64,000 bases of DNA from the NCBI RefSeq assembly GCF_002891535.1, contig NZ_PDZR01000016.1, positions 1 to 64,000 on the forward strand. The letters run 5' to 3'. The stretch is from Methylocella silvestris (GTDB lineage: Bacteria; Pseudomonadota; Alphaproteobacteria; Rhizobiales; Beijerinckiaceae). Of this stretch, positions 1-64,000 are shown piece by piece; the stretch's first letter is position 1; every line of letters starts with the position of its first letter. The notes beneath the pieces are model-generated. The model had not been told where the DNA came from. It ran no database searches and saw only the letters and a list, made by a program, of their open reading frames with translations. Both the position numbers and the translations under genes were made by a program.

Positions 1-85
1 CCCCCCCCCCGTGGGGCCGCACATGCGGAGACGCCCGCGATCAGCGTTGTGGGTTCGCTCGTTTTAGCTGGGGTGTAACAAATAA

Positions 86-1006
86 ATGCCGCAAAAAAAT
101 TCGAACCGCATTGCAGTCTATCCGAGGCTTGGGAGCGTTCACGATCTTTGGTTTTTGCGTCTGTCTGGCCACGGTATCGGCAATTCCTTTTATACCTATT
201 TTCACGCGGTGGTTCTTGCCGCTCAATGCGACGCCGATGTTATTGCGCCTCCCTGGTTTTCATTGAAAATCGGATCTTTTCTCCGTCGCGAAAGCAGCAA
301 TCGACTCTATTTTCGGATTTTTAAGCCTTTTCCCGGCGAAATCTCGCGACTGCACAAGTTTTGGACGCTGATCTCCAGATACAGGCGGCGCGCAGAGATC
401 GTAATCGGAGAAAAGTCCGACCCCGAGCTCGTTCCCGGCGCCCTCAATGTCGTCTCAAGCCGGAAATTCACCTTTGAGGGGCTACACCCCTTTCGCGATC
501 TCATCCGCGAAAGGCTGCTCGGCATCATCCGGGATCCCCTCCCCGAAAATCACACTTGGGGGCAGAGTGGATTTATTGCGGTTCACGTACGACTTGGCGA
601 TTTCGCCGTCCCGGCGGACGCCAGCATCGTCCAAAAGGGCGTCGCCAACGTCAGAATTCCGTTGTCATGGTACGTTGACGTCGTCCGTGATCTTCGCGCC
701 AGGCACCCGGAAAAACCCGTGCGCGTCTTTTCAGACGGCGGCGACGCAGAGTTGCGGCCTCTCCTTGAGCTCGGCGCGACCTCCTACCGGTCCGGGTCCG
801 ACATCACGGATCTGCTGGCCATGTCGTCCGCTTCCATCCTTGTAGGCTCCAATTCCACCTATTCGCGATGGGCCGCCTTCCTTGGCGACATGCCGTCAAT
901 CTGGCTCAAGAAGCAGACCGAGGAAGAAAAGCCTTCGGGACGCGATACGCCGATCGACTATGTTCCATTGGAGCCGGCGGAGCCGTCCCTGTCGCGATCA
1001 AGCTGA
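86..1006 (+). CDS. GT11-like alpha-1,2-fucosyltransferase family protein
   Basis: 306 aa. The N-terminus has a glycine-rich GHGIGNSFYTYFHA stretch (about residues 29-42), resembling the G-G-L-G-N-Q motif of GT11 fucosyltransferases. HVRLGD (167-172) matches the family HxRxGD-type nucleotide-sugar motif, and SNSTYSRWAAFLG near 255-267 resembles the conserved S-x-FS-WW-A segment. It therefore probably moves fucose or a related sugar from a GDP-sugar onto a surface glycan in the cytoplasm. A Wzx-like flippase gene follows 21 bp downstream on the same strand, fitting a polysaccharide locus cut by the window edge. The ATG at 86 has only a distant GGGGTG as ribosome site. Family-level call; the sugar specificity is unknown. 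Confidence 0.6.
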   Translation: MPQKNSNRIAVYPRLGSVHDLWFLRLSGHGIGNSFYTYFHAVVLAAQCDADVIAPPWFSLKIGSFLRRESSNRLYFRIFKPFPGEISRLHKFWTLISRYRRRAEIVIGEKSDPELVPGALNVVSSRKFTFEGLHPFRDLIRERLLGIIRDPLPENHTWGQSGFIAVHVRLGDFAVPADASIVQKGVANVRIPLSWYVDVVRDLRARHPEKPVRVFSDGGDAELRPLLELGATSYRSGSDITDLLAMSSASILVGSNSTYSRWAAFLGDMPSIWLKKQTEEEKPSGRDTPIDYVPLEPAEPSLSRSS

Positions 1007-1027
1007 CCCGCCCCCAAACACGGCCCC

Positions 1028-2455
1028 ATGAAACAAGGACGGACGGGCATGAGGGCCGAACCCCGACCAAACAGCGGCAGGCGTCGTCTTCGAGTTAAAT
1101 TTTCTGTTTTCAACGCCATGCTTTACGCAGGATTGAACCTGCGTCCGGCCAGGGAGAGTCTTCTGAAACCGATTAACCTGACGCCCGACCATCGGCGCCT
1201 GATCGCCTCTCTCGGCTTTAACGTTATCGCCAAGCTGCCAGGCATCGCCTCGGTTTTTATCGTGCTGCCTTTAGTCAGCGAGGCGCTCGGGCCTTCGACT
1301 TACGGCGAATTGCTGTCCGCGCTGGCGCTTGGATCCCTTTTTCTTCTTCCGTTTGGCGGCATAAATGCAGTCGGACGGCGGCTTTTGGCGGCCAGCGTCG
1401 GCGCGCACAATGAAAAGGAGCAGGCCAATATTTTCGTGACGACAATTGCGTTCGTCACCGCAGCGGCGGTGCTGGCAGCCGCCGTCATGATCGCGATCAC
1501 CGGGCGCAGCTGGACTGCCCCGATCTTCATTCTGGTCAGCGTCCTGCCGATCCTCTCCGGTTTTCTCAATACCTTCGATAATCTGCGCGCAAGCTATAAC
1601 GAACACTATATGACGGCGGTTTTTCAGCTGATCTTTCAGGTCGTCATTTATGCGGCGGTCTATTGGATCGGCCTGCCGCAGGGCGGAATCATCCTCGCCA
1701 GCCTTGCGCTCCTCGCGCCCTATGGGCTCGCAAGCATCTGCACGCTCGTCGCGCTCCTGCTTCAACGTCCTTTTCTTCTGCGCGGAAAAATCGAGGGGCT
1801 GCGCCCGATGGTGATGCCCGCGATCGGCGTGATCATGGCGGACGGCGCACTTGGGATGCTGTTGAGCTTTAGCGTTTATTATCTCAATCTTGCCGGCGAT
1901 CCGCAAATGGCCGCCTGGGTCGGCACGTTCTCGCGCCTGTTCAGCAGCTTTATATCGCCTGTGCTTCTCATCATGTTTCCGCTGACATCCTATATCTCCA
2001 TTCGCTGGGGACAGATGGAGCAGCCGCGCAAACTCTTTCTTCACCGGCTGTTTGTCGTCACCGGGCTTGTCTATGGCGTCGTGGTCGGCTGCGCGATGGC
2101 TTTTGCCGGGCCGCTCTACATCGATCGTATGTTCAGTTTGACCGTTAAAGGCGATAGCCTTGATGTTTTCGCACTCAGTCTGTTCATGGGCGCTGTCGTC
2201 GCCCAGAAAGCCTACACGCTCCTTCTTTATGCCGTTTCGGAGGCAAAATTCATTTCCTTCGGCACCGCGCTCGTCGCCAGCGCCGGCGCCTTGGCCGCCG
2301 CCGCGTCCCTCTTTTGGTTGCCGCCGGCTCGATCGGTCGATGTTCTTTTTATTGTGACCGGTCTTGGACTTCCTGTCCTGCTCCTCGTTGGAGGCCACCG
2401 CCAGCGCAGAGGGCTCAAGCAAACGCCGCCCACTGCTTTGAGTCAGCCGGGATGA
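1028..2455 (+). CDS. Wzx-like polysaccharide flippase (MATE/MOP superfamily)
   Basis: 475 aa with about 12 hydrophobic segments from about residue 60 to the end, separated by short charged loops, as in Wzx/RfbX oligosaccharide flippases. The start of the membrane part (Leu-Gly-Phe-Asn-Val-Ile-Ala-Lys-Leu-Pro-Gly) fits the family's first helix. It would flip undecaprenyl-linked oligosaccharide across the inner membrane. It follows the fucosyltransferase-like gene by 21 bp, so the two are probably co-transcribed. The first 40 or so residues are basic and unlike the family, so an internal ATG near 1118 (M-L-Y-A-G) may be the true start. Nothing downstream extends the locus. Confidence 0.75.
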   Translation: MKQGRTGMRAEPRPNSGRRRLRVKFSVFNAMLYAGLNLRPARESLLKPINLTPDHRRLIASLGFNVIAKLPGIASVFIVLPLVSEALGPSTYGELLSALALGSLFLLPFGGINAVGRRLLAASVGAHNEKEQANIFVTTIAFVTAAAVLAAAVMIAITGRSWTAPIFILVSVLPILSGFLNTFDNLRASYNEHYMTAVFQLIFQVVIYAAVYWIGLPQGGIILASLALLAPYGLASICTLVALLLQRPFLLRGKIEGLRPMVMPAIGVIMADGALGMLLSFSVYYLNLAGDPQMAAWVGTFSRLFSSFISPVLLIMFPLTSYISIRWGQMEQPRKLFLHRLFVVTGLVYGVVVGCAMAFAGPLYIDRMFSLTVKGDSLDVFALSLFMGAVVAQKAYTLLLYAVSEAKFISFGTALVASAGALAAAASLFWLPPARSVDVLFIVTGLGLPVLLLVGGHRQRRGLKQTPPTALSQPG

Positions 2456-2931
2456 AATCGGCGCGCAGTTCAGGCCGCAGGCGCCACTTATGCCAACGGC
2501 CTTGATATTTGACTTATGTGCGCCCCATCCCGCCTGCCGATCGAGGTGATGGGCTCGGGTTGCGCGACAAGGTTTCGCCAAGCCACTCAGGCGGCATCGA
2601 TGATCGCGTCCTACAGCTCCGCAAGGTTTGCCGATCCAGCCGCCGATCCGCGGCGACCTGGTCCCGTTGATGCCGTCCCTGCAGCAAGCGAAGGAGAGAC
2701 GCCGGCTCTAGCTCGCATTCTTCGACGCCGCAGCGAGCCGACTCTCAGCTCCGCTGATAAAAAGTCGCTCCACAAAGTTACCGCTAACGTGACGCGAATC
2801 CTCCTCGCGTCTTGGAATCGTCTCAACCGCAAAAAGGGACTCCCCTCACCGTTCGGTCGAGAGCGACGGCCGCTGGTACTACGGCAACGCAAGCGCAGAG
2901 GCCGGCGCGACAAGCACGGGATCGCCCGTCT
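2456..2931. other. Intergenic, no gene recognised
   Basis: 476 bp between the flippase stop and the stop of the convergent dehydrogenase. Open frames here lack family features and run antisense into the neighbouring gene. No T-tailed hairpin was seen. Confidence 0.5.
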
Positions 2932-3927
2932 TTACAGCATGGAGGGCAGGACGCGGTCGGGCGGGCGATGGCCGTCGAGGAAGGTCTTTACATTGACGAT
3001 GACCTTTTCGCCCATGTCGATGCGGCCTTCCGTCGTCGCCGAGCCCATATGCGGCAGCAACGTCACCTTGCCGGCCTCGGCAAGCCGCAGCAGCTTCTTT
3101 GAGACCGCCGGCTCATGCTCGAAGACGTCGAGCCCGGCGCCGCCGAGTTCGCCCAGTTCGAGCATACGGGTCAGCGCGGCCTCGTCGATGATCTCGCCGC
3201 GCGCCGTGTTGACGAGGATGGCGTGCGGCCGCAGATATTTCAGCCGCCGCGCCGACAAAAGATGATAGGTCGCCGGAGTGTGCGGACAATTTACCGAGAC
3301 GACGTCCATGCGCGCCAGCATCTGGTCGAGCGACTCCCAATAGGTCGCCTCGAGCTGCTCCTCGATCGCGGCCGCCACATGGCGCCGGTTGTGATAATGG
3401 ATCTGCAGGCCGAACGCCTTGGCGCGGCGCGCCAGGGCCTGGCCGATCCGGCCCATGCCGACAATGCCGAGCCGTTTGCCGGTGATCCGGCGCCCGAGCA
3501 TCCAGGTCGGCGACCAGCCGGACCAGGAGCCGTCGGGAATCGATTTCGCGCCCTCGACGATCCGGCGCGCCACAGCCAGGATGAGCGCCATCGTCATATC
3601 GGCGGTGTCCTCCGTCAGCACGCCCGGCGTGTTGGTCACCGTGATGCCGCGCTCGGCCGCGATCCCGACGTCGATATTGTCGACGCCATTGCCGAAATTG
3701 GCGATGAGCTTCATCTGCTCGCCGGCGACCCGGATCAGCTCGCCGTCGATGCGGTCGGTGACGGTCGGAACAATGACGTCGGCGCTCGCCATCGCCGCGG
3801 CGAGTTCGCTGCGCGACATGGGCCTGTCGTCGATGTTCAGCTTGGCGTCGAAAAGCTCGCACATCCGCGTTTCGACGACGTCGGGCAGTTTGCGCGTGAC
3901 GATGACGAGCGGTTTCTTGCGGACCAT
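2932..3927 (-). CDS. D-isomer-specific 2-hydroxyacid dehydrogenase (glyoxylate/hydroxypyruvate reductase type)
   Basis: 331 aa, the usual family length. The substrate-binding domain includes NFGNGVDNIDV. It is followed by the Rossmann motif GMGRIGQALARRAKAFG and the signature VNTARGEIIDEAAL, which carries the catalytic Arg; the general-base His is in LLPHMGSATTEGR near the C-terminus. It should reduce glyoxylate or hydroxypyruvate with NAD(P)H in the cytosol. That role would suit serine-cycle or photorespiratory-type metabolism together with the glycolate oxidase genes at 59-62 kb, but this link is inference. Monocistronic; the start ATG follows a moderate GGAAGGACAGG-like purine tract. Substrate not determinable from sequence. 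Confidence 0.85.
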   Translation of the reverse strand: MVRKKPLVIVTRKLPDVVETRMCELFDAKLNIDDRPMSRSELAAAMASADVIVPTVTDRIDGELIRVAGEQMKLIANFGNGVDNIDVGIAAERGITVTNTPGVLTEDTADMTMALILAVARRIVEGAKSIPDGSWSGWSPTWMLGRRITGKRLGIVGMGRIGQALARRAKAFGLQIHYHNRRHVAAAIEEQLEATYWESLDQMLARMDVVSVNCPHTPATYHLLSARRLKYLRPHAILVNTARGEIIDEAALTRMLELGELGGAGLDVFEHEPAVSKKLLRLAEAGKVTLLPHMGSATTEGRIDMGEKVIVNVKTFLDGHRPPDRVLPSML

Positions 3928-4316
3928 ATCCCTTTACCTGTCCTTCCGCCTCTTTCCTGTCTCCCGGCGGCGCGCCGGCTCGGGGCTGCCGCCCGCCGCG
4001 AGCCTCTTCACGCGCCCTTAACCATGACCGGGGCAAGACGGGAGCGTCAACGCAGCGCTTTGTCCCGGAGCCAAATTTTTGCCTCCGCGCCATGGCCCTG
4101 GAGCCACGGTCTTCGTATCAGATGGCGGTTCAAAGACAAGGATGCTCGCCAAGATGCTTGCAGAAGTGTGTGTCGGAGTGTTTGCAAGGACGCCGTTCGG
4201 GACGCTTTCCGGGTCCTGGCCGTCGCCGCGGCGCAACGCCGCTGCGGCCGAACCCGGCCGGCGGATGTAAAGAGAGGGCAAAGACGATGTTTTGCCGCCC
4301 TGGACGAGAAGGACGC
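3928..4316. other. Divergent intergenic region
   Basis: 389 bp between divergently transcribed dehydrogenase and SH3b genes; it must hold both promoters. No clear -35/-10 pair, operator or small gene could be assigned. Confidence 0.4.
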
Positions 4317-4844
4317 ATGGCCCTGCCCTTGAAATACGCTTTGTCGGTTCTGGCTTTAGCGCTGCTGACGGGCGGCGCCTTCACGCTTCCCCTCCACGCA
4401 GATCAGCTCGGCTCGGCCAGCGGCTTGCCCATCCCGCGCTATGTCAGCCTCAAATCGGACCGGGTGAATTTGCGCGAGGGCCCCTCGAAAGACCATCGCA
4501 CGACATGGGTGTTTCTGCGTGCGGGACTTCCCGTCGAAATCACCGCCGAATTCGAAATCTGGCGCAGGGTGCGCGATTCGGAGGGATCGGAGGGCTGGGT
4601 GCTGCACTCGCTCCTGTCGGGGCGGCGGACGGCGCTCGTGACGCCCTGGAAGAAGGGCGCCGATTCGCCGGTCTACGACAAGCCGGACGCGAAGGCCGCC
4701 GTCGCCGCCAATTTGCAGTCGAATGTGATCGCCAATGTGCGCAGTTGCGATGGAACCTGGTGCCGCGTCTGGGGCGACGGATTCAAAGGCTATATCCAAC
4801 AGGGCGATCTCTGGGGCGTCTACCCGAATGAAAAGATCGAGTAG
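4317..4844 (+). CDS. Exported bacterial SH3-domain (SH3b) protein
   Basis: 175 aa from the ATG at 4317, chosen because GAGAAGGA lies 4-11 bp upstream and a signal peptide begins there (Leu/Ala-rich residues 4-24, cleavage likely after LPLHA). Two SH3b-like units follow: RVNLREGPS...TTWVFLRAGLPVEI...WRRVRDSEGSEGWV (about 42-97), typical of the SH3b consensus, and a second with VRSCDGTWCRVWGDGFKGYI (about 140-165). Such proteins usually sit in the periplasm and bind peptidoglycan or other ligands; no enzymatic domain is present. The next gene is convergent, 6 bp from the stop codon. Confidence 0.8.
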   Translation: MALPLKYALSVLALALLTGGAFTLPLHADQLGSASGLPIPRYVSLKSDRVNLREGPSKDHRTTWVFLRAGLPVEITAEFEIWRRVRDSEGSEGWVLHSLLSGRRTALVTPWKKGADSPVYDKPDAKAAVAANLQSNVIANVRSCDGTWCRVWGDGFKGYIQQGDLWGVYPNEKIE

Positions 4845-4850
4845 AGCGGG

Positions 4851-5057
4851 TCACCCATCCTTGCGGCCGGTCAGGCGGCTCCAGCCGTCGCCGATCTGGA
4901 CGGACAGAGTCTTGAGTTCGGCCTGAACGACGTCCCAATTGACCATTTGACGCTGCGTCGCCGCGTCCGCTCCCTCGGGTCTGCGCGTCGAATCGAACAT
5001 GTAGGCGGCTCCTACGGTCAACAGGACGCCGACGACGAGTCCAAGCAAAAAACGCAT
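4851..5057 (-). CDS. Small single-helix membrane protein, unknown function
   Basis: 68 aa. Residues 3-20 form one N-terminal membrane helix (FLLGLVVGVLLTVGAAYMF) followed by a hydrophilic tail containing NWDVVQAELKTLSVQIGDGWSRLTG. Upstream of the ATG is GGGGGAAGCCGAA, a reasonable ribosome site. The tail resembles short conserved Hyphomicrobiales hypothetical proteins, but I do not recognise a named family. It ends tail-to-tail with the SH3b gene. Confidence 0.6.
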   Translation of the reverse strand: MRFLLGLVVGVLLTVGAAYMFDSTRRPEGADAATQRQMVNWDVVQAELKTLSVQIGDGWSRLTGRKDG

Positions 5058-5638
5058 TTCGGCTTCCCCCCAAGTGATCCGGAGCGGCCTCCGGCAATTT
5101 AACTAACCCTAGCCAGCTGGCGCGAAGTCGGTCAACCGCTGCCAGGCGGGATTCGCCGCGCCACTGCCGTTTGCAAGCAAAACGACGCCGGATGGGAACA
5201 GTTCTCGCGTTTACACGTTTATAGAATGTCGACACGGAAGCGACTGTCGGCAGCTCTGCTGTTCCTTTAGCGTTTCATTGCAAGACATCGTTAAACAGGA
5301 CGGGATCCAATGGCTCCTTATGACATTGGAGAATCGGGGGAAGACTTAAGCTCGACTTACTCCGTTGGAGTACAATATTTAAGTTCTAACAGGGATGATG
5401 CGCTGCACGTGTCGGAGCAGGTGCATACTTCGCATACACTCGCCGAAACGCAAGGTCGGCTGGCCCACCGCGCCGGAAGAATCCGGCGGCCTTCTCAATC
5501 GGGCGCATGGCGAGGCAATGCGTCAGCCCATCGGTCCGGTCGTAATTGCCGCAATGGTCGGATGGTATCTCTTTCTATCTCGCCCACGCCCGCGCCTAAA
5601 CCCGTTCATATGGCAAACACGATTTGGTGGAGAAACTC
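5058..5638. other. Intergenic region with a doubtful microprotein frame
   Basis: 581 bp. A possible 56-aa frame at 5518-5688 encodes one convincing hydrophobic helix (GPVVIAAMVGWYLFL) followed by a basic tail. Its GAGG lies only 2 bp from the ATG, and the frame overlaps the next gene by 50 bp. An upstream frame from 5310 has an AGGACGGGAT leader but no family features. Neither is called as a gene. Confidence 0.3.
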
Positions 5639-5914
5639 ATGAATCGCGCGGTCTGTTCCTTCGCGGAGCTGCAATCCGTTTGCCTTGAAACGTTGAAGCA
5701 ATGCGACGGCTTTGAATTCGTCAATGAAGTGGTCGTGCAGCCGCGCGAAACCGCCGGCGAGGCGGCCAACTGGACGCTCGCGGCGGTGCGCCCGCGCGTC
5801 GACAATAATTCGTTGCGCGCCGCGCGCGGAACGATTGATTTCCTGCAAAAAAGCTACGCGCTCGATGAGGCAGACGCGAAGGCGGCGACCCGGCGGCGCG
5901 TCGCGAAGGTCTGA
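5639..5914 (+). CDS. Conserved-looking hypothetical protein, 91 aa
   Basis: The ATG at 5639 has GGTGGAG 6 bp upstream and is preferred over an in-frame TTG at 5624. The product is soluble, mixed alpha/beta in character, with segments FEFVNEVVVQPRETAGEAANWTLAAVRP and a basic C-terminus (ATRRRVAKV). I recognise no family. A strong intrinsic terminator begins 27 bp after the stop, supporting a real monocistronic transcript. Confidence 0.6.
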   Translation: MNRAVCSFAELQSVCLETLKQCDGFEFVNEVVVQPRETAGEAANWTLAAVRPRVDNNSLRAARGTIDFLQKSYALDEADAKAATRRRVAKV

Positions 5915-5940
5915 TCGCACCGCCAGAGCCTTCGGGCGAC

Positions 5941-5983
5941 AAAGAGCAAGCGGCGCCTCGTGGCCGCTTGCTCTTTGTTTTTT
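5941..5983 (+). terminator. Rho-independent terminator
   Basis: Perfect 14-bp stem AAAGAGCAAGCGGC / GCCGCTTGCTCTTT (5941-5954 with 5963-5976), 8-nt loop, then GTTTTTT. It ends the transcript of the 91-aa protein gene. Confidence 0.92.
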
Positions 5984-6242
5984 AAGGGGTTTCTTCCTGC
6001 GCTCGCCTTTAATATTTCAATTTGTGAAGCAGATTTGAAGCCGGCGCGTCCCTTCTTCCGAAGGATCGCGGCCGCATCCCTGTGCAAGCGGGAGTTTTAG
6101 GCCTATCCCTTTCAGCTTAAGCCGCGCCCGCGCGCCCCGCGTCCGGTCAGCCCAATGGGCGATCAGGAGCGCATGGCGGGTTTTTAAGCTGAAGCCGGTT
6201 CGACAGACGGCTCCAGCGGACGATTGCGTTGGAAGGGAACGG

Positions 6243-7226
6243 TTGACACACAGTCAGATTCTAGGGACCGGCGCTTATGCGCCAAAGCGCGTCCTGACCA
6301 ATCGCGACCTCGAGGAGATGGTCGCGACGACCGACGAATGGATCGTCTCGCGCACCGGGATCAAGGAGCGCCGCATCGCCGCCGAGGGGGAAGACACCTC
6401 CGATATGGCGGTGGTCGCCGCGCGCCACGCCCTCGCCATGGCCGGGTGCCGCGCCGAGGATCTTGATATGATCATCGTCGGCACGATCTCGGCCGACATG
6501 CCGTTGCCCTCCTGCGCCGTCCTCGTGCAGGCCAAGCTTGGCGCCAAGCGCGCCTTCGCTTTCGACATTTCCGCGGCCTGCTCCGGCTCGCTGTTCGCCC
6601 TGTCCATCGCCGACCGCTTTATCGAGACCGGCGCGGCCAAGCGCGTCCTCGTCATCGGCGCCGAGCTTTTGAGCCGCCTCGTCGACTGGAGCGACCGCAA
6701 CACATGCGTGCTGTTCGGCGACGCCGCCGGCGCCATGGTGCTTGGCCCCACCACGGATCCCGCACGCGGGCTGCTCTCGTTCCATCTCCATACCGACGGA
6801 ACCGCGGCCGACATCTTAAACATTCCGGGCGGCGGCAGCCGCAATCCGCAATCGGCGGAGGTTCTCGCGGCCAATATGCACAAGGTGCATATGAACGGGC
6901 GCGAGATCTATAAATATGCCGTGCGCGTCCTCCCCCTCGCCATTCAGGAGGCGCTCGACGCCAACGGCCTCGACGTTTCCGCAATCGATCATGTCGTCTC
7001 GCATCAGGCCAATGCGCGGATCGTCGAATCGGTGCTGGAGCGGGTTGGCGTGCCGATCGAGAAATGCTGGCTCAATCTTGACCGCTACGGCAATACGTCG
7101 AGCGCCTCGCTGCCGATCTCACTGGATGAGGCCAATCGCGCCGGCCGGCTGAAGCCGGGCGATCTCATCGCCATGATGGCGATCGGCGCGGGCATGGCCT
7201 GGGGCAGCGCCCTGATGCGCTGGTGA
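6243..7226 (+). CDS. fabH: 3-oxoacyl-ACP synthase III (beta-ketoacyl-ACP synthase III)
   Basis: 327 aa. The catalytic triad of KAS III is present: Cys113 in ISAACSGSLFAL, His254 in VVSHQANARI and Asn284 in DRYGNTSSASLP. FGDAAGAMVLG and the C-terminal GAGMAWGSALMRW also match. It condenses acetyl- or acyl-CoA with malonyl-ACP to start fatty-acid synthesis. The start is a TTG at 6243, preceded by GGAAGGG about 5 bp upstream. The housekeeping alphaproteobacterial fabH normally lies in a plsX-fabH-ihfA cluster; this copy stands alone, so it is probably a paralogue with a special substrate. Confidence 0.93.
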   Translation: MTHSQILGTGAYAPKRVLTNRDLEEMVATTDEWIVSRTGIKERRIAAEGEDTSDMAVVAARHALAMAGCRAEDLDMIIVGTISADMPLPSCAVLVQAKLGAKRAFAFDISAACSGSLFALSIADRFIETGAAKRVLVIGAELLSRLVDWSDRNTCVLFGDAAGAMVLGPTTDPARGLLSFHLHTDGTAADILNIPGGGSRNPQSAEVLAANMHKVHMNGREIYKYAVRVLPLAIQEALDANGLDVSAIDHVVSHQANARIVESVLERVGVPIEKCWLNLDRYGNTSSASLPISLDEANRAGRLKPGDLIAMMAIGAGMAWGSALMRW

Positions 7227-7230
7227 GGCG

Positions 7231-7980
7231 CTAAATCTGCCCCCACGCCAGCCGGGCGGCGATCAAGAGACAGATCGTCACGAGCAGCGGCCGGATCAGC
7301 GCCGCGCCGTTACGGATCGCCGTATGCGCCCCAAGCCGCGCGCCGAAAAATTGCGCGACGCCCATGGCGAGGCCGAGCGTCCACCAGACATGTCCGGTCA
7401 GGGCCAGCGTCGCCAGTCCGGCGAGGTTTGAGGCAAAATTGGCGACCTTGGTATGCGCCGTCGCCTTGACGAGCCCATAGCCCAGCAGCTCGACGAAGCC
7501 GAGCACATAAAAAGAGCCGGCGCCCGGTCCAAACATCCCGTCATAGCAGCCGATCAGCGGAATGATCGTCAAGGTGAACGCCCTGACGCTCATGCGGGCG
7601 CGGGATTCGAGATCGCCGATCTTCGGCGAAAAGGCGAAATAGGTCGCGATCAGGACGAGCGCGACAGGCAGCACCGCTTTGAGCCAATCGACCGGCAGAT
7701 GGGCGACGAGCGTTGCGCCCGCGACGGCGCCCGCCGCCGCCAGCGCGGCGAGAAGGCCGACCTCCCCCCATCGAATCTGGCCGGCGCGCGCATAGGTTCG
7801 CATCGCTGAGCCGGAGCCGAACGAGCTTTGCAATTTATTCGTCGCGATGGCGCTGACCGGATCGAGCCCCGCCAGCGTCAGGACGGGCAGCGTCAAAAGC
7901 CCGCCGCCGCCGGCGATGGCGTCGACGAAGCCCGCCGCAAAACCGGTGGCGACGAGCAGGGCGAAGATGGTCAGGGACAT
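7231..7980 (-). CDS. TSUP (TauE/SafE) family membrane transporter
   Basis: 249 aa, highly hydrophobic, about 8 membrane segments. The N-terminal half has GFAAGFVDAIAGGGGLLTLPVLTLAGLDPVSAIATNKLQS, the hallmark TSUP repeat, and the second half repeats the pattern with IPLIGCYDGMFGPGAGSF. These proteins export sulfite, sulfoacetate or related organic anions from the cytoplasm. The ATG at 7980 starts directly before the first helix. It ends 4 bp from the convergent fabH stop. Substrate unknown. Confidence 0.88.
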   Translation of the reverse strand: MSLTIFALLVATGFAAGFVDAIAGGGGLLTLPVLTLAGLDPVSAIATNKLQSSFGSGSAMRTYARAGQIRWGEVGLLAALAAAGAVAGATLVAHLPVDWLKAVLPVALVLIATYFAFSPKIGDLESRARMSVRAFTLTIIPLIGCYDGMFGPGAGSFYVLGFVELLGYGLVKATAHTKVANFASNLAGLATLALTGHVWWTLGLAMGVAQFFGARLGAHTAIRNGAALIRPLLVTICLLIAARLAWGQI

Positions 7981-8193
7981 AAGGCGCCGCGTGTTGAAAC
8001 GACCGGCCTAGCCCGCCGGGCGCGCGGACACAAGCGACGGCTTCGTCCGGCGGGCCCCGGTCGGCATTTCGGCTTGGGCCGTGGGGGACGGTGGCTCATG
8101 TAAAGAACGAGACGAGAATTAGACGCTCTTGATCGTAACACGGACTGTTCGCGAAGCCGGCTCACCACCGATGGTGATGGTCGCACCAACGAT

Positions 8194-8222
8194 TTTGGCA
8201 CTCGCAGAACCAGAGTGCCAAA
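8194..8222. repeat. Perfect 10-bp inverted repeat upstream of tcmP
   Basis: TTTGGCACTC (8194-8203) pairs exactly with GAGTGCCAAA (8213-8222) over a 9-nt loop. There is no T-run on either side, so it looks like an operator or RNA hairpin rather than a terminator. It lies 6 bp before the TTGACG element. Confidence 0.6.
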
Positions 8223-8251
8223 CCATGTTGACGCAGCGGTGTACCTCTGGT

Positions 8252-8266
8252 GTTCTTCGTTCGTTC
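8252..8266 (+). promoter_or_regulatory. SOS (LexA) box of the tcmP gene
   Basis: GTTC-TTCGTTC-GTTC is an exact match to the alphaproteobacterial LexA site GTTC-N7-GTTC. It overlaps the putative -10 (TGTTCT, 8251-8256) of a promoter whose -35 is TTGACG, and ends 29 bp before the ATG at 8296. Confidence 0.7.
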
Positions 8267-8295
8267 AACGCACCGTGTGCGAATCGGAGAGTTTG

Positions 8296-9231
8296 ATGAC
8301 GACGCTTGTTGAGCAAGGACATCGGTTTGGCGGCGTGTGGACCGAGCTCAAGCTCGATGCCGTCCATTACTATCTCGGTTTCTTCACCAAAGTGCTAAAG
8401 ACAACGCCGTTCGACCTCTGGTACATTGATGCCTTCGCCGGCTCAGGCAGCCGGATCGAGACACGCAATTGCGGCGGTCTGTTCGAGGGCGCGCCGGTCG
8501 AGACGACGACCGAGCAGCTTGCCGGGTCGGTTATGCGCGCCCTCTCGGTTGATCCACCATTCAAGCGACACGTCTTTATCGAGGGCAACGCCGCGCGTTT
8601 CCGCGAGTTGGACGCGATCCGCAAGGAGAACCCCGGAAAGCTGATCGAATGCCGCCACGGCGACGCGAACACCGAACTCCGCTCGATATTTGCCAGTCAA
8701 CCGTGGAGCCAACAAATCGGCGGTAGGGGCAATCACCGCGCCGTCGTGTTCCTCGATCCGTATGGCATGAACGTCGAATGGGCCACGTTGGGCCGGTTGG
8801 CGAACACGCAGGCCGTCGACGTCTGGTATCTCTTCCCCCTGCAGGCAGTGACGCGGCAGCTATCCGGCGACCTCAACAATGTGGATGCCCACAAGCAAAA
8901 CCGGCTGGACGAGATCTTCGGAACACCGCTCTGGCGCAGTGAGTTGTACGAAACGCAGGTCATCCCCGACCTGTTTGCACAGACTTTCAACACGTCGACG
9001 CGCAACGTCACTCAGTCGCAGATCGAAGCTTACGCGCGCAAGCGACTAGAAAATCTCTTCCGTTACGCGTCGGAGCCGCTACCGCTAATCGCGGATGGGC
9101 GCGGGCACCTCTTTTCGCTCTTCTGCTTGTCGAACAGTAGCAGCAATAAGGCGATCGAACTCATACAGAAAGGGGTGCACTCGACGCTGAAAAAGTTCGG
9201 GTCGGCATCTCGTCGTACGTCCGGCCATTGA
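8296..9231 (+). CDS. tcmP: Three-Cys-motif partner protein TcmP
   Basis: 311 aa from the ATG at 8296, which has GGAG 6 bp upstream; a longer frame from 8215 would span the SOS box and is rejected. Motifs resemble class I methyltransferases: DAFAGSGS (45-52) like the SAM-binding loop, FIEGN (94-98), and FLDPYGM (152-158) like the DPPY-type motif IV. TcmP proteins are defined by genomic pairing with PF07505 (Gp37/Gp68, DUF5131) proteins; here the partner is convergent and the genes overlap by 71 bp. Biochemical activity is unknown to me. An SOS box in front suggests induction by DNA damage. Confidence 0.85.
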   Translation: MTTLVEQGHRFGGVWTELKLDAVHYYLGFFTKVLKTTPFDLWYIDAFAGSGSRIETRNCGGLFEGAPVETTTEQLAGSVMRALSVDPPFKRHVFIEGNAARFRELDAIRKENPGKLIECRHGDANTELRSIFASQPWSQQIGGRGNHRAVVFLDPYGMNVEWATLGRLANTQAVDVWYLFPLQAVTRQLSGDLNNVDAHKQNRLDEIFGTPLWRSELYETQVIPDLFAQTFNTSTRNVTQSQIEAYARKRLENLFRYASEPLPLIADGRGHLFSLFCLSNSSSNKAIELIQKGVHSTLKKFGSASRRTSGH

Positions 9232-9943
9232 GTAGGCGACCGGCAGCCTTCTTGTTGCGACCGCCCCATTGCTTGAAGAAGAACGCGGTTCCGCTCTCCC
9301 GACACATCTCCTCGATCTCGACGACCCATTCCTCTCGCATCGGGCGCGCCCGCGGACCGCTTTCGCCACCGACTATTGCCCAGTCGATCTGATACAGGTC
9401 CGATTTGATGACCGAGCTGATCAGTGGCTCGAAGGAGATGAAGCGCACGGCTGCCGGCGTAGCGCGCAGGTCGCCAATGCGGCCTAGAACCGCGTCGTTT
9501 TCCACGCTCGTGCCGACCCAAACATTCGGAAGGACCGGAAATCGGGTCTGTGACAACACCTCGCGCATCCGCTCGGATCGCTTGGTCAAGACTTGGTAGG
9601 TGTGCCGGGGCGTCCGCTTCATGACGCTCCACACCTCGAAGATGAAATCTTCTTCGACTGCAGGGTGAAATAGATCGGACATCGAGTTAACGAAGACGGT
9701 GCGCGGCGCGCGCCAGGTCAGCGGCGCCGACAGCGAGCGCTCATCCTGAACGATCTTACCGGTCCAGACATAGCGACCGCCGCTCTTACGAGTGAGGCCT
9801 TGGTACTTGGGCATGCCCATGGATTCGAGACGCGCCGCCATGCGCATGGCATAGCAGTTCGTACAACCTGAAGTTGCGACCGTGCATCCGGCGACAGGAT
9901 TCCACGTCACATCCGTCCATTCGATTGGCGTCAGCTGCGCCAC
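9161..9943 (-). CDS. Three-Cys-motif DUF5131 / phage Gp37-Gp68 family protein
   Basis: 260 aa. The start is GTG at 9943 with GGAGG 7 bp upstream, and it gives the family N-terminus IEWTDVTWNPVAGC. Cys20, Cys27 and Cys30 form a C-x6-C-x2-C cluster that could hold an iron-sulfur centre. Other family blocks are VFVNSMSDLFHPAV, VWVGTSVEN, RFISFEPLI, VGGESGPRARPM and FFFKQWGG. The fold has been thought radical-SAM-like, but that is inference. It partners TcmP, overlapping it tail-to-tail by 71 bp. A second SOS box lies 17 bp before the start codon. Despite the phage-derived name, no phage genes are nearby. Confidence 0.88.
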   Translation of the reverse strand: MAQLTPIEWTDVTWNPVAGCTVATSGCTNCYAMRMAARLESMGMPKYQGLTRKSGGRYVWTGKIVQDERSLSAPLTWRAPRTVFVNSMSDLFHPAVEEDFIFEVWSVMKRTPRHTYQVLTKRSERMREVLSQTRFPVLPNVWVGTSVENDAVLGRIGDLRATPAAVRFISFEPLISSVIKSDLYQIDWAIVGGESGPRARPMREEWVVEIEEMCRESGTAFFFKQWGGRNKKAAGRLLNGRTYDEMPTRTFSASSAPLSV

Positions 9944-9960
9944 GCACTCGCCTCCAAATA

Positions 9961-9975
9961 GAACAAAAGCGGAAC
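9961..9975 (-). promoter_or_regulatory. SOS (LexA) box of the DUF5131 gene
   Basis: On the plus strand GAAC-AAAAGCG-GAAC, i.e. GTTC-N7-GTTC on the coding strand, an exact alphaproteobacterial LexA site. It ends 17 bp upstream of the GTG start and 5 bp from the GGAGG. A GTGACA -35-like hexamer lies at 9982-9987. Confidence 0.7.
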
Positions 9976-10276
9976 ATACATTGTCACCGCCCCTTTGTCT
10001 CGCACTATCGCTCGAATGGCCCGTTGTAGAAAGGGACGCGTCGATCGAAGCTCAACTGCGGTTTCCATGGTAGAAGGGGAGATGACTCCTCGTGGTTGCC
10101 ACTAGCCAGTTAAAGGAGACGGTGAGGCGCGCGCAGCAGTGCCGCTCGCACACATCCACGCAACACTGGCGGCGAACTCCGCATGCGCGATCGACGGCTT
10201 CTGAGGTGCTGATCAAGCGCAAAGCCGCGTTTTCGCCGACAAGCGAAATTCAGACTGGGACCACGCCGCGCTTTGC
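9976..10276. other. Intergenic, no gene recognised
   Basis: Region between the DUF5131 promoter and the end of the ankyrin gene. Codon usage of the open frames is not gene-like and no hairpin with T-tail was seen. It may be the edge of the inserted TcmP/DUF5131 module. Confidence 0.4.
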
Positions 10277-10738
10277 TCAAACACCCGCCCGCACCCCGCG
10301 CCCGCGCAAAAGATTGAGGCATTCGAGGCTCGCCGCGAGGTCGAGGGCGGTCAGGCCGTCCTGCGATTCCAGCGCCAGATTGGCGCCCGCCGCAATGAGG
10401 CGCGCGAGCGCGGCCGGCTTGCCGGCCGAGGCGGCGTACATCAGCGCGGTGAAGCCATTCTCGTTCTGGCTGTCGAGGTCGATCCCGGCCGCCGCGAGCG
10501 CGTCGACCATGGCCGCATGGTCGCCAACGCAGGCGAGCCATAAAGCGGTGTTGCCGTCGCCATTGCGCGTGTTGAGCTTTGCCCCGGCGGCGATCAGGGC
10601 CCGCGCCGCGTCGCAGTCGCCGTCAAGACTCGCGCGCATCAACGGCGTCAGGGCGCCGCCGGGCGCGCCATTGACGTCGGCAAAGCCATGCGAAGCAAGA
10701 AAAGCCCGCAGCCCGTCGTCAAGCCCAGCTTCAGTCAC
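10277..10738 (-). CDS. Ankyrin-repeat protein
   Basis: 153 aa, made almost entirely of four ankyrin repeats: for example LTPLMRASLDGDCDAARALIAAGAKLN, NTALWLACVGDHAAMVDALAAAGIDLD and FTALMYAASAGKPAALARLIAAGANL. No signal peptide. The GTG start at 10738 overlaps the TGA of the preceding rhodanese gene (GTGA, 4 bp), which indicates translational coupling; a longer TTG start at 10759 is less likely. Ankyrin proteins mediate protein-protein contacts; the target is unknown, but coupling suggests a role with the sulfurtransferase. Confidence 0.85.
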   Translation of the reverse strand: MTEAGLDDGLRAFLASHGFADVNGAPGGALTPLMRASLDGDCDAARALIAAGAKLNTRNGDGNTALWLACVGDHAAMVDALAAAGIDLDSQNENGFTALMYAASAGKPAALARLIAAGANLALESQDGLTALDLAASLECLNLLRGRGVRAGV

Positions 10739-11052
10739 CGCGGCCGCCGGTTGGCCCAAGCCTCGAAGCCGCCGTCGAGACTATAGACGTCGGAAAAGCC
10801 GAAATCGCTCAGGATGCGCGCATATTCCTGACTGGAATTGCCGTGATAGCAGCAGATCAGGATCGGCGCCGTCTTCGGCGTCGCCATGATCACATCGCCA
10901 AGCGTCTCACCGGAGAGATGACGCGCGTCCTCGATATGTCCGGCGCGGTAGCTGTTGAGATCGCGCACGTCATAAACAATCGCGCCGCCCTGCGCGAGCA
11001 GCGCCTCGGCCTCCGCGACGCCGATGCGGCGAAATGTGCTGGTCTGCGTCAT
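10735..11052 (-). CDS. glpE: Rhodanese-domain thiosulfate sulfurtransferase, GlpE type
   Basis: 105 aa, a single rhodanese domain. The active-site loop CYHGNSS (Cys68) is the six-residue loop typical of GlpE; VYDVRDLNSYRAGHIEDARHL and DGGFEAWANRRP flank it as in the family. It transfers sulfane sulfur from thiosulfate to cyanide or thiol acceptors in the cytosol. The ATG at 11052 has AGGAGG just upstream. Its stop overlaps the GTG start of the ankyrin gene. A Rieske-protein gene lies 51 bp upstream on the same strand, so the three may form one operon. Confidence 0.88.
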   Translation of the reverse strand: MTQTSTFRRIGVAEAEALLAQGGAIVYDVRDLNSYRAGHIEDARHLSGETLGDVIMATPKTAPILICCYHGNSSQEYARILSDFGFSDVYSLDGGFEAWANRRPR

Positions 11053-11103
11053 GCGGCCTCCTGAGGCAGTCATCATAATTCATAAATCAGAGCGCGACGC
11101 CGC

Positions 11104-11556
11104 TCAATCGCTCGTTATCAGAACGATCGGACCATCCTCTTCCTGTTCACCGAAAGGATCGCGCTTGCCGTCATCCTCAAGCAGCTTGACGCCGATCAGG
11201 CAGACTTCATGGTCGATCACCGCGACCGCCACTGGCTCAAGGCTCTTGTTGAGGCAGGGACCGTCGGTGCAAACGCCGGTCTGGATATCGAACAGGGCGC
11301 CGTGCTGGCCGCATTCGAGGTTCTTGCGATCCTGGCTGAGCAGCCGCCCGTTGCCGCCATCGAGTGCAACGCCCTTGTGCGGGCATTCATTCACATAGCC
11401 CACATATTCGTTCGCCATCGTGCGGACGACGATGATCGATACCGGCTTCTCCGCGCCATTTTCATCGATATGGGTGAATTTGAAGCTCGCGGCCGCGCCG
11501 GGCGCGAAAGCCTCCTCATCGGCAATGACGAAGACGTCGATCTCTTCCTGCACCAT
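11104..11556 (-). CDS. Rieske [2Fe-2S] ferredoxin-like protein
   Basis: 150 aa from the ATG at 11556 (AGAGG upstream); the frame remains open to 11679 but those codons look non-coding. Cluster ligands are Cys58-x-His60 in NECPHKGVALD and Cys82-x2-His85 in ECGQHGALFDIQTG, the latter followed by CTDGPC. There is no membrane anchor and no catalytic oxygenase domain, so it is a soluble electron carrier like the small NirD/ferredoxin subunits of oxygenases. No partner oxygenase is adjacent; glpE and the ankyrin gene follow. Confidence 0.85.
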   Translation of the reverse strand: MVQEEIDVFVIADEEAFAPGAAASFKFTHIDENGAEKPVSIIVVRTMANEYVGYVNECPHKGVALDGGNGRLLSQDRKNLECGQHGALFDIQTGVCTDGPCLNKSLEPVAVAVIDHEVCLIGVKLLEDDGKRDPFGEQEEDGPIVLITSD

Positions 11557-11806
11557 TTGCCTGACCTCTTGTTTCGCGCTGTCCCGCACAGTTCCTGCGC
11601 GCCGTGTCGGCAATCCGACACGCGAAGCCGCGGGCGCAGCCGTGTAATCGCCTGCTTTCGTCAAATCAGCATGAAACATGCCGCAGCGCCCCCTGGCTTC
11701 GCAGATCGCGCCGCAGGCCGGCTTTGCGCGGTTCTTGCAAAGTTTCGCCGCAGCGCGTCAATGCACCGGCGGGAACCGCGGTAAACGGGATGAACAGGAG
11801 CAAGCC

Positions 11807-12091
11807 ATGGCGCAGATGATCGTCGTCGACGAGGTCAATCAGGACGATATGTCGCGAAAGGCCGGCTGCTATCTCTACTGCGATACGCAATTCTGGCTCG
11901 AGGACGACGCGCCGCACCGCGCTGACGGCCCGGCCATGCTCTCGCCGGACGGCGTCGAGCGCTGGTATGTGCGCGGCAGGGAGGTGACGCGCGAGGTGAA
12001 GGCGTTCTTTGCCGAAAACGGGTGGCCGCTCGCGCGTGGCCTCGACAGCGCCGAGAAAAAAGCGCTTTTCGCCGCCCGTTTCGTTGATTGA
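11807..12091 (+). CDS. Small protein with an H-x3-DGPA motif, unknown function
   Basis: 94 aa from the ATG at 11807, which has CAGGAG 6 bp upstream. The central block APHRADGPAMLSPDGVERWYVRGREV resembles the H-R-x-DGPA...DG-x3-WY-x2-G repeats found singly in small bacterial and phage proteins with MORN-like character. The C-terminus is a short helix (KKALFAARFVD). Soluble, no signal. Monocistronic. Function not known. Confidence 0.65.
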   Translation: MAQMIVVDEVNQDDMSRKAGCYLYCDTQFWLEDDAPHRADGPAMLSPDGVERWYVRGREVTREVKAFFAENGWPLARGLDSAEKKALFAARFVD

Positions 12092-12356
12092 CCGCGCATT
12101 CCCGGCGGGCTCCAGGGGCTTTGCAAAGGTCTGGAACGGTTCCAACGTTTGTCCGAATGCCGACAAGACGGGGCGCCGCCCGGCGCCCGCCGAAAAAGGG
12201 TGCTGACGCCGCCCTGGAGCCGCCCTTCTCACGCTGCTCCCTCCTTCACCGCGCCGGGCGGCGGAAAAAAAATTGGGGGTGTTCCCCGCGAAACAGCGAG
12301 ATCTCCTCGATGCCCTGAAGCTGACCTCGCCAATAGAGCGCGCCAGGGAGGAAATC

Positions 12357-13289
12357 ATGGCTGTCGATCAGGGAGAAAGCTGGGTTAACCTTGCGGGAAA
12401 CGGAGTCAAAGACCCCGCCTCGACCCTGCCCGTCGTCGGGCAGATTTATTTCAGGACCAATGAGACGGCTCTCGACGACGACGACAGGGACGCGATCGAA
12501 TCGATAGCCGTCGGCCTGAAGCGCTATTTCGCGTCCGAGTTCGGGCCACATCTGCGACCGTTCGAAATGGGTCTTGTGGGCTACGCCGACTATCGCGGCG
12601 CGGCGAGCTACAATCTGAACCTCTCCCTGAAGCGCGCAGATATGGTTCGCCTCGCGCTTGACGAACATTTCCTTGGCGCCAAATCGACCTTTTATTGGCG
12701 CAGCCGCTACCGGTCCCTCGCCCGAGGCGCCGGAGAAGGCGCCGAGCGGGCTCCCGCCCGGCTCGACAAGGATCGCCGCGTCAACATCGTGATGGCGAAA
12801 ACCTACCCTCAGAAAATCGACTTTCCCGGCACAGAGATACGCGTTTCGCCGCGCAACAAGAACATCTCGCGACATTTTCTGATGCGCACGCGGATCGGAG
12901 CCTCCGCCACTATTCCAGGGGCCGAAATCAGCGCCCAAGCGCTGTTCATAACCATCCGCAACGCCCGCAGCGGCGAAGAGATCGACCTTCAATTCGCGGC
13001 CCTCGGCGGCGCCATTGGCCTCCCCTTCGGCGTCAACCGACCGACCGATTTCCAGCCTTTCACGACGCCATATTTCATGGAGACGACGGATTTTATCGGC
13101 AAGGGCCGCCTATCCAGCGCGTCGCTTGGATTTGATGGGGCGAGCATCTTTGAATTCTTCGGACCGCTTGAAAACGGCGTTGCGCCAGCAAGCGACATCG
13201 CCGCCAAGAAGCCGTTGAGCGTCCCGTCGACGGGGTGGGATTTCAACGTCGGGCTTGGCGGGGTGGAAGGTCTTTGGGAGCAAAGCTAG
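12357..13289 (+). CDS. OmpA-family peptidoglycan-binding domain protein
   Basis: 310 aa from the ATG at 12357, preceded by AGGGAGGAA. Residues about 25-140 form an OmpA-like domain: IYFRTNETALDDDDRDAIESIAVGLK, then VGYADYRGAASYNLNLSLKRADMVRLAL and DKDRRVNIVM near its end. The remaining 170 residues are soluble and unfamiliar. No signal peptide or lipobox is visible at either possible start, which is odd for a cell-wall protein and recalls OmpA-like modules of secretion-associated or tail-fibre-associated proteins. Monocistronic, followed by a palindromic repeat. Confidence 0.75.
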   Translation: MAVDQGESWVNLAGNGVKDPASTLPVVGQIYFRTNETALDDDDRDAIESIAVGLKRYFASEFGPHLRPFEMGLVGYADYRGAASYNLNLSLKRADMVRLALDEHFLGAKSTFYWRSRYRSLARGAGEGAERAPARLDKDRRVNIVMAKTYPQKIDFPGTEIRVSPRNKNISRHFLMRTRIGASATIPGAEISAQALFITIRNARSGEEIDLQFAALGGAIGLPFGVNRPTDFQPFTTPYFMETTDFIGKGRLSSASLGFDGASIFEFFGPLENGVAPASDIAAKKPLSVPSTGWDFNVGLGGVEGLWEQS

Positions 13290-13293
13290 AGCG

Positions 13294-13325
13294 CTTATCG
13301 ATCAGATTTATTCAATCTGATCGGA
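13294..13325. repeat. Palindromic intergenic repeat
   Basis: GATCAGATT-TATTC-AATCTGATC forms a perfect 9-bp stem just after the OmpA-like gene. The flanks (AGAGCGCTTATC and ATATGCCCTAG) look like a diverged Rhizobiales palindromic element. It could also act as a weak terminator. Confidence 0.6.
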
Positions 13326-13444
13326 ATATGCCCTAGGCCGCAGCCTTGCGCTTCGTCCGGGGCGGGAGCCGGTCTGGCGCGCTCTGCGCCGCTGCGATTG
13401 ACGCGCCGACCGCCGCAAGCGGCGCGGGAGGTCCAAACAGATGT

Positions 13445-14326
13445 TTAACGAGCGACGTAAGCCTTCGCGGCCGAGGCGATCACCGCCTTCTTGAAGGCTC
13501 CCTCGATCGTCACGGCGAAATTATAATGGGTCGGCGAGAAAGGCGCGGAATGGAATGGCTTGTTCGAGCGCCATCCGACCAGAATGGCGCCAACCATCGG
13601 ATCGCCCTTGTCGCCAAAAATCAACGCGCCGCCCGAGGCGCCGTCGCCCGTCTCGCAATCGAAAGAGAATTCGCGGGTGCCTTCATCGCCCGTCGACAGC
13701 TGGTCGTGGAAACCGCATTTCTCCATCGACAGCTTGCGGCCGTCGCCCCAGTCCATATGGCCGCGAGCGACGAATTCGGTCGGCGTGTTCGGGCTTTGCG
13801 CGCCGGCGAGGCCGTAGGGCGCCGCGCCAGTGACGGGGCGCGTCAGCCGCGCCACCGCCCAATCATGCACGGCGGCGACCGCATAAGGATCTTTGCTGCC
13901 GGCGACGATCGAGGCGGAATCGATGGGCGTACGGACTTCCTTGCCGTCGACCTCATTGACGAAGGTGCAGGTTTTCGCGCGCGGGACGCCCTGCTCGTCG
14001 AAGAAGACATGCGCCGCCGTGGTGACGAGATCGTCCGTCAGGGTCAATTGGCCGGCGCCATGCGCGCCGCCGCATTCGATGAGGCCCGAGGCGGCAAATT
14101 TCTGGCGCAAATGCGGGGCGCTCAGCTTCTCCTCGGCCGCGAACTGCTCGACAGTGCGCCGGCTGTCGCGCCCGAACACCACGACTTTCTGTATTTCGGC
14201 TCCTGCGAAGGAACGGGCCTCGCCGGAAAAATCATGGGCCAGGAAAGGAGCGGCCGAAGCGGAACATGAAGCGCCAACCAGAACAACGCAGAAGGCGGCG
14301 ACCTGTTTTCGGCCTCTCGGAGTCAT
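13445..14326 (-). CDS. Secreted trypsin-like serine protease
   Basis: 293 aa from the ATG at 14326, where a signal peptide begins (VAAFCVVLVGASCSASA, cleavage after about residue 29). The catalytic triad is His in TTAAHVF, Asp in VHDWAVARL and Ser in CETGDGASGGALIF, in chymotrypsin-family S1 order. Cysteines in IECGGA, KTCTF, EKCGF and FDCETG could form two disulfides. It acts in the periplasm or outside; substrate unknown. Frames upstream of 14326 are open but encode no family features. Divergent from zapE. Confidence 0.88.
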   Translation of the reverse strand: MTPRGRKQVAAFCVVLVGASCSASAAPFLAHDFSGEARSFAGAEIQKVVVFGRDSRRTVEQFAAEEKLSAPHLRQKFAASGLIECGGAHGAGQLTLTDDLVTTAAHVFFDEQGVPRAKTCTFVNEVDGKEVRTPIDSASIVAGSKDPYAVAAVHDWAVARLTRPVTGAAPYGLAGAQSPNTPTEFVARGHMDWGDGRKLSMEKCGFHDQLSTGDEGTREFSFDCETGDGASGGALIFGDKGDPMVGAILVGWRSNKPFHSAPFSPTHYNFAVTIEGAFKKAVIASAAKAYVAR

Positions 14327-14695
14327 GCCCTGATCCTTTTCGTCTGGCGCGTCCGCCTCACGCGGCGCCGCTAACGTCAAGCTAGCCCTTGAAAGTTGTA
14401 GGGGCGGATTGCGAACAGAAAAAGGCAAGCTGGCGTTTGGGTAAAATGGGATGACAGTCCTTAATATTCGTTGAACCCGCGAAATGGCGCGAATTGCCCG
14501 AGAATCGCCCCCTCCTTCAGCCGCCCGAATCCCTTCCGCGACCCGCCGACAGAGGTAAATCGCCAGGCTTGCACGGGCATGGGCGCCGCGCCGTCTTGCC
14601 TCTGTTGCGCTTTTGACGCGCGTCGCGATAATCAGGGCCCCGCCTTCCAAAGGCTCGGTCAGCGGCCTTCTCGACCGGCGGCCCCCTCAACAGGA
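14327..14695. other. Divergent region between protease and zapE
   Basis: 369 bp holding both promoters. No defined motif or gene was recognised. Confidence 0.4.
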
Positions 14696-15877
14696 ATGAA
14701 TGTGTCGGTCTCCCTTCTTACGCGTTACAAGGCCAGGATCGACGCAGGACTGATCGAGAGCGACGAGGCCCAGCGCATCGTCCTTGCCAAGCTCGACAAG
14801 CTCAGGGCGGCGCTCGAGGGCTACGAGCCCGCGACCAAGCCCACCGGGCTGTCGCGCTTTTTTGGCGGCCGCAAACCTGAGCCATTCGTCCCCGGCCTCT
14901 ACATCTGGGGCTCGGTCGGCCGCGGCAAGACGATGCTGATGGACCTCTTTTTCGAGGAGGCGCCGCCGCAGCGCAAGCGCCGCAGCCATTTTCACGCCTT
15001 CATGGCGGATGTGCATGCGGCGATCTACGCCTGGCGCCAGGACGACAAGCAAAAAAAGGCGAAGGGCGACGATCCGATCGCCGCCGTCGCCGATCAAATC
15101 GCCGAAAAGGCGTGGCTCCTCTGCTTCGACGAATTCCACGTCACCGACATCACCGACGCGATGATTCTCGGACGCCTGTTCACCGCTTTGTTCCAGCGCG
15201 GCGTCGTGATCGTCGCGACCTCCAATGTCGAGCCGATCAATCTTTACAAGGAAGGGCTGAATCGCGCGCTATTTTTGCCGTTCATCGGCCTGATCCAGGC
15301 GCGGATGGAAATCATCGAGCTCGCCGCGCGCACGGATTTCCGGCGCGAAAAGCTGGAAGGGCGGCGAACCTGGCACACGCCGGCGAACGAGCAGGCGCAG
15401 GCCGCGCTCACCGGCGCCTTCGAGGCGCTGACCGGCGCCCCGCACGGCAAGCCGATGCTGCTGCGCGTCCTCGGCCGCGCCCTGCCCGTGCCCGAGGCGC
15501 TGGCCCATGTCGGCCGCTTCTCCTTCGCCGATCTCTGCGAAGCGCCGCTCGGCCCTAGCGATTTTCTCTACATCGCGCGCTATTTCCACACCGTGGTGAT
15601 CGACGACATCCCTGTCATCGCGGCGCAGCGCCGCGACGTCGCCAAGCGCTTCATCACTCTGATCGACACGCTCTACGACGAACATGTGAAGCTGATCGCC
15701 TCGGCCGCGGCGGAGCCGGCGAATCTCTATGCCGGCGGCAATGGACGCGAGCAATTCGAATTCGCCCGCACCGTCTCGCGCCTCATCGAGATGCGGTCGG
15801 CGGCCTATATGGACCTGCCGCATGGCTCGATCGCCTCGGTCGGCAGCGGCGACGCCAGCGGCCTCGTCGAGACATAA
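14696..15877 (+). CDS. zapE: Cell division protein ZapE (AFG1-like ATPase)
   Basis: 393 aa from the ATG at 14696. Walker A is GSVGRGKTML, Walker B is LLCFDEFHVTD, and SNVEPINLYKEGLNRALFLPFI is the family's sensor region. N-terminal YKARIDAGLIESDEAQR and C-terminal VGRFSFADLCEAPLG are typical of AFG1/ZapE. ZapE is an AAA+ ATPase bound to the Z-ring. AGGA touches this ATG, so the GTG at 14702 (spacing 7 bp) may be the true start. In alphaproteobacteria zapE commonly precedes mdh and the succinyl-CoA synthetase genes, as here. Confidence 0.93.
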   Translation: MNVSVSLLTRYKARIDAGLIESDEAQRIVLAKLDKLRAALEGYEPATKPTGLSRFFGGRKPEPFVPGLYIWGSVGRGKTMLMDLFFEEAPPQRKRRSHFHAFMADVHAAIYAWRQDDKQKKAKGDDPIAAVADQIAEKAWLLCFDEFHVTDITDAMILGRLFTALFQRGVVIVATSNVEPINLYKEGLNRALFLPFIGLIQARMEIIELAARTDFRREKLEGRRTWHTPANEQAQAALTGAFEALTGAPHGKPMLLRVLGRALPVPEALAHVGRFSFADLCEAPLGPSDFLYIARYFHTVVIDDIPVIAAQRRDVAKRFITLIDTLYDEHVKLIASAAAEPANLYAGGNGREQFEFARTVSRLIEMRSAAYMDLPHGSIASVGSGDASGLVET

Positions 15878-17272
<1,395 letters not shown>

Positions 17273-17502
17273 CCCGCCGGGCGCGCCGGGCGGAGCTCCC
17301 TTCCGCCCGGCTCCACAGGAATACGGACCAAGTCGAGCCGCCGGAGCATCGCCGCGCGGACCGGCCTCGGCCCGATCCGGATATGCGCGAGAGCAGGACG
17401 GCTTCGGCCTGAACGCTCTTTACGCTCCTGTTTGCCGTATGACGCCGGTTCGGAACGCCCGTCCCGGCAGGACCAGCAGCTGATCGGAAAGAGGCGAGAG
17501 CG

Positions 17503-18213
17503 ATGTGCAACGACTGTCTTCCCCAAGGGCTTAGCCGTCGAAACCTGATGCTGGCCGGCTCCGTCGCCCTGGCCGCGGCTCCGCTCGGGGGCGCCCTGGC
17601 GCAGGCTCAACCGGCGGCGTCTGCCGCTGATACGCCAAAGGCCGCCCTGGCGCTGCTCGTCGAAGGAAACGCCCGCTACGTCGCCGATGCGCCGCGCGTG
17701 CGCGATTTTTCCGCCGCCCGCGCGAGCCGGGCGGCAGGACAGGCGCCATTTGCTTCGATTCTGGGCTGCGCGGATTCCCGCGTCGCTCCGGAACTGGCCT
17801 TCGACCAAAATCCGGGCGATCTGTTCGTGGTCCGCGTCGCCGGCAATTTTGTGACGACTGAGGGTTTGGGCAGCCTCGAATTCGGGGCCGCAGTGCTCGG
17901 CTCAAAGCTGATCATGGTGCTCGGCCATACGAGTTGCGGCGCCGTCAACGCGACCGTCTCGGCGCTGCAGAAGGGCAATGATCTGCCCGGCCACATCGCC
18001 GATCTCGTGCGCGCGATGAAGCCCGGCATCGAGCCGGCCTTGAAGCAGCCGGGCCCGGATCTCGATCATCGCGCGATGATCGCCAACATCCAATATAATG
18101 TCGAACAGCTGAAGCAGGCGACGCCGATCCTTTCCGCGATGGTCGCGAAGAACGAAATCGACGTCGTGGGCGCTTTCTACGATCTGGCGACCGGAAAAGT
18201 AACGCTCGTATAG
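17503..18213 (+). CDS. Beta-type carbonic anhydrase with Tat signal
   Basis: 236 aa. The N-terminus has SRRNLMLAGSVALAAAPLGGALAQA, a twin-arginine signal with cleavage near residue 34-36, so the enzyme is periplasmic. Zinc ligands and catalytic pair: Cys89, Asp91 and Arg93 in GCADSRV, and His142 and Cys145 in LGHTSCGAV. It interconverts CO2 and bicarbonate. The ATG at 17503 follows GAAAGAGGCGAGAG. Lying between mdh and sucC is unusual; gaps of about 230 bp on both sides suggest its own promoter. Confidence 0.9.
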   Translation: MCNDCLPQGLSRRNLMLAGSVALAAAPLGGALAQAQPAASAADTPKAALALLVEGNARYVADAPRVRDFSAARASRAAGQAPFASILGCADSRVAPELAFDQNPGDLFVVRVAGNFVTTEGLGSLEFGAAVLGSKLIMVLGHTSCGAVNATVSALQKGNDLPGHIADLVRAMKPGIEPALKQPGPDLDHRAMIANIQYNVEQLKQATPILSAMVAKNEIDVVGAFYDLATGKVTLV

Positions 18214-18439
18214 CTCCCATCTCGGGAGCTTGCCGCAGCGCAGAGCGGGAGCCGATTTGGCTTGAACGCATCCCGCCCCGCGCCTTGCCGCCAGACGGCC
18301 CATCTGGCCGAGAAGAAATCGCTCCAGATGCAAGAATTGGAGCTTATGCTCAAGCCTGCGCTATTAGCACTATTTGCTTCGCTGTTGCGGCAGCGTAAGT
18401 TCCCAAAAAAAGAGGAAGCGCGTCGGGAGACGGTCCCAT

Positions 18440-19636
18440 ATGAATATCCATGAATATCAGGCCAAGGCAGTCCTGAAAGAGTTCGGCGTTCCAGTATCGC
18501 GCGGCGTCGCGATCCTGAAGCCGGACGACGTCGACGCCGCGATCGCGGAGCTCGGCGGCCCGGTCTTCGTCGTCAAATCGCAGATCCACGCGGGCGGGCG
18601 CGGCAAGGGCCATTTCAAGGAGCCTGAAGCTGGCGAAAAAGGCGGCGTGCGCGTCGCCAAATCGCCCGAGGACGTCAAGACCTACGTCGATCAGATGCTC
18701 GGCCGGACGCTCGTCACGGTCCAGACCGGCGCCGCAGGCAAGCAGGTGAACCGGATCTACCTCGAGGACGGCGCAGAGATCGATCGGGAGTTCTATGTCT
18801 CCCTCCTCGTCGACCGCGCCTCGAGCCGGCCGTCCTTCGTGGTTTCGACCGAAGGCGGCATGAATATCGAGGACGTCGCCCATGATACGCCGGAAAAGAT
18901 CGTCACCTTTTCGGTCGATCCGGCGACCGGCGTGCAGCCTCATCACGGCCGCCGGCTCGCCGCCGCGCTCGGCCTCTCGGGCGATCTCGCCAAGCAGGCA
19001 GGCGCCCTGACCACAAGCCTCTATAACGCCTTCATCGCCAAGGATATGGCGATGCTCGAGATCAATCCCCTCATCATCTCCAAGGACGGCCGGATCGTCT
19101 GTCTCGACGCCAAGGTGTCGTTCGATTCCAACGCCCTCTACCGCCACCCGGACATGTTCGCGCTGCGCGACGAAACCGAGGAGGACCCAAAGGAGATCGA
19201 GGCGTCGAAGCACGACCTCAACTATATTTCGCTGTCGGGCGAAATCGGCTGCATGGTCAATGGCGCCGGCCTCGCCATGGCGACCATGGACATCATCAAG
19301 CTCTATGGCTCGGAGCCGGCGAACTTCCTTGACGTCGGCGGCGGCGCCACCAAGGAAAAAGTGACGGCGGCGTTCAAGATCATCACCGCCGACCCGCAGG
19401 TCAAAGGCATCCTCGTCAATATCTTCGGCGGCATCATGAAATGCGACGTCATCGCCGAGGGCGTCATCGCTGCGGTCAAGGACGTCGGCCTCACCGTGCC
19501 GCTGGTCGTGCGCCTCGAGGGCACCAATGTCGAACTCGGCAAGAAGATCATCTCCTCATCGGGGCTGAACGTGATTCCGGCCGACGATCTCGACGACGCC
19601 GCCCAGAAAATCGTCGCCGCCGTCAAGAACGCCTGA
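18440..19636 (+). CDS. sucC: Succinyl-CoA synthetase beta subunit (ADP-forming)
   Basis: 398 aa from the ATG at 18440, giving the family start [26 protein letters not shown] lies upstream. ATP-grasp features include [24 protein letters not shown] and the C-terminal [17 protein letters not shown]. With SucD it makes succinate and ATP (or GTP) from succinyl-CoA. sucD follows 20 bp downstream. Confidence 0.97.
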
Positions 19637-19656
19637 CGCCAAGGAAAGCCGCTCCA

Positions 19657-20541
19657 ATGTCGATCCTGCTGAAAAAAGACACCAAGATCATTTGCCAGGG
19701 CTTTACCGGAAAGAACGGCACCTTCCATTCCGAGCAGGCGATCGCCTATGGCTCGCTGATGGTCGGCGGCACTTCGCCCGGCAAGGGCGGCTCGACCCAT
19801 CTCGGCCTGCCGGTGTTCGACACCGTCGATGAGGCGCGGGACGCGACCGGCGCCGAGGCCAGCGTCATCTATGTGCCCCCGCCGGGCGCCGCCGACGCGA
19901 TCTGCGAGGCGATCGACGCCGAAATCCCGCTGATCGTCTGCATCACCGAGGGCATTCCGGTCGAGGACATGGTCAGGGTCAAGCGCGCGCTGTGCGGCTC
20001 GAAGTCGACATTGATCGGGCCGAACTGCCCCGGCGTGATGACCGCCGGCGAAAGCAAGATCGGCATCATGCCTGGCAACATCTTCCAGAAGGGCTCGGTT
20101 GGAATCGTTTCGCGCTCCGGCACGCTGACCTATGAGGCGGTGTTCCAGACGACGCGCGAAAATCTCGGCCAGACAACGGCTGTCGGGATCGGCGGCGACC
20201 CGGTCAAGGGCGCCGAATTCATCGATATTCTGGATCTGTTCCTCGCCGACGACGACACCAAATCCATCATCATGATCGGCGAGATCGGCGGCGGCGCCGA
20301 GGAAGACGCCGCCCAGTTCCTGAAGGACGCCGCCAAGCGCGGCCGCATGAAGCCGACCGTCGGCTTCATCGCCGGCCGCACGGCGCCGCCTGGACGGCGC
20401 ATGGGCCATGCCGGCGCCATCATTTCCGGCGGCAAAGGCGGCGCGGAAGACAAGATTGCGGCGATGGAGTCTGCGGGAATCCGCGTGTCCCCCTCGCCGG
20501 CGCGGCTCGGCGTGACGCTCGCCGAGGTGCTGCGCGGCTGA
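19657..20541 (+). CDS. sucD: Succinyl-CoA synthetase alpha subunit
   Basis: 294 aa. CoA-binding [15 protein letters not shown] at the N-terminus, [10 protein letters not shown] in the middle, and the phosphorylated His251 in [13 protein letters not shown]. The ATG has AAGGAAAG about 9 bp upstream. It follows sucC in the same transcript; sucA starts 395 bp later and probably has its own promoter. Confidence 0.97.
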
Positions 20542-20936
20542 TTGTGGCGTCTTGGCGCCAGGATTGCTATGAAAACGCGGTATGGCGCCGCCCGCAAGGC
20601 TTTGGTAAGACTACGTTAGCCGGGGGAAGGCTAGGAACTGGTTTTCTGCCCGCATTTAGTTCTAAACGCTTGAAATCGATCGCATCGATGGTTTCGGACC
20701 AATCCAGAATTATTCGGAACAGATCGGGCGGGCGCGCCCTTGCGGCTCGCGGCTCCTTCAAGAAGCTATGGCGGCCCTGCGGCGCCTGACGTTGAATTGA
20801 TTTCGACCTGTAGCGGCCCGCGGTCAGATAGGCCGCAGGACTTGATGATCAGACGCGCATTCGCCCGCCGCCTTGGCTCACGCGCTGTCGCGGGGCCTGG
20901 CGGCCAGAGGCGGAGCGCATTTCGGGGACGACGCGA
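20542..20936. other. sucD-sucA intergenic region
   Basis: 395 bp. An imperfect inverted repeat built on TCGATCGCATCGA occurs near 20677-20690. Long for an operon gap, so a sucA promoter is likely, but no motif is convincing. Confidence 0.4.
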
Positions 20937-23900
20937 ATGGCGCGCCAGAACGGCACAGAATCGAATGGATCGGCGGGAGGCTCGCCAGGGGGTTCGGCAG
21001 GGGGCTTGGGGCCTGCCCGCTCCGCGCCCAACGCCGAATTCCTGCAATCTTCCTTCCTTTATGGCGGCAACGCCGCCTATGTCGAACAGCTTCAGGCGGC
21101 CTATGACGCCGATCCGGGTTCGGTCGATCCCGAGTGGCGCGCCTTTTTCGCGCAGCTGAACGATGACCGCGACGCGGTCGAGACCAGCGCCAACGGGCCG
21201 AGCTGGCAATCGAAGAACTGGCCGATCGCGGCCAATGGCGAGCTGATTTCAGCGCTCGACGGCGACTGGGGCAAGGAGCAAAAGCCCGCGTCGCGCGACG
21301 GTAAAGCCGCGCCTGGGGCGAAACCCGCCCCCGCGGCGGAGCCCGCGCCGGGGGCCGTTCCGACCTCGGGCGCCGACGTCCAGCGCGCGACGCGCGATTC
21401 GGTCCGGGCCCTGATGATGATCCGCGCCTATCGCATGCGCGGCCATCTGCACGCCAATCTCGACCCGCTCGGGCTGCAGCGCCCGAACGTCACCGAGGAG
21501 CTGCATCCGGCGACCTACGGCTTTACCGAGGCCGATTACGACCGCAAGATCTTCCTCGATCATGTGCTCGGACTGGAATTTGCGACCATTCGCGAAATGT
21601 TGCCGATTTTGCGCCGCACCTATTGCGACACCATCGGCTTTGAATTCATGCATATCTCGGATCCGGCCGAAAAGGCCTGGATGCAGGAGCGCATCGAGGG
21701 GCCCGGCAAGGAGATCTCCTTTACCCGCGAGGGAAAGCGGGCGATCCTCAACAAGCTGATCGAGGCTGAGGGTTTCGAAAAATTCCTCGACGTCAAATAT
21801 ACCGGCACAAAGCGCTTTGGTCTCGATGGCGGCGAATCGCTGGTTCCGGCGCTGGAGCAGATCATCAAGCGCGGCGGCGCGCTCGGCGTGCGCGAGATCG
21901 TCTTCGGCATGGCCCATCGCGGCCGGCTCAACGTGCTCTCGCAAGTCATGGCGAAGCCCCATCGCGCCATCTTCCATGAATTCAAGGGCGGCTCGGCCTC
22001 TCCCGACGAGGTCGAGGGTTCAGGCGACGTCAAATATCATCTCGGCGCCTCCTCGGACCGCGAGTTCGACCATAATTCCGTGCATCTGTCGCTGACCGCC
22101 AACCCATCGCATCTCGAGATCGTCGATCCCGTCGTGCTGGGCAAGGTGCGCGCCAAGCAGGACCAGCTGCATGACGTCGTCGACCGCACCCGCGTGCTGC
22201 CGTTGCTGCTGCATGGCGACGCGGCCTTCGCCGGCCAGGGCGTCATCGCCGAATGCTTCGGCCTGTCCGGGCTCAAAGGCTACCGCACCGGCGGCTCGAT
22301 CCATTTCATCATCAACAATCAGATCGGCTTCACGACTTCGCCGCGCTATTCGCGCTCCTCGCCCTATCCGTCCGACACGGCGAAGATGATCGAAGCGCCG
22401 ATCATCCACGTCAACGGCGACGATCCCGAGGCGGTGGTCTACGCCGCCAAGATCGCTATCGAATTCCGGCAAAAATTTCACAAGCCGGTCGTCGTCGACA
22501 TGTTCTGCTACCGCCGGTTCGGCCACAATGAAGGCGACGAGCCGAGCTTCACGCAGCCGATCATGTACAAGAAGATCCGCGCGCATCGCTCGACGCTCGA
22601 CATCTACGCCGAAAAACTTCTGGCCGAGGGCGTCGTCGCGCCGGGCGAAGTCGATCAACTGCAGGCCGACTGGCGCCGTCACCTCGAAGTCGAATTCGAA
22701 TCCGGCAACGCCTATCAGCCGAACAAGGCCGACTGGCTCGACGGCCGCTGGTCGGGCTTAAAGCCGGCGATCGCCGGCGAGGACGACCGGCGCGGCCGCA
22801 CCGGCGTCGATCCGGTGCGCCTCAAGGAGATCGGCGAACGGCTCTGCGCCATTCCCGCGAGCTTCACCGCGCATAAAACCGTCGCCCGCCTGCTCGACAA
22901 CCGGCGCAAGATGGTCGAAACGGGCAAGGGCGTCGACTGGGCGATGGCCGAGGCGCTCGCTTTCGGCACGCTTGTCGATGAAGGCCATCCGGTTCGCCTC
23001 TCCGGCCAGGACAGCGAACGCGGCACTTTTTCGCAGCGCCATTCCGTCCTGAACGATCAGGAGACGGAAGCGCGTTATGTGCCGCTGAACCATATCCGCG
23101 ACGAACAGGCCCATTACGAGGTCATCAATTCGATGCTCTCCGAAGAGGCCGTGCTCGGCTTCGAATATGGCTTCTCTCTCGCCGAGCCCAGCGCCCTGGT
23201 GCTGTGGGAGGCGCAGTTCGGCGATTTCGCCAATGGCGCGCAGGTGCTGTTCGACCAGTTCCTCTCCGCCGGCGAGCGCAAATGGCTGCGCATGTCCGGC
23301 CTCGTCTGCCTGCTGCCGCATGGCTATGAGGGACAGGGGCCGGAGCATTCCTCGGCGCGGCTCGAGCGCTTCCTGCAGATGACCGCCGAAGACAATATGC
23401 AGGTCGCCAATGTCACGACGCCGGCGAATTATTTCCACATTCTGCGCCGCCAGCTGAAGCGCGATTTCCGCAAGCCGCTGATCCTGATGACGCCGAAGTC
23501 GCTGCTGCGCCACAAGCGCGCCGTCTCGAGTTTCGACGAAATGATCATCGGCTCCTCGTTTCACCGCGTGCTGCGCGATCACGGCGAGAAATTCCCGGCA
23601 GAATACAAGATCAAGCCGGACGCCGAGATCCGCCGCGTCGTGCTCTGCACCGGCAAGGTCTATTATGACCTCCTCGAAGAGCGCGAGAAGCGCGAGATCG
23701 AGGACGTCTATCTGCTGCGGGTCGAACAGCTTTACCCCTTCCCGCTGAAGGCGCTGGTCAATCTGCTCTCGCGCTTCAAGCAGGCCGAGGTGCTCTGGTG
23801 CCAGGAGGAGCCCAAGAACATGGGCGCCTGGAACCACGTCGATCCCTATCTCGAATGGGTGCTTGGACAGGTCGGGGGCAAATCATCGCGGCCACGCTAC

Positions 23901-23996
23901 GCCGGACGGCCGGCGTCGGCGGCGACGGCGACCGGGCTGATGTCAAAGCATCTGGCGCAGCTGAAGGCCTTTATGGACGACGTCTATGGGCCCTGA
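20937..23996 (+). CDS. sucA: 2-oxoglutarate dehydrogenase E1 component
   Basis: 1019 aa, full length. The early segment SFLYGGNAAYVEQLQAAYDADPGSVDPEWRAFF is the E1 N-terminal domain. Thiamine diphosphate enzyme motifs include GMAHRGRLNVL, GDAAFAGQGVIAE, and CYRRFGHNEGDEPSFTQP. It decarboxylates 2-oxoglutarate and passes the succinyl group to SucB. The start ATG has GGGGACGACG upstream. A Gly/Pro/Ala-rich insert at about residues 115-150 separates the N-terminal tail from the core. Confidence 0.97.
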   Translation: MARQNGTESNGSAGGSPGGSAGGLGPARSAPNAEFLQSSFLYGGNAAYVEQLQAAYDADPGSVDPEWRAFFAQLNDDRDAVETSANGPSWQSKNWPIAANGELISALDGDWGKEQKPASRDGKAAPGAKPAPAAEPAPGAVPTSGADVQRATRDSVRALMMIRAYRMRGHLHANLDPLGLQRPNVTEELHPATYGFTEADYDRKIFLDHVLGLEFATIREMLPILRRTYCDTIGFEFMHISDPAEKAWMQERIEGPGKEISFTREGKRAILNKLIEAEGFEKFLDVKYTGTKRFGLDGGESLVPALEQIIKRGGALGVREIVFGMAHRGRLNVLSQVMAKPHRAIFHEFKGGSASPDEVEGSGDVKYHLGASSDREFDHNSVHLSLTANPSHLEIVDPVVLGKVRAKQDQLHDVVDRTRVLPLLLHGDAAFAGQGVIAECFGLSGLKGYRTGGSIHFIINNQIGFTTSPRYSRSSPYPSDTAKMIEAPIIHVNGDDPEAVVYAAKIAIEFRQKFHKPVVVDMFCYRRFGHNEGDEPSFTQPIMYKKIRAHRSTLDIYAEKLLAEGVVAPGEVDQLQADWRRHLEVEFESGNAYQPNKADWLDGRWSGLKPAIAGEDDRRGRTGVDPVRLKEIGERLCAIPASFTAHKTVARLLDNRRKMVETGKGVDWAMAEALAFGTLVDEGHPVRLSGQDSERGTFSQRHSVLNDQETEARYVPLNHIRDEQAHYEVINSMLSEEAVLGFEYGFSLAEPSALVLWEAQFGDFANGAQVLFDQFLSAGERKWLRMSGLVCLLPHGYEGQGPEHSSARLERFLQMTAEDNMQVANVTTPANYFHILRRQLKRDFRKPLILMTPKSLLRHKRAVSSFDEMIIGSSFHRVLRDHGEKFPAEYKIKPDAEIRRVVLCTGKVYYDLLEEREKREIEDVYLLRVEQLYPFPLKALVNLLSRFKQAEVLWCQEEPKNMGAWNHVDPYLEWVLGQVGGKSSRPRYAGRPASAATATGLMSKHLAQLKAFMDDVYGP

Positions 23997-23999
23997 CCG

Positions 24000-24055
24000 A
24001 TCTGGAGCGATTTCTTGTGGCCAAATGAGTTCATTTGGTCAGAAAACGCTCCCGC
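24000..24055. repeat. Imperfect palindromic repeat after sucA
   Basis: GGAGCG at the left pairs with CGCTCC at the right, enclosing GGCCAAATGA / TCATTTGGTC as an inner stem. The form resembles a mobile palindromic element, and could also stop or stabilise the sucA message. Confidence 0.6.
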
Positions 24056-24169
24056 GCGACTTTCCCGGCGCGGCCGCTCGCCATCGAGCGGTCCGCGCCT
24101 TCTCCTCAACATATCTTCCGCTCGCGCGACGCGCGCCGCCGGACGACAGCAAGGCATGGGCGTAGGCAA

Positions 24170-25447
24170 ATGACGATCGAAATCCGAGTTCCGACCTTGG
24201 GAGAATCCGTCAGTGAAGCGACGATCGGGCGCTGGTTCAAGAAGGCGGGCGACGCGGTCAAGGCCGATGAGCCGCTGCTCGAACTCGAGACCGACAAGGT
24301 GACGCTCGAGGTCAACGCCCCCTCCGCCGGCGTGCTTGCGGAAATCATCGTCAAGGACGGCGACACGGTTTCCGTCGGCGCTTTGCTCGGGCAGATCGCC
24401 GACTCCGGCGCCGCTCCCGCCAAGGCCGAGACGCCGAAGGCTGAAACGGCAAAGGCCGAAGCGCCCAAAGCCGAGGCCAAACCCGAAGCGGCCGAGGCGA
24501 AGGCGCCCGCGCCAGCCGTCAAGCCAGGTCCGGACGGCAGCCTGCCGATCATGCCGCCCTCGCCCGCCGCGGCGAAAATCGCCGCCGACAAGGGCCTTGA
24601 TGTCGGCGCCATCGAGGGCTCTGGCGTGCGCGGCCAGGTTCTGAAGGGCGATGTGCTGGCCAAGGCCACGAGCCCGGCGCCCGTTCCTGCCCCCGCGGCG
24701 GCGCCCAGCCCCGCCCAGGCGAGAGCGCCATCACCCGCCGCCGACGCCGATCGCGAACAGCGCGTGCGCATGACGCGCCTGCGCCAGACCATCGCGCGCC
24801 GCCTCAAGGACGCCCAGAACACGGCGGCGATGTTGACGACCTTCAATGAGGTCGACATGACCGAGGTCATGGCGCTGCGCGCGAAATACAAGGATGTGTT
24901 CGAGAAGAAGCACGGCTCGAAGCTCGGCTTCATGGGATTCTTCGTAAAGGCCTGCGTCGGCGCACTGAAGGAGATCCCCTCGATCAATGCCGAGATCGAC
25001 GGCGACGACCTCGTCTTCAAGAATTACTACCACATCGGCATCGCCGTCGGTTCGGACAAGGGCCTCGTCGTGCCAGTGGTGCGCGACGCCGACGGGCTCG
25101 GTCTCGCCGAGGTCGAGAAAGCCATCGCCGCCTATGGCAAGAAGGCGCGCGACGGCCAGCTCAAGATCGAGGAGATGCAGGGCGGCACCTTCACCATCAC
25201 CAATGGCGGCATTTATGGCTCGTTGATGTCGACGCCGATCCTCAACGCGCCGCAGTCGGGCATCCTTGGCATGCACAAGATCCAGGAGCGTCCGATGGCC
25301 ATCGGCAGCAAGGTCGAGATCCGGCCGATGATGTATCTCGCCCTCTCCTATGACCACCGCGTCGTCGACGGCAAGGAGGCCGTGACCTTCCTCGTGCGCG
25401 TCAAGGAAGCGCTGGAGGATCCGGCCCGGCTGGTGCTCGACATTTAG
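24170..25447 (+). CDS. sucB: Dihydrolipoyl succinyltransferase (E2 of 2-oxoglutarate dehydrogenase)
   Basis: 425 aa from the ATG at 24170, giving [22 protein letters not shown] lipoyl domain carries the target Lys in [11 protein letters not shown]. An Ala/Lys/Glu/Pro linker follows, then an E3/E1-binding domain ([32 protein letters not shown]) and the catalytic domain ending in [17 protein letters not shown] with the active-site His and Asp. It is 174 bp downstream of sucA. Confidence 0.97.
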
Positions 25448-25679
25448 ACGCCCATATGACGGAGAACGCTGGCGCGGCATAGGAAAAAGACGCCCTCCCG
25501 GGCGTCCGCCGCGCTTGGCTCTCGCTCTTCTTTCCATTCCGCTCCAAGTATTATTTGCCGGATAATTCTCTCCAAAAAGCCAGCCGCTTTCTGGGATCAT
25601 GCTCTAACCCGTTGTTTCAACGCATTCGCTTCGTCTAAAAGGCCTTAAGCTTTTCGGGCGGATGCTCTAGCGAGGCTCC
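25448..25679. repeat. Rhizobiales-type palindromic repeat between sucB and lpd
   Basis: Around 25590-25672 lie GGGATCATGCTCTA and GGATGCTCTAG flanking GTTGTTTCAACGCATTCG and CTTTTCGGG. These are recognisable parts of the dispersed 'TAGAGCATGATCC...' intergenic element of Hyphomicrobiales, here partly decayed. Confidence 0.55.
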
Positions 25680-27092
25680 ATGTCTTACGATCTCATCGTC
25701 ATCGGAACCGGCCCTGGCGGCTATGTCTGCGCCATCCGCGCCGCCCAGCTTGGGCTGAAGGTCGCCGTCGTCGAGAAGCGCAAGACCAAGACGTTTGGCG
25801 GCACCTGCCTCAACATCGGCTGCATCCCGTCAAAGGCACTGCTTTACGCCTCCGAGAAATTCGAGGAGGCCGCTCATCATCTCGCCGCGCTCGGCGTCGT
25901 TGTCGGCAAACCTGCGCTCGATCTCAAGGCGATGCTGAAGCACAAGGACGACACCGTCGCCGCCAACGTCAACGGGATCGCCTTCCTGTTCAAGAAACAC
26001 AAGATCGAATCCTTTTTCGGCGTCGGCGCGATCACGAGCGCGGCCGAAGGGGCCATCGCGGTCGAGGTCACCGCCGAGGACGGCAGTCAGCAGACGCTTG
26101 CGGCGAAAAACGTCGTGATCGCGACGGGCTCGGATGTGGCGCCTCTCCCGGGCGTCGAGATCGACGAAGAGACCATTGTGTCCTCGACCGGCGCGCTCAG
26201 CCTGAAGCAGCCGCCGAAGGATTTGCTCGTCGTCGGCGCCGGCGTCATCGGCCTCGAGCTCGGCTCGGTATGGGGGCGGCTCGGCTCCAATGTGACCGTC
26301 GTCGAATTTCTGGACCGGATTTTGCCGGGGATCGACGCGGAAGTCGCCAAGCAATTCCAGCGCATCCTGCAGAAACAGGGTTTTACCTTCCAGCTCGGCC
26401 ATAAGGTGACGAAGGTCGAGAAAGGCGAACGTCTGAAAATCACGATCGAGCCGGCCGCCGGCGGCGATTCCACGACGCTCGAAGCCGACGTCGTGCTCGT
26501 TGCGATCGGACGGCGCCCGGTGACGGAAGGGCTCGGCCTCGACAAGATCGGCGTCGCGCTGGAGCGCGGCCGAATTGTTATCGACGACCATTTCGCCACC
26601 AATATTCCCGGCGTCTACGCTCTGGGCGACGTCGTGCGCGGGCCGATGCTGGCCCATAAGGCCGAGGACGAAGGCATCGCCGCCGCCGAGATCATCGCTG
26701 GGCAGCACGGCCATGTGAATTACGAGGTGATTCCTTCGGTGGTTTACACCTCGCCGGAAATCGCCGCGGTCGGCGCGACCGAGGAAGACCTCAACGCCAA
26801 GGGGATCGCCTATAAGGTCGGCAAATTTAACTTTACCGCCAATGGACGGGCGCGGGCGATGCGCCAGACCGACGGCTTCGTCAAATTCTTGGCCGACGCC
26901 ACGACCGATCGCGTTCTCGGCGTCCATATCGTCGGCGCGGGGGCCGGCGAACTGATCGCCGAAGCCTGCGTGCTGATGGAGTTCGGCGGCTCATCGGAAG
27001 ATCTGGCGCGCACCTGCCACGCCCATCCGACGCTTTCGGAAGCCGTGCGGGAAGCGGCGCTCGCCGTCGAGAAGCGCCAGATTCATTCCTGA
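25680..27092 (+). CDS. lpdA: Dihydrolipoyl dehydrogenase (E3)
   Basis: 470 aa. FAD-binding IGTGPGGYVCAIRAAQLG, redox-active Cys43 and Cys48 in GGTCLNIGCIPSK, NAD-binding VVGAGVIGLELGSVWGRLG, and the catalytic base His in TCHAHPTLSEA near the C-terminus. It reoxidises the dihydrolipoyl group of SucB with NAD+. Last gene of the TCA block. Its neighbour on the right is convergent. Confidence 0.96.
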   Translation: MSYDLIVIGTGPGGYVCAIRAAQLGLKVAVVEKRKTKTFGGTCLNIGCIPSKALLYASEKFEEAAHHLAALGVVVGKPALDLKAMLKHKDDTVAANVNGIAFLFKKHKIESFFGVGAITSAAEGAIAVEVTAEDGSQQTLAAKNVVIATGSDVAPLPGVEIDEETIVSSTGALSLKQPPKDLLVVGAGVIGLELGSVWGRLGSNVTVVEFLDRILPGIDAEVAKQFQRILQKQGFTFQLGHKVTKVEKGERLKITIEPAAGGDSTTLEADVVLVAIGRRPVTEGLGLDKIGVALERGRIVIDDHFATNIPGVYALGDVVRGPMLAHKAEDEGIAAAEIIAGQHGHVNYEVIPSVVYTSPEIAAVGATEEDLNAKGIAYKVGKFNFTANGRARAMRQTDGFVKFLADATTDRVLGVHIVGAGAGELIAEACVLMEFGGSSEDLARTCHAHPTLSEAVREAALAVEKRQIHS

Positions 27093-27242
27093 CGGCGGAT
27101 CGACCCACCGACTTCCCCCGCGCAGAACCGCGGCCCGGGCGCCGGGCGCGGACCATGGGGCCATTGCCGCAATACGCCCTTTCACGGCTGGCTGCCGAAC
27201 GGCTTCTATCAATTGGGCCGCACGTCGGGGAAGCCCGCCAGA

Positions 27243-28211
27243 TCAGTCCAGCCGCGCCACATATTTGCCGCGCCCGAGCAAGCCGGCGACAAAATTGGCG
27301 AGACGCCGGAGGCGCAATTTGCGTCCCGCATAGGAGCGATAGGCGGACACAAAGCGCGCGCCGTCAAAGCCTGCGCAGGGATAAGCCGCCAGAAACTCCT
27401 TGTCGGACGGAAGATGCAGCAGGCTGCGGTTTTCAATCTCGCGAAAACGGCGGACCGGCGCTTCGGTGCGCGCCGTCCACCAGCGGGCGACCCCTCCGCC
27501 GCGGTCGGCGTTGACGGTCGCAAACCCCTCCAGCCGGGCGAGATTGATCGCCGCCGAGACGACCGCCTCATCGCCGACATGGTGCAGCTTGCCGATCGCC
27601 TGCGTGTAATTCCCCCAGCAGGATTTGACCGCGCGCGCAAGCGTTGCGAAGGCGCGCGGATCGCCGATGATGAATTCCCCGCCATACCATCGCGCGTCGG
27701 GAAAGCTCTTCCCCGCCACCGTCTCGATATCCTGCCGGATACGGTCCGTTCCGTAGGAGGCGCGCTCGATGTCGGTAATGTCATAGATGGCGAGCGCGCC
27801 CTCCGCGATATCCGGCAGATCGAAAGCCTTCTGCAGCACGGTGTCGACGTCGATCAGGCCGACGCGCACGCCGAACGCGCCGGTCGCGAAGGCTTCGATC
27901 AGCTCCAGCTTGTAATGGGCCGAATAAAAGGCGACCCCCTCCGGGACCGGCCAGACAAAGCGATATTCGCGCAGTTGCAAATGATCGAGGCCGAGCGCCT
28001 TGCAGCGCGCGGCAAGGCGCGCGGCATGATTGGTGATGAGCGCGAACGATCCCCCGGCCGTAGCAACGGAGGCGGCGCAGAGAGCGGCGCATTTCAGATA
28101 AATGTCGATCGGATCGCCCGACTTCGCGCTCAGATTGGCATGCGCCCCCACGGCGTCCGCAACATGAAGCAAACCATAAAGCTGAGCCGTCGAGGCCTGG
28201 AACGAACTCAT
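27243..28211 (-). CDS. Glycosyltransferase-like (GT-A fold) protein, unknown substrate
   Basis: 322 aa. VPEGVAFYSAHYKLELIEAFATGAFGVRVGLIDVDTVL contains a DVD motif at residues 121-123 that resembles the metal-binding DxD of GT8-like transferases, and RWYGGEFIIGDPRAF fits a GT-A sugar-acceptor region. No signal peptide or membrane helix. The product could glycosylate a surface molecule, but the family assignment is by pattern only. It is flanked by convergent lpd and by ilvE on the same strand. Confidence 0.5.
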   Translation of the reverse strand: MSSFQASTAQLYGLLHVADAVGAHANLSAKSGDPIDIYLKCAALCAASVATAGGSFALITNHAARLAARCKALGLDHLQLREYRFVWPVPEGVAFYSAHYKLELIEAFATGAFGVRVGLIDVDTVLQKAFDLPDIAEGALAIYDITDIERASYGTDRIRQDIETVAGKSFPDARWYGGEFIIGDPRAFATLARAVKSCWGNYTQAIGKLHHVGDEAVVSAAINLARLEGFATVNADRGGGVARWWTARTEAPVRRFREIENRSLLHLPSDKEFLAAYPCAGFDGARFVSAYRSYAGRKLRLRRLANFVAGLLGRGKYVARLD

Positions 28212-28380
28212 CGCAAGGTTTCCGGATAGGAATGATGTGTTGCGCTGGCGATCATCGCGGGCGCGCCTTTAAAGCCACCGCTTCAGCCGTGGCGCGCAGC
28301 TGCCGCTTGCGCGCGCGACAAAACGGCTGTTCCGATATCGCTGGCGGTTCAAAAAGCTTGAGAAGCGCCGGCGGACCGGA

Positions 28381-29268
28381 TCAGGCCGCCTTCTGCTTCG
28401 GCTGCACCTCGGCGGAATAATCGTCGATCAAGGCGCGGGCGATCGCGCCCGGAGTGAATTTGTAAGGACCGATCTCGGCAACGGGCGTGACTTCCGCGCC
28501 GGTGCCGCAGATGAAGCACTCCTCGAACCCTGTCAGCTCCTCGGGCATGATGCGGCGCTCGACGACTTCGATCCCGCGCCGGCGGGCGAGATCGATCACG
28601 GTGCGTCGCGTGATGCCGTCAAGGAAGCAATCGGCGATCGGCGTATGCAGGACGCCGTTCGTCGCAAAGAAGATGTTGGCGCCGGTGCATTCCGCGACGC
28701 GCCCCTGCCAGTCGAGCATCATCGCATCGGCGTAGCCGCGCCGCTCGGCGCGGTGCTTCGAGATGGTGCAGATCATGTAGAGGCCAGCCGCCTTCGAGCG
28801 GCATGGCGCGGTCAGAGGGTCGGGACGGCGATATTCGGCGATATCGAGCCGGATCCCCTTCATCTTGGTGGCGATGTCGAACATGCTCGGCCAGTCCCAC
28901 GCCGCAATGGCGACATGGATGGTCGAGTGCTGGGCCGCGACGGCCATCATCTCGCTGCCGCGCCAGGCGACCGGACGCACATAGCAATTGGTAAAATTAT
29001 TGCGCGTGACGATCTGCTGCTTGATTTCGTCGAGCTCGGCGACGGAATAGGGAATTTTGAAATCGAGCAGATCCGCCGAGGCGCGAAACCGCTCGGAATG
29101 TTCGGTCGATTTGAAAATGCGGCCGCCATAGGCGCGCTCTCCCTCGAAGACGCAGGAGGCGTAGTGCAGCCCATGCGACAGGACATGCAGCTTGGCGTCC
29201 GCGGAGGGGACGAAATCGCCATCAAGCCAGATGAATCCGTCGCGCTGATCGAAGGGCAAAACCGACAT
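28381..29268 (-). CDS. ilvE: Branched-chain amino-acid aminotransferase (class IV PLP)
   Basis: 295 aa. Class IV signature in the C-terminal half (MMLDWQGRVAECTGANIFFATNGVLHTP ... CFLDGITRRTVIDLARRRGIEVVERRI), with the PLP Lys in the CRSKAAGLYMICTISKHRA segment. It transfers the amino group between glutamate and branched-chain 2-oxo acids. Monocistronic and divergent from a MarR-type regulator with which this gene is often linked in alphaproteobacteria. Confidence 0.93.
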   Translation of the reverse strand: MSVLPFDQRDGFIWLDGDFVPSADAKLHVLSHGLHYASCVFEGERAYGGRIFKSTEHSERFRASADLLDFKIPYSVAELDEIKQQIVTRNNFTNCYVRPVAWRGSEMMAVAAQHSTIHVAIAAWDWPSMFDIATKMKGIRLDIAEYRRPDPLTAPCRSKAAGLYMICTISKHRAERRGYADAMMLDWQGRVAECTGANIFFATNGVLHTPIADCFLDGITRRTVIDLARRRGIEVVERRIMPEELTGFEECFICGTGAEVTPVAEIGPYKFTPGAIARALIDDYSAEVQPKQKAA

Positions 29269-29683
29269 TGATCGTTATTCCTCAAATCCTTTCGCGCAGC
29301 CGCAGCGAAGCGTCCGCGCGCTACGAAACCGTGAGCCTCAGCGCCCGCGCCGAAAGGGCTTTGTTCCACCATCGCGGCAAAAGTAAAGAGCACATTATCC
29401 GAAAATGCAATTTCGTGAAATGTAACGTGATCGATCGTATTTAGGCGGCGCCGCGCCAGCGCGGCTGTTTTGCCCATTTGCCGCCGACGGGCGGTCATGG
29501 CCGCAGGCGACTCGTCCATCTCATTGACTTGCCGAATCGGCGAAAACACCGCGCCCGCATCGAGAGACCCTGCCAGAGAGTTGCGGACTTTCCAAAAAAG
29601 CGGCATGCCTAACACGTGAGATTTCAAAGAGCGCATGATCGGTCCCGCGAGGATTTGATCGCGTTCGAACCCAGGGAGTCGGC
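29269..29683. other. Divergent ilvE/petP control region
   Basis: 415 bp with AT-rich stretches around 29370-29430 (ACATTATCCGAAAATGCAATTTCG). Two promoters are expected; none could be fixed. Confidence 0.4.
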
Positions 29684-30241
29684 GTGGACTCTGCGCTGCG
29701 GGATATTTGGGGCGAAGGCGCGCTTGTCGCCCCTTGCGAACAAAAGCCGCGAGGCGAAGCTGACTTCGAGCTGATCGAATTGATGTTTTTCGCTTATCGC
29801 GACTTCATCGGCGACGCCGACCATCTGCTCGAAAATTTCGGCCTTGGCCGGGCGCATCATCGCGTACTGCATTTCGTGACCCGCCGCCCTGGGCTCGCCA
29901 TCGCCGAACTGCTCGACATTCTGAAGATCACCAAACAGAGCCTCAATCGCGTCCTGAAGGTTCTCCTCGATGAGGATTATGTCGCCGCCGTCCCGGGCGA
30001 GAGCGACCGCCGTCAGCGCCGACTGTTCCCGAGCCCGCGCGGCGAGGCGCTCGCGCGCGACGTGGCGCGGCTGCAGTCGAAGCGTTTTGCCCGCATCTTC
30101 GCTGTTTTGCCGGACGGCGCGCGGGACGACGCGCGCGCCCTGCTGCTGGCGATGATCGATCCAAGCGAGCGGCGCAAGGTCGAAGCGCTCGTCGGCCCCG
30201 CGGATCCGCGCGGCGCCCGAGGCCGCGAGAGGGCGACATGA
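29684..30241 (+). CDS. petP: MarR-family transcriptional regulator, PetP-like
   Basis: 185 aa from a GTG at 29684 with GGGAGT upstream. Winged helix: VLHFVTRRPGLAIAELLDILKITKQSLNRVLKVLLDEDYVAAVPGESDRRQRRLFPSPRGEALA (about 66-128). It overlaps the following response-regulator gene by 4 bp (ATGA), the arrangement described for petP-petR in Rhodobacter capsulatus. The symbol rests on this arrangement and on family, not on tested function. Confidence 0.7.
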   Translation: MDSALRDIWGEGALVAPCEQKPRGEADFELIELMFFAYRDFIGDADHLLENFGLGRAHHRVLHFVTRRPGLAIAELLDILKITKQSLNRVLKVLLDEDYVAAVPGESDRRQRRLFPSPRGEALARDVARLQSKRFARIFAVLPDGARDDARALLLAMIDPSERRKVEALVGPADPRGARGRERAT

Positions 30242-30972
30242 ACGCAGAGGAACAGGCCGGCAACGCCGCCCCGGCCGATGATGCGGCGCATCTTCTCGTC
30301 GTTGACGACGATCGCCGCATCCGCGCGCTGCTGTCGCGCTTCCTGACCGATCAGGGCTACCGCGTCACCACGGCCGGAACCGCCGCGGAGGCGATGGCCT
30401 GCCTGAAAAGCCTGACCTTCGACCTCATCGTGCTCGACGTAATGATGCCCGGCGAAAACGGCTTCGATTTCGCCACCAGGCTGCGTCAGGACGCCAGCGA
30501 CCTCGGCCATGTGCCGATCCTCATGCTGACCGCCCGCACCGAGACCGACGACCGGGTGCGCGGCTTTGAGACCGGCGTCGACGATTATCTCGGCAAGCCC
30601 TATGAGCCGCGCGAACTGGCGCTGCGGATCGCCTCGATCCTGCGCCGCGCGCAGCCGAAGACCGCGCCTGGGCCGGTGACGCAGGTGCGTTTCTCCGACT
30701 TCTGCTTTGATCTCGATCGCGGTGAATTGCGCCAGCGCGATGAGGTCGTCCGGCTGACCGACCGCGAACGCGAGATGCTGCGGCTGCTTGCGGAACACGC
30801 CGGCGAGACGGTGCCGCGCGAGGCGCTGGCCGGCTCGGGCGCTGCAGGCAATGAACGCACCGTCGATGTGCAGGTCAATCGCCTGCGCCGAAAGATCGAG
30901 CGCGATCCCGCCAATCCGCTGCATCTGCAGACCGCGCGGGGGGCGGGATACCGCCTGCTGGTCGACCGCTGA
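30238..30972 (+). CDS. petR: OmpR-family response regulator, PetR-like
   Basis: 244 aa. Receiver domain with acidic pocket VVDDD and phospho-acceptor Asp67 in FDLIVLDVMMPG, Thr/Lys switch in LMLTART and GKPYEPRELA. The winged-helix output domain ends NRLRRKIERDPANPLHLQTARGAGYRLLVDR. Starts within the petP stop codon (ATGA). The cognate kinase follows 95 bp later. In Rhodobacter, petR is needed for bc1 complex expression; here the targets are unknown. Confidence 0.85.
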   Translation: MNAEEQAGNAAPADDAAHLLVVDDDRRIRALLSRFLTDQGYRVTTAGTAAEAMACLKSLTFDLIVLDVMMPGENGFDFATRLRQDASDLGHVPILMLTARTETDDRVRGFETGVDDYLGKPYEPRELALRIASILRRAQPKTAPGPVTQVRFSDFCFDLDRGELRQRDEVVRLTDREREMLRLLAEHAGETVPREALAGSGAAGNERTVDVQVNRLRRKIERDPANPLHLQTARGAGYRLLVDR

Positions 30973-31067
30973 CGCGCCCGCTGGCGAGACGGCCGCAATC
31001 GCTATATTGAGGCCGGGGGATCCCCGCTTCGCCGCCGCGGCGCGGGCAACAGCCAGGACTACGCGCT

Positions 31068-32429
31068 TTGAGCCTTTCACTCAGCCCTTCGCTCGAGCGC
31101 CCCCGTCTATGGTGGCGGGGATTTTGGCGCGGCGTGACGAAGCTGCTGCCGCAGGGCCTTTACGCCCGCGCAGCGCTGATCGTCATCCTGCCGATGATCA
31201 TTCTGCAATGCGTCCTGACCTATGTCTTCATGGAGCGCCATTGGCAGCTCGTCACCAACCGGCTGTCGACGGCGCTGACGCAGGATATCGCCGCGCTGAT
31301 CGACCTGCATCAGACCTTTCCCGGCGAGGATGAAAAGCTGATGCGGATTGCGCAGGACCGGCTGAATATCGACGCCGAGCTTCTGCCCAAGGGCCCGCTG
31401 CCGCCGACGCTGCCCAAACCCTTCTTCTCCATCGTCGACGCCGCGCTCTCGAACGAGATCCGCAAGCAGATCAGCCGGCCGTTCTGGCTCGACACGGTCG
31501 GGCGCTCCGATCTGATCGAGATCCGCATCCTGCTCGACGACGCCATCTTGCGCATCGTCGCCTTCCGCAGCGCCGCCTACGCCTCGAACTCCTACATCTT
31601 CCTGTTGTGGATGGTTGGCACCTCCTTCGTGCTGATCGTCGTCGCCGGGTTCTTCCTGCGCAACCAGATCAAGCCGATCCTGTCGCTCGCCGGCGCGGCG
31701 GAGGAGTTCGGCAAAGGCCGCGATCCGGAATTCCGGCCGCGCGGGGCAAGAGAGGTGCGTCGGGCCGGCTTCGCCTTCATCGAGATGAAGCGGCGCATCG
31801 AACGGGCGATCGAACAGCGCACTACCATGCTGAACGGGGTCAGCCACGATCTGCGTACCGTGCTGACGCGATTCAAGCTCTCGCTGGCGCTGATGCCCGA
31901 CGGCGAAGAAACGCAGGAGCTGCAAAAGGACGTCGCCGAGATGCAGCGCATGCTGGAGGCTTATCTCGCCTTCGCGCGCGGGGCCGCCGGCGAGCGCGCG
32001 GTAAAAATCGACATGATCGAATTTTTGGAGGAATTGCGCTTTGACGCCGAGCGCGAGGGGCGCGACGTCGCCATCGCCTATAGCGGCGAGCCGATCGTCA
32101 CCCTGCGGCCCGACGCCTTCAAGCGCTGCCTTGCAAACCTCATCGGCAACGCCCAGAATTATGCGAAGCATGTCGCGGTCGAGGCCGTCCGCGACCGTCG
32201 CTTCCTGATCATCCATGTCGACGACGACGGGCCCGGCATTCCCGCCTCGGCGCGCGAAGATGTGTTTCGCCCCTTCTTCCGCATCGACGAGGCGCGCAAT
32301 CAGGATATCGCCGGCACCGGCCTTGGCCTTGCCATCGCGCTCGACATCGCCCGCTCGCACGGCGGCGACATCCAGCTTTCGGACAGTCCTATGGGCGGCC
32401 TGCGGGCGACGGTGCGCGTGCCGTTGTAG
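31068..32429 (+). CDS. Membrane sensor histidine kinase (EnvZ-like)
   Basis: 453 aa. First membrane helix about residues 36-56 (ALIVILPMIILQCVLTYVFM), a periplasmic loop, second helix about 178-198 (YIFLLWMVGTSFVLIVVAGFFL), a HAMP domain, then H-box GVSHDLRTVLTRFKLSL with His260, N-box LANLIGNAQNYAK, G1 DDDGPGIP and G2 GTGLGLAIA. It should phosphorylate the adjacent PetR-like regulator. The start codon is TTG; upstream sequence GCCAGGACTACGC is a weak ribosome site. Confidence 0.92.
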   Translation: MSLSLSPSLERPRLWWRGFWRGVTKLLPQGLYARAALIVILPMIILQCVLTYVFMERHWQLVTNRLSTALTQDIAALIDLHQTFPGEDEKLMRIAQDRLNIDAELLPKGPLPPTLPKPFFSIVDAALSNEIRKQISRPFWLDTVGRSDLIEIRILLDDAILRIVAFRSAAYASNSYIFLLWMVGTSFVLIVVAGFFLRNQIKPILSLAGAAEEFGKGRDPEFRPRGAREVRRAGFAFIEMKRRIERAIEQRTTMLNGVSHDLRTVLTRFKLSLALMPDGEETQELQKDVAEMQRMLEAYLAFARGAAGERAVKIDMIEFLEELRFDAEREGRDVAIAYSGEPIVTLRPDAFKRCLANLIGNAQNYAKHVAVEAVRDRRFLIIHVDDDGPGIPASAREDVFRPFFRIDEARNQDIAGTGLGLAIALDIARSHGGDIQLSDSPMGGLRATVRVPL

Positions 32430-32431
32430 GC

Positions 32432-32929
32432 TCAGCCCGGCCGCCGCGCGGGCTTGCCGTCCTTGTCCGTGAACGGAAATATTCCGGCCATGAAGCTCTG
32501 CGCCATGTGGCGCGCCCGCGCCAGCGCCGCTTCCGCGAGATCGGCGGGCAGGGTTTTGCGCGCGCTTTCCTCGAACAGTTCGAGCCAGCGCGGAAAATGC
32601 TCCGGCTTCAGCGGCAATTGTGTGTGAACGGGGAAGGGAAAACCCTTGTACCGTTCCGTCTTCAACAGCGCGTGCGACCAGAAATCGGCGACGATTTTCA
32701 AATGAACGTCCCAATCGGCGACGGCGGCATTGAAGACCGGCCCGAGCATAGCGTCGTTACGCGCCTGCCCATAAAAATCAGCGACGCATGCGGCGATCGC
32801 CTGTTCGACGCGCATTGATTCCGCAGCCGAAAGCGGAGCCGGATCGCTCCGGCAGCCATCGTCGCCAATGCTTTTCGACAGGGCCCGCGACCCGTCGCCT
32901 GCGGCTTTGCTCTCCGTCGCGCCCATCAT
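32432..32929 (-). CDS. Group III truncated haemoglobin
   Basis: 165 aa from the ATG at 32929 (GGAAGGAA upstream; a second ATG directly follows). Group III features are VADFYGQARNDAMLGPVFNAAV, HLKIVADFWSHALLKTERYKGFPFPVHTQLPLKPEHFPRWLELFEES with the proximal His in PEHFPRW, and a C-terminal HMAQSFMAGIFPF. The N-terminal 55 residues are hydrophilic and absent from typical family members of about 130-140 aa. Possible roles are O2, NO or peroxide handling in the cytosol. It ends 2 bp from the kinase stop, tail-to-tail. Confidence 0.88.
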   Translation of the reverse strand: MMGATESKAAGDGSRALSKSIGDDGCRSDPAPLSAAESMRVEQAIAACVADFYGQARNDAMLGPVFNAAVADWDVHLKIVADFWSHALLKTERYKGFPFPVHTQLPLKPEHFPRWLELFEESARKTLPADLAEAALARARHMAQSFMAGIFPFTDKDGKPARRPG

Positions 32930-33461
32930 CGATTCCTTCCGCCGAACGCCCCAAGCGTTGGCTATGCTATACCCCAATTGATATGGGGACGCCAACAGTT
33001 GGGCGGCGCTTCAGCTCAGATCGCGTCCGGCGCCTGACCATCGCCTGCGCTGTCTAAGCCGGGATGCGATCTCCGACATTGGCTCCGCGCTCGATCGCGC
33101 CGGTGATATCCCACGTCCGGCCGACCGCCTTCGCCGGGAAGTCGACGGCTCACAGTTGCGGTCGAACCAGATCTTCCGATACGTGCGCCAGTTGCGGCCA
33201 ATGAAACGCCTCTCCCCGAAGATTGAGCCGCGGCCGCTATTTATTGGTTTTACTTGGATATCGCCACAACTTATTGGATGTAGCCGCGTAGTATGCACGT
33301 AAATACCATCCAAAGACTCAGGGAGATTCTGCGTCTTTCGTAAGAGCGTGTTGTCAAAGACCATTTCACTGGAACTTGTGGATGTCCGCAGAGTTAAATA
33401 TTTGGATATTAAAGACATTGTGTTTTTAGAGTTATTTCTTACCCCTTGAAGGAAGACCGAT
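32930..33461. other. Intergenic region with a possible DUF1127 remnant
   Basis: 532 bp. In frame with no start codon, about 33040-33140 reads HRLRCLSRDAISDIGSALDRAGDI, like the DUF1127 core (L-x2-L-x2-x-L-x-DIG-x2-R). A TGA lies just upstream of the frame. AT-rich towards the GGDEF gene (33230-33460). A CCCCA/TGGGG inverted repeat flanking ATTGATA lies near 32972-32988. Confidence 0.35.
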
Positions 33462-34361
33462 ATGCCCTGGAATTACATCGAGCCGCGCTCGGTCATCATC
33501 GACGGCGGAGAATTGACCCTCGGCAGCGGGCAAATCCAGACAATCGTGGATTCGCCTCCCGACGAACAGAACTTGCTGGACCTCGATTCTCTTTCCGCGC
33601 AAGTTGCGATTCTTGCCTCGGATGGGTTTATTGTCCGCACCAATACTTCATGGGACGCAATGGCGTCCGGTGGAAGCCTCGCAAGCAAATACGAAAACTA
33701 TTTGAGCGATTGCACGACAGCCCTCGTCCGCGGGTTCTCCCAGGATCGTCCGATCGGCGAGGGCGTCGCCAAGGTTCTCTCAGGGCGCCTTCCCGCTTTT
33801 TCCGACAGCTTTTCCCGCTTGTCCGGCCACAAGCAAAGAATCTTTCAGATCACCGCGATCAGCGAACATACATTGAGCCGCAGGGGCGCGGCGATTATCC
33901 ACACCGACATCACGCCGCTTCAGCGTGATCCGCTCGCCTCAATTTCGAGCCGGGAGCTATTTGAAACCCGGGCCAAACAAGTGCTCGACGAAGCGAAAGA
34001 CGCCTGCCAGGAAACCGCGCTGATGCTTATCGAACTGCATGGGGTCGACGAGGTAAACCGAACGCAGGGCCGCGCGACGGGCGAGCACGTCACCCGCGTG
34101 TTGGCGAAGCGGCTCGGCGGCTGCGTTCGCGAGCACGACGTGGTCGCCAGGCTGGATGGCGGCATATTTGCCATCCTGTTTCGGGCCGGAACCGTGGCGA
34201 GCCGAATCGTGCCGGTCATAGCCCGCATCGAGGCTGCGATGCGCGAAGCGATAATTGGCGTGGGCTTTCCCATGAACGCAACCGTCGGCGCGGCGCTTTT
34301 TCCGCAGGACGGAACCGAGGCGGGCGAACTCTACTGCGTCGCCGACAAGCGTTTGCGTTAG
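33462..34361 (+). CDS. PAS-like plus degenerate GGDEF domain protein
   Basis: 299 aa. N-terminal PAS-like sensor (SLSAQVAILASDGFIVRTNTSWDAMA ... AAIIHTDITPLQ). The GGDEF-type domain (about 170-299) has LMLIELHGVDEVNRTQGRATGEHVTRVLAKRLGGCVREHDVVARLDGGIFAILF; where the active signature GG(D/E)EF should be, it reads LDGGIF, so it is almost certainly inactive as a diguanylate cyclase. It may bind nucleotide or act by protein contact. The C-terminal part ends with AELYCVADKRLR, a normal GGDEF end. AAGGAAG lies 6 bp upstream of the ATG. Confidence 0.75.
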   Translation: MPWNYIEPRSVIIDGGELTLGSGQIQTIVDSPPDEQNLLDLDSLSAQVAILASDGFIVRTNTSWDAMASGGSLASKYENYLSDCTTALVRGFSQDRPIGEGVAKVLSGRLPAFSDSFSRLSGHKQRIFQITAISEHTLSRRGAAIIHTDITPLQRDPLASISSRELFETRAKQVLDEAKDACQETALMLIELHGVDEVNRTQGRATGEHVTRVLAKRLGGCVREHDVVARLDGGIFAILFRAGTVASRIVPVIARIEAAMREAIIGVGFPMNATVGAALFPQDGTEAGELYCVADKRLR

Positions 34362-34397
34362 CGCGACTCTCGTCATCCACGCCGGCCGCTTGGATCG

Positions 34398-35447
34398 TCA
34401 GCTCAAGTCACGCAAGTGGCGCAGCACGATGACGCGCGAGACGACGCCGGTGACGACGGCGATTCCCCCCGCGATCACGAGGATCGCGACATAGACATTC
34501 CCGCCGAGCGAGAAGCCGCCGAACATCGCCTCGACCTGATCGCCGCCAGGCGTCGCGCGCCAGAACACGGCGAGCGTCGAGGAAATATAGAAGATCAGGA
34601 TCGCCGCGCCGCCGCCGATCATCCCGCCGCGCAGCCCCAGCTGGAAGAAATGGCGCTGGAATTGGCGTGAAATATAATCATCCGCCGCGCCGACGAAATG
34701 CAGAACCTCGATGATCTCGCGGTTGCCCGCCATGGCGCCGCGAGTGGCGAAGGCGACCGCCAAGATCATCGCAATCAGCACCAGCGCGAAAATCACCGCG
34801 GCGACGACGACCACGGTCTTCGCCATGACGGCGAGGCGACGCATCCAGTGGTGATGATCATCGAGGCTTGAGCCGGGAACGGCTTCGCCGAGCGCGCGGG
34901 CGAGCAAGGCGACGTCAGGCGTCGCGCCGGGCTTCAGATTGACGACAATCAGCCGCGGCACCGGCAATTCGGATAGATCAAGGTTAGAGCCAAGCCAGGG
35001 CTCGAGCAGGGCTTCTGATTCATCCCTGGAAAAGGGGCGCACGGAGGCGACGCCCGGCGTTTTACGGGCCATCTCCGCGGCCTTCTTCAGATCCGCCTCG
35101 ACGTCCCTCCCGACCATTGGGCGGATCTGGATCGTCATTTCGCGGGCGACCTCGTTCTGCCAGGACGATGACGCGTCAGCGATGAGGATCGCCGCGCCCG
35201 CCGTCAGCGCGGCCAAAAAGGTCATGATGGCGATGACGGTGACGAGCGCGCGGCCGGCGATCGAGGAGGCGGGCACCAACGCCTTCTCGCGCCGCGAATT
35301 GCGCGCCTGCGCGCGCCGCGCATTGAGGCTGATTGCGGCAAGCCGCGCGCGACGCAGGAGCCCGGCCGACACGGCGCCGGCCGGCCGGCGACCGTCCGCG
35401 GGCTCACGGCCATCGAGATCGTATCGCTCCTCGTCAAGCCGATCCAT
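34398..35447 (-). CDS. ftsX: Cell division protein FtsX (ABC permease subunit)
   Basis: 349 aa from the ATG at 35447 (a TTG at 35486 is possible). First helix after a basic, Arg-rich tail (SIAGRALVTVIAIMTFLAALTAGAAILIA), a periplasmic domain (ADLKKAAEMARKTPGVASVRPFSRDES), and three C-terminal helices separated by the EVLHFVGAADDYISRQFQRHFFQLGLRGG loop, which is typical of FtsX. With FtsE it couples ATP hydrolysis to peptidoglycan hydrolase control at the septum. ftsE lies 68 bp upstream. Confidence 0.92.
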   Translation of the reverse strand: MDRLDEERYDLDGREPADGRRPAGAVSAGLLRRARLAAISLNARRAQARNSRREKALVPASSIAGRALVTVIAIMTFLAALTAGAAILIADASSSWQNEVAREMTIQIRPMVGRDVEADLKKAAEMARKTPGVASVRPFSRDESEALLEPWLGSNLDLSELPVPRLIVVNLKPGATPDVALLARALGEAVPGSSLDDHHHWMRRLAVMAKTVVVVAAVIFALVLIAMILAVAFATRGAMAGNREIIEVLHFVGAADDYISRQFQRHFFQLGLRGGMIGGGAAILIFYISSTLAVFWRATPGGDQVEAMFGGFSLGGNVYVAILVIAGGIAVVTGVVSRVIVLRHLRDLS

Positions 35448-35515
35448 GCCAACGCCTGTTCCGGCCGGAGAGCGTCGGACGTTCAAGTCTAACCACGCGA
35501 TGCTCCAAATCCCTT

Positions 35516-36178
35516 CTAGTCGAAAATATGCAGCCGGCCGTCGCCCAAGACGAGCCGGCGCGCGCCGTCGAACTGATCCATCAGCGCGAGGTCATGGGTC
35601 GCGATCACCACCGAGGTGCCGGATTTATGCAGTTCGGTGAAAAGGCGCAGAAGCCGGCGGGCGAGGCTCGGATCGACATTGCCGGTCGGCTCGTCGGCGA
35701 GCAGCAGCTCCGGGCGCACGATCAGCGCGCGCGCGATGACGGCGCGCTGCTTCTCGCCGCCGGAGAGGACAGCCGGCGGGACGTTCATGCGGTCGCCAAG
35801 GCCAACCCAGTGCAAAAGCTCGGTCACCTCGCCGCGATAGCTCGCCTCCTCCATGCCGCGCACGCGCAGCGGCAGCGCCACGTTCTCGTAAGTCGTCAGA
35901 TGATCGAGCAGGCGGAAATCCTGAAACACGACGCCGATGCGCCGGCGCAGATCGGTGACGCCGGCCTTGTCGATGGTGAGCGCATCATGGCCAAACAGGC
36001 TGATGAGGCCGCGCGTCGGGCGCAGCGAGAGCAGGATCAGGCGCAACAGCGTCGTCTTGCCGGCGCCTGAGGGGCCGGTCAGGAACTGGAAGGACTGCCG
36101 CTCGATCGTGAAGCTGATGTCCTTCAAAATTTCGGCGCCCATGCCGTAGCGCAGGCCGACATTCTCGAACCGCACCAA
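35516..36178 (-). CDS. ftsE: Cell division ATP-binding protein FtsE
   Basis: About 220 aa from a TTG at 36178 (AAGGG upstream) or the adjacent GTG at 36175; the frame is open to 36283 but that extension is Arg-rich and unlike the family. Walker A GPSGAGKTTLL, Q-loop VFQDFRLL, signature LSGGEKQRAVIARAL and Walker B LLLADEPTGNVDP. Partner of FtsX. The TTG choice gives VRFENVGLRYG as the first beta strand. Confidence 0.93.
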   Translation of the reverse strand: MVRFENVGLRYGMGAEILKDISFTIERQSFQFLTGPSGAGKTTLLRLILLSLRPTRGLISLFGHDALTIDKAGVTDLRRRIGVVFQDFRLLDHLTTYENVALPLRVRGMEEASYRGEVTELLHWVGLGDRMNVPPAVLSGGEKQRAVIARALIVRPELLLADEPTGNVDPSLARRLLRLFTELHKSGTSVVIATHDLALMDQFDGARRLVLGDGRLHIFD

Positions 36179-36400
36179 GCGCAGAGCCCTTCGATTTAGC
36201 CGCCTCTTCCGGGCCGCCCGGCCCCTTGCGGCGCGGTCGCCTCTCGCGCCGGCCGCGAGCGGGGCAGACCGCCGTTCGCGCAAGGACCGCTGCGCGCGCG
36301 TCCCTTGGCCCAGACAGGTTACGCCGCATACACATCAACGGCTAAACATTAACGAATAATGTACCCGCATCGGAATTCCGCGCGACAGGCCTCGCCGAAC

Positions 36401-36802
36401 CTATCCCAACAGATCGATCAGCGCCGGGATCAGCGGCGCGTCGGCCGGCGGCATCGGATAGTCGCGCAGATTCTTTGCAAAAACCCATTTCAGCGCCTGG
36501 CCTTCCTTCGCGGCGACAAAACCCTCCCAGCGGCGGCAGATGAAAAGCGGCATCAGCAGATGAAAGGCCTCATAGGCGTGGCTGGCGAAGGTCAGGGGCG
36601 CGAGGCAGGGCTCCTTGACCGTTATCCCGAGTTCCTCGAAAAGCTCGCGGATCAGCGCCTGCTCCGGCCGCTCGCCCGCGTCAAGTTTGCCGCCAGGAAA
36701 CTCCCACAGCCCTGCCAGTTCCTTCCCCTGCGGGCGCTGCGCGATCAGCACGCGGCCGTCAGCGTCGATCAGGGCGCAGGCGACGACGAGCAAAAGCCTC
36801 AC
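36401..36802 (-). CDS. mutT: Nudix hydrolase MutT (8-oxo-dGTP diphosphatase)
   Basis: 133 aa. Perfect Nudix box [18 protein letters not shown], continuing FEELG (residues 37-59), with WEFPGGKL before it as in MutT. It removes oxidised dGTP from the nucleotide pool. The GTG start overlaps the argJ stop (GTGA, 4 bp), so the two are translationally coupled. The argJ-mutT pair is common in alphaproteobacteria. Confidence 0.9.
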
Positions 36803-38037
36803 GAACGATAGTCGCCGTTGATCTCGACATATTCCTTGGTGAGATCACAGGTCCAGACCGTCGCCTGACCAGAGCCGATGCCGATCTCGACATAGATCTT
36901 GATCTCTTTCTCTTTCATGAGTTTGGAGACCTCGGCCTCGTCATAGGACGGGTCGCGGCGGCCGCGATGGGCGACCCTAATCTCGCCGAACCAGATCGCC
37001 AGCAGGTCGCGTTCGGCTTTCTCGCCGGCCTTTCCGACGGCGGCGACGATACGGCCCCAATTGGCGTCCTCGCCGGCGATCGCCGTCTTTACCAGCGGCG
37101 AATTGGCGATCGACAAAGCGATGCGCTTGGCGGCGGCAGCCGACGCCGCGCCGGTCACTGTGATCTCGACGAAATGGCGGGCGCCTTCGCCGTCCTTCAC
37201 GACCTGATGGGCGAGATCGAGCAGAACCTTGTCGAGCGCCGCCTTGAAGGAGGCAAGACGCCGGTCGGACGCCAGCTCGATGCGCGGCGCGCCTTTTTTT
37301 GCCGCGGCTCCGGTGGCGAACAGCATCAAAGTGTCGGAGGTCGAAGTGTCGCTGTCGACCGTAATGGCGTTGAACGAGCTCTCGACGCCCTTCGACAGCA
37401 TGGTCTGCAGCGCGCCGGCCGCGATCGGCGCGTCGGTGAAGATGAAGCTCAGCATCGTCGCCATGTCGGGCGCGATCATGCCCGCCCCCTTGGCCATGCC
37501 GCAGATCGTCACCTCGACGCCGCCGAGATCGGCCGTCGCGGTCGAAACCTTCGGATAGGTGTCGGTGGTCATGATCGCTTTTGCCGCCTCGAACATGAGG
37601 TCGGGCTTTGCCTTGGCGGCGAGTTTCTCCAGCACGGGGTCGAATTTCGAAGCATCGAGCGGCTCGCCGATGACGCCCGTCGAGGCCAGAAAGATTTCTG
37701 ATTTTGGCGCGCCGAGCGCCTTCGCGGCGATCGTCGCGGTCAGCTTCACGGCGTCGGCTCCGGCCTTGCCGGTGAAGGCGTTGGCGTTGCCCGAATTGAC
37801 GATGAGCGCGCGCGCCTTGCCGCCCGGCAGGCGGGCTCTGCACCAGTCGACCGGCGCCGAGGGGCATTTCGACTTGGTGAAGACCCCGGCGACCTCGGTC
37901 CCCTTGTCCATCAGGGCGAGCATGACGTCGGTGCGGCCCTTGTAGCGAATGCCGGCGGCGCCCGCCGCGAAGCGGACGCCTTCGATCACGGGCAGGTCCG
38001 GATAGGTTTGCGGCGCGAGCGGCGAAAGGGCTGCCAT
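36799..38037 (-). CDS. argJ: Bifunctional ornithine acetyltransferase / N-acetylglutamate synthase
   Basis: 412 aa from the ATG at 38037 (AAGGAA upstream). The self-cleavage site that releases the catalytic Thr is in [31 protein letters not shown] (substrate-binding) and the C-terminal [25 protein letters not shown] match ArgJ. It recycles acetyl groups in the arginine pathway. The preceding gene is an esterase rather than the expected PpiC gene. Confidence 0.96.
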
Positions 38038-38132
38038 CTGATGCGGTTTCCTTGAACGAGCGGAATCGCGCCCGGTTTGCAGACGCAAAGCCGCACAGTC
38101 AAGCGAAAGCCTGTTCAGAGCCTCAGGCGGGG

Positions 38133-38158
38133 GCGGTCCCGTCCGACGACGGGACCGC
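38133..38158 (-). terminator. GC-rich hairpin behind the esterase gene
   Basis: GCGGTCCCGTC (38133-38143) and GACGGGACCGC (38148-38158) form a perfect 11-bp stem over a CGAC loop, 10 bp after the esterase stop codon. No T-tract follows on the minus strand, so termination would need another factor. Confidence 0.55.
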
Positions 38159-38167
38159 GTCTAAGGA

Positions 38168-39574
38168 TCAGTGATGACCGTGGCCGTGATCGTCATCATC
38201 ATCGTCGTCATTCTCGCAATGGTTGCGGAGGATAGGATTTTTAATGTTCTTGTCCGCCCAGGCCATGATGAAATCGAACAGCTCAAGATTGGTGAAGCCA
38301 ATCATATTCATATGGGTCTGGCCGTTGAACTTCGGGCTGATGAGCTCCGTGTCCAGCACCAGCGCCGGGCCGACCGAGCGGGTCTTGCTCGCATTGATGA
38401 TGTCGCGGGCCTGGCGGTTGCCGAGCCGGGTCGCCAGCGGACGATAGTCGCCATTGACGAGCAGGAAAGGAATCTTGTCGAAGTCCTTGCCGACGAGGCC
38501 CGCCTGTGTGAGGCCGTCAGGACTGAAGCCTGCGCCCTCCGGAATGACCATGCCTTTCAACATGGCGAGACACGCGCCTTTGGGGCCGCATTTCCCCCAG
38601 GCGTCATCTTCTTTCAGATAGCGAATCGTATGCAGAAGCGGGTTGGCCGCCTGTGAATGGCCGGAGAGAACGGCTCCGCCCAGACCTTCGATCAGATCGG
38701 CCAAAGCGCGCGGACCGAATGTATTGAGGCCCGAGACGGTGGTCGGCGTGCAGGACGCGCATTGCGAGGTCGGCAGCGTCACTTCCGCGTTGGGAACCAG
38801 CTGCTTGTAATATTCAAGACCAAGATAAGTGTTGTTCGCCGGGTTCGGGGCCGGCCCGATCGCTCCGACGCGCGACACCACCTTCAGGTCGACCGAGTTC
38901 GGACGCGGAGGGATGGGAAAGGCTGGCGGATATTTGCCATGAGCTTCCGACGGATTGGAGAAATCCTCTGGCGGGTCAGGATCGCCCGGATCGCCATGCC
39001 GGATCAATTTGCCCGTCACGATATCCGAGCCGGCCGGAAGAAGGTGACCGAACCAGGAGGTCCAGGCGCCATTATCGGTGATGCGGCCCCAATTGGTCGG
39101 AATTAGCGACAGATTATTTGTGCCGAGTCCTTCCTGGATGACGCTCTGGTCAAAGCCGGAGCGCCCGCGTCCGGGCTGGTCGACGATGAACATGGAGAGG
39201 TTGTATTTGCGCAGGGCGTAGGGCAGCCAGCCTTCGCGCCCGTCCGGCGTCGCCTCGAGGCAGGCCCCGGTATGCGATGATCCATGCATGATGATGAGCG
39301 GCCATTGGCGGCGCTTGTCGGGGATCTGGAACTGCACATACATCTGGCCGATGGTGATCTGTTGCGGCGCGCCGGCCGTCGAAGACGACGCATAGTTCGT
39401 GACCTTGGGCACGCCGCCGACAAAGAAGCTGCCCTGATCACAGATATTCAGCTTGCCCTTCACATAGGGGTTTTTCAGCGGATTTTGCCAGGCCGCCGCG
39501 CCCGTCGCCGAGGCGGCCAGCACCGCCGCCGACAGAACAAGGCTTGATGTCGCGATCAGACGATGATGTCGCAT
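38168..39574 (-). CDS. Secreted alpha/beta-hydrolase (esterase) with Asp/His-rich tail
   Basis: 468 aa from the ATG at 39574 (AGGAGGGACAT upstream). Signal peptide in MRHHRLIATSSLVLSAAVLAASATGAAA. Oxyanion-loop segment MHGSSHTG, nucleophile Ser in LSGHSQAANP, and a C-terminal His region (FNGQTHMNMIG) give the hydrolase triad. Four Cys in pairs (LPTSQCASC, KCGPKGACL) suggest disulfides. The last 18 residues are N-H-C-E-N, seven Asp, then HGHGHH, a likely metal-binding tail. It interrupts the usual ppiC-argJ neighbourhood. Substrate unknown; secreted ester hydrolase by motif. Confidence 0.8.
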   Translation of the reverse strand: MRHHRLIATSSLVLSAAVLAASATGAAAWQNPLKNPYVKGKLNICDQGSFFVGGVPKVTNYASSSTAGAPQQITIGQMYVQFQIPDKRRQWPLIIMHGSSHTGACLEATPDGREGWLPYALRKYNLSMFIVDQPGRGRSGFDQSVIQEGLGTNNLSLIPTNWGRITDNGAWTSWFGHLLPAGSDIVTGKLIRHGDPGDPDPPEDFSNPSEAHGKYPPAFPIPPRPNSVDLKVVSRVGAIGPAPNPANNTYLGLEYYKQLVPNAEVTLPTSQCASCTPTTVSGLNTFGPRALADLIEGLGGAVLSGHSQAANPLLHTIRYLKEDDAWGKCGPKGACLAMLKGMVIPEGAGFSPDGLTQAGLVGKDFDKIPFLLVNGDYRPLATRLGNRQARDIINASKTRSVGPALVLDTELISPKFNGQTHMNMIGFTNLELFDFIMAWADKNIKNPILRNHCENDDDDDDDHGHGHH

Positions 39575-39793
39575 ATGTCCCTCCTGTTGATTTTTCTTTG
39601 GCGACGTCCCGGCGCGCGTTTCCGGCGCGAAGGAGCGAAGAGTCGCGTCCTCGCGCGCGGACGCCGCAAAGGGTCCGTCGTTCAGATCCACGCAAGGCAA
39701 GTGTAAATCTCGGCGTGCGAATAACGCATCCGTCGATCAACAGTTACTGCTGCGCCAGTGTTAGTTATCGTGAAGGTTTTACTTGGATAGCGC

Positions 39794-39832
39794 CTAGGGG
39801 CGCAGCGTTCCGAGCCTGCTAAGCTTGGACAT
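39794..39832 (-). CDS. 12-codon mini-ORF (possible leader peptide)
   Basis: Encodes MSKLSRLGTLRP then TAG. GAGGAGA, a near-perfect ribosome site, lies 5 bp before the ATG. The ORF lies 219 bp upstream of the esterase start on the same strand, below a short hairpin. Such strong translation signals before so short a frame suggest a leader peptide or a tiny expressed peptide, but no homologue is known to me. Confidence 0.4.
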   Translation of the reverse strand: MSKLSRLGTLRP

Positions 39833-39853
39833 GGCGTCTCCTCAATGTTCGCA

Positions 39854-39877
39854 GCCCGGTATTCCGGGCATTTTTAT
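39854..39877 (+). terminator. Small hairpin with T-tract
   Basis: GCCCGG-TATT-CCGGGC followed by ATTTTTATT. Read on the plus strand it is a short intrinsic terminator; read on the minus strand it is a hairpin about 10 nt before the ribosome site of the mini-ORF. No plus-strand gene needs it, so a regulatory 5' leader role is possible. Confidence 0.5.
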
Positions 39878-40308
39878 TGTCAGATGAGGGCGCTGAAGTG
39901 TCAGTCACGCCAAAGTGATTGTCAACTGAAAGTTGCCTTGAATTTTCAATCCAAAGCTTGGCGCGGCGTGCGCCGCGCGGGGGCGCTCGCGCTGGCGTTG
40001 AAGATCAGCCAGAAATTTTCGCGCCGAGCGGGGTCATCTGCCAATACACGACGGCGAACACGAAAAGCAGCAGTGGCGATCGCCGCGGTGGACGCACCGC
40101 CTCGGCGCAGCGCGTCGAGACCCCCTTCGAGGCGGAAATGTGCGGGTCGTGACGAGGCCGTTCAGCCACACTGGATTATCGCGGCGCACGATCGCGGACG
40201 CATCATTCTCTCGCAAATATGCCGAGACGCCGTCCGCGCGCTTGGTCTTTTATTCGCCTTGCCGGCACGAACACGCGTCGCGCCGGCAAGGTTTATTGGC
40301 TGAAAACC

Positions 40309-41259
40309 TTATTTCTTCTTTTCTTCGGCAGGGGCCGGGGCGGGAGCCGCCGCATCGGCGGGGGCGTCGCCCTTGGCGTCCGGATCGGCCGCGGGCTCGG
40401 CGCGCTCGATCTTGGCGTCCTTGCGAAGGCCGGCGACGAGTTCGCCCTGCGCCTTCTGCACGACATAGCGGCTGACCTGCTCCTTGACCTCGTCCAGCGC
40501 CGGGAAGGGCTTCTCGCGCTTGCCTTCAACCAGAATGATATGCCAACCGAACGGGCTCTTGACCGGCTCGGACAATTGGCCCGGCTCAAGCTTGAACGCG
40601 GCCTCGGCGAATTCCGGCACCATCTTGTCCTTGGTGAACCAGCCGAGATCGCCGCCGTCGGCGCTGGTGTCCTTCGAGACTTCCTTGGCGACCTTGGCGA
40701 AATCCTCGCCTGCCTTGAGGCGCTTTAGCGCCGCCTGCGCGTCTGCGTCGGTCGCGACGAGGATGTGACGGGCATGAACCTCGGTCTCGGGCTTTTGCGC
40801 CTTCAGGGCGTCGTCATAGGTCTTCTTGATCGCCTCGTCGGTCAGCGCCGCCTTGGCGACCTGGCCGAGCAGCGTCTCCATCAGCAGCTTTTCGTGATAA
40901 TAGGCGAGTTTCTTGGCAAACTCCGGCGTGGCGTCGAGCTTGTCAGCCTTCGCCTTCTGCGACACCAGCGCGCCGTCGATCAGAAAATCGACAACATAGG
41001 TATCGCGCGCCTTGCCCTGGAGTTGCTGCGGCAGGCTGCCGGCCAGATCGTCCTTGGCGATCGCAAGATCATTTTCGGTAATGTCCTGCCCGTTGACGGT
41101 GGCGAGAACCTTTGGCTTCGCGCTGCTCGCCGCGGCGGGAGCGGCAGCCTTGGCGGCTTCGGGCTTGGCGGTCTCGGCGGAAACAAGCGCGGGCGTCGCA
41201 AGAGCCAGCGCGCATGCAAGGCCCGCTGCTGTGGCGCGCAAATGTGTTTTGGCAAACAT
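40309..41259 (-). CDS. Periplasmic parvulin-type peptidyl-prolyl isomerase (PpiC/SurA-like)
   Basis: 316 aa from the ATG at 41259 (GGGAG 8 bp upstream). Signal peptide in ATAAGLACALALATPALVSA. The SurA-like N-terminal helical part is followed by the PpiC domain: EVHARHILVATDADAQAALKRLKAGEDFAKVAKEVSKDTSADGGDLGWFTKDKMVPEFAEAAFKLEPGQLSEPVKSPFGWHIILVEG in order at about 150-240. The C-terminus is Ala/Pro/Glu rich and ends EEKKK. It helps fold outer-membrane and periplasmic proteins. Divergent from secA, as in many alphaproteobacteria. Confidence 0.92.
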   Translation of the reverse strand: MFAKTHLRATAAGLACALALATPALVSAETAKPEAAKAAAPAAASSAKPKVLATVNGQDITENDLAIAKDDLAGSLPQQLQGKARDTYVVDFLIDGALVSQKAKADKLDATPEFAKKLAYYHEKLLMETLLGQVAKAALTDEAIKKTYDDALKAQKPETEVHARHILVATDADAQAALKRLKAGEDFAKVAKEVSKDTSADGGDLGWFTKDKMVPEFAEAAFKLEPGQLSEPVKSPFGWHIILVEGKREKPFPALDEVKEQVSRYVVQKAQGELVAGLRKDAKIERAEPAADPDAKGDAPADAAAPAPAPAEEKKK

Positions 41260-41773
41260 TGAGATAGCTCCCGGAGGGTCGAGCAGGCGTCTGGGGGACG
41301 GAAAGGCTGCTCTATCTTGTTGATTTGAAATCGAGTTCGACTTTGCGGCCGGAACTTTCGGGTTGCAGGCGAAGGACTGTCGTCGCGTCGCGCGGAGGGC
41401 CTTGAGTGCGCGCGGAGGGGAAAGATGCATGGCGGCGCGGGTTTGACAAGGTCCAACCGTAATCTTATCTCTCCGGAGCGGCCCGAAGGATGCGCTGCGG
41501 CTTGCCCGTCGCCGAGGCGGCGAGCGGGCGAATCCATAGGCGCCGGCCGTCATGGCGTATCCGGCAAGCGCCTCGCGGCGCTCTGTTGAAGAGGCCGCGT
41601 TAAGCGAAATTTCCCGCAAGGCTGCTGCCGAGGCGCCCGCGTCGCGGCGAGAGATGGTAAATTGCGGCTCCAGGCGATGTCTTCCGCCGTGGTTGAAATA
41701 GAATTGAACGCGCGGCGGGGCGAGATTCAGGCTGAAGGCCGCTTCTCCCGTCGCCAGGAAAGGTTATTTGAAT
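41260..41773. other. Divergent ppiC/secA control region
   Basis: 514 bp. Must contain promoters for both export-related genes. Antisense frames through it are extensions of the ppiC frame without family features. No motif assigned. Confidence 0.45.
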
Positions 41774-44620
41774 ATGCTGGGCTCCTTCGCAAAGAAGATT
41801 TTCGGATCGGCGAATGAACGCCGGCTGAAGAGCTACCGGCCAAAAGTCACGGCGATCAACGCGCTCGAGCCTGAATGGTTGAAGCTCAGCGACGCAGAGC
41901 TCGCCGCCAAGACCGTCGCCTTCCGCGAGGAGCTCGCCAAAGGCAAAAGCCTCGACGATCTGCTGGTTCCGGCCTTCGCCACCGTGCGCGAGGCGGCCCG
42001 CCGCGTGCTCGGCCAGCGCCATTTCGACGTGCAGCTGATCGGCGGCATGGTGCTGCATGAAGGGGCCATCGCCGAGATGCGCACCGGCGAGGGCAAGACC
42101 CTCGTCGCGACGCTCGCGACCTATCTCAACGCGCTCGCCGGCAAGGGCGTTCATGTCATCACCGTGAACGACTATCTCGCCCGCCGCGATGCGGAATGGA
42201 TGGGGCGCGTCTACCAGTTCCTTGGGCTGACCACCGGCATCATCGTGCATGGCGTCGACGATGGGGAGCGCGCCCGCTCCTACGCCGCCGACATCACTTA
42301 TGGCACCAACAACGAATTCGGCTTCGACTATCTGCGCGACAATATGAAATATGAGCTGTCGCAGATGGTTCAGCGCGGCCATTCCTTCGCGATCGTCGAC
42401 GAAGTGGATTCGATTTTGATCGACGAGGCGCGCACGCCCTTGATCATCTCCGGCCCGTCCGACGACAAATCCGAACTCTATAATACGATCGACAAGGTCA
42501 TGCCGGGGCTCCAGCCGGAGGATTTCGAGGTCGACGAAAAGCAGCGCTCGACCAACCTGACCGAGCGCGGCAACGAACATATCGAGGATCTCTTGCGCGC
42601 GGCTGGCGTCGAGATCGAAGGGTCGCTCTATGAGGCGGTCAATGTCACGATCGTCCATCACGTCAATCAGGCGCTGCGCGCGCACAAGCTGTTCCAGCGC
42701 GACAAGGACTATATCGTCCGCAATGGCGAAGTCGTGATCATCGACGAATTCACCGGCCGCATGATGCCGGGGCGGCGCTATTCGGAAGGGCTGCATCAGG
42801 CCCTGGAAGCGAAAGAACATGTCCAGGTCCAGCCGGAAAATGTGACGCTCGCCTCGATCACCTTCCAGAATTACTTCCGCCTTTATTCCAAGCTTGCCGG
42901 CATGACCGGCACGGCCTCGACCGAGGCGGATGAGTTCGCCGAGATCTACAAGCTCGACGTCGTCGACATTCCGACCAATCTGCCGGTCTGCCGGCTCGAC
43001 GAGGACGACGAAGTCTACCGCTCCGCGGAAGAGAAACTGCGCGCCATCGTCCGCGAGATCGAGGCCGCCAACGCCAAGATGCAGCCGATGCTGGTCGGCA
43101 CCACCTCGATCGAAAAATCCGAGCAGCTCGCCGAGGCGATGAAGAGCCACGGCTACAAGCAGATCGACTTCGCCGAGCCGCGCGCGCTCGACAAGCTTTA
43201 CGCCGCCGCCCGCGCCGAAAAGCCGTCAAAGCTGTTTGCGGTGCTGAACGCCCGCTTCCACGAGCAGGAAGCCTATATCGTCGCCGAAGCCGGCGTTCCG
43301 GGCGCAATCACGATTGCGACCAACATGGCCGGCCGCGGCACCGACATCAAACTCGGCGGCAATGTCGACATGCGCGTCGCGCAGGAGTGCGCCGATCTCG
43401 AGCCGGGCGAGGCGAGCGCCGCCAAGGAAGCGCAGATCCGCGCCGAGGTCGATGATTTCAAGGCCAAGGCGATCGCCGCCGGCGGTCTCTATATTATCGG
43501 CACCGAGCGGCACGAAAGCCGCCGCATCGACAATCAGCTGCGCGGCCGCGCCGGCCGTCAGGGCGATCCGGGGCGCTCGAAATTCTTCCTGTCGCTCAAG
43601 GACGATCTGATGCGCATTTTCGGCTCCGATCGCATGGAGTCGATGCTGGTGAAGCTCGGCCTCAAGGAAGATGAGGCGATCGTCCATTCCTGGATCAACA
43701 AGGCGCTCGAAAAAGCGCAGCAGAAGGTCGAAGCGCGCAACTTCGACATGCGCAAGAATATCCTCAAATACGACAACGTCATGAACGACCAGCGCAAGGT
43801 CGTGTTCGAGCAGCGCCGCGAGATGATGGCCAAGCCCTCGCTCGAAGAGATGATCGACGACATGCGCCAGGGCGTCGTCGATGATCTGATCGTCCGTCAC
43901 ATCCCGCGCGACGCCTATCCCGAAGCCTGGGATTCCGAAGGGTTGCAGCAGGGCGTCAAGACGTCGCTGAATATCGACCTTCCCATCGTCGATTGGGCGA
44001 AGGAAGAAGGAATCACCGAAGACGACATGCGCGAGCGGCTGCAGAAGGCCGCCGACGAGGCCTATGCCGCCCGCGTCGAACGCAACGGCGTCGACGTGAC
44101 CCGCTATGTCGAAAAGCAGATCGTGCTGCAGGCGCTCGATCATCTGTGGCGCGAGCATCTGCTGACGCTCGATCATCTGCGGCAAGTGGTCGGCTGGCGC
44201 GGCATGGCGCAGCGCGACCCGCTGAACGAATATAAGTCGGAAGCCTTCCAGCTGTTCAATGAGCTGATCGCGCAGCTGCGCGAAGCGACCACCTCGCAGC
44301 TGTCGCGCATTGAAGTCGCCTTCGAGCCGCCGCCCGGCGAAAACGGCTTCTCAGGCGGAATGCAGGAGATCAGCGGGCCGACGGGCGGATCCAGCGGGCC
44401 GATGCTACAGGAGGCGTTCTCGGCCGCAGCCTTCGCCCCGCCGCCGCTCGCCCCGCTCGAATTTTCCGACGAGGCAGGCTCGACCGCAACTCTGGCGCGT
44501 CCGGCGCCATCGGCCTATGGCGACGAGCCGGCCGGCGGCTACGCCAAGGTTGGGCGCAACCAGCCCTGTCCCTGCGGCTCGGGCAAGAAATACAAGCATT
44601 GTCATGGCGCCTTGACCTGA
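41774..44620 (+). CDS. secA: Protein translocase ATPase SecA
   Basis: 948 aa from the ATG at 41774, giving [19 protein letters not shown], the usual family start; a TTG two codons upstream (41768) lies nearer to AGGAAAGG. Walker [14 protein letters not shown], Walker [18 protein letters not shown], helicase motifs [12 protein letters not shown] and [14 protein letters not shown], and [20 protein letters not shown]. The zinc-binding SEC-C tail is [17 protein letters not shown]. Drives Sec export at the inner membrane. Confidence 0.98.
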
Positions 44621-44765
44621 CATTTGCGCCAATAGAGAAACGGCGCGGCGCGAGAAGCCGCTGCGGCGCTGTTCGCTACATTTGTCGCGAGATTCTTGTC
44701 CCGGCATGAACCGAAAGTGTTGAAGGTCGGCCCCGTCGACTTTTGCCTCTTTCAGGAATTTCGCC

Positions 44766-46360
44766 GTGTCAGATCTGGCCGCTCTCGCCGACCGTCTCAA
44801 CTTCGTCGCGCTTGATAACAGCGCGCTTGCGCAACTGCGCGCGCTGAGACCTCTCCTCATGGCGGAGATGCCCCGCCTGCTCGACGCCTTCTATGCGAAG
44901 ATCGGCGCCTTCCCGCAGACGCGCGCGATGTTCTCGGGCCCCGCCGAGGCGGAGCGCGCCAAAGCCGCGCAGCTGCAGCATTGGGATCGAATCGCGCGCG
45001 GCGGCATAGACGGCGCCTATATCGCCGCCGTGAAGCGCATCGGCGCGGCGCACGCCCGCATCGGCCTCGCGCCGCGCTGGTATATCGGCGGCTACAGTTT
45101 CATCATCGAAGGGCTGATCGGCGCCATTTTACGCGAGCGTTGGCCGAAGAGCCACAGGCCGTTCGGCCTTGGCGGCGCCCGCCCCGACCCTCATCAGACG
45201 GCCGCCGAGATCGCAGCCGTCGTCAAGGCCGCGCTGCTCGACATGGATTATTCGATCTCGGTCTATATCGAAAGCTCGGAAGCGGCCCGTATGGCGGTGG
45301 AGGCGCGTATGCGGCAGACCAACGCCGCCGTGATCGCCGTCGTCGGCGACGCCCTCGGCGCACTCGCCAAAGGACGCCTGACGCATCGGATCGGCGATGT
45401 CATGCCGCCGGAATATGCGGGGCTGCGCGACGACTTCAACGCCGCCATCAGCCAGCTGCACGAGACCGTGGTGGCGATCACCGGCGCCGCACCGGAATCC
45501 GCTCGGGCACGGACGAGATCAGCACGGCCTCGGACGATCTCGCCCGCCGCGCCGAACAACAGGCCGCGGGGTTGGAGCAGACCGCTGCCGCCCTCGCTGA
45601 AATCACCGTCGCGGTGCATAGCGCGGCCGAGGCCGCAGAACGGGCCAGAAACCTCGTCGCTGAAGCGAAAGAGGACGCCGACTGCGGCGCCGCGATTATG
45701 GGCGACACCGTGCAGGCAATGGGCCGGATTGAAAAATCGGCGCAGGAAATCGGCCAGATCATCGGCGTCATCGATGAGATCGCCTTTCAGACCAATTTGC
45801 TCGCTCTGAATGCAGGCGTCGAGGCGGCCCGCGCCGGCGAGGCGGGCAGGGGCTTTGCCGTGGTCGCCTCCGAAGTGCGCGCATTGGCGCAGCGCTGTGC
45901 GGGAGCCGCAAAGCAGATCAAATCCTTGATCGCCGCATCGTCGCAGCAGGTCGGCGCAGGCTCGTCGCTGGTGCACGACACCGGCGCCGCGCTGAGCCGT
46001 ATCGGCGCAAAAGTCGGCGAGATCACCGACTCGATCGCCCGCACCGCCGGTTCGGCGAACGAACAGGCGACGGCGCTGCAGCAGGTCAACCGGGCGGTCA
46101 ATCAGATGGACCAGCTGGTGCAGCAAAACGCCGCGATGGCTCAGGAGAGCAGTTCGGCCTGCCAGGCGCTCGCCATGGAGGCCGGCCGGCTGCGCGGCAT
46201 GATGGGCGGCTTCACTGTCGAGGCCGGCCAGAGCGCCGCACCGGCAGCGAAGGCTCCGTCCGGCGCCATGGTGATGATGAAAGTCGCCTCGGCGGGAGGC
46301 CGGGGCGGGGCGGCGCGCAAGCCCGCGCCGGCGTCCGGTGTCGAATCGGAGCGTTTCTAA
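44766..46360 (+). pseudogene. Globin-coupled chemoreceptor (HemAT-like) with a frameshift
   Basis: The GTG at 44766 (AGGAA upstream) opens a globin-coupled sensor domain. [21 protein letters not shown] (from about residue 92) places the proximal haem His at 96. A HAMP-like piece ([34 protein letters not shown]) follows. Between about 45470 and 45494 the reading frame moves by one base lost (phase 0 to phase 2), then a full methyl-accepting signalling domain continues to 46360 ([45 protein letters not shown]). A frame-restored product would be about 530 aa and soluble, as in HemAT O2-sensing transducers. Either a true pseudogene, programmed frameshift or sequence error. Confidence 0.85.
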
Positions 46361-46487
46361 AAAATTTGCCGGGAAGATTACCGATCCGTTACCTCCTCGT
46401 GCGGCGACGCACAGCGAGCGGCGTAGAGCCAAAATAGTCTCTGCTCATCGGCGGCAGGAAGCGCGCCGCCCCATAGGAGAGACGATC

Positions 46488-46763
46488 ATGACCGCAGCCC
46501 GCAAAACCCTCGCCGCCGGCCTCGCCGCCGCTACCTTGAGCCTCGGCCTCGCCGCATCCGCGACGCCTGCCGCCGCCTGGGGCTATTACCATCCCTGGGG
46601 CTGGGGAGTCGGAGCCGCCGCTGCCGGCCTTGCGATCGGCGTCGCCGCCGCCGCCGCTTCTTCGCCCTATGGCTACGCCCCATCCTGCTACTTCGAGCGT
46701 CAACCGGTGGTCAACGCCTATGGCAACATTGTCGGCTACCGCCGCATCCGCGTCTGCGACTGA
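46488..46763 (+). CDS. Small secreted Gly/Ala/Tyr-rich protein
   Basis: 91 aa from the ATG at 46488 (TAGGAGA upstream). Signal peptide KTLAAGLAAATLSLGLAASATPAAA, then WGYYHPWGWGVGAAAAGLAIGVAAAAASS, and a C-terminal segment CYFERQPVVNAYGNIVGYRRIRVC whose two Cys could pair. This layout is common in small Rhizobiales exported proteins of unknown function. A terminator follows 39 bp after the stop. Confidence 0.75.
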   Translation: MTAARKTLAAGLAAATLSLGLAASATPAAAWGYYHPWGWGVGAAAAGLAIGVAAAAASSPYGYAPSCYFERQPVVNAYGNIVGYRRIRVCD

Positions 46764-46801
46764 GATTTGATCAAGTCATTTGTCCGCTGGAAGCGGGCCT
46801 T

Positions 46802-46834
46802 AAACCCCGGAGCGCGCTTCCGGGGTTTTATTTT
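46802..46834 (+). terminator. Rho-independent terminator
   Basis: AAACCCCGGA / TCCGGGGTTT stem (46802-46811 and 46819-46828), 7-nt loop, then TATTTTG. It ends the small secreted protein transcript and sits just behind the convergent membrane-protein gene. Confidence 0.88.
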
Positions 46835-46844
46835 GCGCTTCGTT

Positions 46845-47867
46845 TCAGGACACATCGGCCGGACGATCGAGACGGCGACCGGACGCCGCCGACGCCGCGG
46901 CGGCCGGATCGGCGTGCAGGACCTCCTTCAATTTGGAGCGCTCGAACAGAACGACGATCACAAGAGAAAACAGCAACGGAATGATGAGATAAAACAGGCG
47001 GAAAACGAGCAGCGCCGCCAAAACCTCGATCTGCGGCGTCGACGGCATCGCCTTGATGAAAAGAATTTCGAACACGCCGAGACCGCCCGGCGCGTTCGAG
47101 GCGAGGGCCACCGAGAAAGAGGCAAGGAATACAGCGAGAACCACGAGGAATCCGGCGTTTCCTTCCGCCGGAAGCGCGAAATAGATAATTCCCGCCGCGC
47201 CGATCAGCTCGAGCGGCGCGGCGATCAATTGGCGGACGGCGATGTCGGGCCGCGGATATTCGATCCGAAAACCGCGAATGACGAGCGGCTTCAGCCCGAA
47301 GATGGAGCCGGCGAGATAGGTAGCGACGCAGCCAAGAAGAATGAGCCCGACGAGAAAAGCCGTGTGCGCATCGGTCAGCACGCCGGGCAGAAATCCGCCA
47401 AAGCGCGACAAAAGATGCGGGTCGAGCACGAGGACGAGCCCGCCCATCAGCATCGTGCCAAGCGCGAAGGTGAAGGAGCAAAGCGCGACGAGGACCGCCA
47501 CCTGCGCGCCGCTGAGCCCCTTGGAATGATAGGCCCGATAGCGCACCATCGCGCCGGAAAACACCGTCGCGCCGATATTATGCGCCAGCGCGTAAGTGGT
47601 GAAGGAGCAGAGCGCGATGAACAGCCACGAAATATGTGTGACGCCGAGATGGCGCAGCGCGATGCGGTCGTACCAGGCGAGCGCGGCATAGGCGAGAAGG
47701 GTCGAGCCGATCGCAAGAAGATAATGCGACGGCGGGATGGCCTTGAGCGTGCGCCAGATTTCCGGCCCGATGTGCTGCCCGCGAAATTCCCGATAGAGCA
47801 GCCATATCGAGACGGCGACCGCGATCAGTCCGATCGCCGGCCAGACGAAATCCAGGATTCGCTTCAT
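46845..47867 (-). CDS. Lysylphosphatidylglycerol synthase-like TM protein (UPF0104/YbhN family)
   Basis: 340 aa with about 8 membrane helices. Typical YbhN/MprF-type features are HNIGATVFSGAMVRYRAYHSKGLS, the conserved NAPGGLGVFEILF near the C-terminus, and LVFRLFYLIIPLLFSL. Related MprF domains flip modified lipids; the role of stand-alone family members is less clear. Monocistronic, between fliJ and the small secreted protein. Confidence 0.82.
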   Translation of the reverse strand: MKRILDFVWPAIGLIAVAVSIWLLYREFRGQHIGPEIWRTLKAIPPSHYLLAIGSTLLAYAALAWYDRIALRHLGVTHISWLFIALCSFTTYALAHNIGATVFSGAMVRYRAYHSKGLSGAQVAVLVALCSFTFALGTMLMGGLVLVLDPHLLSRFGGFLPGVLTDAHTAFLVGLILLGCVATYLAGSIFGLKPLVIRGFRIEYPRPDIAVRQLIAAPLELIGAAGIIYFALPAEGNAGFLVVLAVFLASFSVALASNAPGGLGVFEILFIKAMPSTPQIEVLAALLVFRLFYLIIPLLFSLVIVVLFERSKLKEVLHADPAAAASAASGRRLDRPADVS

Positions 47868-47905
47868 GACGCTCCCGACGCGACTGCGGCTCCGCGTCAG
47901 TCTTA

Positions 47906-47936
47906 GAGCATGACGGCGAAAAGTGGAAACCTCGCG
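47906..47936. repeat. Fragment of Rhizobiales palindromic element
   Basis: TAGAGCATGACGGCGAAAAG then TGGAAACC matches the left half of the dispersed 'AGAGCATGATnnnGAAAAGTGGnAACC' element; the right half is missing. It sits between fliJ and the YbhN-like gene. Confidence 0.55.
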
Positions 47937-47942
47937 TCGGCC

Positions 47943-48347
47943 CTAGCCGTGGGCGGCGCGCAAGCCGAGAGATTTGTCGTCCGGCGGCGCGATCAGCTCC
48001 GCGACGCCGCCGACCGCCCGGTCGCGGGCGTCGAATCCCTGCGCCTTTTCGAGTTCGGCCAGCGTCTCCTCGAGCCGGGCGCGGGCGTCTTCAAGCTGAG
48101 TCATCAGCTCCTGCGCCGAGCGGTTCAAATTGTCGCGGCGCGCCCGGGCGGCGCGCGCATAGGTCGGATAAGCGAAATGGGCTATGTCGAAAATGCCGGC
48201 CCGTTGCTCCTCGAGATCGATTTCCTGCTCGAGTTCGCGCGCGATCCTCGAGAATTCGGCGACCATCGAATCGATCTGGGCGACGCGGCGGCGCTTTTCC
48301 TCGACCTGAAACTTTTTGAGGCGAAGGAGTGAGTCTTGCAGCTTCAT
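47943..48347 (-). CDS. fliJ: FliJ-like flagellar export protein
   Basis: 134 aa from the ATG at 48347. Almost entirely coiled coil; MKLQDSLLRLKKFQVEEKRRRVAQIDSMVAEF and the middle FAYPTYARAARARRDNLNRS match the short FliJ of Hyphomicrobiales. FliJ binds the flagellar ATPase FliI in the export gate. No other flagellar gene lies nearby, but fliJ is commonly next to ctrA in this order, as here (divergent, 517 bp apart). Confidence 0.75.
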   Translation of the reverse strand: MKLQDSLLRLKKFQVEEKRRRVAQIDSMVAEFSRIARELEQEIDLEEQRAGIFDIAHFAYPTYARAARARRDNLNRSAQELMTQLEDARARLEETLAELEKAQGFDARDRAVGGVAELIAPPDDKSLGLRAAHG

Positions 48348-48864
48348 GTTTGGTCCCAACCCCTGAATGCGCTCTACGCCCTCGCAGGCGCCCAACTGCG
48401 CAGCGAACCGGCAGTCAGCGTTGGCCCTGCCGCACGATCCCGCAGCGGGTTCGGCGGACGGCTGTCCATCACGGCGAGTGTGCAGCAGCAAAGTTGCCCA
48501 TTCGTTACCCGCCGCAAAAGGAGGCCGTTGCGGCTAAGCCGCGAAATTTCGCGGGGGACAGCGCGCCGGTCGCCCTGATGCAAGGTCGCGAAGGCAGGCT
48601 GTAGGATAAGATGCGCGAATCGGCTTTCGGCGGAGTGGCTTTCAACCCGGATTTTTGCCAGAAGAACCGGCCTCGATGGGCGAAATCACCGGAAATCCGA
48701 ATGGTGAAGGAATGATTTTATTAACGAATGCCCGTTAAGGTTACGAAACTCGTACCGAAGGATTAACGCCAGGCGCTGGCAGGTCCGGGCTGGCAGGTCC
48801 GGGCGAGCGGCCTCTGAACGATCTCGCGCCGGCAGGCGACCGACAGGGCAAGTGGGGACCTCAG
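48348..48864. promoter_or_regulatory. ctrA promoter region
   Basis: 517 bp. Near ctrA lies TTAACGAATGCCCGTTAA (two TTAA half-sites spaced 10, at about 48719-48738) and a further GATTAACG at about 48759-48766. A GAATC (CcrM-type GANTC) is at 48617-48621. The half-sites suggest autoregulation but do not fit TTAA-N7-TTAA exactly. Confidence 0.5.
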
Positions 48865-49566
48865 ATGCGCGTTTTATTGATTGAAGACGACAGCGCCACC
48901 GCTCAGAGCATTGAGTTGATGTTGAAATCCGAGAATTTCAACGTCTATGCGACGGACCTCGGCGAAGAGGGCGCCGACCTCGGCAAGCTTTATGATTATG
49001 ATATCATCTTGCTTGATCTGAACCTTCCCGACATGTCCGGTTATGAAGTCCTGCGCCGGCTGCGGGTCGGCAAGGTTAAGACGCCGATTCTGATCCTTTC
49101 GGGGTTTGCCGCCATCGAGGACAAGGTGAAGGGCCTTGGCTTCGGCGCCGACGATTACCTGACCAAGCCTTTCCACAAGGACGAGCTCGTCGCCCGCATC
49201 CACGCCATCGTGCGGCGCTCGAAGGGCCATGCGCAATCGGTCATCGCGACCAGCGATCTCATCGTCAATCTCGACCAGAAGACTGTCGAGGTCGACGGCG
49301 CCCGCGTGCATCTGACCGGCAAGGAATATCAGATGCTTGAGCTGCTCTCCCTGCGCAAGGGGACGACGCTGACCAAGGAGATGTTCCTCAATCATCTTTA
49401 TGGCGGCATGGACGAGCCCGAGCTGAAGATCATCGACGTATTCATCTGCAAATTGCGCAAGAAACTCGCCAACGCCAGCCGCGGCCGCAATTACATCGAA
49501 ACGGTGTGGGGCCGGGGCTATGTGCTGCGCGAACCGCTCGACGACGAAGAGCGAATCACGGCCTGA
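48865..49566 (+). CDS. ctrA: Cell-cycle response regulator CtrA
   Basis: 233 aa. Receiver with IEDDS, phospho-acceptor Asp51 in [22 protein letters not shown], and [30 protein letters not shown]; OmpR-type DNA-binding domain [55 protein letters not shown] ending [13 protein letters not shown]. CtrA controls motility, division and, in Caulobacter, blocks initiation at the origin. It is convergent with chpT. Confidence 0.97.
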
Positions 49567-49609
49567 ACTAGCGGCGCGCCTGGTAGTCATTCAGATTTAG
49601 CGACGTGCG

Positions 49610-49631
49610 GCGCCGGCTTCGCCGCCGGCGC
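49610..49631. terminator. GC hairpin between ctrA and chpT
   Basis: GCGCCGGC-TTCGCC-GCCGGCGC, an 8-bp stem in the convergent gap. No T-tract, so a bidirectional stop is possible but not certain. Confidence 0.4.
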
Positions 49632-49674
49632 GACACAGGCGAGTCGCCTCAAACCGCTTTTTCCTCGACCTTGG

Positions 49675-50367
49675 TCACGCGGCCTCGCTCCGCGCCGGAG
49701 CCGTGGGCGTCGCCTCGATCGCAACGAAATCCGCCGCCGTCTCCGCGTTAAGGCGCATACCCGCAGCCTGCGCGACGAGGGCGGCGTAATAAGGCTGGAT
49801 CGCATGGGCGTCGATCGCCTCCGTCGGCGCGCCGGCAAGGATCGCCGCGGTCAAGGGGGCGAGCTTTGCGTTCTGCCCTTGCGCCGTGACCCGTATGGCG
49901 ATTGACGGCTCCGTCGCGCCATCGTCACCTGCGCCCGCCGGCAAAGTCGGGGTTTCGACCGTAATCACGCCGCCGCGCGGAATGGCGGCCGCGGCGATCA
50001 GGCAAAGATTGAGGATCAGCTTGACCTTGTTCTTCGGCAGAAGGACTCGGGGCGCCCTCCAGTCGAGCCTGATCTTTGCATCCGGAAACAGGCCCCGCGC
50101 GACTTTTTCGGCATCGCCCGTGTCGATCGAGGCGCCCGCTGAGCCAGCGGCGCCGAAAGCGAGGCGACAGAACTGCAGCCGCGCCGAGGCATTTTCAGCG
50201 CTGGCGCGAATCAGCTGCAAGGCCTCGGCGCGCATGTCGGCGTCTTTTTCGTCCTCCAGGATCTCAAGGCCATTCACAATCGCTCCGACAGGGCTGATGA
50301 CGTCATGGCAGACGCGGGAGCAGAGAAGCGCGGCGAGATCGAGGGGATCGAGTGCGATTTGCGTCAT
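49675..50367 (-). CDS. chpT: Histidine phosphotransferase ChpT
   Basis: 230 aa. Phospho-acceptor His21 in LCSRVCHDVISPVGAIVNGLEIL, the dimerisation helices after it, and the degenerate ATPase-like C-terminal half (LPKNKVKLILNLCLIAAAAIPRGG). ChpT passes phosphate from CckA to CtrA and CpdR. Located convergently next to ctrA, an uncommonly close pairing of partners. Confidence 0.92.
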   Translation of the reverse strand: MTQIALDPLDLAALLCSRVCHDVISPVGAIVNGLEILEDEKDADMRAEALQLIRASAENASARLQFCRLAFGAAGSAGASIDTGDAEKVARGLFPDAKIRLDWRAPRVLLPKNKVKLILNLCLIAAAAIPRGGVITVETPTLPAGAGDDGATEPSIAIRVTAQGQNAKLAPLTAAILAGAPTEAIDAHAIQPYYAALVAQAAGMRLNAETAADFVAIEATPTAPARSEAA

Positions 50368-50743
50368 GGGTGCCTGTATCGTTCAAGGCCGCCCGGCCGG
50401 CGCGCGGCGCAGCGAGCTTACGGGCGGCAACTTAATAAATTATAGTCTCATGTCAGGCTAGGGCGGCGTCGCCACGCGGCGGCCATTGTAAGCGAATCCA
50501 GCGATTCTTTCGGTCTGGTCGCACGAACACCAAATCGTCGCCCTTAGGGGATTATAATAACTGACGGATTTGCTCAGTTATCTCTCGGCAAATTTCATAA
50601 TTCACATTATTTGACACGATCTGCCTGTGGCCGGATCGAAATACCCAACCGGGCGTTTTTTCCCTGGGCGGCGAACCTTCGAATTGGAACGGCAGCTTTC
50701 GACAAGCGCATTTTTAATCGTCAGATGTAAAGAGATTTACAAA
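50368..50743. promoter_or_regulatory. Leader of the ScfR-type regulator with a possible operator
   Basis: 376 bp. A perfect inverted repeat TAACTGA-N9-TCAGTTA lies at 50558-50580. TTTGC (50569-50573) and GCAAA (50588-50592) enclose its right arm, recalling the TTTGC/GCAAA sites of related acyl-CoA-responsive regulators. AT-rich on both sides. Confidence 0.45.
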
Positions 50744-52183
50744 ATGGGCGCCGAATCAGCACCGAGAAAGATTTTTGCCGGACCCCGCCTGAAACGCCTG
50801 CGCCGTGAACGGCGCCTCACTCAGGCCCGCATGGCCGACGAGCTCGACGTCTCGCCGAGCTATTTGAACTTGATGGAGAGCAATCAGCGGCCGATCACCA
50901 GCCCGGTGCTGACCCGCCTGACAGAGGTCTACGGCCTCGACCCGCGCGACTTCGCGGAGATTGACGGCGAGCAATCCGCCGACGACATCGAGCAAATCCT
51001 CGCCGATCCGCTGTTTCACGACGCCTCTGTGCCGCGGACGCAGATGCGCGAGGCAGCCGAGAATGCAGCCGCCCTCGTGGCGGCCATGCTTAAGCTCTAT
51101 CGCGCTTACGCCGCCGCGCGCGAGACGAGCGACACAGTGGGCAACGCCGACGGCAATCGCGACGAGCCGCCGCCCGGCGAAGAAACGATCGCCCGAGTCG
51201 GCGCCATCCTCCAGCAAGAGCGCAATTATTTCTTCGAGATCGACGCCGCCGCGGAATTGCTCGTAGCCGGCCTCCAGGTTGACGAGCGCGGGCTTTATGC
51301 CGCGCTCGCCGATTATTTGCGTTCCCGCCACGGCGTCCGGCTGCGACCGCTACAGCTCGAAGCCATGGGCGGCCGGCTTCGCTGGTATGATCATCACCGC
51401 AAGCAGCTGATGCTGTCCGAGATCCTGGATCAGCCGGGCCGCACCTTTCAGGCGGCCTATCAGGTCGCGCTGACGGAATTCAGCCCGCTTCTCGATGCCG
51501 TCGCCGCACGGCTCACGCCGGCGGATGAAGCGGCGACGCGCAAATTGCTGCGGGTGACGCTCGCCAATTATTTCGCCGCCGCGGTGATGATGCCTTATGA
51601 TCAATTTTATGAAGCGGCAGAGCTGACAAGCTATGACGTCGAGGTGCTGGCTGCGCGCTTCGGCGCGAGTTTCGAGCAGGTCGCCCATCGGCTCACGACG
51701 CTGTCGCGCGAGACCGCCCGCGGCGTTCCCTTCTTCATGCTGCGGATCGATATAGCCGGCAATGTCTCAAAGCGGCTTGCGCCGCGGCGCTTTCTCCTGG
51801 CGCAGTCGGGCGGCTCCTGCCCGTTGTGGAACATCCATGCAAGTTTCACCGAGCCGAACCGCATTCTGACGCAGGTCGTCGAACTGACCGATGGCTCGCA
51901 ATGGTTCTCGATTGCCCGCGCGACGCAGCGCCCTGTCGCGGCCTGGGGAGCCATACAGCCGCGCTTTGCCATCGTGCTTGGCTGCGAGCTGAGATATGCG
52001 CGCCAGCTCGTCTATACGAGAAGCCTCGACCTCGACGCCCCCGAGCCAACTCCGATCGGCGTCGGCTGTCGTCAATGCGACCGCCCAAACTGCCTGCAAC
52101 GCGCGGCTCCGCCAGCGCGCCGGCAGCTCGTCATCGACGAATTGACGCGCAATGTCGCGCCTTTTCCATTCAAGGATATTTAG
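50744..52183 (+). CDS. XRE/IrrE-like short-chain acyl-CoA regulator (ScfR/MccR-like)
   Basis: 479 aa from the ATG at 50744. N-terminal HTH (GPRLKRLRRERRLTQARMADELDVSPSYLNLMESNQRPI), then the IrrE/DUF955-like region in which the usual HExxH is replaced by VALTEF, so no metallopeptidase activity is expected. C-terminal DUF2083-type Cys motif GVGCRQCDRPNCLQRAAPP. Members repress or activate short-chain fatty-acid (propionyl/acetyl-CoA) genes. Probably controls distant genes; none adjacent. Confidence 0.88.
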   Translation: MGAESAPRKIFAGPRLKRLRRERRLTQARMADELDVSPSYLNLMESNQRPITSPVLTRLTEVYGLDPRDFAEIDGEQSADDIEQILADPLFHDASVPRTQMREAAENAAALVAAMLKLYRAYAAARETSDTVGNADGNRDEPPPGEETIARVGAILQQERNYFFEIDAAAELLVAGLQVDERGLYAALADYLRSRHGVRLRPLQLEAMGGRLRWYDHHRKQLMLSEILDQPGRTFQAAYQVALTEFSPLLDAVAARLTPADEAATRKLLRVTLANYFAAAVMMPYDQFYEAAELTSYDVEVLAARFGASFEQVAHRLTTLSRETARGVPFFMLRIDIAGNVSKRLAPRRFLLAQSGGSCPLWNIHASFTEPNRILTQVVELTDGSQWFSIARATQRPVAAWGAIQPRFAIVLGCELRYARQLVYTRSLDLDAPEPTPIGVGCRQCDRPNCLQRAAPPARRQLVIDELTRNVAPFPFKDI

Positions 52184-52300
52184 GCGCCCGCCCGAAAAGC
52201 CGAAGGCGTTTTGGACCGCGCGGATGCCTTGAAACGATCGGTTACAGCAAAAGTCCGTTCAAGCCAGATCGGCTTTCGCTCCAGAACTCCGCCTGGCCTC

Positions 52301-53569
52301 TTACGTGTTCATCGCCTCGAAGAAGGTCGAATTGCCTTTTGGCGTTTCGCGCAGTTTTCCGAGCAGGAACTCGATGGCGTCGATAGTGCCCATCGGATTG
52401 AGGATGCGGCGCAGGACATACATTTTCTTGAGGATGTCGGGCGGGACCAGCAGCTCTTCCTTGCGGGTGCCAGAGCGCGTGATGTCGATTGAGGGGAAGA
52501 CGCGCTTGTCGGCGACCTTGCGGTCGAGAATGATTTCCGAATTGCCGGTGCCTTTGAATTCCTCAAAGATCACTTCATCCATGCGCGAGCCGGTGTCGAT
52601 CAAGGCGGTGGCGATGATCGTCAGCGATCCGCCTTCCTCGATGTTGCGCGCGGCACCAAAAAAGCGCTTCGGCCGCTGCAGCGCATTGGCGTCGACGCCG
52701 CCGGTCAGCACCTTGCCCGACGACGGCACGACAGTGTTGTAGGCGCGCCCGAGCCGCGTGATCGAATCGAGCAAAATTACCACGTCGCGGCCATGCTCAA
52801 CGAGGCGCTTGGCCTTTTCGATGACCATTTCGGCGACCTGGACATGGCGCACCGCCGGCTCGTCGAACGTCGAGGAAACGACTTCGCCATGCACCGAGCG
52901 CTGCATGTCGGTGACTTCCTCGGGCCGCTCATCGATCAGCAGGACGATCAGATAGCATTCGGGATGATTGGCGGTGACCGACTGCGCGATATTCTGCAGC
53001 AGCACCGTCTTGCCCGTCCGGGGAGGAGCCACAATCAGCGCGCGCTGGCCCTTGCCGATCGGCGCGACGATATCGATGACGCGCGCCGACAGATCCTTGC
53101 GAGTCGGATCCTCGACCTCAAGCTTCAGGCGCTGATCGGGATAGAGCGGCGTCAGATTGTCGAAATGGACCTTGTGCCGGACTTTTTCCGGGTCCTCGAA
53201 ATTGATCGTGTTGACCTTGAGAAGGGCGAAATAGCGCTCGCCCTCTTTCGGACTGCGGATCAGCCCTTCGACCGTGTCGCCGGTGCGAAGGCCGAAACGG
53301 CGAATCTGCGAGGGCGACACATAAATATCGTCGGGACCGGCGAGATAATTGGCTTCCGGCGAGCGCAAAAATCCAAAACCGTCCTGCAAGACCTCGATGA
53401 CGCCCTCGCCGATAATCTCGATCTCGCGGCTGGCCAATTGCTTCAAAATCGCAAACATCAACTCCTGCTTGCGCATGATTGAGGCGTTTTCGACTTCGTG
53501 CTCTTCGGCGAACCCAAGCAATTCGGTAGGCGACTTGAGCTTCAAGTCTTGCAGCTTAATTTCCCGCAT
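52301..53569 (-). CDS. rho: Transcription termination factor Rho
   Basis: 422 aa from the ATG at 53569 (AAGGA upstream), giving [26 protein letters not shown]-binding [29 protein letters not shown], Walker [27 protein letters not shown] and the Q/R-loop [61 protein letters not shown] are all intact. Part of the leftward arm beside hemJ-hemE. An in-frame start at 53602 is weaker. Confidence 0.98.
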
Positions 53570-53813
53570 CGGGATGACGTCCTTGGAGATAAGCGCGATC
53601 AATCGCGCGCAAAGGCAGGAAGGCTAGTGACTGGAGCCTGATCCCCAAACCGGCCGGTCCTTCGATATCTGGAGCCGACTGGAGCTTGAGGACCCGATCA
53701 GGCGGGACGCGTCAGCGTCGCTACCGACAGCCGTTGACCTGCAGGGGGGAACCCATTCGATAAAACACTTTGCCTGCTTTGACAAGCAAGCACGCCGCCG
53801 ATTGCGCCCTTCG

Positions 53814-54239
53814 TCAGGGCTTCAGGACGACGAAGATCACGACGCCGATCATCAACAGCGTAGGGACTTCGTTGATTACGCGATAAAAACGAGCGGTGCG
53901 CCGGTTTATTCCGGCCGCGAAGGTTCGGCGCGCGGCATCGAAATAGAAATGCAGCGCGCTCAGCAAGATAACCAGCGCAAGCTTTCCATGCAACCACCCT
54001 GCCATCAGGAATTCGCCCTTGATGGCCAGCGTCAGGCCCGAAATCCAGACGATGACCATTGCCGGCGTCATGATGGCATGGATTAGCCGTCGCTCCATGA
54101 TCTCGAAGGTTTTGGCGAGTTCCGAGCCCTGCGCCGCTCCTGCGTGATAGACGAATAGCCGCGGCAGATAGAGCATTCCGGCCATCCAGGCGATCACTGC
54201 CAGGATATGGACGGCCTTGATCGCGAGGTAGAGCGTCAC
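53814..54239 (-). CDS. hemJ: HemJ-type protoporphyrinogen oxidase
   Basis: 141 aa, about four membrane helices. Starts [32 protein letters not shown] with the conserved early His; [18 protein letters not shown] and [19 protein letters not shown] follow, and [24 protein letters not shown] ends it. HemJ oxidises protoporphyrinogen IX in the penultimate haem step. The GTG start overlaps hemE's TGA by 4 bp (GTGA). Confidence 0.92.
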
Positions 54240-55300
54240 CTACGCCCTCCCCGCCGCACCAGATCGACGAGGGCTGCGACATTTTCGACGGGGGTCTGCG
54301 GCGTTACGCCATGGCCAAGATTGAAAACATGCGGCCGGCCCCGGAACGCCTCGAGAATGTTCCGCGTCGCGGTTTCCAGCGCCGCGCCGCCAGCGATGAG
54401 CGCCAGCGGGTCGAGATTGCCCTGCACAGCGCGTCCTGATGAAAGGGCGCTTGCCGCCCAGGCAGGATCGACGGCGCTGTCCAATCCGACGGCGTCGACG
54501 CCGGTCTGATCGGCAAAACTGACGAGCCTCGGCCCGACGCCCTTCGGAAAGCCGATGATCCTCACGTCGGGATGCCGGCTCTTGACGCCGGCGACGATCG
54601 CTTGCGTCGGCGCAAGGCACCAGCGCTCGAATTCGCCCGCCGGAAGAACGCCGGCCCAGGTGTCAAAAATCTGAACCGCCTCGACGCCCGCGTCGATCTG
54701 CCGGCAAAGATAGCGAATGGAGGCGTCGACCAGGCGATCGATCAGACGCAGGAAGAGGTCCGGCTCACGATAGGCGAGAAGACGCGCCGGCCCCTGATCC
54801 GGCGTGCCGCGGCCGGCGACCATATAGCTCGCAACTGTCCAGGGGGCGCCGCAAAAACCGATCAGCGCCGTCTCTGGCGACAGCGCCTCGCGGATGCGCG
54901 TGATCGTCTCAAACACCGGTTCGAGCCGACCAAGGTCGATCTCATCGTTCAGCTTCGCGAAAGCCTCATCCGTCAGGATCGGCTCGAGCCTTGGCCCTTC
55001 ATTGACCTCAAAACGCACTTTCTGGCCGAGGGCGTCCGGCACGACAAGAATGTCGCTGAACAGGATCGCCGCGTCGAACCCAAAGCGGCGGATCGGCTGC
55101 AAGGTCGCCTCGGCGGCGATTTTCGGGGAATAGCAGAAATCGAGAAAACTCGGCGTTTTCGCGCGCAACTCGCGGTATTCGGGCAAATAGCGTCCCGCCT
55201 GCCGCATCAGCCAGATCGGCGGCGGAAAGAGCGCTTCTCCGTCAAGGACGCGCAGGAATTTCTTTGCCGCGGGCAGAACTGACAAGAGGCCGTCTTTCAT
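54236..55300 (-). CDS. hemE: Uroporphyrinogen decarboxylase
   Basis: 354 aa from the ATG at 55300; earlier ATG (55339) and TTG (55378) codons remain possible and none has a clear ribosome site. [19 protein letters not shown] and [16 protein letters not shown] are the two signature blocks; [14 protein letters not shown] is the C-terminal one. It removes four carboxyls from uroporphyrinogen III. In Caulobacter hemE borders the replication origin; the same arrangement is present here. Confidence 0.96.
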
Positions 55301-55439
55301 AAAAGAGAGAATCTTAGAGACTGGCTTATTCTTATTCATATTGGAGGGTCGATTAGGCTGCCGCAGCGCTTTCCACAATCGCTTTTGCGGCGCAGGACTT
55401 ATCCCCTGAAATCACCTGCCGGGATAGGCCGGCGCGCGG

Positions 55440-55454
55440 TTAAGATTTCCTTAA
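55440..55454 (+). promoter_or_regulatory. CtrA-binding site 1 in oriC
   Basis: TTAAGATTTCCTTAA followed by C: exact TTAA-N7-TTAA(C). Confidence 0.8.
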
Positions 55455-55466
55455 CGATTGAGCCGG

Positions 55467-55481
55467 TTAACGCTTCCTTAA
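55467..55481 (+). promoter_or_regulatory. CtrA-binding site 2 in oriC
   Basis: TTAACGCTTCCTTAA followed by C: exact TTAA-N7-TTAA(C), 12 bp from site 1 and sharing its TTCC spacer end. Confidence 0.8.
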
Positions 55482-55630
55482 CACTTTTGGACGACCAAGG
55501 CGGCGAACAGCCGCCCGTGTTGTTCACAGGCTTGTGAGGGCGCCATTACAGCCTCGGGCCTGTGCGTCTTTCTGTGATCTCAGGGCCGGACCGTGCGGGC
55601 GTTTGGCTGATGTTCGGGCTTGCGATATAG

Positions 55631-55649
55631 TTATCCACTCTTATCCTCA
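55631..55649 (+). promoter_or_regulatory. Two adjacent DnaA-box-like nonamers
   Basis: TTATCCACT and TTATCCTCA, one and two mismatches from TTATCCACA, in the same orientation and spaced 1 bp. Confidence 0.6.
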
Positions 55650-55699
55650 GTTATGAGCCCCGCCGATAAGAGGGCGAAAACATCGTCGGGAGGCAGGCC

Positions 55700-56533
55700 A
55701 TGGGGCGCCATCACGTCAATTTGCATCTCATTTCGGATGCGACGGGCGAGACCCTGATCGCGGCGAGCCGCGCCGTTGCGGCCCAGTATCATGGCGTCTG
55801 CGCCATCGAGCATGTCTATCCGATGGTGCGCAGCCATGCGGAGCTCGAAAAGGCGATCGTCGAGATCGAGGCCGAGCCGGGAATCGTTCTGTTCACCCTG
55901 GTCGACCAGGATCTTGCGCGCCGCCTGATGGAAGCCTGCGCCGCCATCGGCGCGCCGAGCCTTTCCATTCTCGCGCCGATCATGAGCCTGTTCGAATCCT
56001 ACATCGGGACGGCCGTGACGCCGCGTCCGGGCGCGCAGCATTCCCTCAACGCCGATTATTTTCGCCGGATGGATGCGCTGAATTACACGATGACGCATGA
56101 CGACGGACTGCAGTCGGAGAGTTACGAGGCGGCTGACGTCGTCTTGATGGGGGTTAGCCGCACCTCGAAAACGCCGACGAGCATCTATCTCGCCAACCGC
56201 GGCGTCAAAACCGCCAATCTACCCTTCGTGCCGGATATGCCGTTGCCGAAATCGGTCGAGAATCTGCGCAATCCGCTCATTGTCGGCCTGCTCGCCTCGC
56301 CGGATCGGATCGTGCAGATCAGGGCCAATCGCCTTTTGACCATGAACTCCGACCCCGAATCGCCCTATGTCGACCGCAGGCTTGTCGCTGAGGAAGTGGC
56401 CCAGTCGAAGAAACTGTTCGACGCGCGCGGCTGGCCGACGATCGATGTGACGCGGCGCTCGATCGAGGAGACCGCGGCGGCGATCATCGGCCTGCACAAG
56501 CTGCATAAAATGAAATTCATCTCCGCTGCATGA
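55700..56533 (+). CDS. ppsR: Bifunctional kinase/pyrophosphorylase regulator (DUF299, RP001 family)
   Basis: 277 aa. VNLHLISDATGETLIAASRAVAAQY at the start and MGVSRTSKTPTSIYLANRGVKTANLPFVPDMPLP carrying the P-loop-like G-x3-SK-TPT motif. These enzymes phosphorylate or dephosphorylate pyruvate phosphate dikinase or PEP synthase. The family is the RP001 gene found directly beside the Caulobacter origin. It overlaps maf by 4 bp (ATGA), starting a tight operon. Confidence 0.92.
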   Translation: MGRHHVNLHLISDATGETLIAASRAVAAQYHGVCAIEHVYPMVRSHAELEKAIVEIEAEPGIVLFTLVDQDLARRLMEACAAIGAPSLSILAPIMSLFESYIGTAVTPRPGAQHSLNADYFRRMDALNYTMTHDDGLQSESYEAADVVLMGVSRTSKTPTSIYLANRGVKTANLPFVPDMPLPKSVENLRNPLIVGLLASPDRIVQIRANRLLTMNSDPESPYVDRRLVAEEVAQSKKLFDARGWPTIDVTRRSIEETAAAIIGLHKLHKMKFISAA

Positions 56534-57147
56534 ACGGTCTCTGGCTTGGCGACGCGCCGCTGTTGCTCGCCTCGAAAAGCGCTTCGCGCGCCGCGCTGCT
56601 GCGGGCGGCGGGGATTCCATTTGAGGCGAGGGACGCCGCCCTCGACGAGCGCGCCGTCGAGGCCCCGCTGCTGCGGGTCGGGGCCGGCGCTGACAAGATC
56701 GCCCGGATGCTCGCGCGCGAAAAAGCGCTCGCTGTCGCGGTGCGCGAGCCGGGACGGCTGACGCTTGGCGCCGACCAGACCCTTGGCTGCCGCGGCCGGC
56801 TGTTCACGAAGGCGGAAGACCGTGCGGGAGCGGCCGCGACGCTCAACGCCCTGTCCGGACAAACCCACGAGCTGCATTCCGCGCTTTGCATCGCCCGCGA
56901 TCAAAAAATCCTGTTCGAGGCGGCTCCCGTCGCCCGGATGACGATGCGGGCGCTATCGCCCGGTTTCATCACAGCCTATCTTGATGCGACAGGCGAGGGC
57001 GCGCTCGGCAGCGTCGGCGCCTATCAGGTCGAGGGACTGGGGATGCAACTGTTCGAACGGATCGAGGAGGATTTCTCGGTCATCATGGGCCTGCCGCTGC
57101 TGCCGCTTCTCGCCTTTCTACGTAAAGCGGGCCTTGTCGCATCATGA
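56530..57147 (+). CDS. maf: Maf-like nucleotide pyrophosphatase
   Basis: 205 aa. LLLASKSASRAALLRAAGIPFE opens the Maf fold; DERAVEAPLLRVGAGADKIARMLAREKALAV carries the metal-binding region, and TLGADQTLGCRGRL the conserved GADQ catalytic Asp. It removes pyrophosphate from non-canonical nucleotides. Overlaps ppsR and aroE by 4 bp each. Confidence 0.93.
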   Translation: MNGLWLGDAPLLLASKSASRAALLRAAGIPFEARDAALDERAVEAPLLRVGAGADKIARMLAREKALAVAVREPGRLTLGADQTLGCRGRLFTKAEDRAGAAATLNALSGQTHELHSALCIARDQKILFEAAPVARMTMRALSPGFITAYLDATGEGALGSVGAYQVEGLGMQLFERIEEDFSVIMGLPLLPLLAFLRKAGLVAS

Positions 57148-57986
57148 GCGCGGCCCCTCCACGCGCCTTCGTCGTCGGCTGGCCGATCGCTCATTCGCGT
57201 TCGCCGATCATCCATAATTATTGGTTGCATCAGCTCGGCCTTGCCGGGCGCTACGAGGCGGTCGCCGTGGCGCCGCCAGATTTCGCCGATTTTGCGCAAA
57301 ACCTTGTCGCCAGCGGCTTTGTCGGCGGCAATGTCACGCTGCCGCACAAGCAGAAGGCGTTCGGGCTCGTCGCCGAGGCGACTCATTCGGCGCGACGGCT
57401 CGAGGCCGTCAACACGCTGTGGATCGAGGACGGCAGGCTCTGCGGCGACAACACCGATCCGGAAGGGTTTCTTTGCGCTCTCGATGAGGCCGCTCCAGGC
57501 TGGGAGGCGATCCCCGGCGAGGCGGTGGTGCTCGGCGCCGGCGGCGCCGCGCGCGCAATTGTCGCCGCGCTGATCGAACGCGGCCGCGGCGTCGTCCTCG
57601 CCAACCGCACGCGGGCGAGCGCGGAAGCGCTCGCCGCCCATTTTGGCGATGCGCCGAAGGTTGTCGATTGGCGCGATCTTCCGGCTGCGCTCAAAAGGGC
57701 GGCTCTTCTCGTCAATACGACGTCGCTCGGAATGAAAGGCCAGCCGCCGCTCGATCTCGACGTCGGGCTGCTGCCGCAGGAAGCGGTCGTCCATGACATC
57801 GTTTATTTTCCGCTGGAGACGGCGCTGCTGCGCGACGCCCGGGCGCGGGGCCTTCGCGTCGTTCCAGGGCTCGGCATGCTGCTGCATCAGGCGGCGCCCG
57901 CCTTTGCGCGCTGGTTTGCGAGGCGCCCACAGGTGACGCCGGAGCTGCGCCGCCTCGTCGAGATCGATATTGAAAAAGCGCTCTGA
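57144..57986 (+). CDS. aroE: Shikimate dehydrogenase
   Basis: 280 aa. VGWPIAHSRSPIIHNYWL (shikimate-binding Ser-x-Ser), GGNVTLPHKQKA with the catalytic Lys, GDNTDPEGF with the Asp, NADP-binding VVLGAGGAARAIVAAL and NRTRASAEALA. Reduces 3-dehydroshikimate in aromatic amino-acid synthesis. Third gene of the ppsR-maf-aroE-coaE-dnaQ operon; the TGA overlaps the coaE ATG by 1 bp. Confidence 0.95.
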   Translation: MSAAPPRAFVVGWPIAHSRSPIIHNYWLHQLGLAGRYEAVAVAPPDFADFAQNLVASGFVGGNVTLPHKQKAFGLVAEATHSARRLEAVNTLWIEDGRLCGDNTDPEGFLCALDEAAPGWEAIPGEAVVLGAGGAARAIVAALIERGRGVVLANRTRASAEALAAHFGDAPKVVDWRDLPAALKRAALLVNTTSLGMKGQPPLDLDVGLLPQEAVVHDIVYFPLETALLRDARARGLRVVPGLGMLLHQAAPAFARWFARRPQVTPELRRLVEIDIEKAL

Positions 57987-58591
57987 TGTATGTGCTTGGC
58001 CTGACGGGCTCGATCGGCATGGGCAAGACCACGACAGCGGGCATTTTCCGCAAGCTCGGCGTTCCCGTGCATGATTCGGACGCCGCCGTCCACGCGCTCT
58101 ATGAGGGTGAGGCGGTCGCGGCCGTCGAAGCCGAATTTCCCGGCGTGACGCGCGAGGGGCGCATCGACCGAAGTTTGCTGGGGGCGAGGGTGCGCGACGA
58201 TCCGGCGGCCATGGCGCGCCTCGAGGCGCTGGTGCATCCGATGGTCCGGCGCAAGCGGGAGGCGTTTTTGCGCGAGGCGGCCGCCGCCGGTCAGAAGGTC
58301 GCCGTCCTCGACGTGCCGCTTCTGTTTGAAACGGGCGCCGACAAGGAGATCGACGCCGCCGTGGTGGTGTCAGCGCCTGAAGCTGTGCAAAAGGCGCGGG
58401 TGATCGGCCGGCCGGGCATGACGGCGCAATGGCTTCAGGTCATAATGGAGCGGCAGATGCCGGACGCCGAAAAACGGCGGCGGGCGCAATTCATCATCGA
58501 CACCGGCAGGGGCCTCGTTGAGGCTGAAAATCAGGTGCGCGGCGTGCTGCGCGCGGTCGCCGCCGCGGCGGCGGGCGCTGGCCGAAATTAA
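57986..58591 (+). CDS. coaE: Dephospho-CoA kinase
   Basis: 201 aa. P-loop GLTGSIGMGKTTTAGIF, HDSDAAVHALYEG, the substrate loop LVHPMVRRKREAFL, VLDVPLLFETGADKEID, and MPDAEKRRRAQFIIDTG. It phosphorylates dephospho-CoA in the last CoA step. The ATG shares its A with the aroE stop (TGATG). Confidence 0.95.
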   Translation: MYVLGLTGSIGMGKTTTAGIFRKLGVPVHDSDAAVHALYEGEAVAAVEAEFPGVTREGRIDRSLLGARVRDDPAAMARLEALVHPMVRRKREAFLREAAAAGQKVAVLDVPLLFETGADKEIDAAVVVSAPEAVQKARVIGRPGMTAQWLQVIMERQMPDAEKRRRAQFIIDTGRGLVEAENQVRGVLRAVAAAAAGAGRN

Positions 58592-58608
58592 ATCGCTAAA
58601 GGCCCATC

Positions 58609-59316
58609 TTGCGCGAAATCGTCCTCGATACGGAAACGACAGGCCTCGATCCGAAGCAGGGCCACAGGATCGTCGAGATCGGAGCCGTCGAGCTTTTGAA
58701 CTCCATTCCGACGGGGCAGTCTTTCCACGTCTACATCCACCCCGAGCGGGATATGCCCGACGAGGCGTTCCGCGTGCACGGAATCTCGCTGGAATTTCTG
58801 ACAGGCAAGCCGCTTTTCGCCGAGATTGTTCCCGCGCTCGTCGACTTTTTGGGCGAGGCGAAGATCATCGCCCATAACGCCGAATTCGATTTCCGCTTTC
58901 TCAACGCGGAATTTTTGCGCGCGGAGGCGACGCCGCTTGCCTGGGAGCGGGTCGTCGACACGCTGGCGCTGGCGCGGCGCAGGTTTCCGGGCGCCTCGAA
59001 CAGCCTCGACGCGCTTTGCGCGCGCTTTGGCGTCGATACGTCACGACGGGTCAAGCATGGCGCCTTGCTCGACGCCGAGATTCTGGCCGAGGTCTATGCC
59101 GAGCTGTGCGGCGGGCGTCAGGCGGCGCTTGTCTTCGGCGGCGGCCTCGGCTCCGATGCGGCGGCGGAGGCGGCGCTGCTGCGGGAGCGACCCGAGCCTT
59201 TGGCGCCAAAGCTTAGCCCGGAAGAACGCGCCGCCCATGCCGCCTTTACCGCCACCCTCGGCGAGAAGGCGATCTGGCAGATCCATGCGCTGCTGCCGGC
59301 CGATGCGGCGGAATAG
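58609..59316 (+). CDS. dnaQ: DNA polymerase III epsilon subunit
   Basis: 235 aa from a TTG at 58609 (AAAGG upstream). Exo [11 protein letters not shown] with the two metal-binding acids, Exo [15 protein letters not shown] and Exo III with [17 protein letters not shown]. It is the 3'-5' proofreading exonuclease of the replicase. Last gene of the rightward operon next to the origin; in many alphaproteobacteria secB follows, but here the convergent glcF follows. Confidence 0.95.
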
Positions 59317-59328
59317 GCTTCCGACGGC

Positions 59329-60639
59329 TTAGCGGATCGCCGCAATCTCTGCGGGTTTCGGGCCGCCATAGGCGTAGTCGAGCCATTCGACCGTATGCAG
59401 CACCGGAACCCCGGCTCCGGCGCCGATCTGCGTCATACAGCCGATATTGCCGGTGGCGATGCCGCCCGGCGCCGTCTTCAGGATGTTCTCGATTTTTCGC
59501 GCGCGCAATTGTTCGGCGATTTTCGGCTGCAAGATGTTGTAGGTGCCGGCCGAGCCGCAGCACAAATGCCCTTCGGGGATGTCGCGCACCTCGAAGCCGG
59601 CGGCTTTCAGAAGCTCTTTTGGCAGGCTCGTGATTTTTTGCCCATGCTGCATCGAGCAGGCCGAATGATACGCGAGCGCGGGCTTTTGCGCCGCGAGGGG
59701 CGCCGGCAATTTGAGGCCGCCGAGAAATTCGGTAATGTCCTTGGCGAGTTCGGAGATTTTGGCGGCTTTTGCCGCATAGGCGGCGTCAAGGCGGAACATG
59801 AAGCCATAATCCTTGATGACCGTGCCGCAGCCCGACGTGGTGATCAAAATCGCGTCAAGGCTTCCTCTGTCGATCTCGGCGGTCCAGACGTCGATATTGT
59901 GCTTGGCCTGGGCCAGCGCCTCATGCTCCTGGCCAAGATGATGAACCAGCGCGCCGCAGCAGCCCTCCTCCGGCGGCTGGACGATCTCAACGCCGAGCCG
60001 CGTCAGGAGCCGGATTGCGGCGTCGTTGATCGCCGGCCGCAGCACTTTTTGTGCGCAACCCGCGAGGATCGCCACGCGGGCGATTGGTTTTTGCGCGGGG
60101 CGGACGCTGGCTTGCGGGAAACCCGTGCGCTTTGGCAGGAAACGCGGCGCAAGCCGGAGCATGGCGTTGAGCCGATCCCCCGTCTGTCCGAATTTCGCCA
60201 GCAGCGGCGCCAAAGGGGCTGCGAGCGCGGCTCCGCGCAGGGCCAGACGGAAACGGTCGGGATAGGGCAGGACAAAGCCGAGCAGCGCCCGAAGCGCGCG
60301 GTCGGCAAGCGGCCTTTTATAGGTTTCCTCGATGCGCGTGCGCGCCTCGTCGACGAGATGCATGTAATTGACGCCCGACGGGCAGGTCGTCATGCAGGAG
60401 AGGCAGGACAGGCAGCGGTCGATATGCTTGACCGTCTCGCTGTCGGCGGGGCGGCCGTTCTCGAGCATCTCCTTGATGAGATAGATCCGGCCGCGCGGAC
60501 TGTCGAGCTCATCGCCGAGCAGGGTGAAGGTCGGACAGGTCGCCGTGCAAAATCCGCAATGCACGCATTTGCGCAGGATCGCTTCGGAGACGGCGAGTCG
60601 GGGATCGGCGAGCTGCTCCAGTGAAAAATGCGTCTGCAT
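59329..60639 (-). CDS. glcF: Glycolate oxidase iron-sulfur subunit GlcF
   Basis: 436 aa from the ATG at 60639, which starts 1 bp after the glcE stop. Two [4Fe-4S] motifs, CVHCGFCTATCP and CLSCLSCMTTCP, then two CCG-type domains (EEGCCGALVHH, HLCCGSAGTYN). It transfers electrons from the flavin subunits to the respiratory chain. Confidence 0.94.
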   Translation of the reverse strand: MQTHFSLEQLADPRLAVSEAILRKCVHCGFCTATCPTFTLLGDELDSPRGRIYLIKEMLENGRPADSETVKHIDRCLSCLSCMTTCPSGVNYMHLVDEARTRIEETYKRPLADRALRALLGFVLPYPDRFRLALRGAALAAPLAPLLAKFGQTGDRLNAMLRLAPRFLPKRTGFPQASVRPAQKPIARVAILAGCAQKVLRPAINDAAIRLLTRLGVEIVQPPEEGCCGALVHHLGQEHEALAQAKHNIDVWTAEIDRGSLDAILITTSGCGTVIKDYGFMFRLDAAYAAKAAKISELAKDITEFLGGLKLPAPLAAQKPALAYHSACSMQHGQKITSLPKELLKAAGFEVRDIPEGHLCCGSAGTYNILQPKIAEQLRARKIENILKTAPGGIATGNIGCMTQIGAGAGVPVLHTVEWLDYAYGGPKPAEIAAIR

Positions 60640-60640
60640 G

Positions 60641-61846
60641 TCAAACCTGCGCCTGCATCCGGCCGCGCTCCAGAATGCCGTAAGGGTCAAATTGCGCCTT
60701 TAGCCGCTCGGAGAGAGCTTTCAGCGCGGGCGGCTGCGGCTGGAATACGGGGGTTGCGGCGCGCAGCTCGCTTGGCGCCCGGATGAGGGTCGCATGTCCG
60801 CCGCCATGCACGACGACCGCGCCGCGGATCAGTTCGGCGCCGGCGTCGGGCGAAACGTCGGGGTCGAGCGCGACCCAGACGAGGCCGCCGGACCAGTCGA
60901 ACATCGCCTCGGCGGGGAAGGCTCGGCCGATTGTCGCGGCGACGCCCGGCCCCGCGGTCGGCGCGACCGAAATCTTCCAGATGATTTTTTCGCTCGGCGC
61001 CGCAAGTGGGACGACGTCGCGGATCGCGCGCCAGATCGTCTGCGTCGCCTCCGCGCCGAGCCGTTCGGCCGCGCCGAATTCGCCCAGCGTCGCCCTCAGC
61101 CGGTCGAACCGCTCATCGACGGAAGGGGAAAAGCCTTCGAGCCGCAACAGCGTCGCGGAAGCGGCGAAGCCGAGGCTTTTCGCCGCGAAAGGCGGCAGAT
61201 GCGCGGCGCCGGAGACATCGGCCGGCGACCCCATGGCGGCGCAGAGCGCGGCGACGGCCAGCTTTGGCGCAAGTCCATGAAGGGCCAGCGTCGCAGCCGT
61301 CTCGGCGCGCGGCAGCACTTTGAAATTCAGCTCAGTGACGACGGCGAGCGTGCCGAAAGAGCCGGCAAGACCGCGCGAGAGGTCATAACCCGTCACATTC
61401 TTGACCACCGTGCCGCCCGCTTTGAAAGCTTCGCCGCGGCCGTTGATCGCCTTGACGCCCAGCACATGGTCTCGCGCGGCCCCCGCCTTGACGCGGCGCG
61501 GCCCGGAGAGATTGGCCATCAGGCAGCCGCCGATCGAGCCGGCCCCGGCGCCAAACAGCGCGGAAAAGGACATCGGCTCGAAGGCGAGCTCCTGGCCGTT
61601 GGCGGCGAGCAGCGTCTCAATCGTTTCGATCGGGGTCGCGGCCTGTGCGCAGAGGACGAGTTCTTCGGGCTCATAGAAAGTGACGCCGGCGAGCTTTGAC
61701 AGGTCGAGCCGGCGCGCGGCGTTCCATGGCGCGCCGAGCGCCGATTTCGAGCCGAGCCCGACGATGGAAAGGGGGGCCCGCGCCGCTGCCGCTTCGCGCA
61801 CGCTGAACGCGGCTTCCTCCGGCGTTGTTGGCGTGAGGATGCTCAT
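60641..61846 (-). CDS. glcE: Glycolate oxidase FAD-binding subunit GlcE
   Basis: 401 aa. PCMH-type FAD fold: LSIVGLGSKSALG, FGAGAGSIGGCLMANLSGPRRVKAGAARDHVLGVKAINGRGE, GGTVVKNVTGYDLSRGLAGSFGTLAVVTELNFKVLP. Works with GlcF and GlcD to oxidise glycolate to glyoxylate. glcD, normally just upstream, is not in this window; the gene before is an unrelated divergent esterase. It forms a 1-bp-spaced pair with glcF. Confidence 0.92.
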   Translation of the reverse strand: MSILTPTTPEEAAFSVREAAAARAPLSIVGLGSKSALGAPWNAARRLDLSKLAGVTFYEPEELVLCAQAATPIETIETLLAANGQELAFEPMSFSALFGAGAGSIGGCLMANLSGPRRVKAGAARDHVLGVKAINGRGEAFKAGGTVVKNVTGYDLSRGLAGSFGTLAVVTELNFKVLPRAETAATLALHGLAPKLAVAALCAAMGSPADVSGAAHLPPFAAKSLGFAASATLLRLEGFSPSVDERFDRLRATLGEFGAAERLGAEATQTIWRAIRDVVPLAAPSEKIIWKISVAPTAGPGVAATIGRAFPAEAMFDWSGGLVWVALDPDVSPDAGAELIRGAVVVHGGGHATLIRAPSELRAATPVFQPQPPALKALSERLKAQFDPYGILERGRMQAQV

Positions 61847-62274
61847 CGAGGCGGCGTTTCCAGTTTTTCTTTGTGCCTGGTCCCTCGGTCGTCAAGGGAG
61901 CGCGGCGGGACGCCCGTTTTAGAGCGTGATGGCGTCGTAGGGAAGCGCCGTCGCGCTGCTGGCGCCCCCGTTCGCGCGAACAATTTTTAGACGGGCCAAA
62001 CCGAAGCGGGCAAAGACTGGTCTGAACCTGGGCGCCCGCACGTTATTTAGTCACATTTGATTGAACGGCGCTTGTTTTTATGAATTCCAAACCGCGAGCG
62101 GGAAGCCCCGTTGATAGAGCGGACGAGAACAAATTTACGTGCGTTAGGGGCCCTTACAACCTTTGGCATACCGCTTGCACCATGCAAGTCACGCTGAAAC
62201 TTGTAGCTGATCCATTGACGATCAGGCCGGGGAGAAAGCGCACTTTCTCGACTAATTCTCGCAAGGAATCCTGG
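61847..62274. promoter_or_regulatory. Divergent glcE/esterase control region
   Basis: 428 bp. Contains an AGAGCGTGATGGCG piece at 61922 that resembles the left end of the Rhizobiales palindromic element, an AT-rich block at 62045-62095, and the sigma-54 promoter listed separately. No gene is recognised, and glcD in particular is absent. Confidence 0.5.
62163..62179 (+). promoter_or_regulatory. Sigma-54 (RpoN) promoter
   Basis: TTGGCATACCGCTTGCA has the GG and GC dinucleotides exactly 10 bp apart and matches YTGGCA-N6-TTGC at all core bases. It lies about 95 bp upstream of the esterase ATG at 62275, in the coding direction. A bacterial enhancer-binding protein would be needed. Confidence 0.7.
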
Positions 62275-64000
62275 ATGATTTCCTCTACTGACCAACGACG
62301 CGCCAGCACAGGCGCGGCGCCAATAGCGTTGCGTTCGTTTCTATCGCGTTCGCTCTTAACGACAACAGCGGGACTGGCGCTTCTCTGTGCGACCGTCCCG
62401 TTGGCCGTGACCACGCCTTCCTTCGCCGCCGAGGCGGTCGACCCGACAGCCATCGGCCCGCTCGCCGTCACCTATGGCGATTATAAACTTCCAGCAGCGG
62501 TCGACCCGCTGGTCGACGACACCGTAGCGACCGAATTGTGGGCGCGTGTATACCGCCCGGTGAAAATCAGCGGAAAGCATAATTTCATTATTATGCTACA
62601 CGGCAATCACTCAACGTGCGGCCACATGGTTGACGGCATAGCGGGCCGCGTCGACGACAATTCGCAATACACCAGCACCGGCACCTGCCCCACGGGCTAT
62701 GTTGTGGCGCCAAGCCATCTCGGCTACGCCTATGTCGCCGAACGCCTGGCCTCCTGGGGCAATATCGTCATCAGCATCAATGTTAACCGCGGCATCAACG
62801 CCGCCTCGGGCACATCCGGCGATTCCGGCCTCAACATGCGACGCGGTCGGATGGTGCTTCGCCATCTCCAGCAGCTGGCGAAATGGAACAATAAAGGCGG
62901 AGCGCCCAAGACCCTCGGCTTCAACATGATGGGCAAGCTCGATTTCGCCCATATCGGCCTCATGGGCCATTCGCGCGGCGGCGAAGGCGTGCTCGCCGCC
63001 TATAATCTCTACAACGATCCGGACAGCCTGTGGCCGAAGCTGATCGGGCCGAAGGCGCATTTCGACGCCATGTTCGAACTCGCGCCGGTCGACGGCCAGA
63101 CCAATCGCAGTTTCTACGCCTATAATATCCCCTGGAGCGTGCTGCTGCCAATGTGCGACGGCGACGTCTCCAATCTCGCCGGCGTCAAGGTGTTCGACCG
63201 CACGCTGAGAAGCCTCGGCGAGGCCATACCCTATCCGAAGGCGAGCTATACGGTGTGGGGCACCAACCATAATTACTACAACACGGAATGGCAGAGGTCG
63301 GATTCGACGGGCTGCAACGGCGACGGCAACGTACCACTGTTCGATCCAGCTCTGGCGGGATCGGCCGATCAGCGGACCGCCAGCCTCTACGCCATGATGG
63401 CGATGTTCCGCGGCCATCTCGGCAAGAAGGCGGACGCGAGCTTCGCCCAGCTTTTCAATCCGGACTACACGCTTCCTTTCCAGCTTTCGCGCATCACCAC
63501 CATCACGCGCGGCTTCAGCAACTACGCTGTCGCGCAGCAGGCCTATCCGCTGTCGAGCACCGGCACGTTGAGCAACGCCACGGCGACCTATACCTCCACC
63601 ATTTCGCTGTTGCTGCCGAACCACGACCCGAGTGTGGTGGCTGGTCTTGTGAACTGGCCGGCTGACCCCGCGAACCCGGCGACGAGCTATTATCAGGCTT
63701 CCTGGAGTCCGAGCGGACAGTACATCACGAAGCAGTACAAGACGGTGGAAATGCGCGTGTCGCTGCAATGCGCCGACGGAACCACGATCACCACCAGCGG
63801 CTGCTCGATCGGCCCCAACGCCGCGAATGTGAACGGGACGACGGACTTCAACATCGCCGCCGTGCTGAGCGACGGAACGCTTTCGCAATCCGTGCCGCTT
63901 TCGAAATATGTCAGCGTTCGCGGTCCGGTTGGCGGCCCGACGTTGAGCCTTTTTCACCCAATTCTTCAGACGGTGCGGGTGCCGCTGGCCGATCTCGGGC
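62275..64000 (+). CDS. Large secreted alpha/beta-hydrolase, 3' end outside the window
   Basis: At least 575 aa, partial. The ATG at 62275 has AAGGA 8 bp upstream. An N-terminal signal peptide runs over about residues 25-55 (SRSLLTTTAGLALLCATVPLAV, then AEAVDP). Oxyanion/front motif IIMLHGNHS, then nucleophile Ser in LMGHSRGGEGVLAAYN, with a His-containing segment GTNHNYYNTEW later. The C-terminal third is Thr/Ser/Asn rich, beta-type, with Cys pairs (LQCADGTTITTSGCS), resembling exposed repeat domains. Read from the sequence directly because it has no stop codon here. Confidence 0.8.
   Translation, partial: MISSTDQRRASTGAAPIALRSFLSRSLLTTTAGLALLCATVPLAVTTPSFAAEAVDPTAIGPLAVTYGDYKLPAAVDPLVDDTVATELWARVYRPVKISGKHNFIIMLHGNHSTCGHMVDGIAGRVDDNSQYTSTGTCPTGYVVAPSHLGYAYVAERLASWGNIVISINVNRGINAASGTSGDSGLNMRRGRMVLRHLQQLAKWNNKGGAPKTLGFNMMGKLDFAHIGLMGHSRGGEGVLAAYNLYNDPDSLWPKLIGPKAHFDAMFELAPVDGQTNRSFYAYNIPWSVLLPMCDGDVSNLAGVKVFDRTLRSLGEAIPYPKASYTVWGTNHNYYNTEWQRSDSTGCNGDGNVPLFDPALAGSADQRTASLYAMMAMFRGHLGKKADASFAQLFNPDYTLPFQLSRITTITRGFSNYAVAQQAYPLSSTGTLSNATATYTSTISLLLPNHDPSVVAGLVNWPADPANPATSYYQASWSPSGQYITKQYKTVEMRVSLQCADGTTITTSGCSIGPNAANVNGTTDFNIAAVLSDGTLSQSVPLSKYVSVRGPVGGPTLSLFHPILQTVRVPLADLG

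Follow-up and report, generated by a model that had tools for sequence, protein, structure and literature searches.

A mobile tcmP/DUF5131 gene pair preceded by LexA-type boxes is a putative SOS-controlled cassette of a methyltransferase and a radical SAM enzyme

Several described systems come close to the tcmP/DUF5131 gene pair. PADLOC lists PDC-M41, a candidate defence system with the same two-gene content, TcmP plus DUF5131; its output gives neither function nor regulation, to which the present analysis adds SOS boxes, fold predictions and an interpretation in terms of DNA damage. No paper naming PDC-M41 was found in the literature searched and, among the matches listed, none dealt with the function of the pair or its regulation by SOS or reported an experiment bearing on it, nor was a known function found for DUF5131 or TcmP. 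On the TcmP side stand RlmJ, the 23S rRNA A2030 N6-methyltransferase, and Trm1, the tRNA G26 methyltransferase, to which TcmP is 11-13% identical; these are housekeeping proteins, whereas tcmP is a mobile accessory gene, and the DPYG motif of TcmP contrasts with the DPSYE or DPPFE of RlmJ-type proteins. On the DUF5131 side, the nearest solved fold is spore photoproduct lyase (SplB), and SplB is reported to be SOS regulated in several species (PMC8565304). PA0069-family genes have the box studied here in common with DUF5131/tcmP units. DUF5131 differs from SplB and PA0069 in its C-x6-C-x2-C cluster, in having no Pfam Radical_SAM match and in its frequent methyltransferase partner, although solo DUF5131 genes, mostly for longer proteins, also exist. 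The radical SAM mobile pair A/B (TIGR04471/TIGR04470) consists, by name, of two radical SAM proteins, whereas the partner of DUF5131 is a methyltransferase; DUF5131 reached 64.9 bits against pair A, under the 355 cut-off, and the PA0069-family protein 107 bits against pair B, under the 410 cut-off. The Streptomyces LexA regulon is reported to include an unnamed radical SAM protein, vnz_31145 (PMC9380542), and for Caulobacter, PMC12700426 describes GTTCN7GTTC as the SOS motif.

The locus lies in the window, by which we mean the whole 64-kb stretch of DNA that was analysed. A sequence-only reading had described an exact GTTC-N7-GTTC site ahead of each of two convergent genes, an overlap of their 3' ends and a C-x6-C-x2-C cluster in DUF5131, and had noticed no other such pair; all of these features were recovered (Table 1), the two boxes being the only matches on both strands of the window. 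The tcmP box lies 29 nt 5' of the ATG at 8296, and 17 nt separate the end of the DUF5131 box from the GTG start. The open reading frame list began tcmP at a GTG at 8215, a start that would read through the box; we set it at the ATG because the closest homologue, L061, starts at about that place. No match was found in an Rfam scan of positions 7500-11000 or in a tRNA scan of the whole window.

Table 1. Positions of the module and its parts in the window; gene coordinates include the stop codons, and invariance refers to a 32-row alignment for TcmP.
Feature	Position	Strand	Description
LexA-type SOS box GTTCTTCGTTCGTTC	8252..8266	+	5' of tcmP; exact GTTC-N7-GTTC
LexA-type SOS box GTTCCGCTTTTGTTC	9961..9975	-	5' of DUF5131 gene; exact GTTC-N7-GTTC
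tcmP, 311 aa	8296..9231	+	predicted RlmJ/Trm1-like class I SAM-dependent methyltransferase; TIGR04474; PADLOC PDC-M41A
DUF5131 gene, 260 aa	9161..9943	-	predicted spore-photoproduct-lyase-like radical SAM fold; PF07505; PADLOC PDC-M41B and PDC-M30B
71-bp overlap of the 3' ends of tcmP and DUF5131	9161..9231		
TcmP motif I region DAFAGSG, residues 45-51	8428..8448	+	D45, A48 and G49 invariant
TcmP motif IV DPYG, residues 154-157	8755..8766	+	D154 and P155 invariant
DUF5131 GGESG, residues 192-196	9356..9370	-	invariant in alignment
DUF5131 three-Cys cluster C20-x6-C27-x2-C30	9854..9886	-	all three Cys invariant
Accessory slot holding the module	8053..10226	.	same-genus genome has matched flanks and a YkuD L,D-transpeptidase gene instead

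Window-only statistics were dropped as support for the boxes: shuffled sequence gives 1.79 sites on average against the 2 observed, and at least two sites occurred in 55 of 100 shuffled windows, so the count in the window is not evidence in itself. Genome-wide, the pattern is likewise weak on its own, since 95 sites compare with 118 of a reversed control pattern. When the 95 exact sites were ranked by a matrix built from other boxed units (leave-one-out), the DUF5131 box came 19th and the tcmP box 23rd.

Homologous loci were then the basis of a comparative survey. TcmP scored over the family cut-off in 39/297 order, 24/398 phylum and 29/385 class genomes, sets that partly overlap, and named genome and plasmid loci were added; DUF5131 was over its cut-off in 61/297 order genomes. 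Weak TIGR04474 hits in many proteobacteria (L094-L099, L147) resemble housekeeping RlmJ, one being confirmed with Pfam, and TcmP counts made without the family cut-off would be too high. Such RlmJ-type weak hits were excluded from the resulting 80 alphaproteobacterial loci, as were L036 (the place of L067), L062 (the contig of L051) and the phage locus L150. Both genes were present in 76/80 loci. DUF5131 was followed by tcmP on one strand in 45 (one with a gap too long for an operon), tcmP by DUF5131 in 12, and the two were convergent in 14; four loci had two tcmP genes, four had tcmP by itself, some of them truncated at contig ends, and in one (L057) tcmP was broken by an internal stop. The 3' ends overlapped in 86 of 90 convergent pairs from genome, plasmid, phage and viral loci, near-copies kept.

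Boxes were scored in either orientation from -150 to +15 of the gene start, taken from the profile alignment, which puts the start of the window's tcmP later than the ATG at 8296. Leaders with less than 100 nt upstream were dropped, as were genes more than 90% identical to an earlier one (first 150 residues, unaligned). The sequence-only reading had named conservation beside homologous pairs as a test that could refute it, and conservation was indeed observed: 34/91 unit-leading genes carried an exact box (22/55 DUF5131, 12/36 tcmP), whereas 0/57 second genes did (Fisher, 6e-9). Control spacings of 2-6 and 8-13 gave 0-2 of the 91 leaders (Fisher for N7 against the best other spacing, 6e-10), permuted half-sites 0-1, and shuffled leader regions a mean of 0.42 boxed with a maximum of 2 in 200. 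Spacer positions 5, 6 and 7 were T in 31, 29 and 30 of the 34 boxes, and 41/91 leaders but 1/57 second genes scored under a leave-one-out matrix whose threshold was set at 1% of shuffles. Thus, box position, unlike box count, is not due to chance in these comparative counts.

With near-copies kept, the box preceded DUF5131 in 20/45 loci where that gene leads and the following tcmP in 0/44; where tcmP leads, it preceded tcmP in 7/12 and DUF5131 in 0/12. The box thus goes with whichever gene leads. In convergent loci, the window's own type, a box stood before each gene in just 3/14 (near-copies kept), among them the window and L061, a Sphingomonas MAG that is its nearest relative at 70% protein identity. 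Boxed units spanned 25 family labels (31 genome loci of the window's order and class), plus L061. Conservation is partial: the exact box was absent at 57/91 leaders, or 50/91 when inexact ones count, and no box was found at L067 or at six alphaproteobacterial plasmid loci (L151-L156). When presence of the box was mapped on a 74-row tree of DUF5131, 18 changes were required against 24.3 with shuffled labels, a value as low being reached in 3-4 of 500 shuffles; the box is clustered on the tree, yet was gained or lost several times.

Solo DUF5131 genes, those with no tcmP beside them, were drawn from the 297 order genomes and carried the box in 1/27 cases (Fisher, 5e-4). This sample, a subset of the solo matches, comprised 8 loci from the family search and 20 fetched places, less L360, which is boxed and actually paired with a diverged tcmP; as solo genes mostly encode longer proteins of one subfamily, an effect of subfamily and one of pairing are not separable here. 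Two positive controls were scored over 300 nt counted from the start of the match; for each, the 30 best loci among 101 genomes were taken and too-short ones removed. The recA gene was boxed in 16/27 loci (other spacings 0-2). For the radical SAM gene of the PA0069 family the figure was 22/29 order loci (other spacings 0-1). The boxed share of the pair (34/91) was lower than both (Fisher against recA, 0.049). Boxes including GTTCTTGTTTTGTTC and GTTCTTGATTTGTTC occur with the same letters before PA0069-family genes and before tcmP/DUF5131 units. The window's genome encodes lexA (C65:77074), and in it GTTC-N7-GTTC also precedes recA, yifB, parC, an rmuC-like gene (match below cut-off), an SRAP gene (L108, Pfam) and a PA0069-family, SplB-like radical SAM gene (L107, site C26:31629), so that this genome has two boxed lyase-like genes. 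LexA binding and induction of the pair are, on this comparative evidence, highly probable.

Outside Alphaproteobacteria, neither CTGT-N8-ACAG nor GAAC-N4-GTTC was found within 150 nt of the 24 leaders of a first set. A wider set, to which class members of G431 were added and which includes 14/16 first-set loci, was scored over 200 nt. CTGT-N8-ACAG occurred at 2/42 of its leaders (other spacings 0-1), and GTTC half-sites at spacings 7 and 8 were seen at 2 leaders each, a background level. Against the 20-position CTGT-N8-ACAG consensus, the L405 tcmP site TACTGTATATAAGAACAGTA agreed at 17/20 positions, reached by 0/3000 shuffled stretches, and the L082 DUF5131 site at 16/20, also unreached in shuffles but located at -172; L405 has a further CTGT-N8-ACAG within tcmP. 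From these two thinly documented loci, SOS wiring of the pair may have arisen more than once. In viral contigs, GTTC-N7-GTTC preceded 6/125 paired leaders (other spacings 0-2) against 0/48 solo ones, a difference that is not significant. GAAC-N4-GTTC, a Gram-positive-type SOS box, stood before 3/32 viral second-position genes, all of them DUF5131 behind tcmP (L250, L252, L275), at 45-73 nt 5' of the gene.

We sought the fold of each protein among Foldseek's top 1000 matches, rechecked with VIA-align, so the fold rankings below apply within that list. TcmP matched TIGR04474 at 163 bits (cut-off 53 bits), and its predicted structure is a Rossmann methyltransferase fold with the acidic residues of motifs I and IV, nearest to RNA methyltransferases of the RlmJ/Trm1 type. 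The RlmJ family PF04378 did not match the TcmP of the window and was weak in 2/69 TcmP members (best 0.018). Judging by the model, TcmP is very probably a methyltransferase. Four of five long TcmPs (365-422 aa; L032, L077, L128, L144) have a GMT-wHTH-like C-terminal stretch, with a match above cut-off in L128 only.

The DUF5131 protein matched PF07505 at 314 bits, and its predicted structure is a radical SAM partial TIM barrel. Spore photoproduct lyase is its best fold (9-10% identity), viperin the second, and RlmN is also near, but more than 2 Z units below the best match. Instead of the canonical radical SAM C-x3-C-x2-C, which is absent, DUF5131 has the invariant C-x6-C-x2-C, which hhalign aligned to the cluster of PA0069 by inserting 3 residues, at a weak score (24%). 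GGE-type motifs bind SAM in radical SAM enzymes, and the invariant GGESG of DUF5131 (Table 1) is a candidate for such a motif. PF04055 (Radical_SAM) was not among the 16 Pfam families returned for 65 DUF5131 members (E up to 1), a scan in which HMMER filters discard most weak matches, and the DUF5131 profile gave no hits against PDB sequences. The predicted fold makes a radical SAM enzyme the assignment that we hold with good confidence, and for both proteins the enzyme classes guessed beforehand (methyltransferase, three-Cys) agree with the structure predictions. Pfam GP88 was weakly matched by 45/65 DUF5131 proteins (best 2.2e-6; window protein 0.0046) and is perhaps a distant relative of the DUF5131 fold.

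The module appears to be mobile. In a same-genus genome (L374) the flanks are 87.8% and 86.3% identical and a YkuD gene replaces the module, which defines the region as an accessory slot; only short direct repeats flank it, none convincing as insertion ends. Its neighbours, named by eye from translations, are TauE-like and ankyrin-like genes. Plasmid records with a DUF5131 relative number 408 and phage records 157, a TcmP relative is encoded in 77 stretches of viral contigs, and the pair itself occurs in viral contigs as well as in Synechococcus phage Ssp-JY39.

The above findings suggested that the module is a mobile, LexA-controlled two-enzyme cassette, overall the best explanation, to which we give a probability of roughly 55%. 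In the undamaged cell, LexA on the box before each gene would repress both, and DNA damage would release them through RecA-driven LexA cleavage. The DUF5131 residues C20, C27 and C30 would hold a [4Fe-4S] cluster for SAM cleavage, and the ensuing radical chemistry would act on a nucleobase that is damaged or bears a special mark. As a SAM-dependent N-methyltransferase resembling RlmJ and Trm1, TcmP would add a methyl group to an exocyclic amine of that nucleic acid or of one linked to it, thereby completing or marking the product. The parts fit a LexA-repressed, damage-induced, SAM-using pair acting on nucleic acid, most likely in lesion repair or a base-modifying step. Both enzymes probably act on nucleic acid, and repair or damage-linked modification is slightly favoured over defence as their job. 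A bolder version is possible, if doubtful: a new type of SOS effector that performs two-SAM direct reversal or base marking, the photoproduct-lyase-like radical SAM enzyme and the methyltransferase working one after the other on a single lesion. Plasmids and phages would spread this cassette, and it would come under the host's LexA at whichever gene leads.

The alternative that survives best, though rather unlikely, is an anti-phage defence cassette, in which the pair would modify or attack the nucleic acid or nucleotides of an invader and the SOS box would arm it upon damage by phage or prophage. Adjacent tcmP and DUF5131 match both PADLOC PDC-M41 models, defence-type neighbours (McrC/AAA, DEAD/DEAH helicases, Abi, ISP) accompany the pair in 4/7 annotated plasmid records, and viperin is an antiviral enzyme; the label, these neighbours and the likeness to viperin make this reading a possible one. 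A S. meliloti TcmP gene is reported to lie near Hna (PMC12445080). Against defence, the PDC-M41 label is a putative one given through guilt by embedding, phages themselves encode the pair, the closest folds belong to a lyase of DNA lesions and to methyltransferases of RNA, and the six unboxed alphaproteobacterial plasmid loci include three with defence-type neighbours.

An RNA-directed module, in which TcmP and DUF5131 would modify or repair tRNA or rRNA in genotoxic stress such as ribotoxin attack, is unlikely. The RNA-methyltransferase likeness of TcmP keeps an RNA target possible, and the likeness of the two modelled folds to RlmJ, Trm1 and RlmN suggests RNA no less than DNA; however, the best fold of DUF5131 is a DNA-lesion enzyme that scores well above RlmN, and DNA damage best fits LexA control. 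That the boxes are chance occurrences or another regulator's, leaving the module outside the organism's SOS regulon, is very improbable: the window count equals expectation and the boxes come no higher than 19th and 23rd in the genome, but conservation holds against the spacing and position controls, letter-identical boxes precede PA0069-family genes, and L061 retains both.

By linking the two genes with the response to DNA damage and with two precise enzyme folds, the cassette reading makes of a defence candidate that stood as an orphan a pathway of repair or modification open to testing, and it names the stress to apply, the residues to change and the products to seek. DUF5131 and TcmP are common accessory genes. 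If the reading is true, a radical SAM plus methyltransferase route would be added to the SOS response, and some candidate phage-defence genes may be damage-response genes.

The box also marks small genes elsewhere in the window's genome. Three paralogous proteins of 95-96 aa (L101, L012 and L102; sites C11:371710, C4:97181 and C11:682878) each have a strong GTTC-N7-GTTC 11-18 nt 5' of the ATG. Pfam gave no match for the two of them that were scanned, and the three form a candidate family of small SOS-induced proteins. At L012 the small gene is followed by a second SRAP gene, which lies some 580 nt away from the box.
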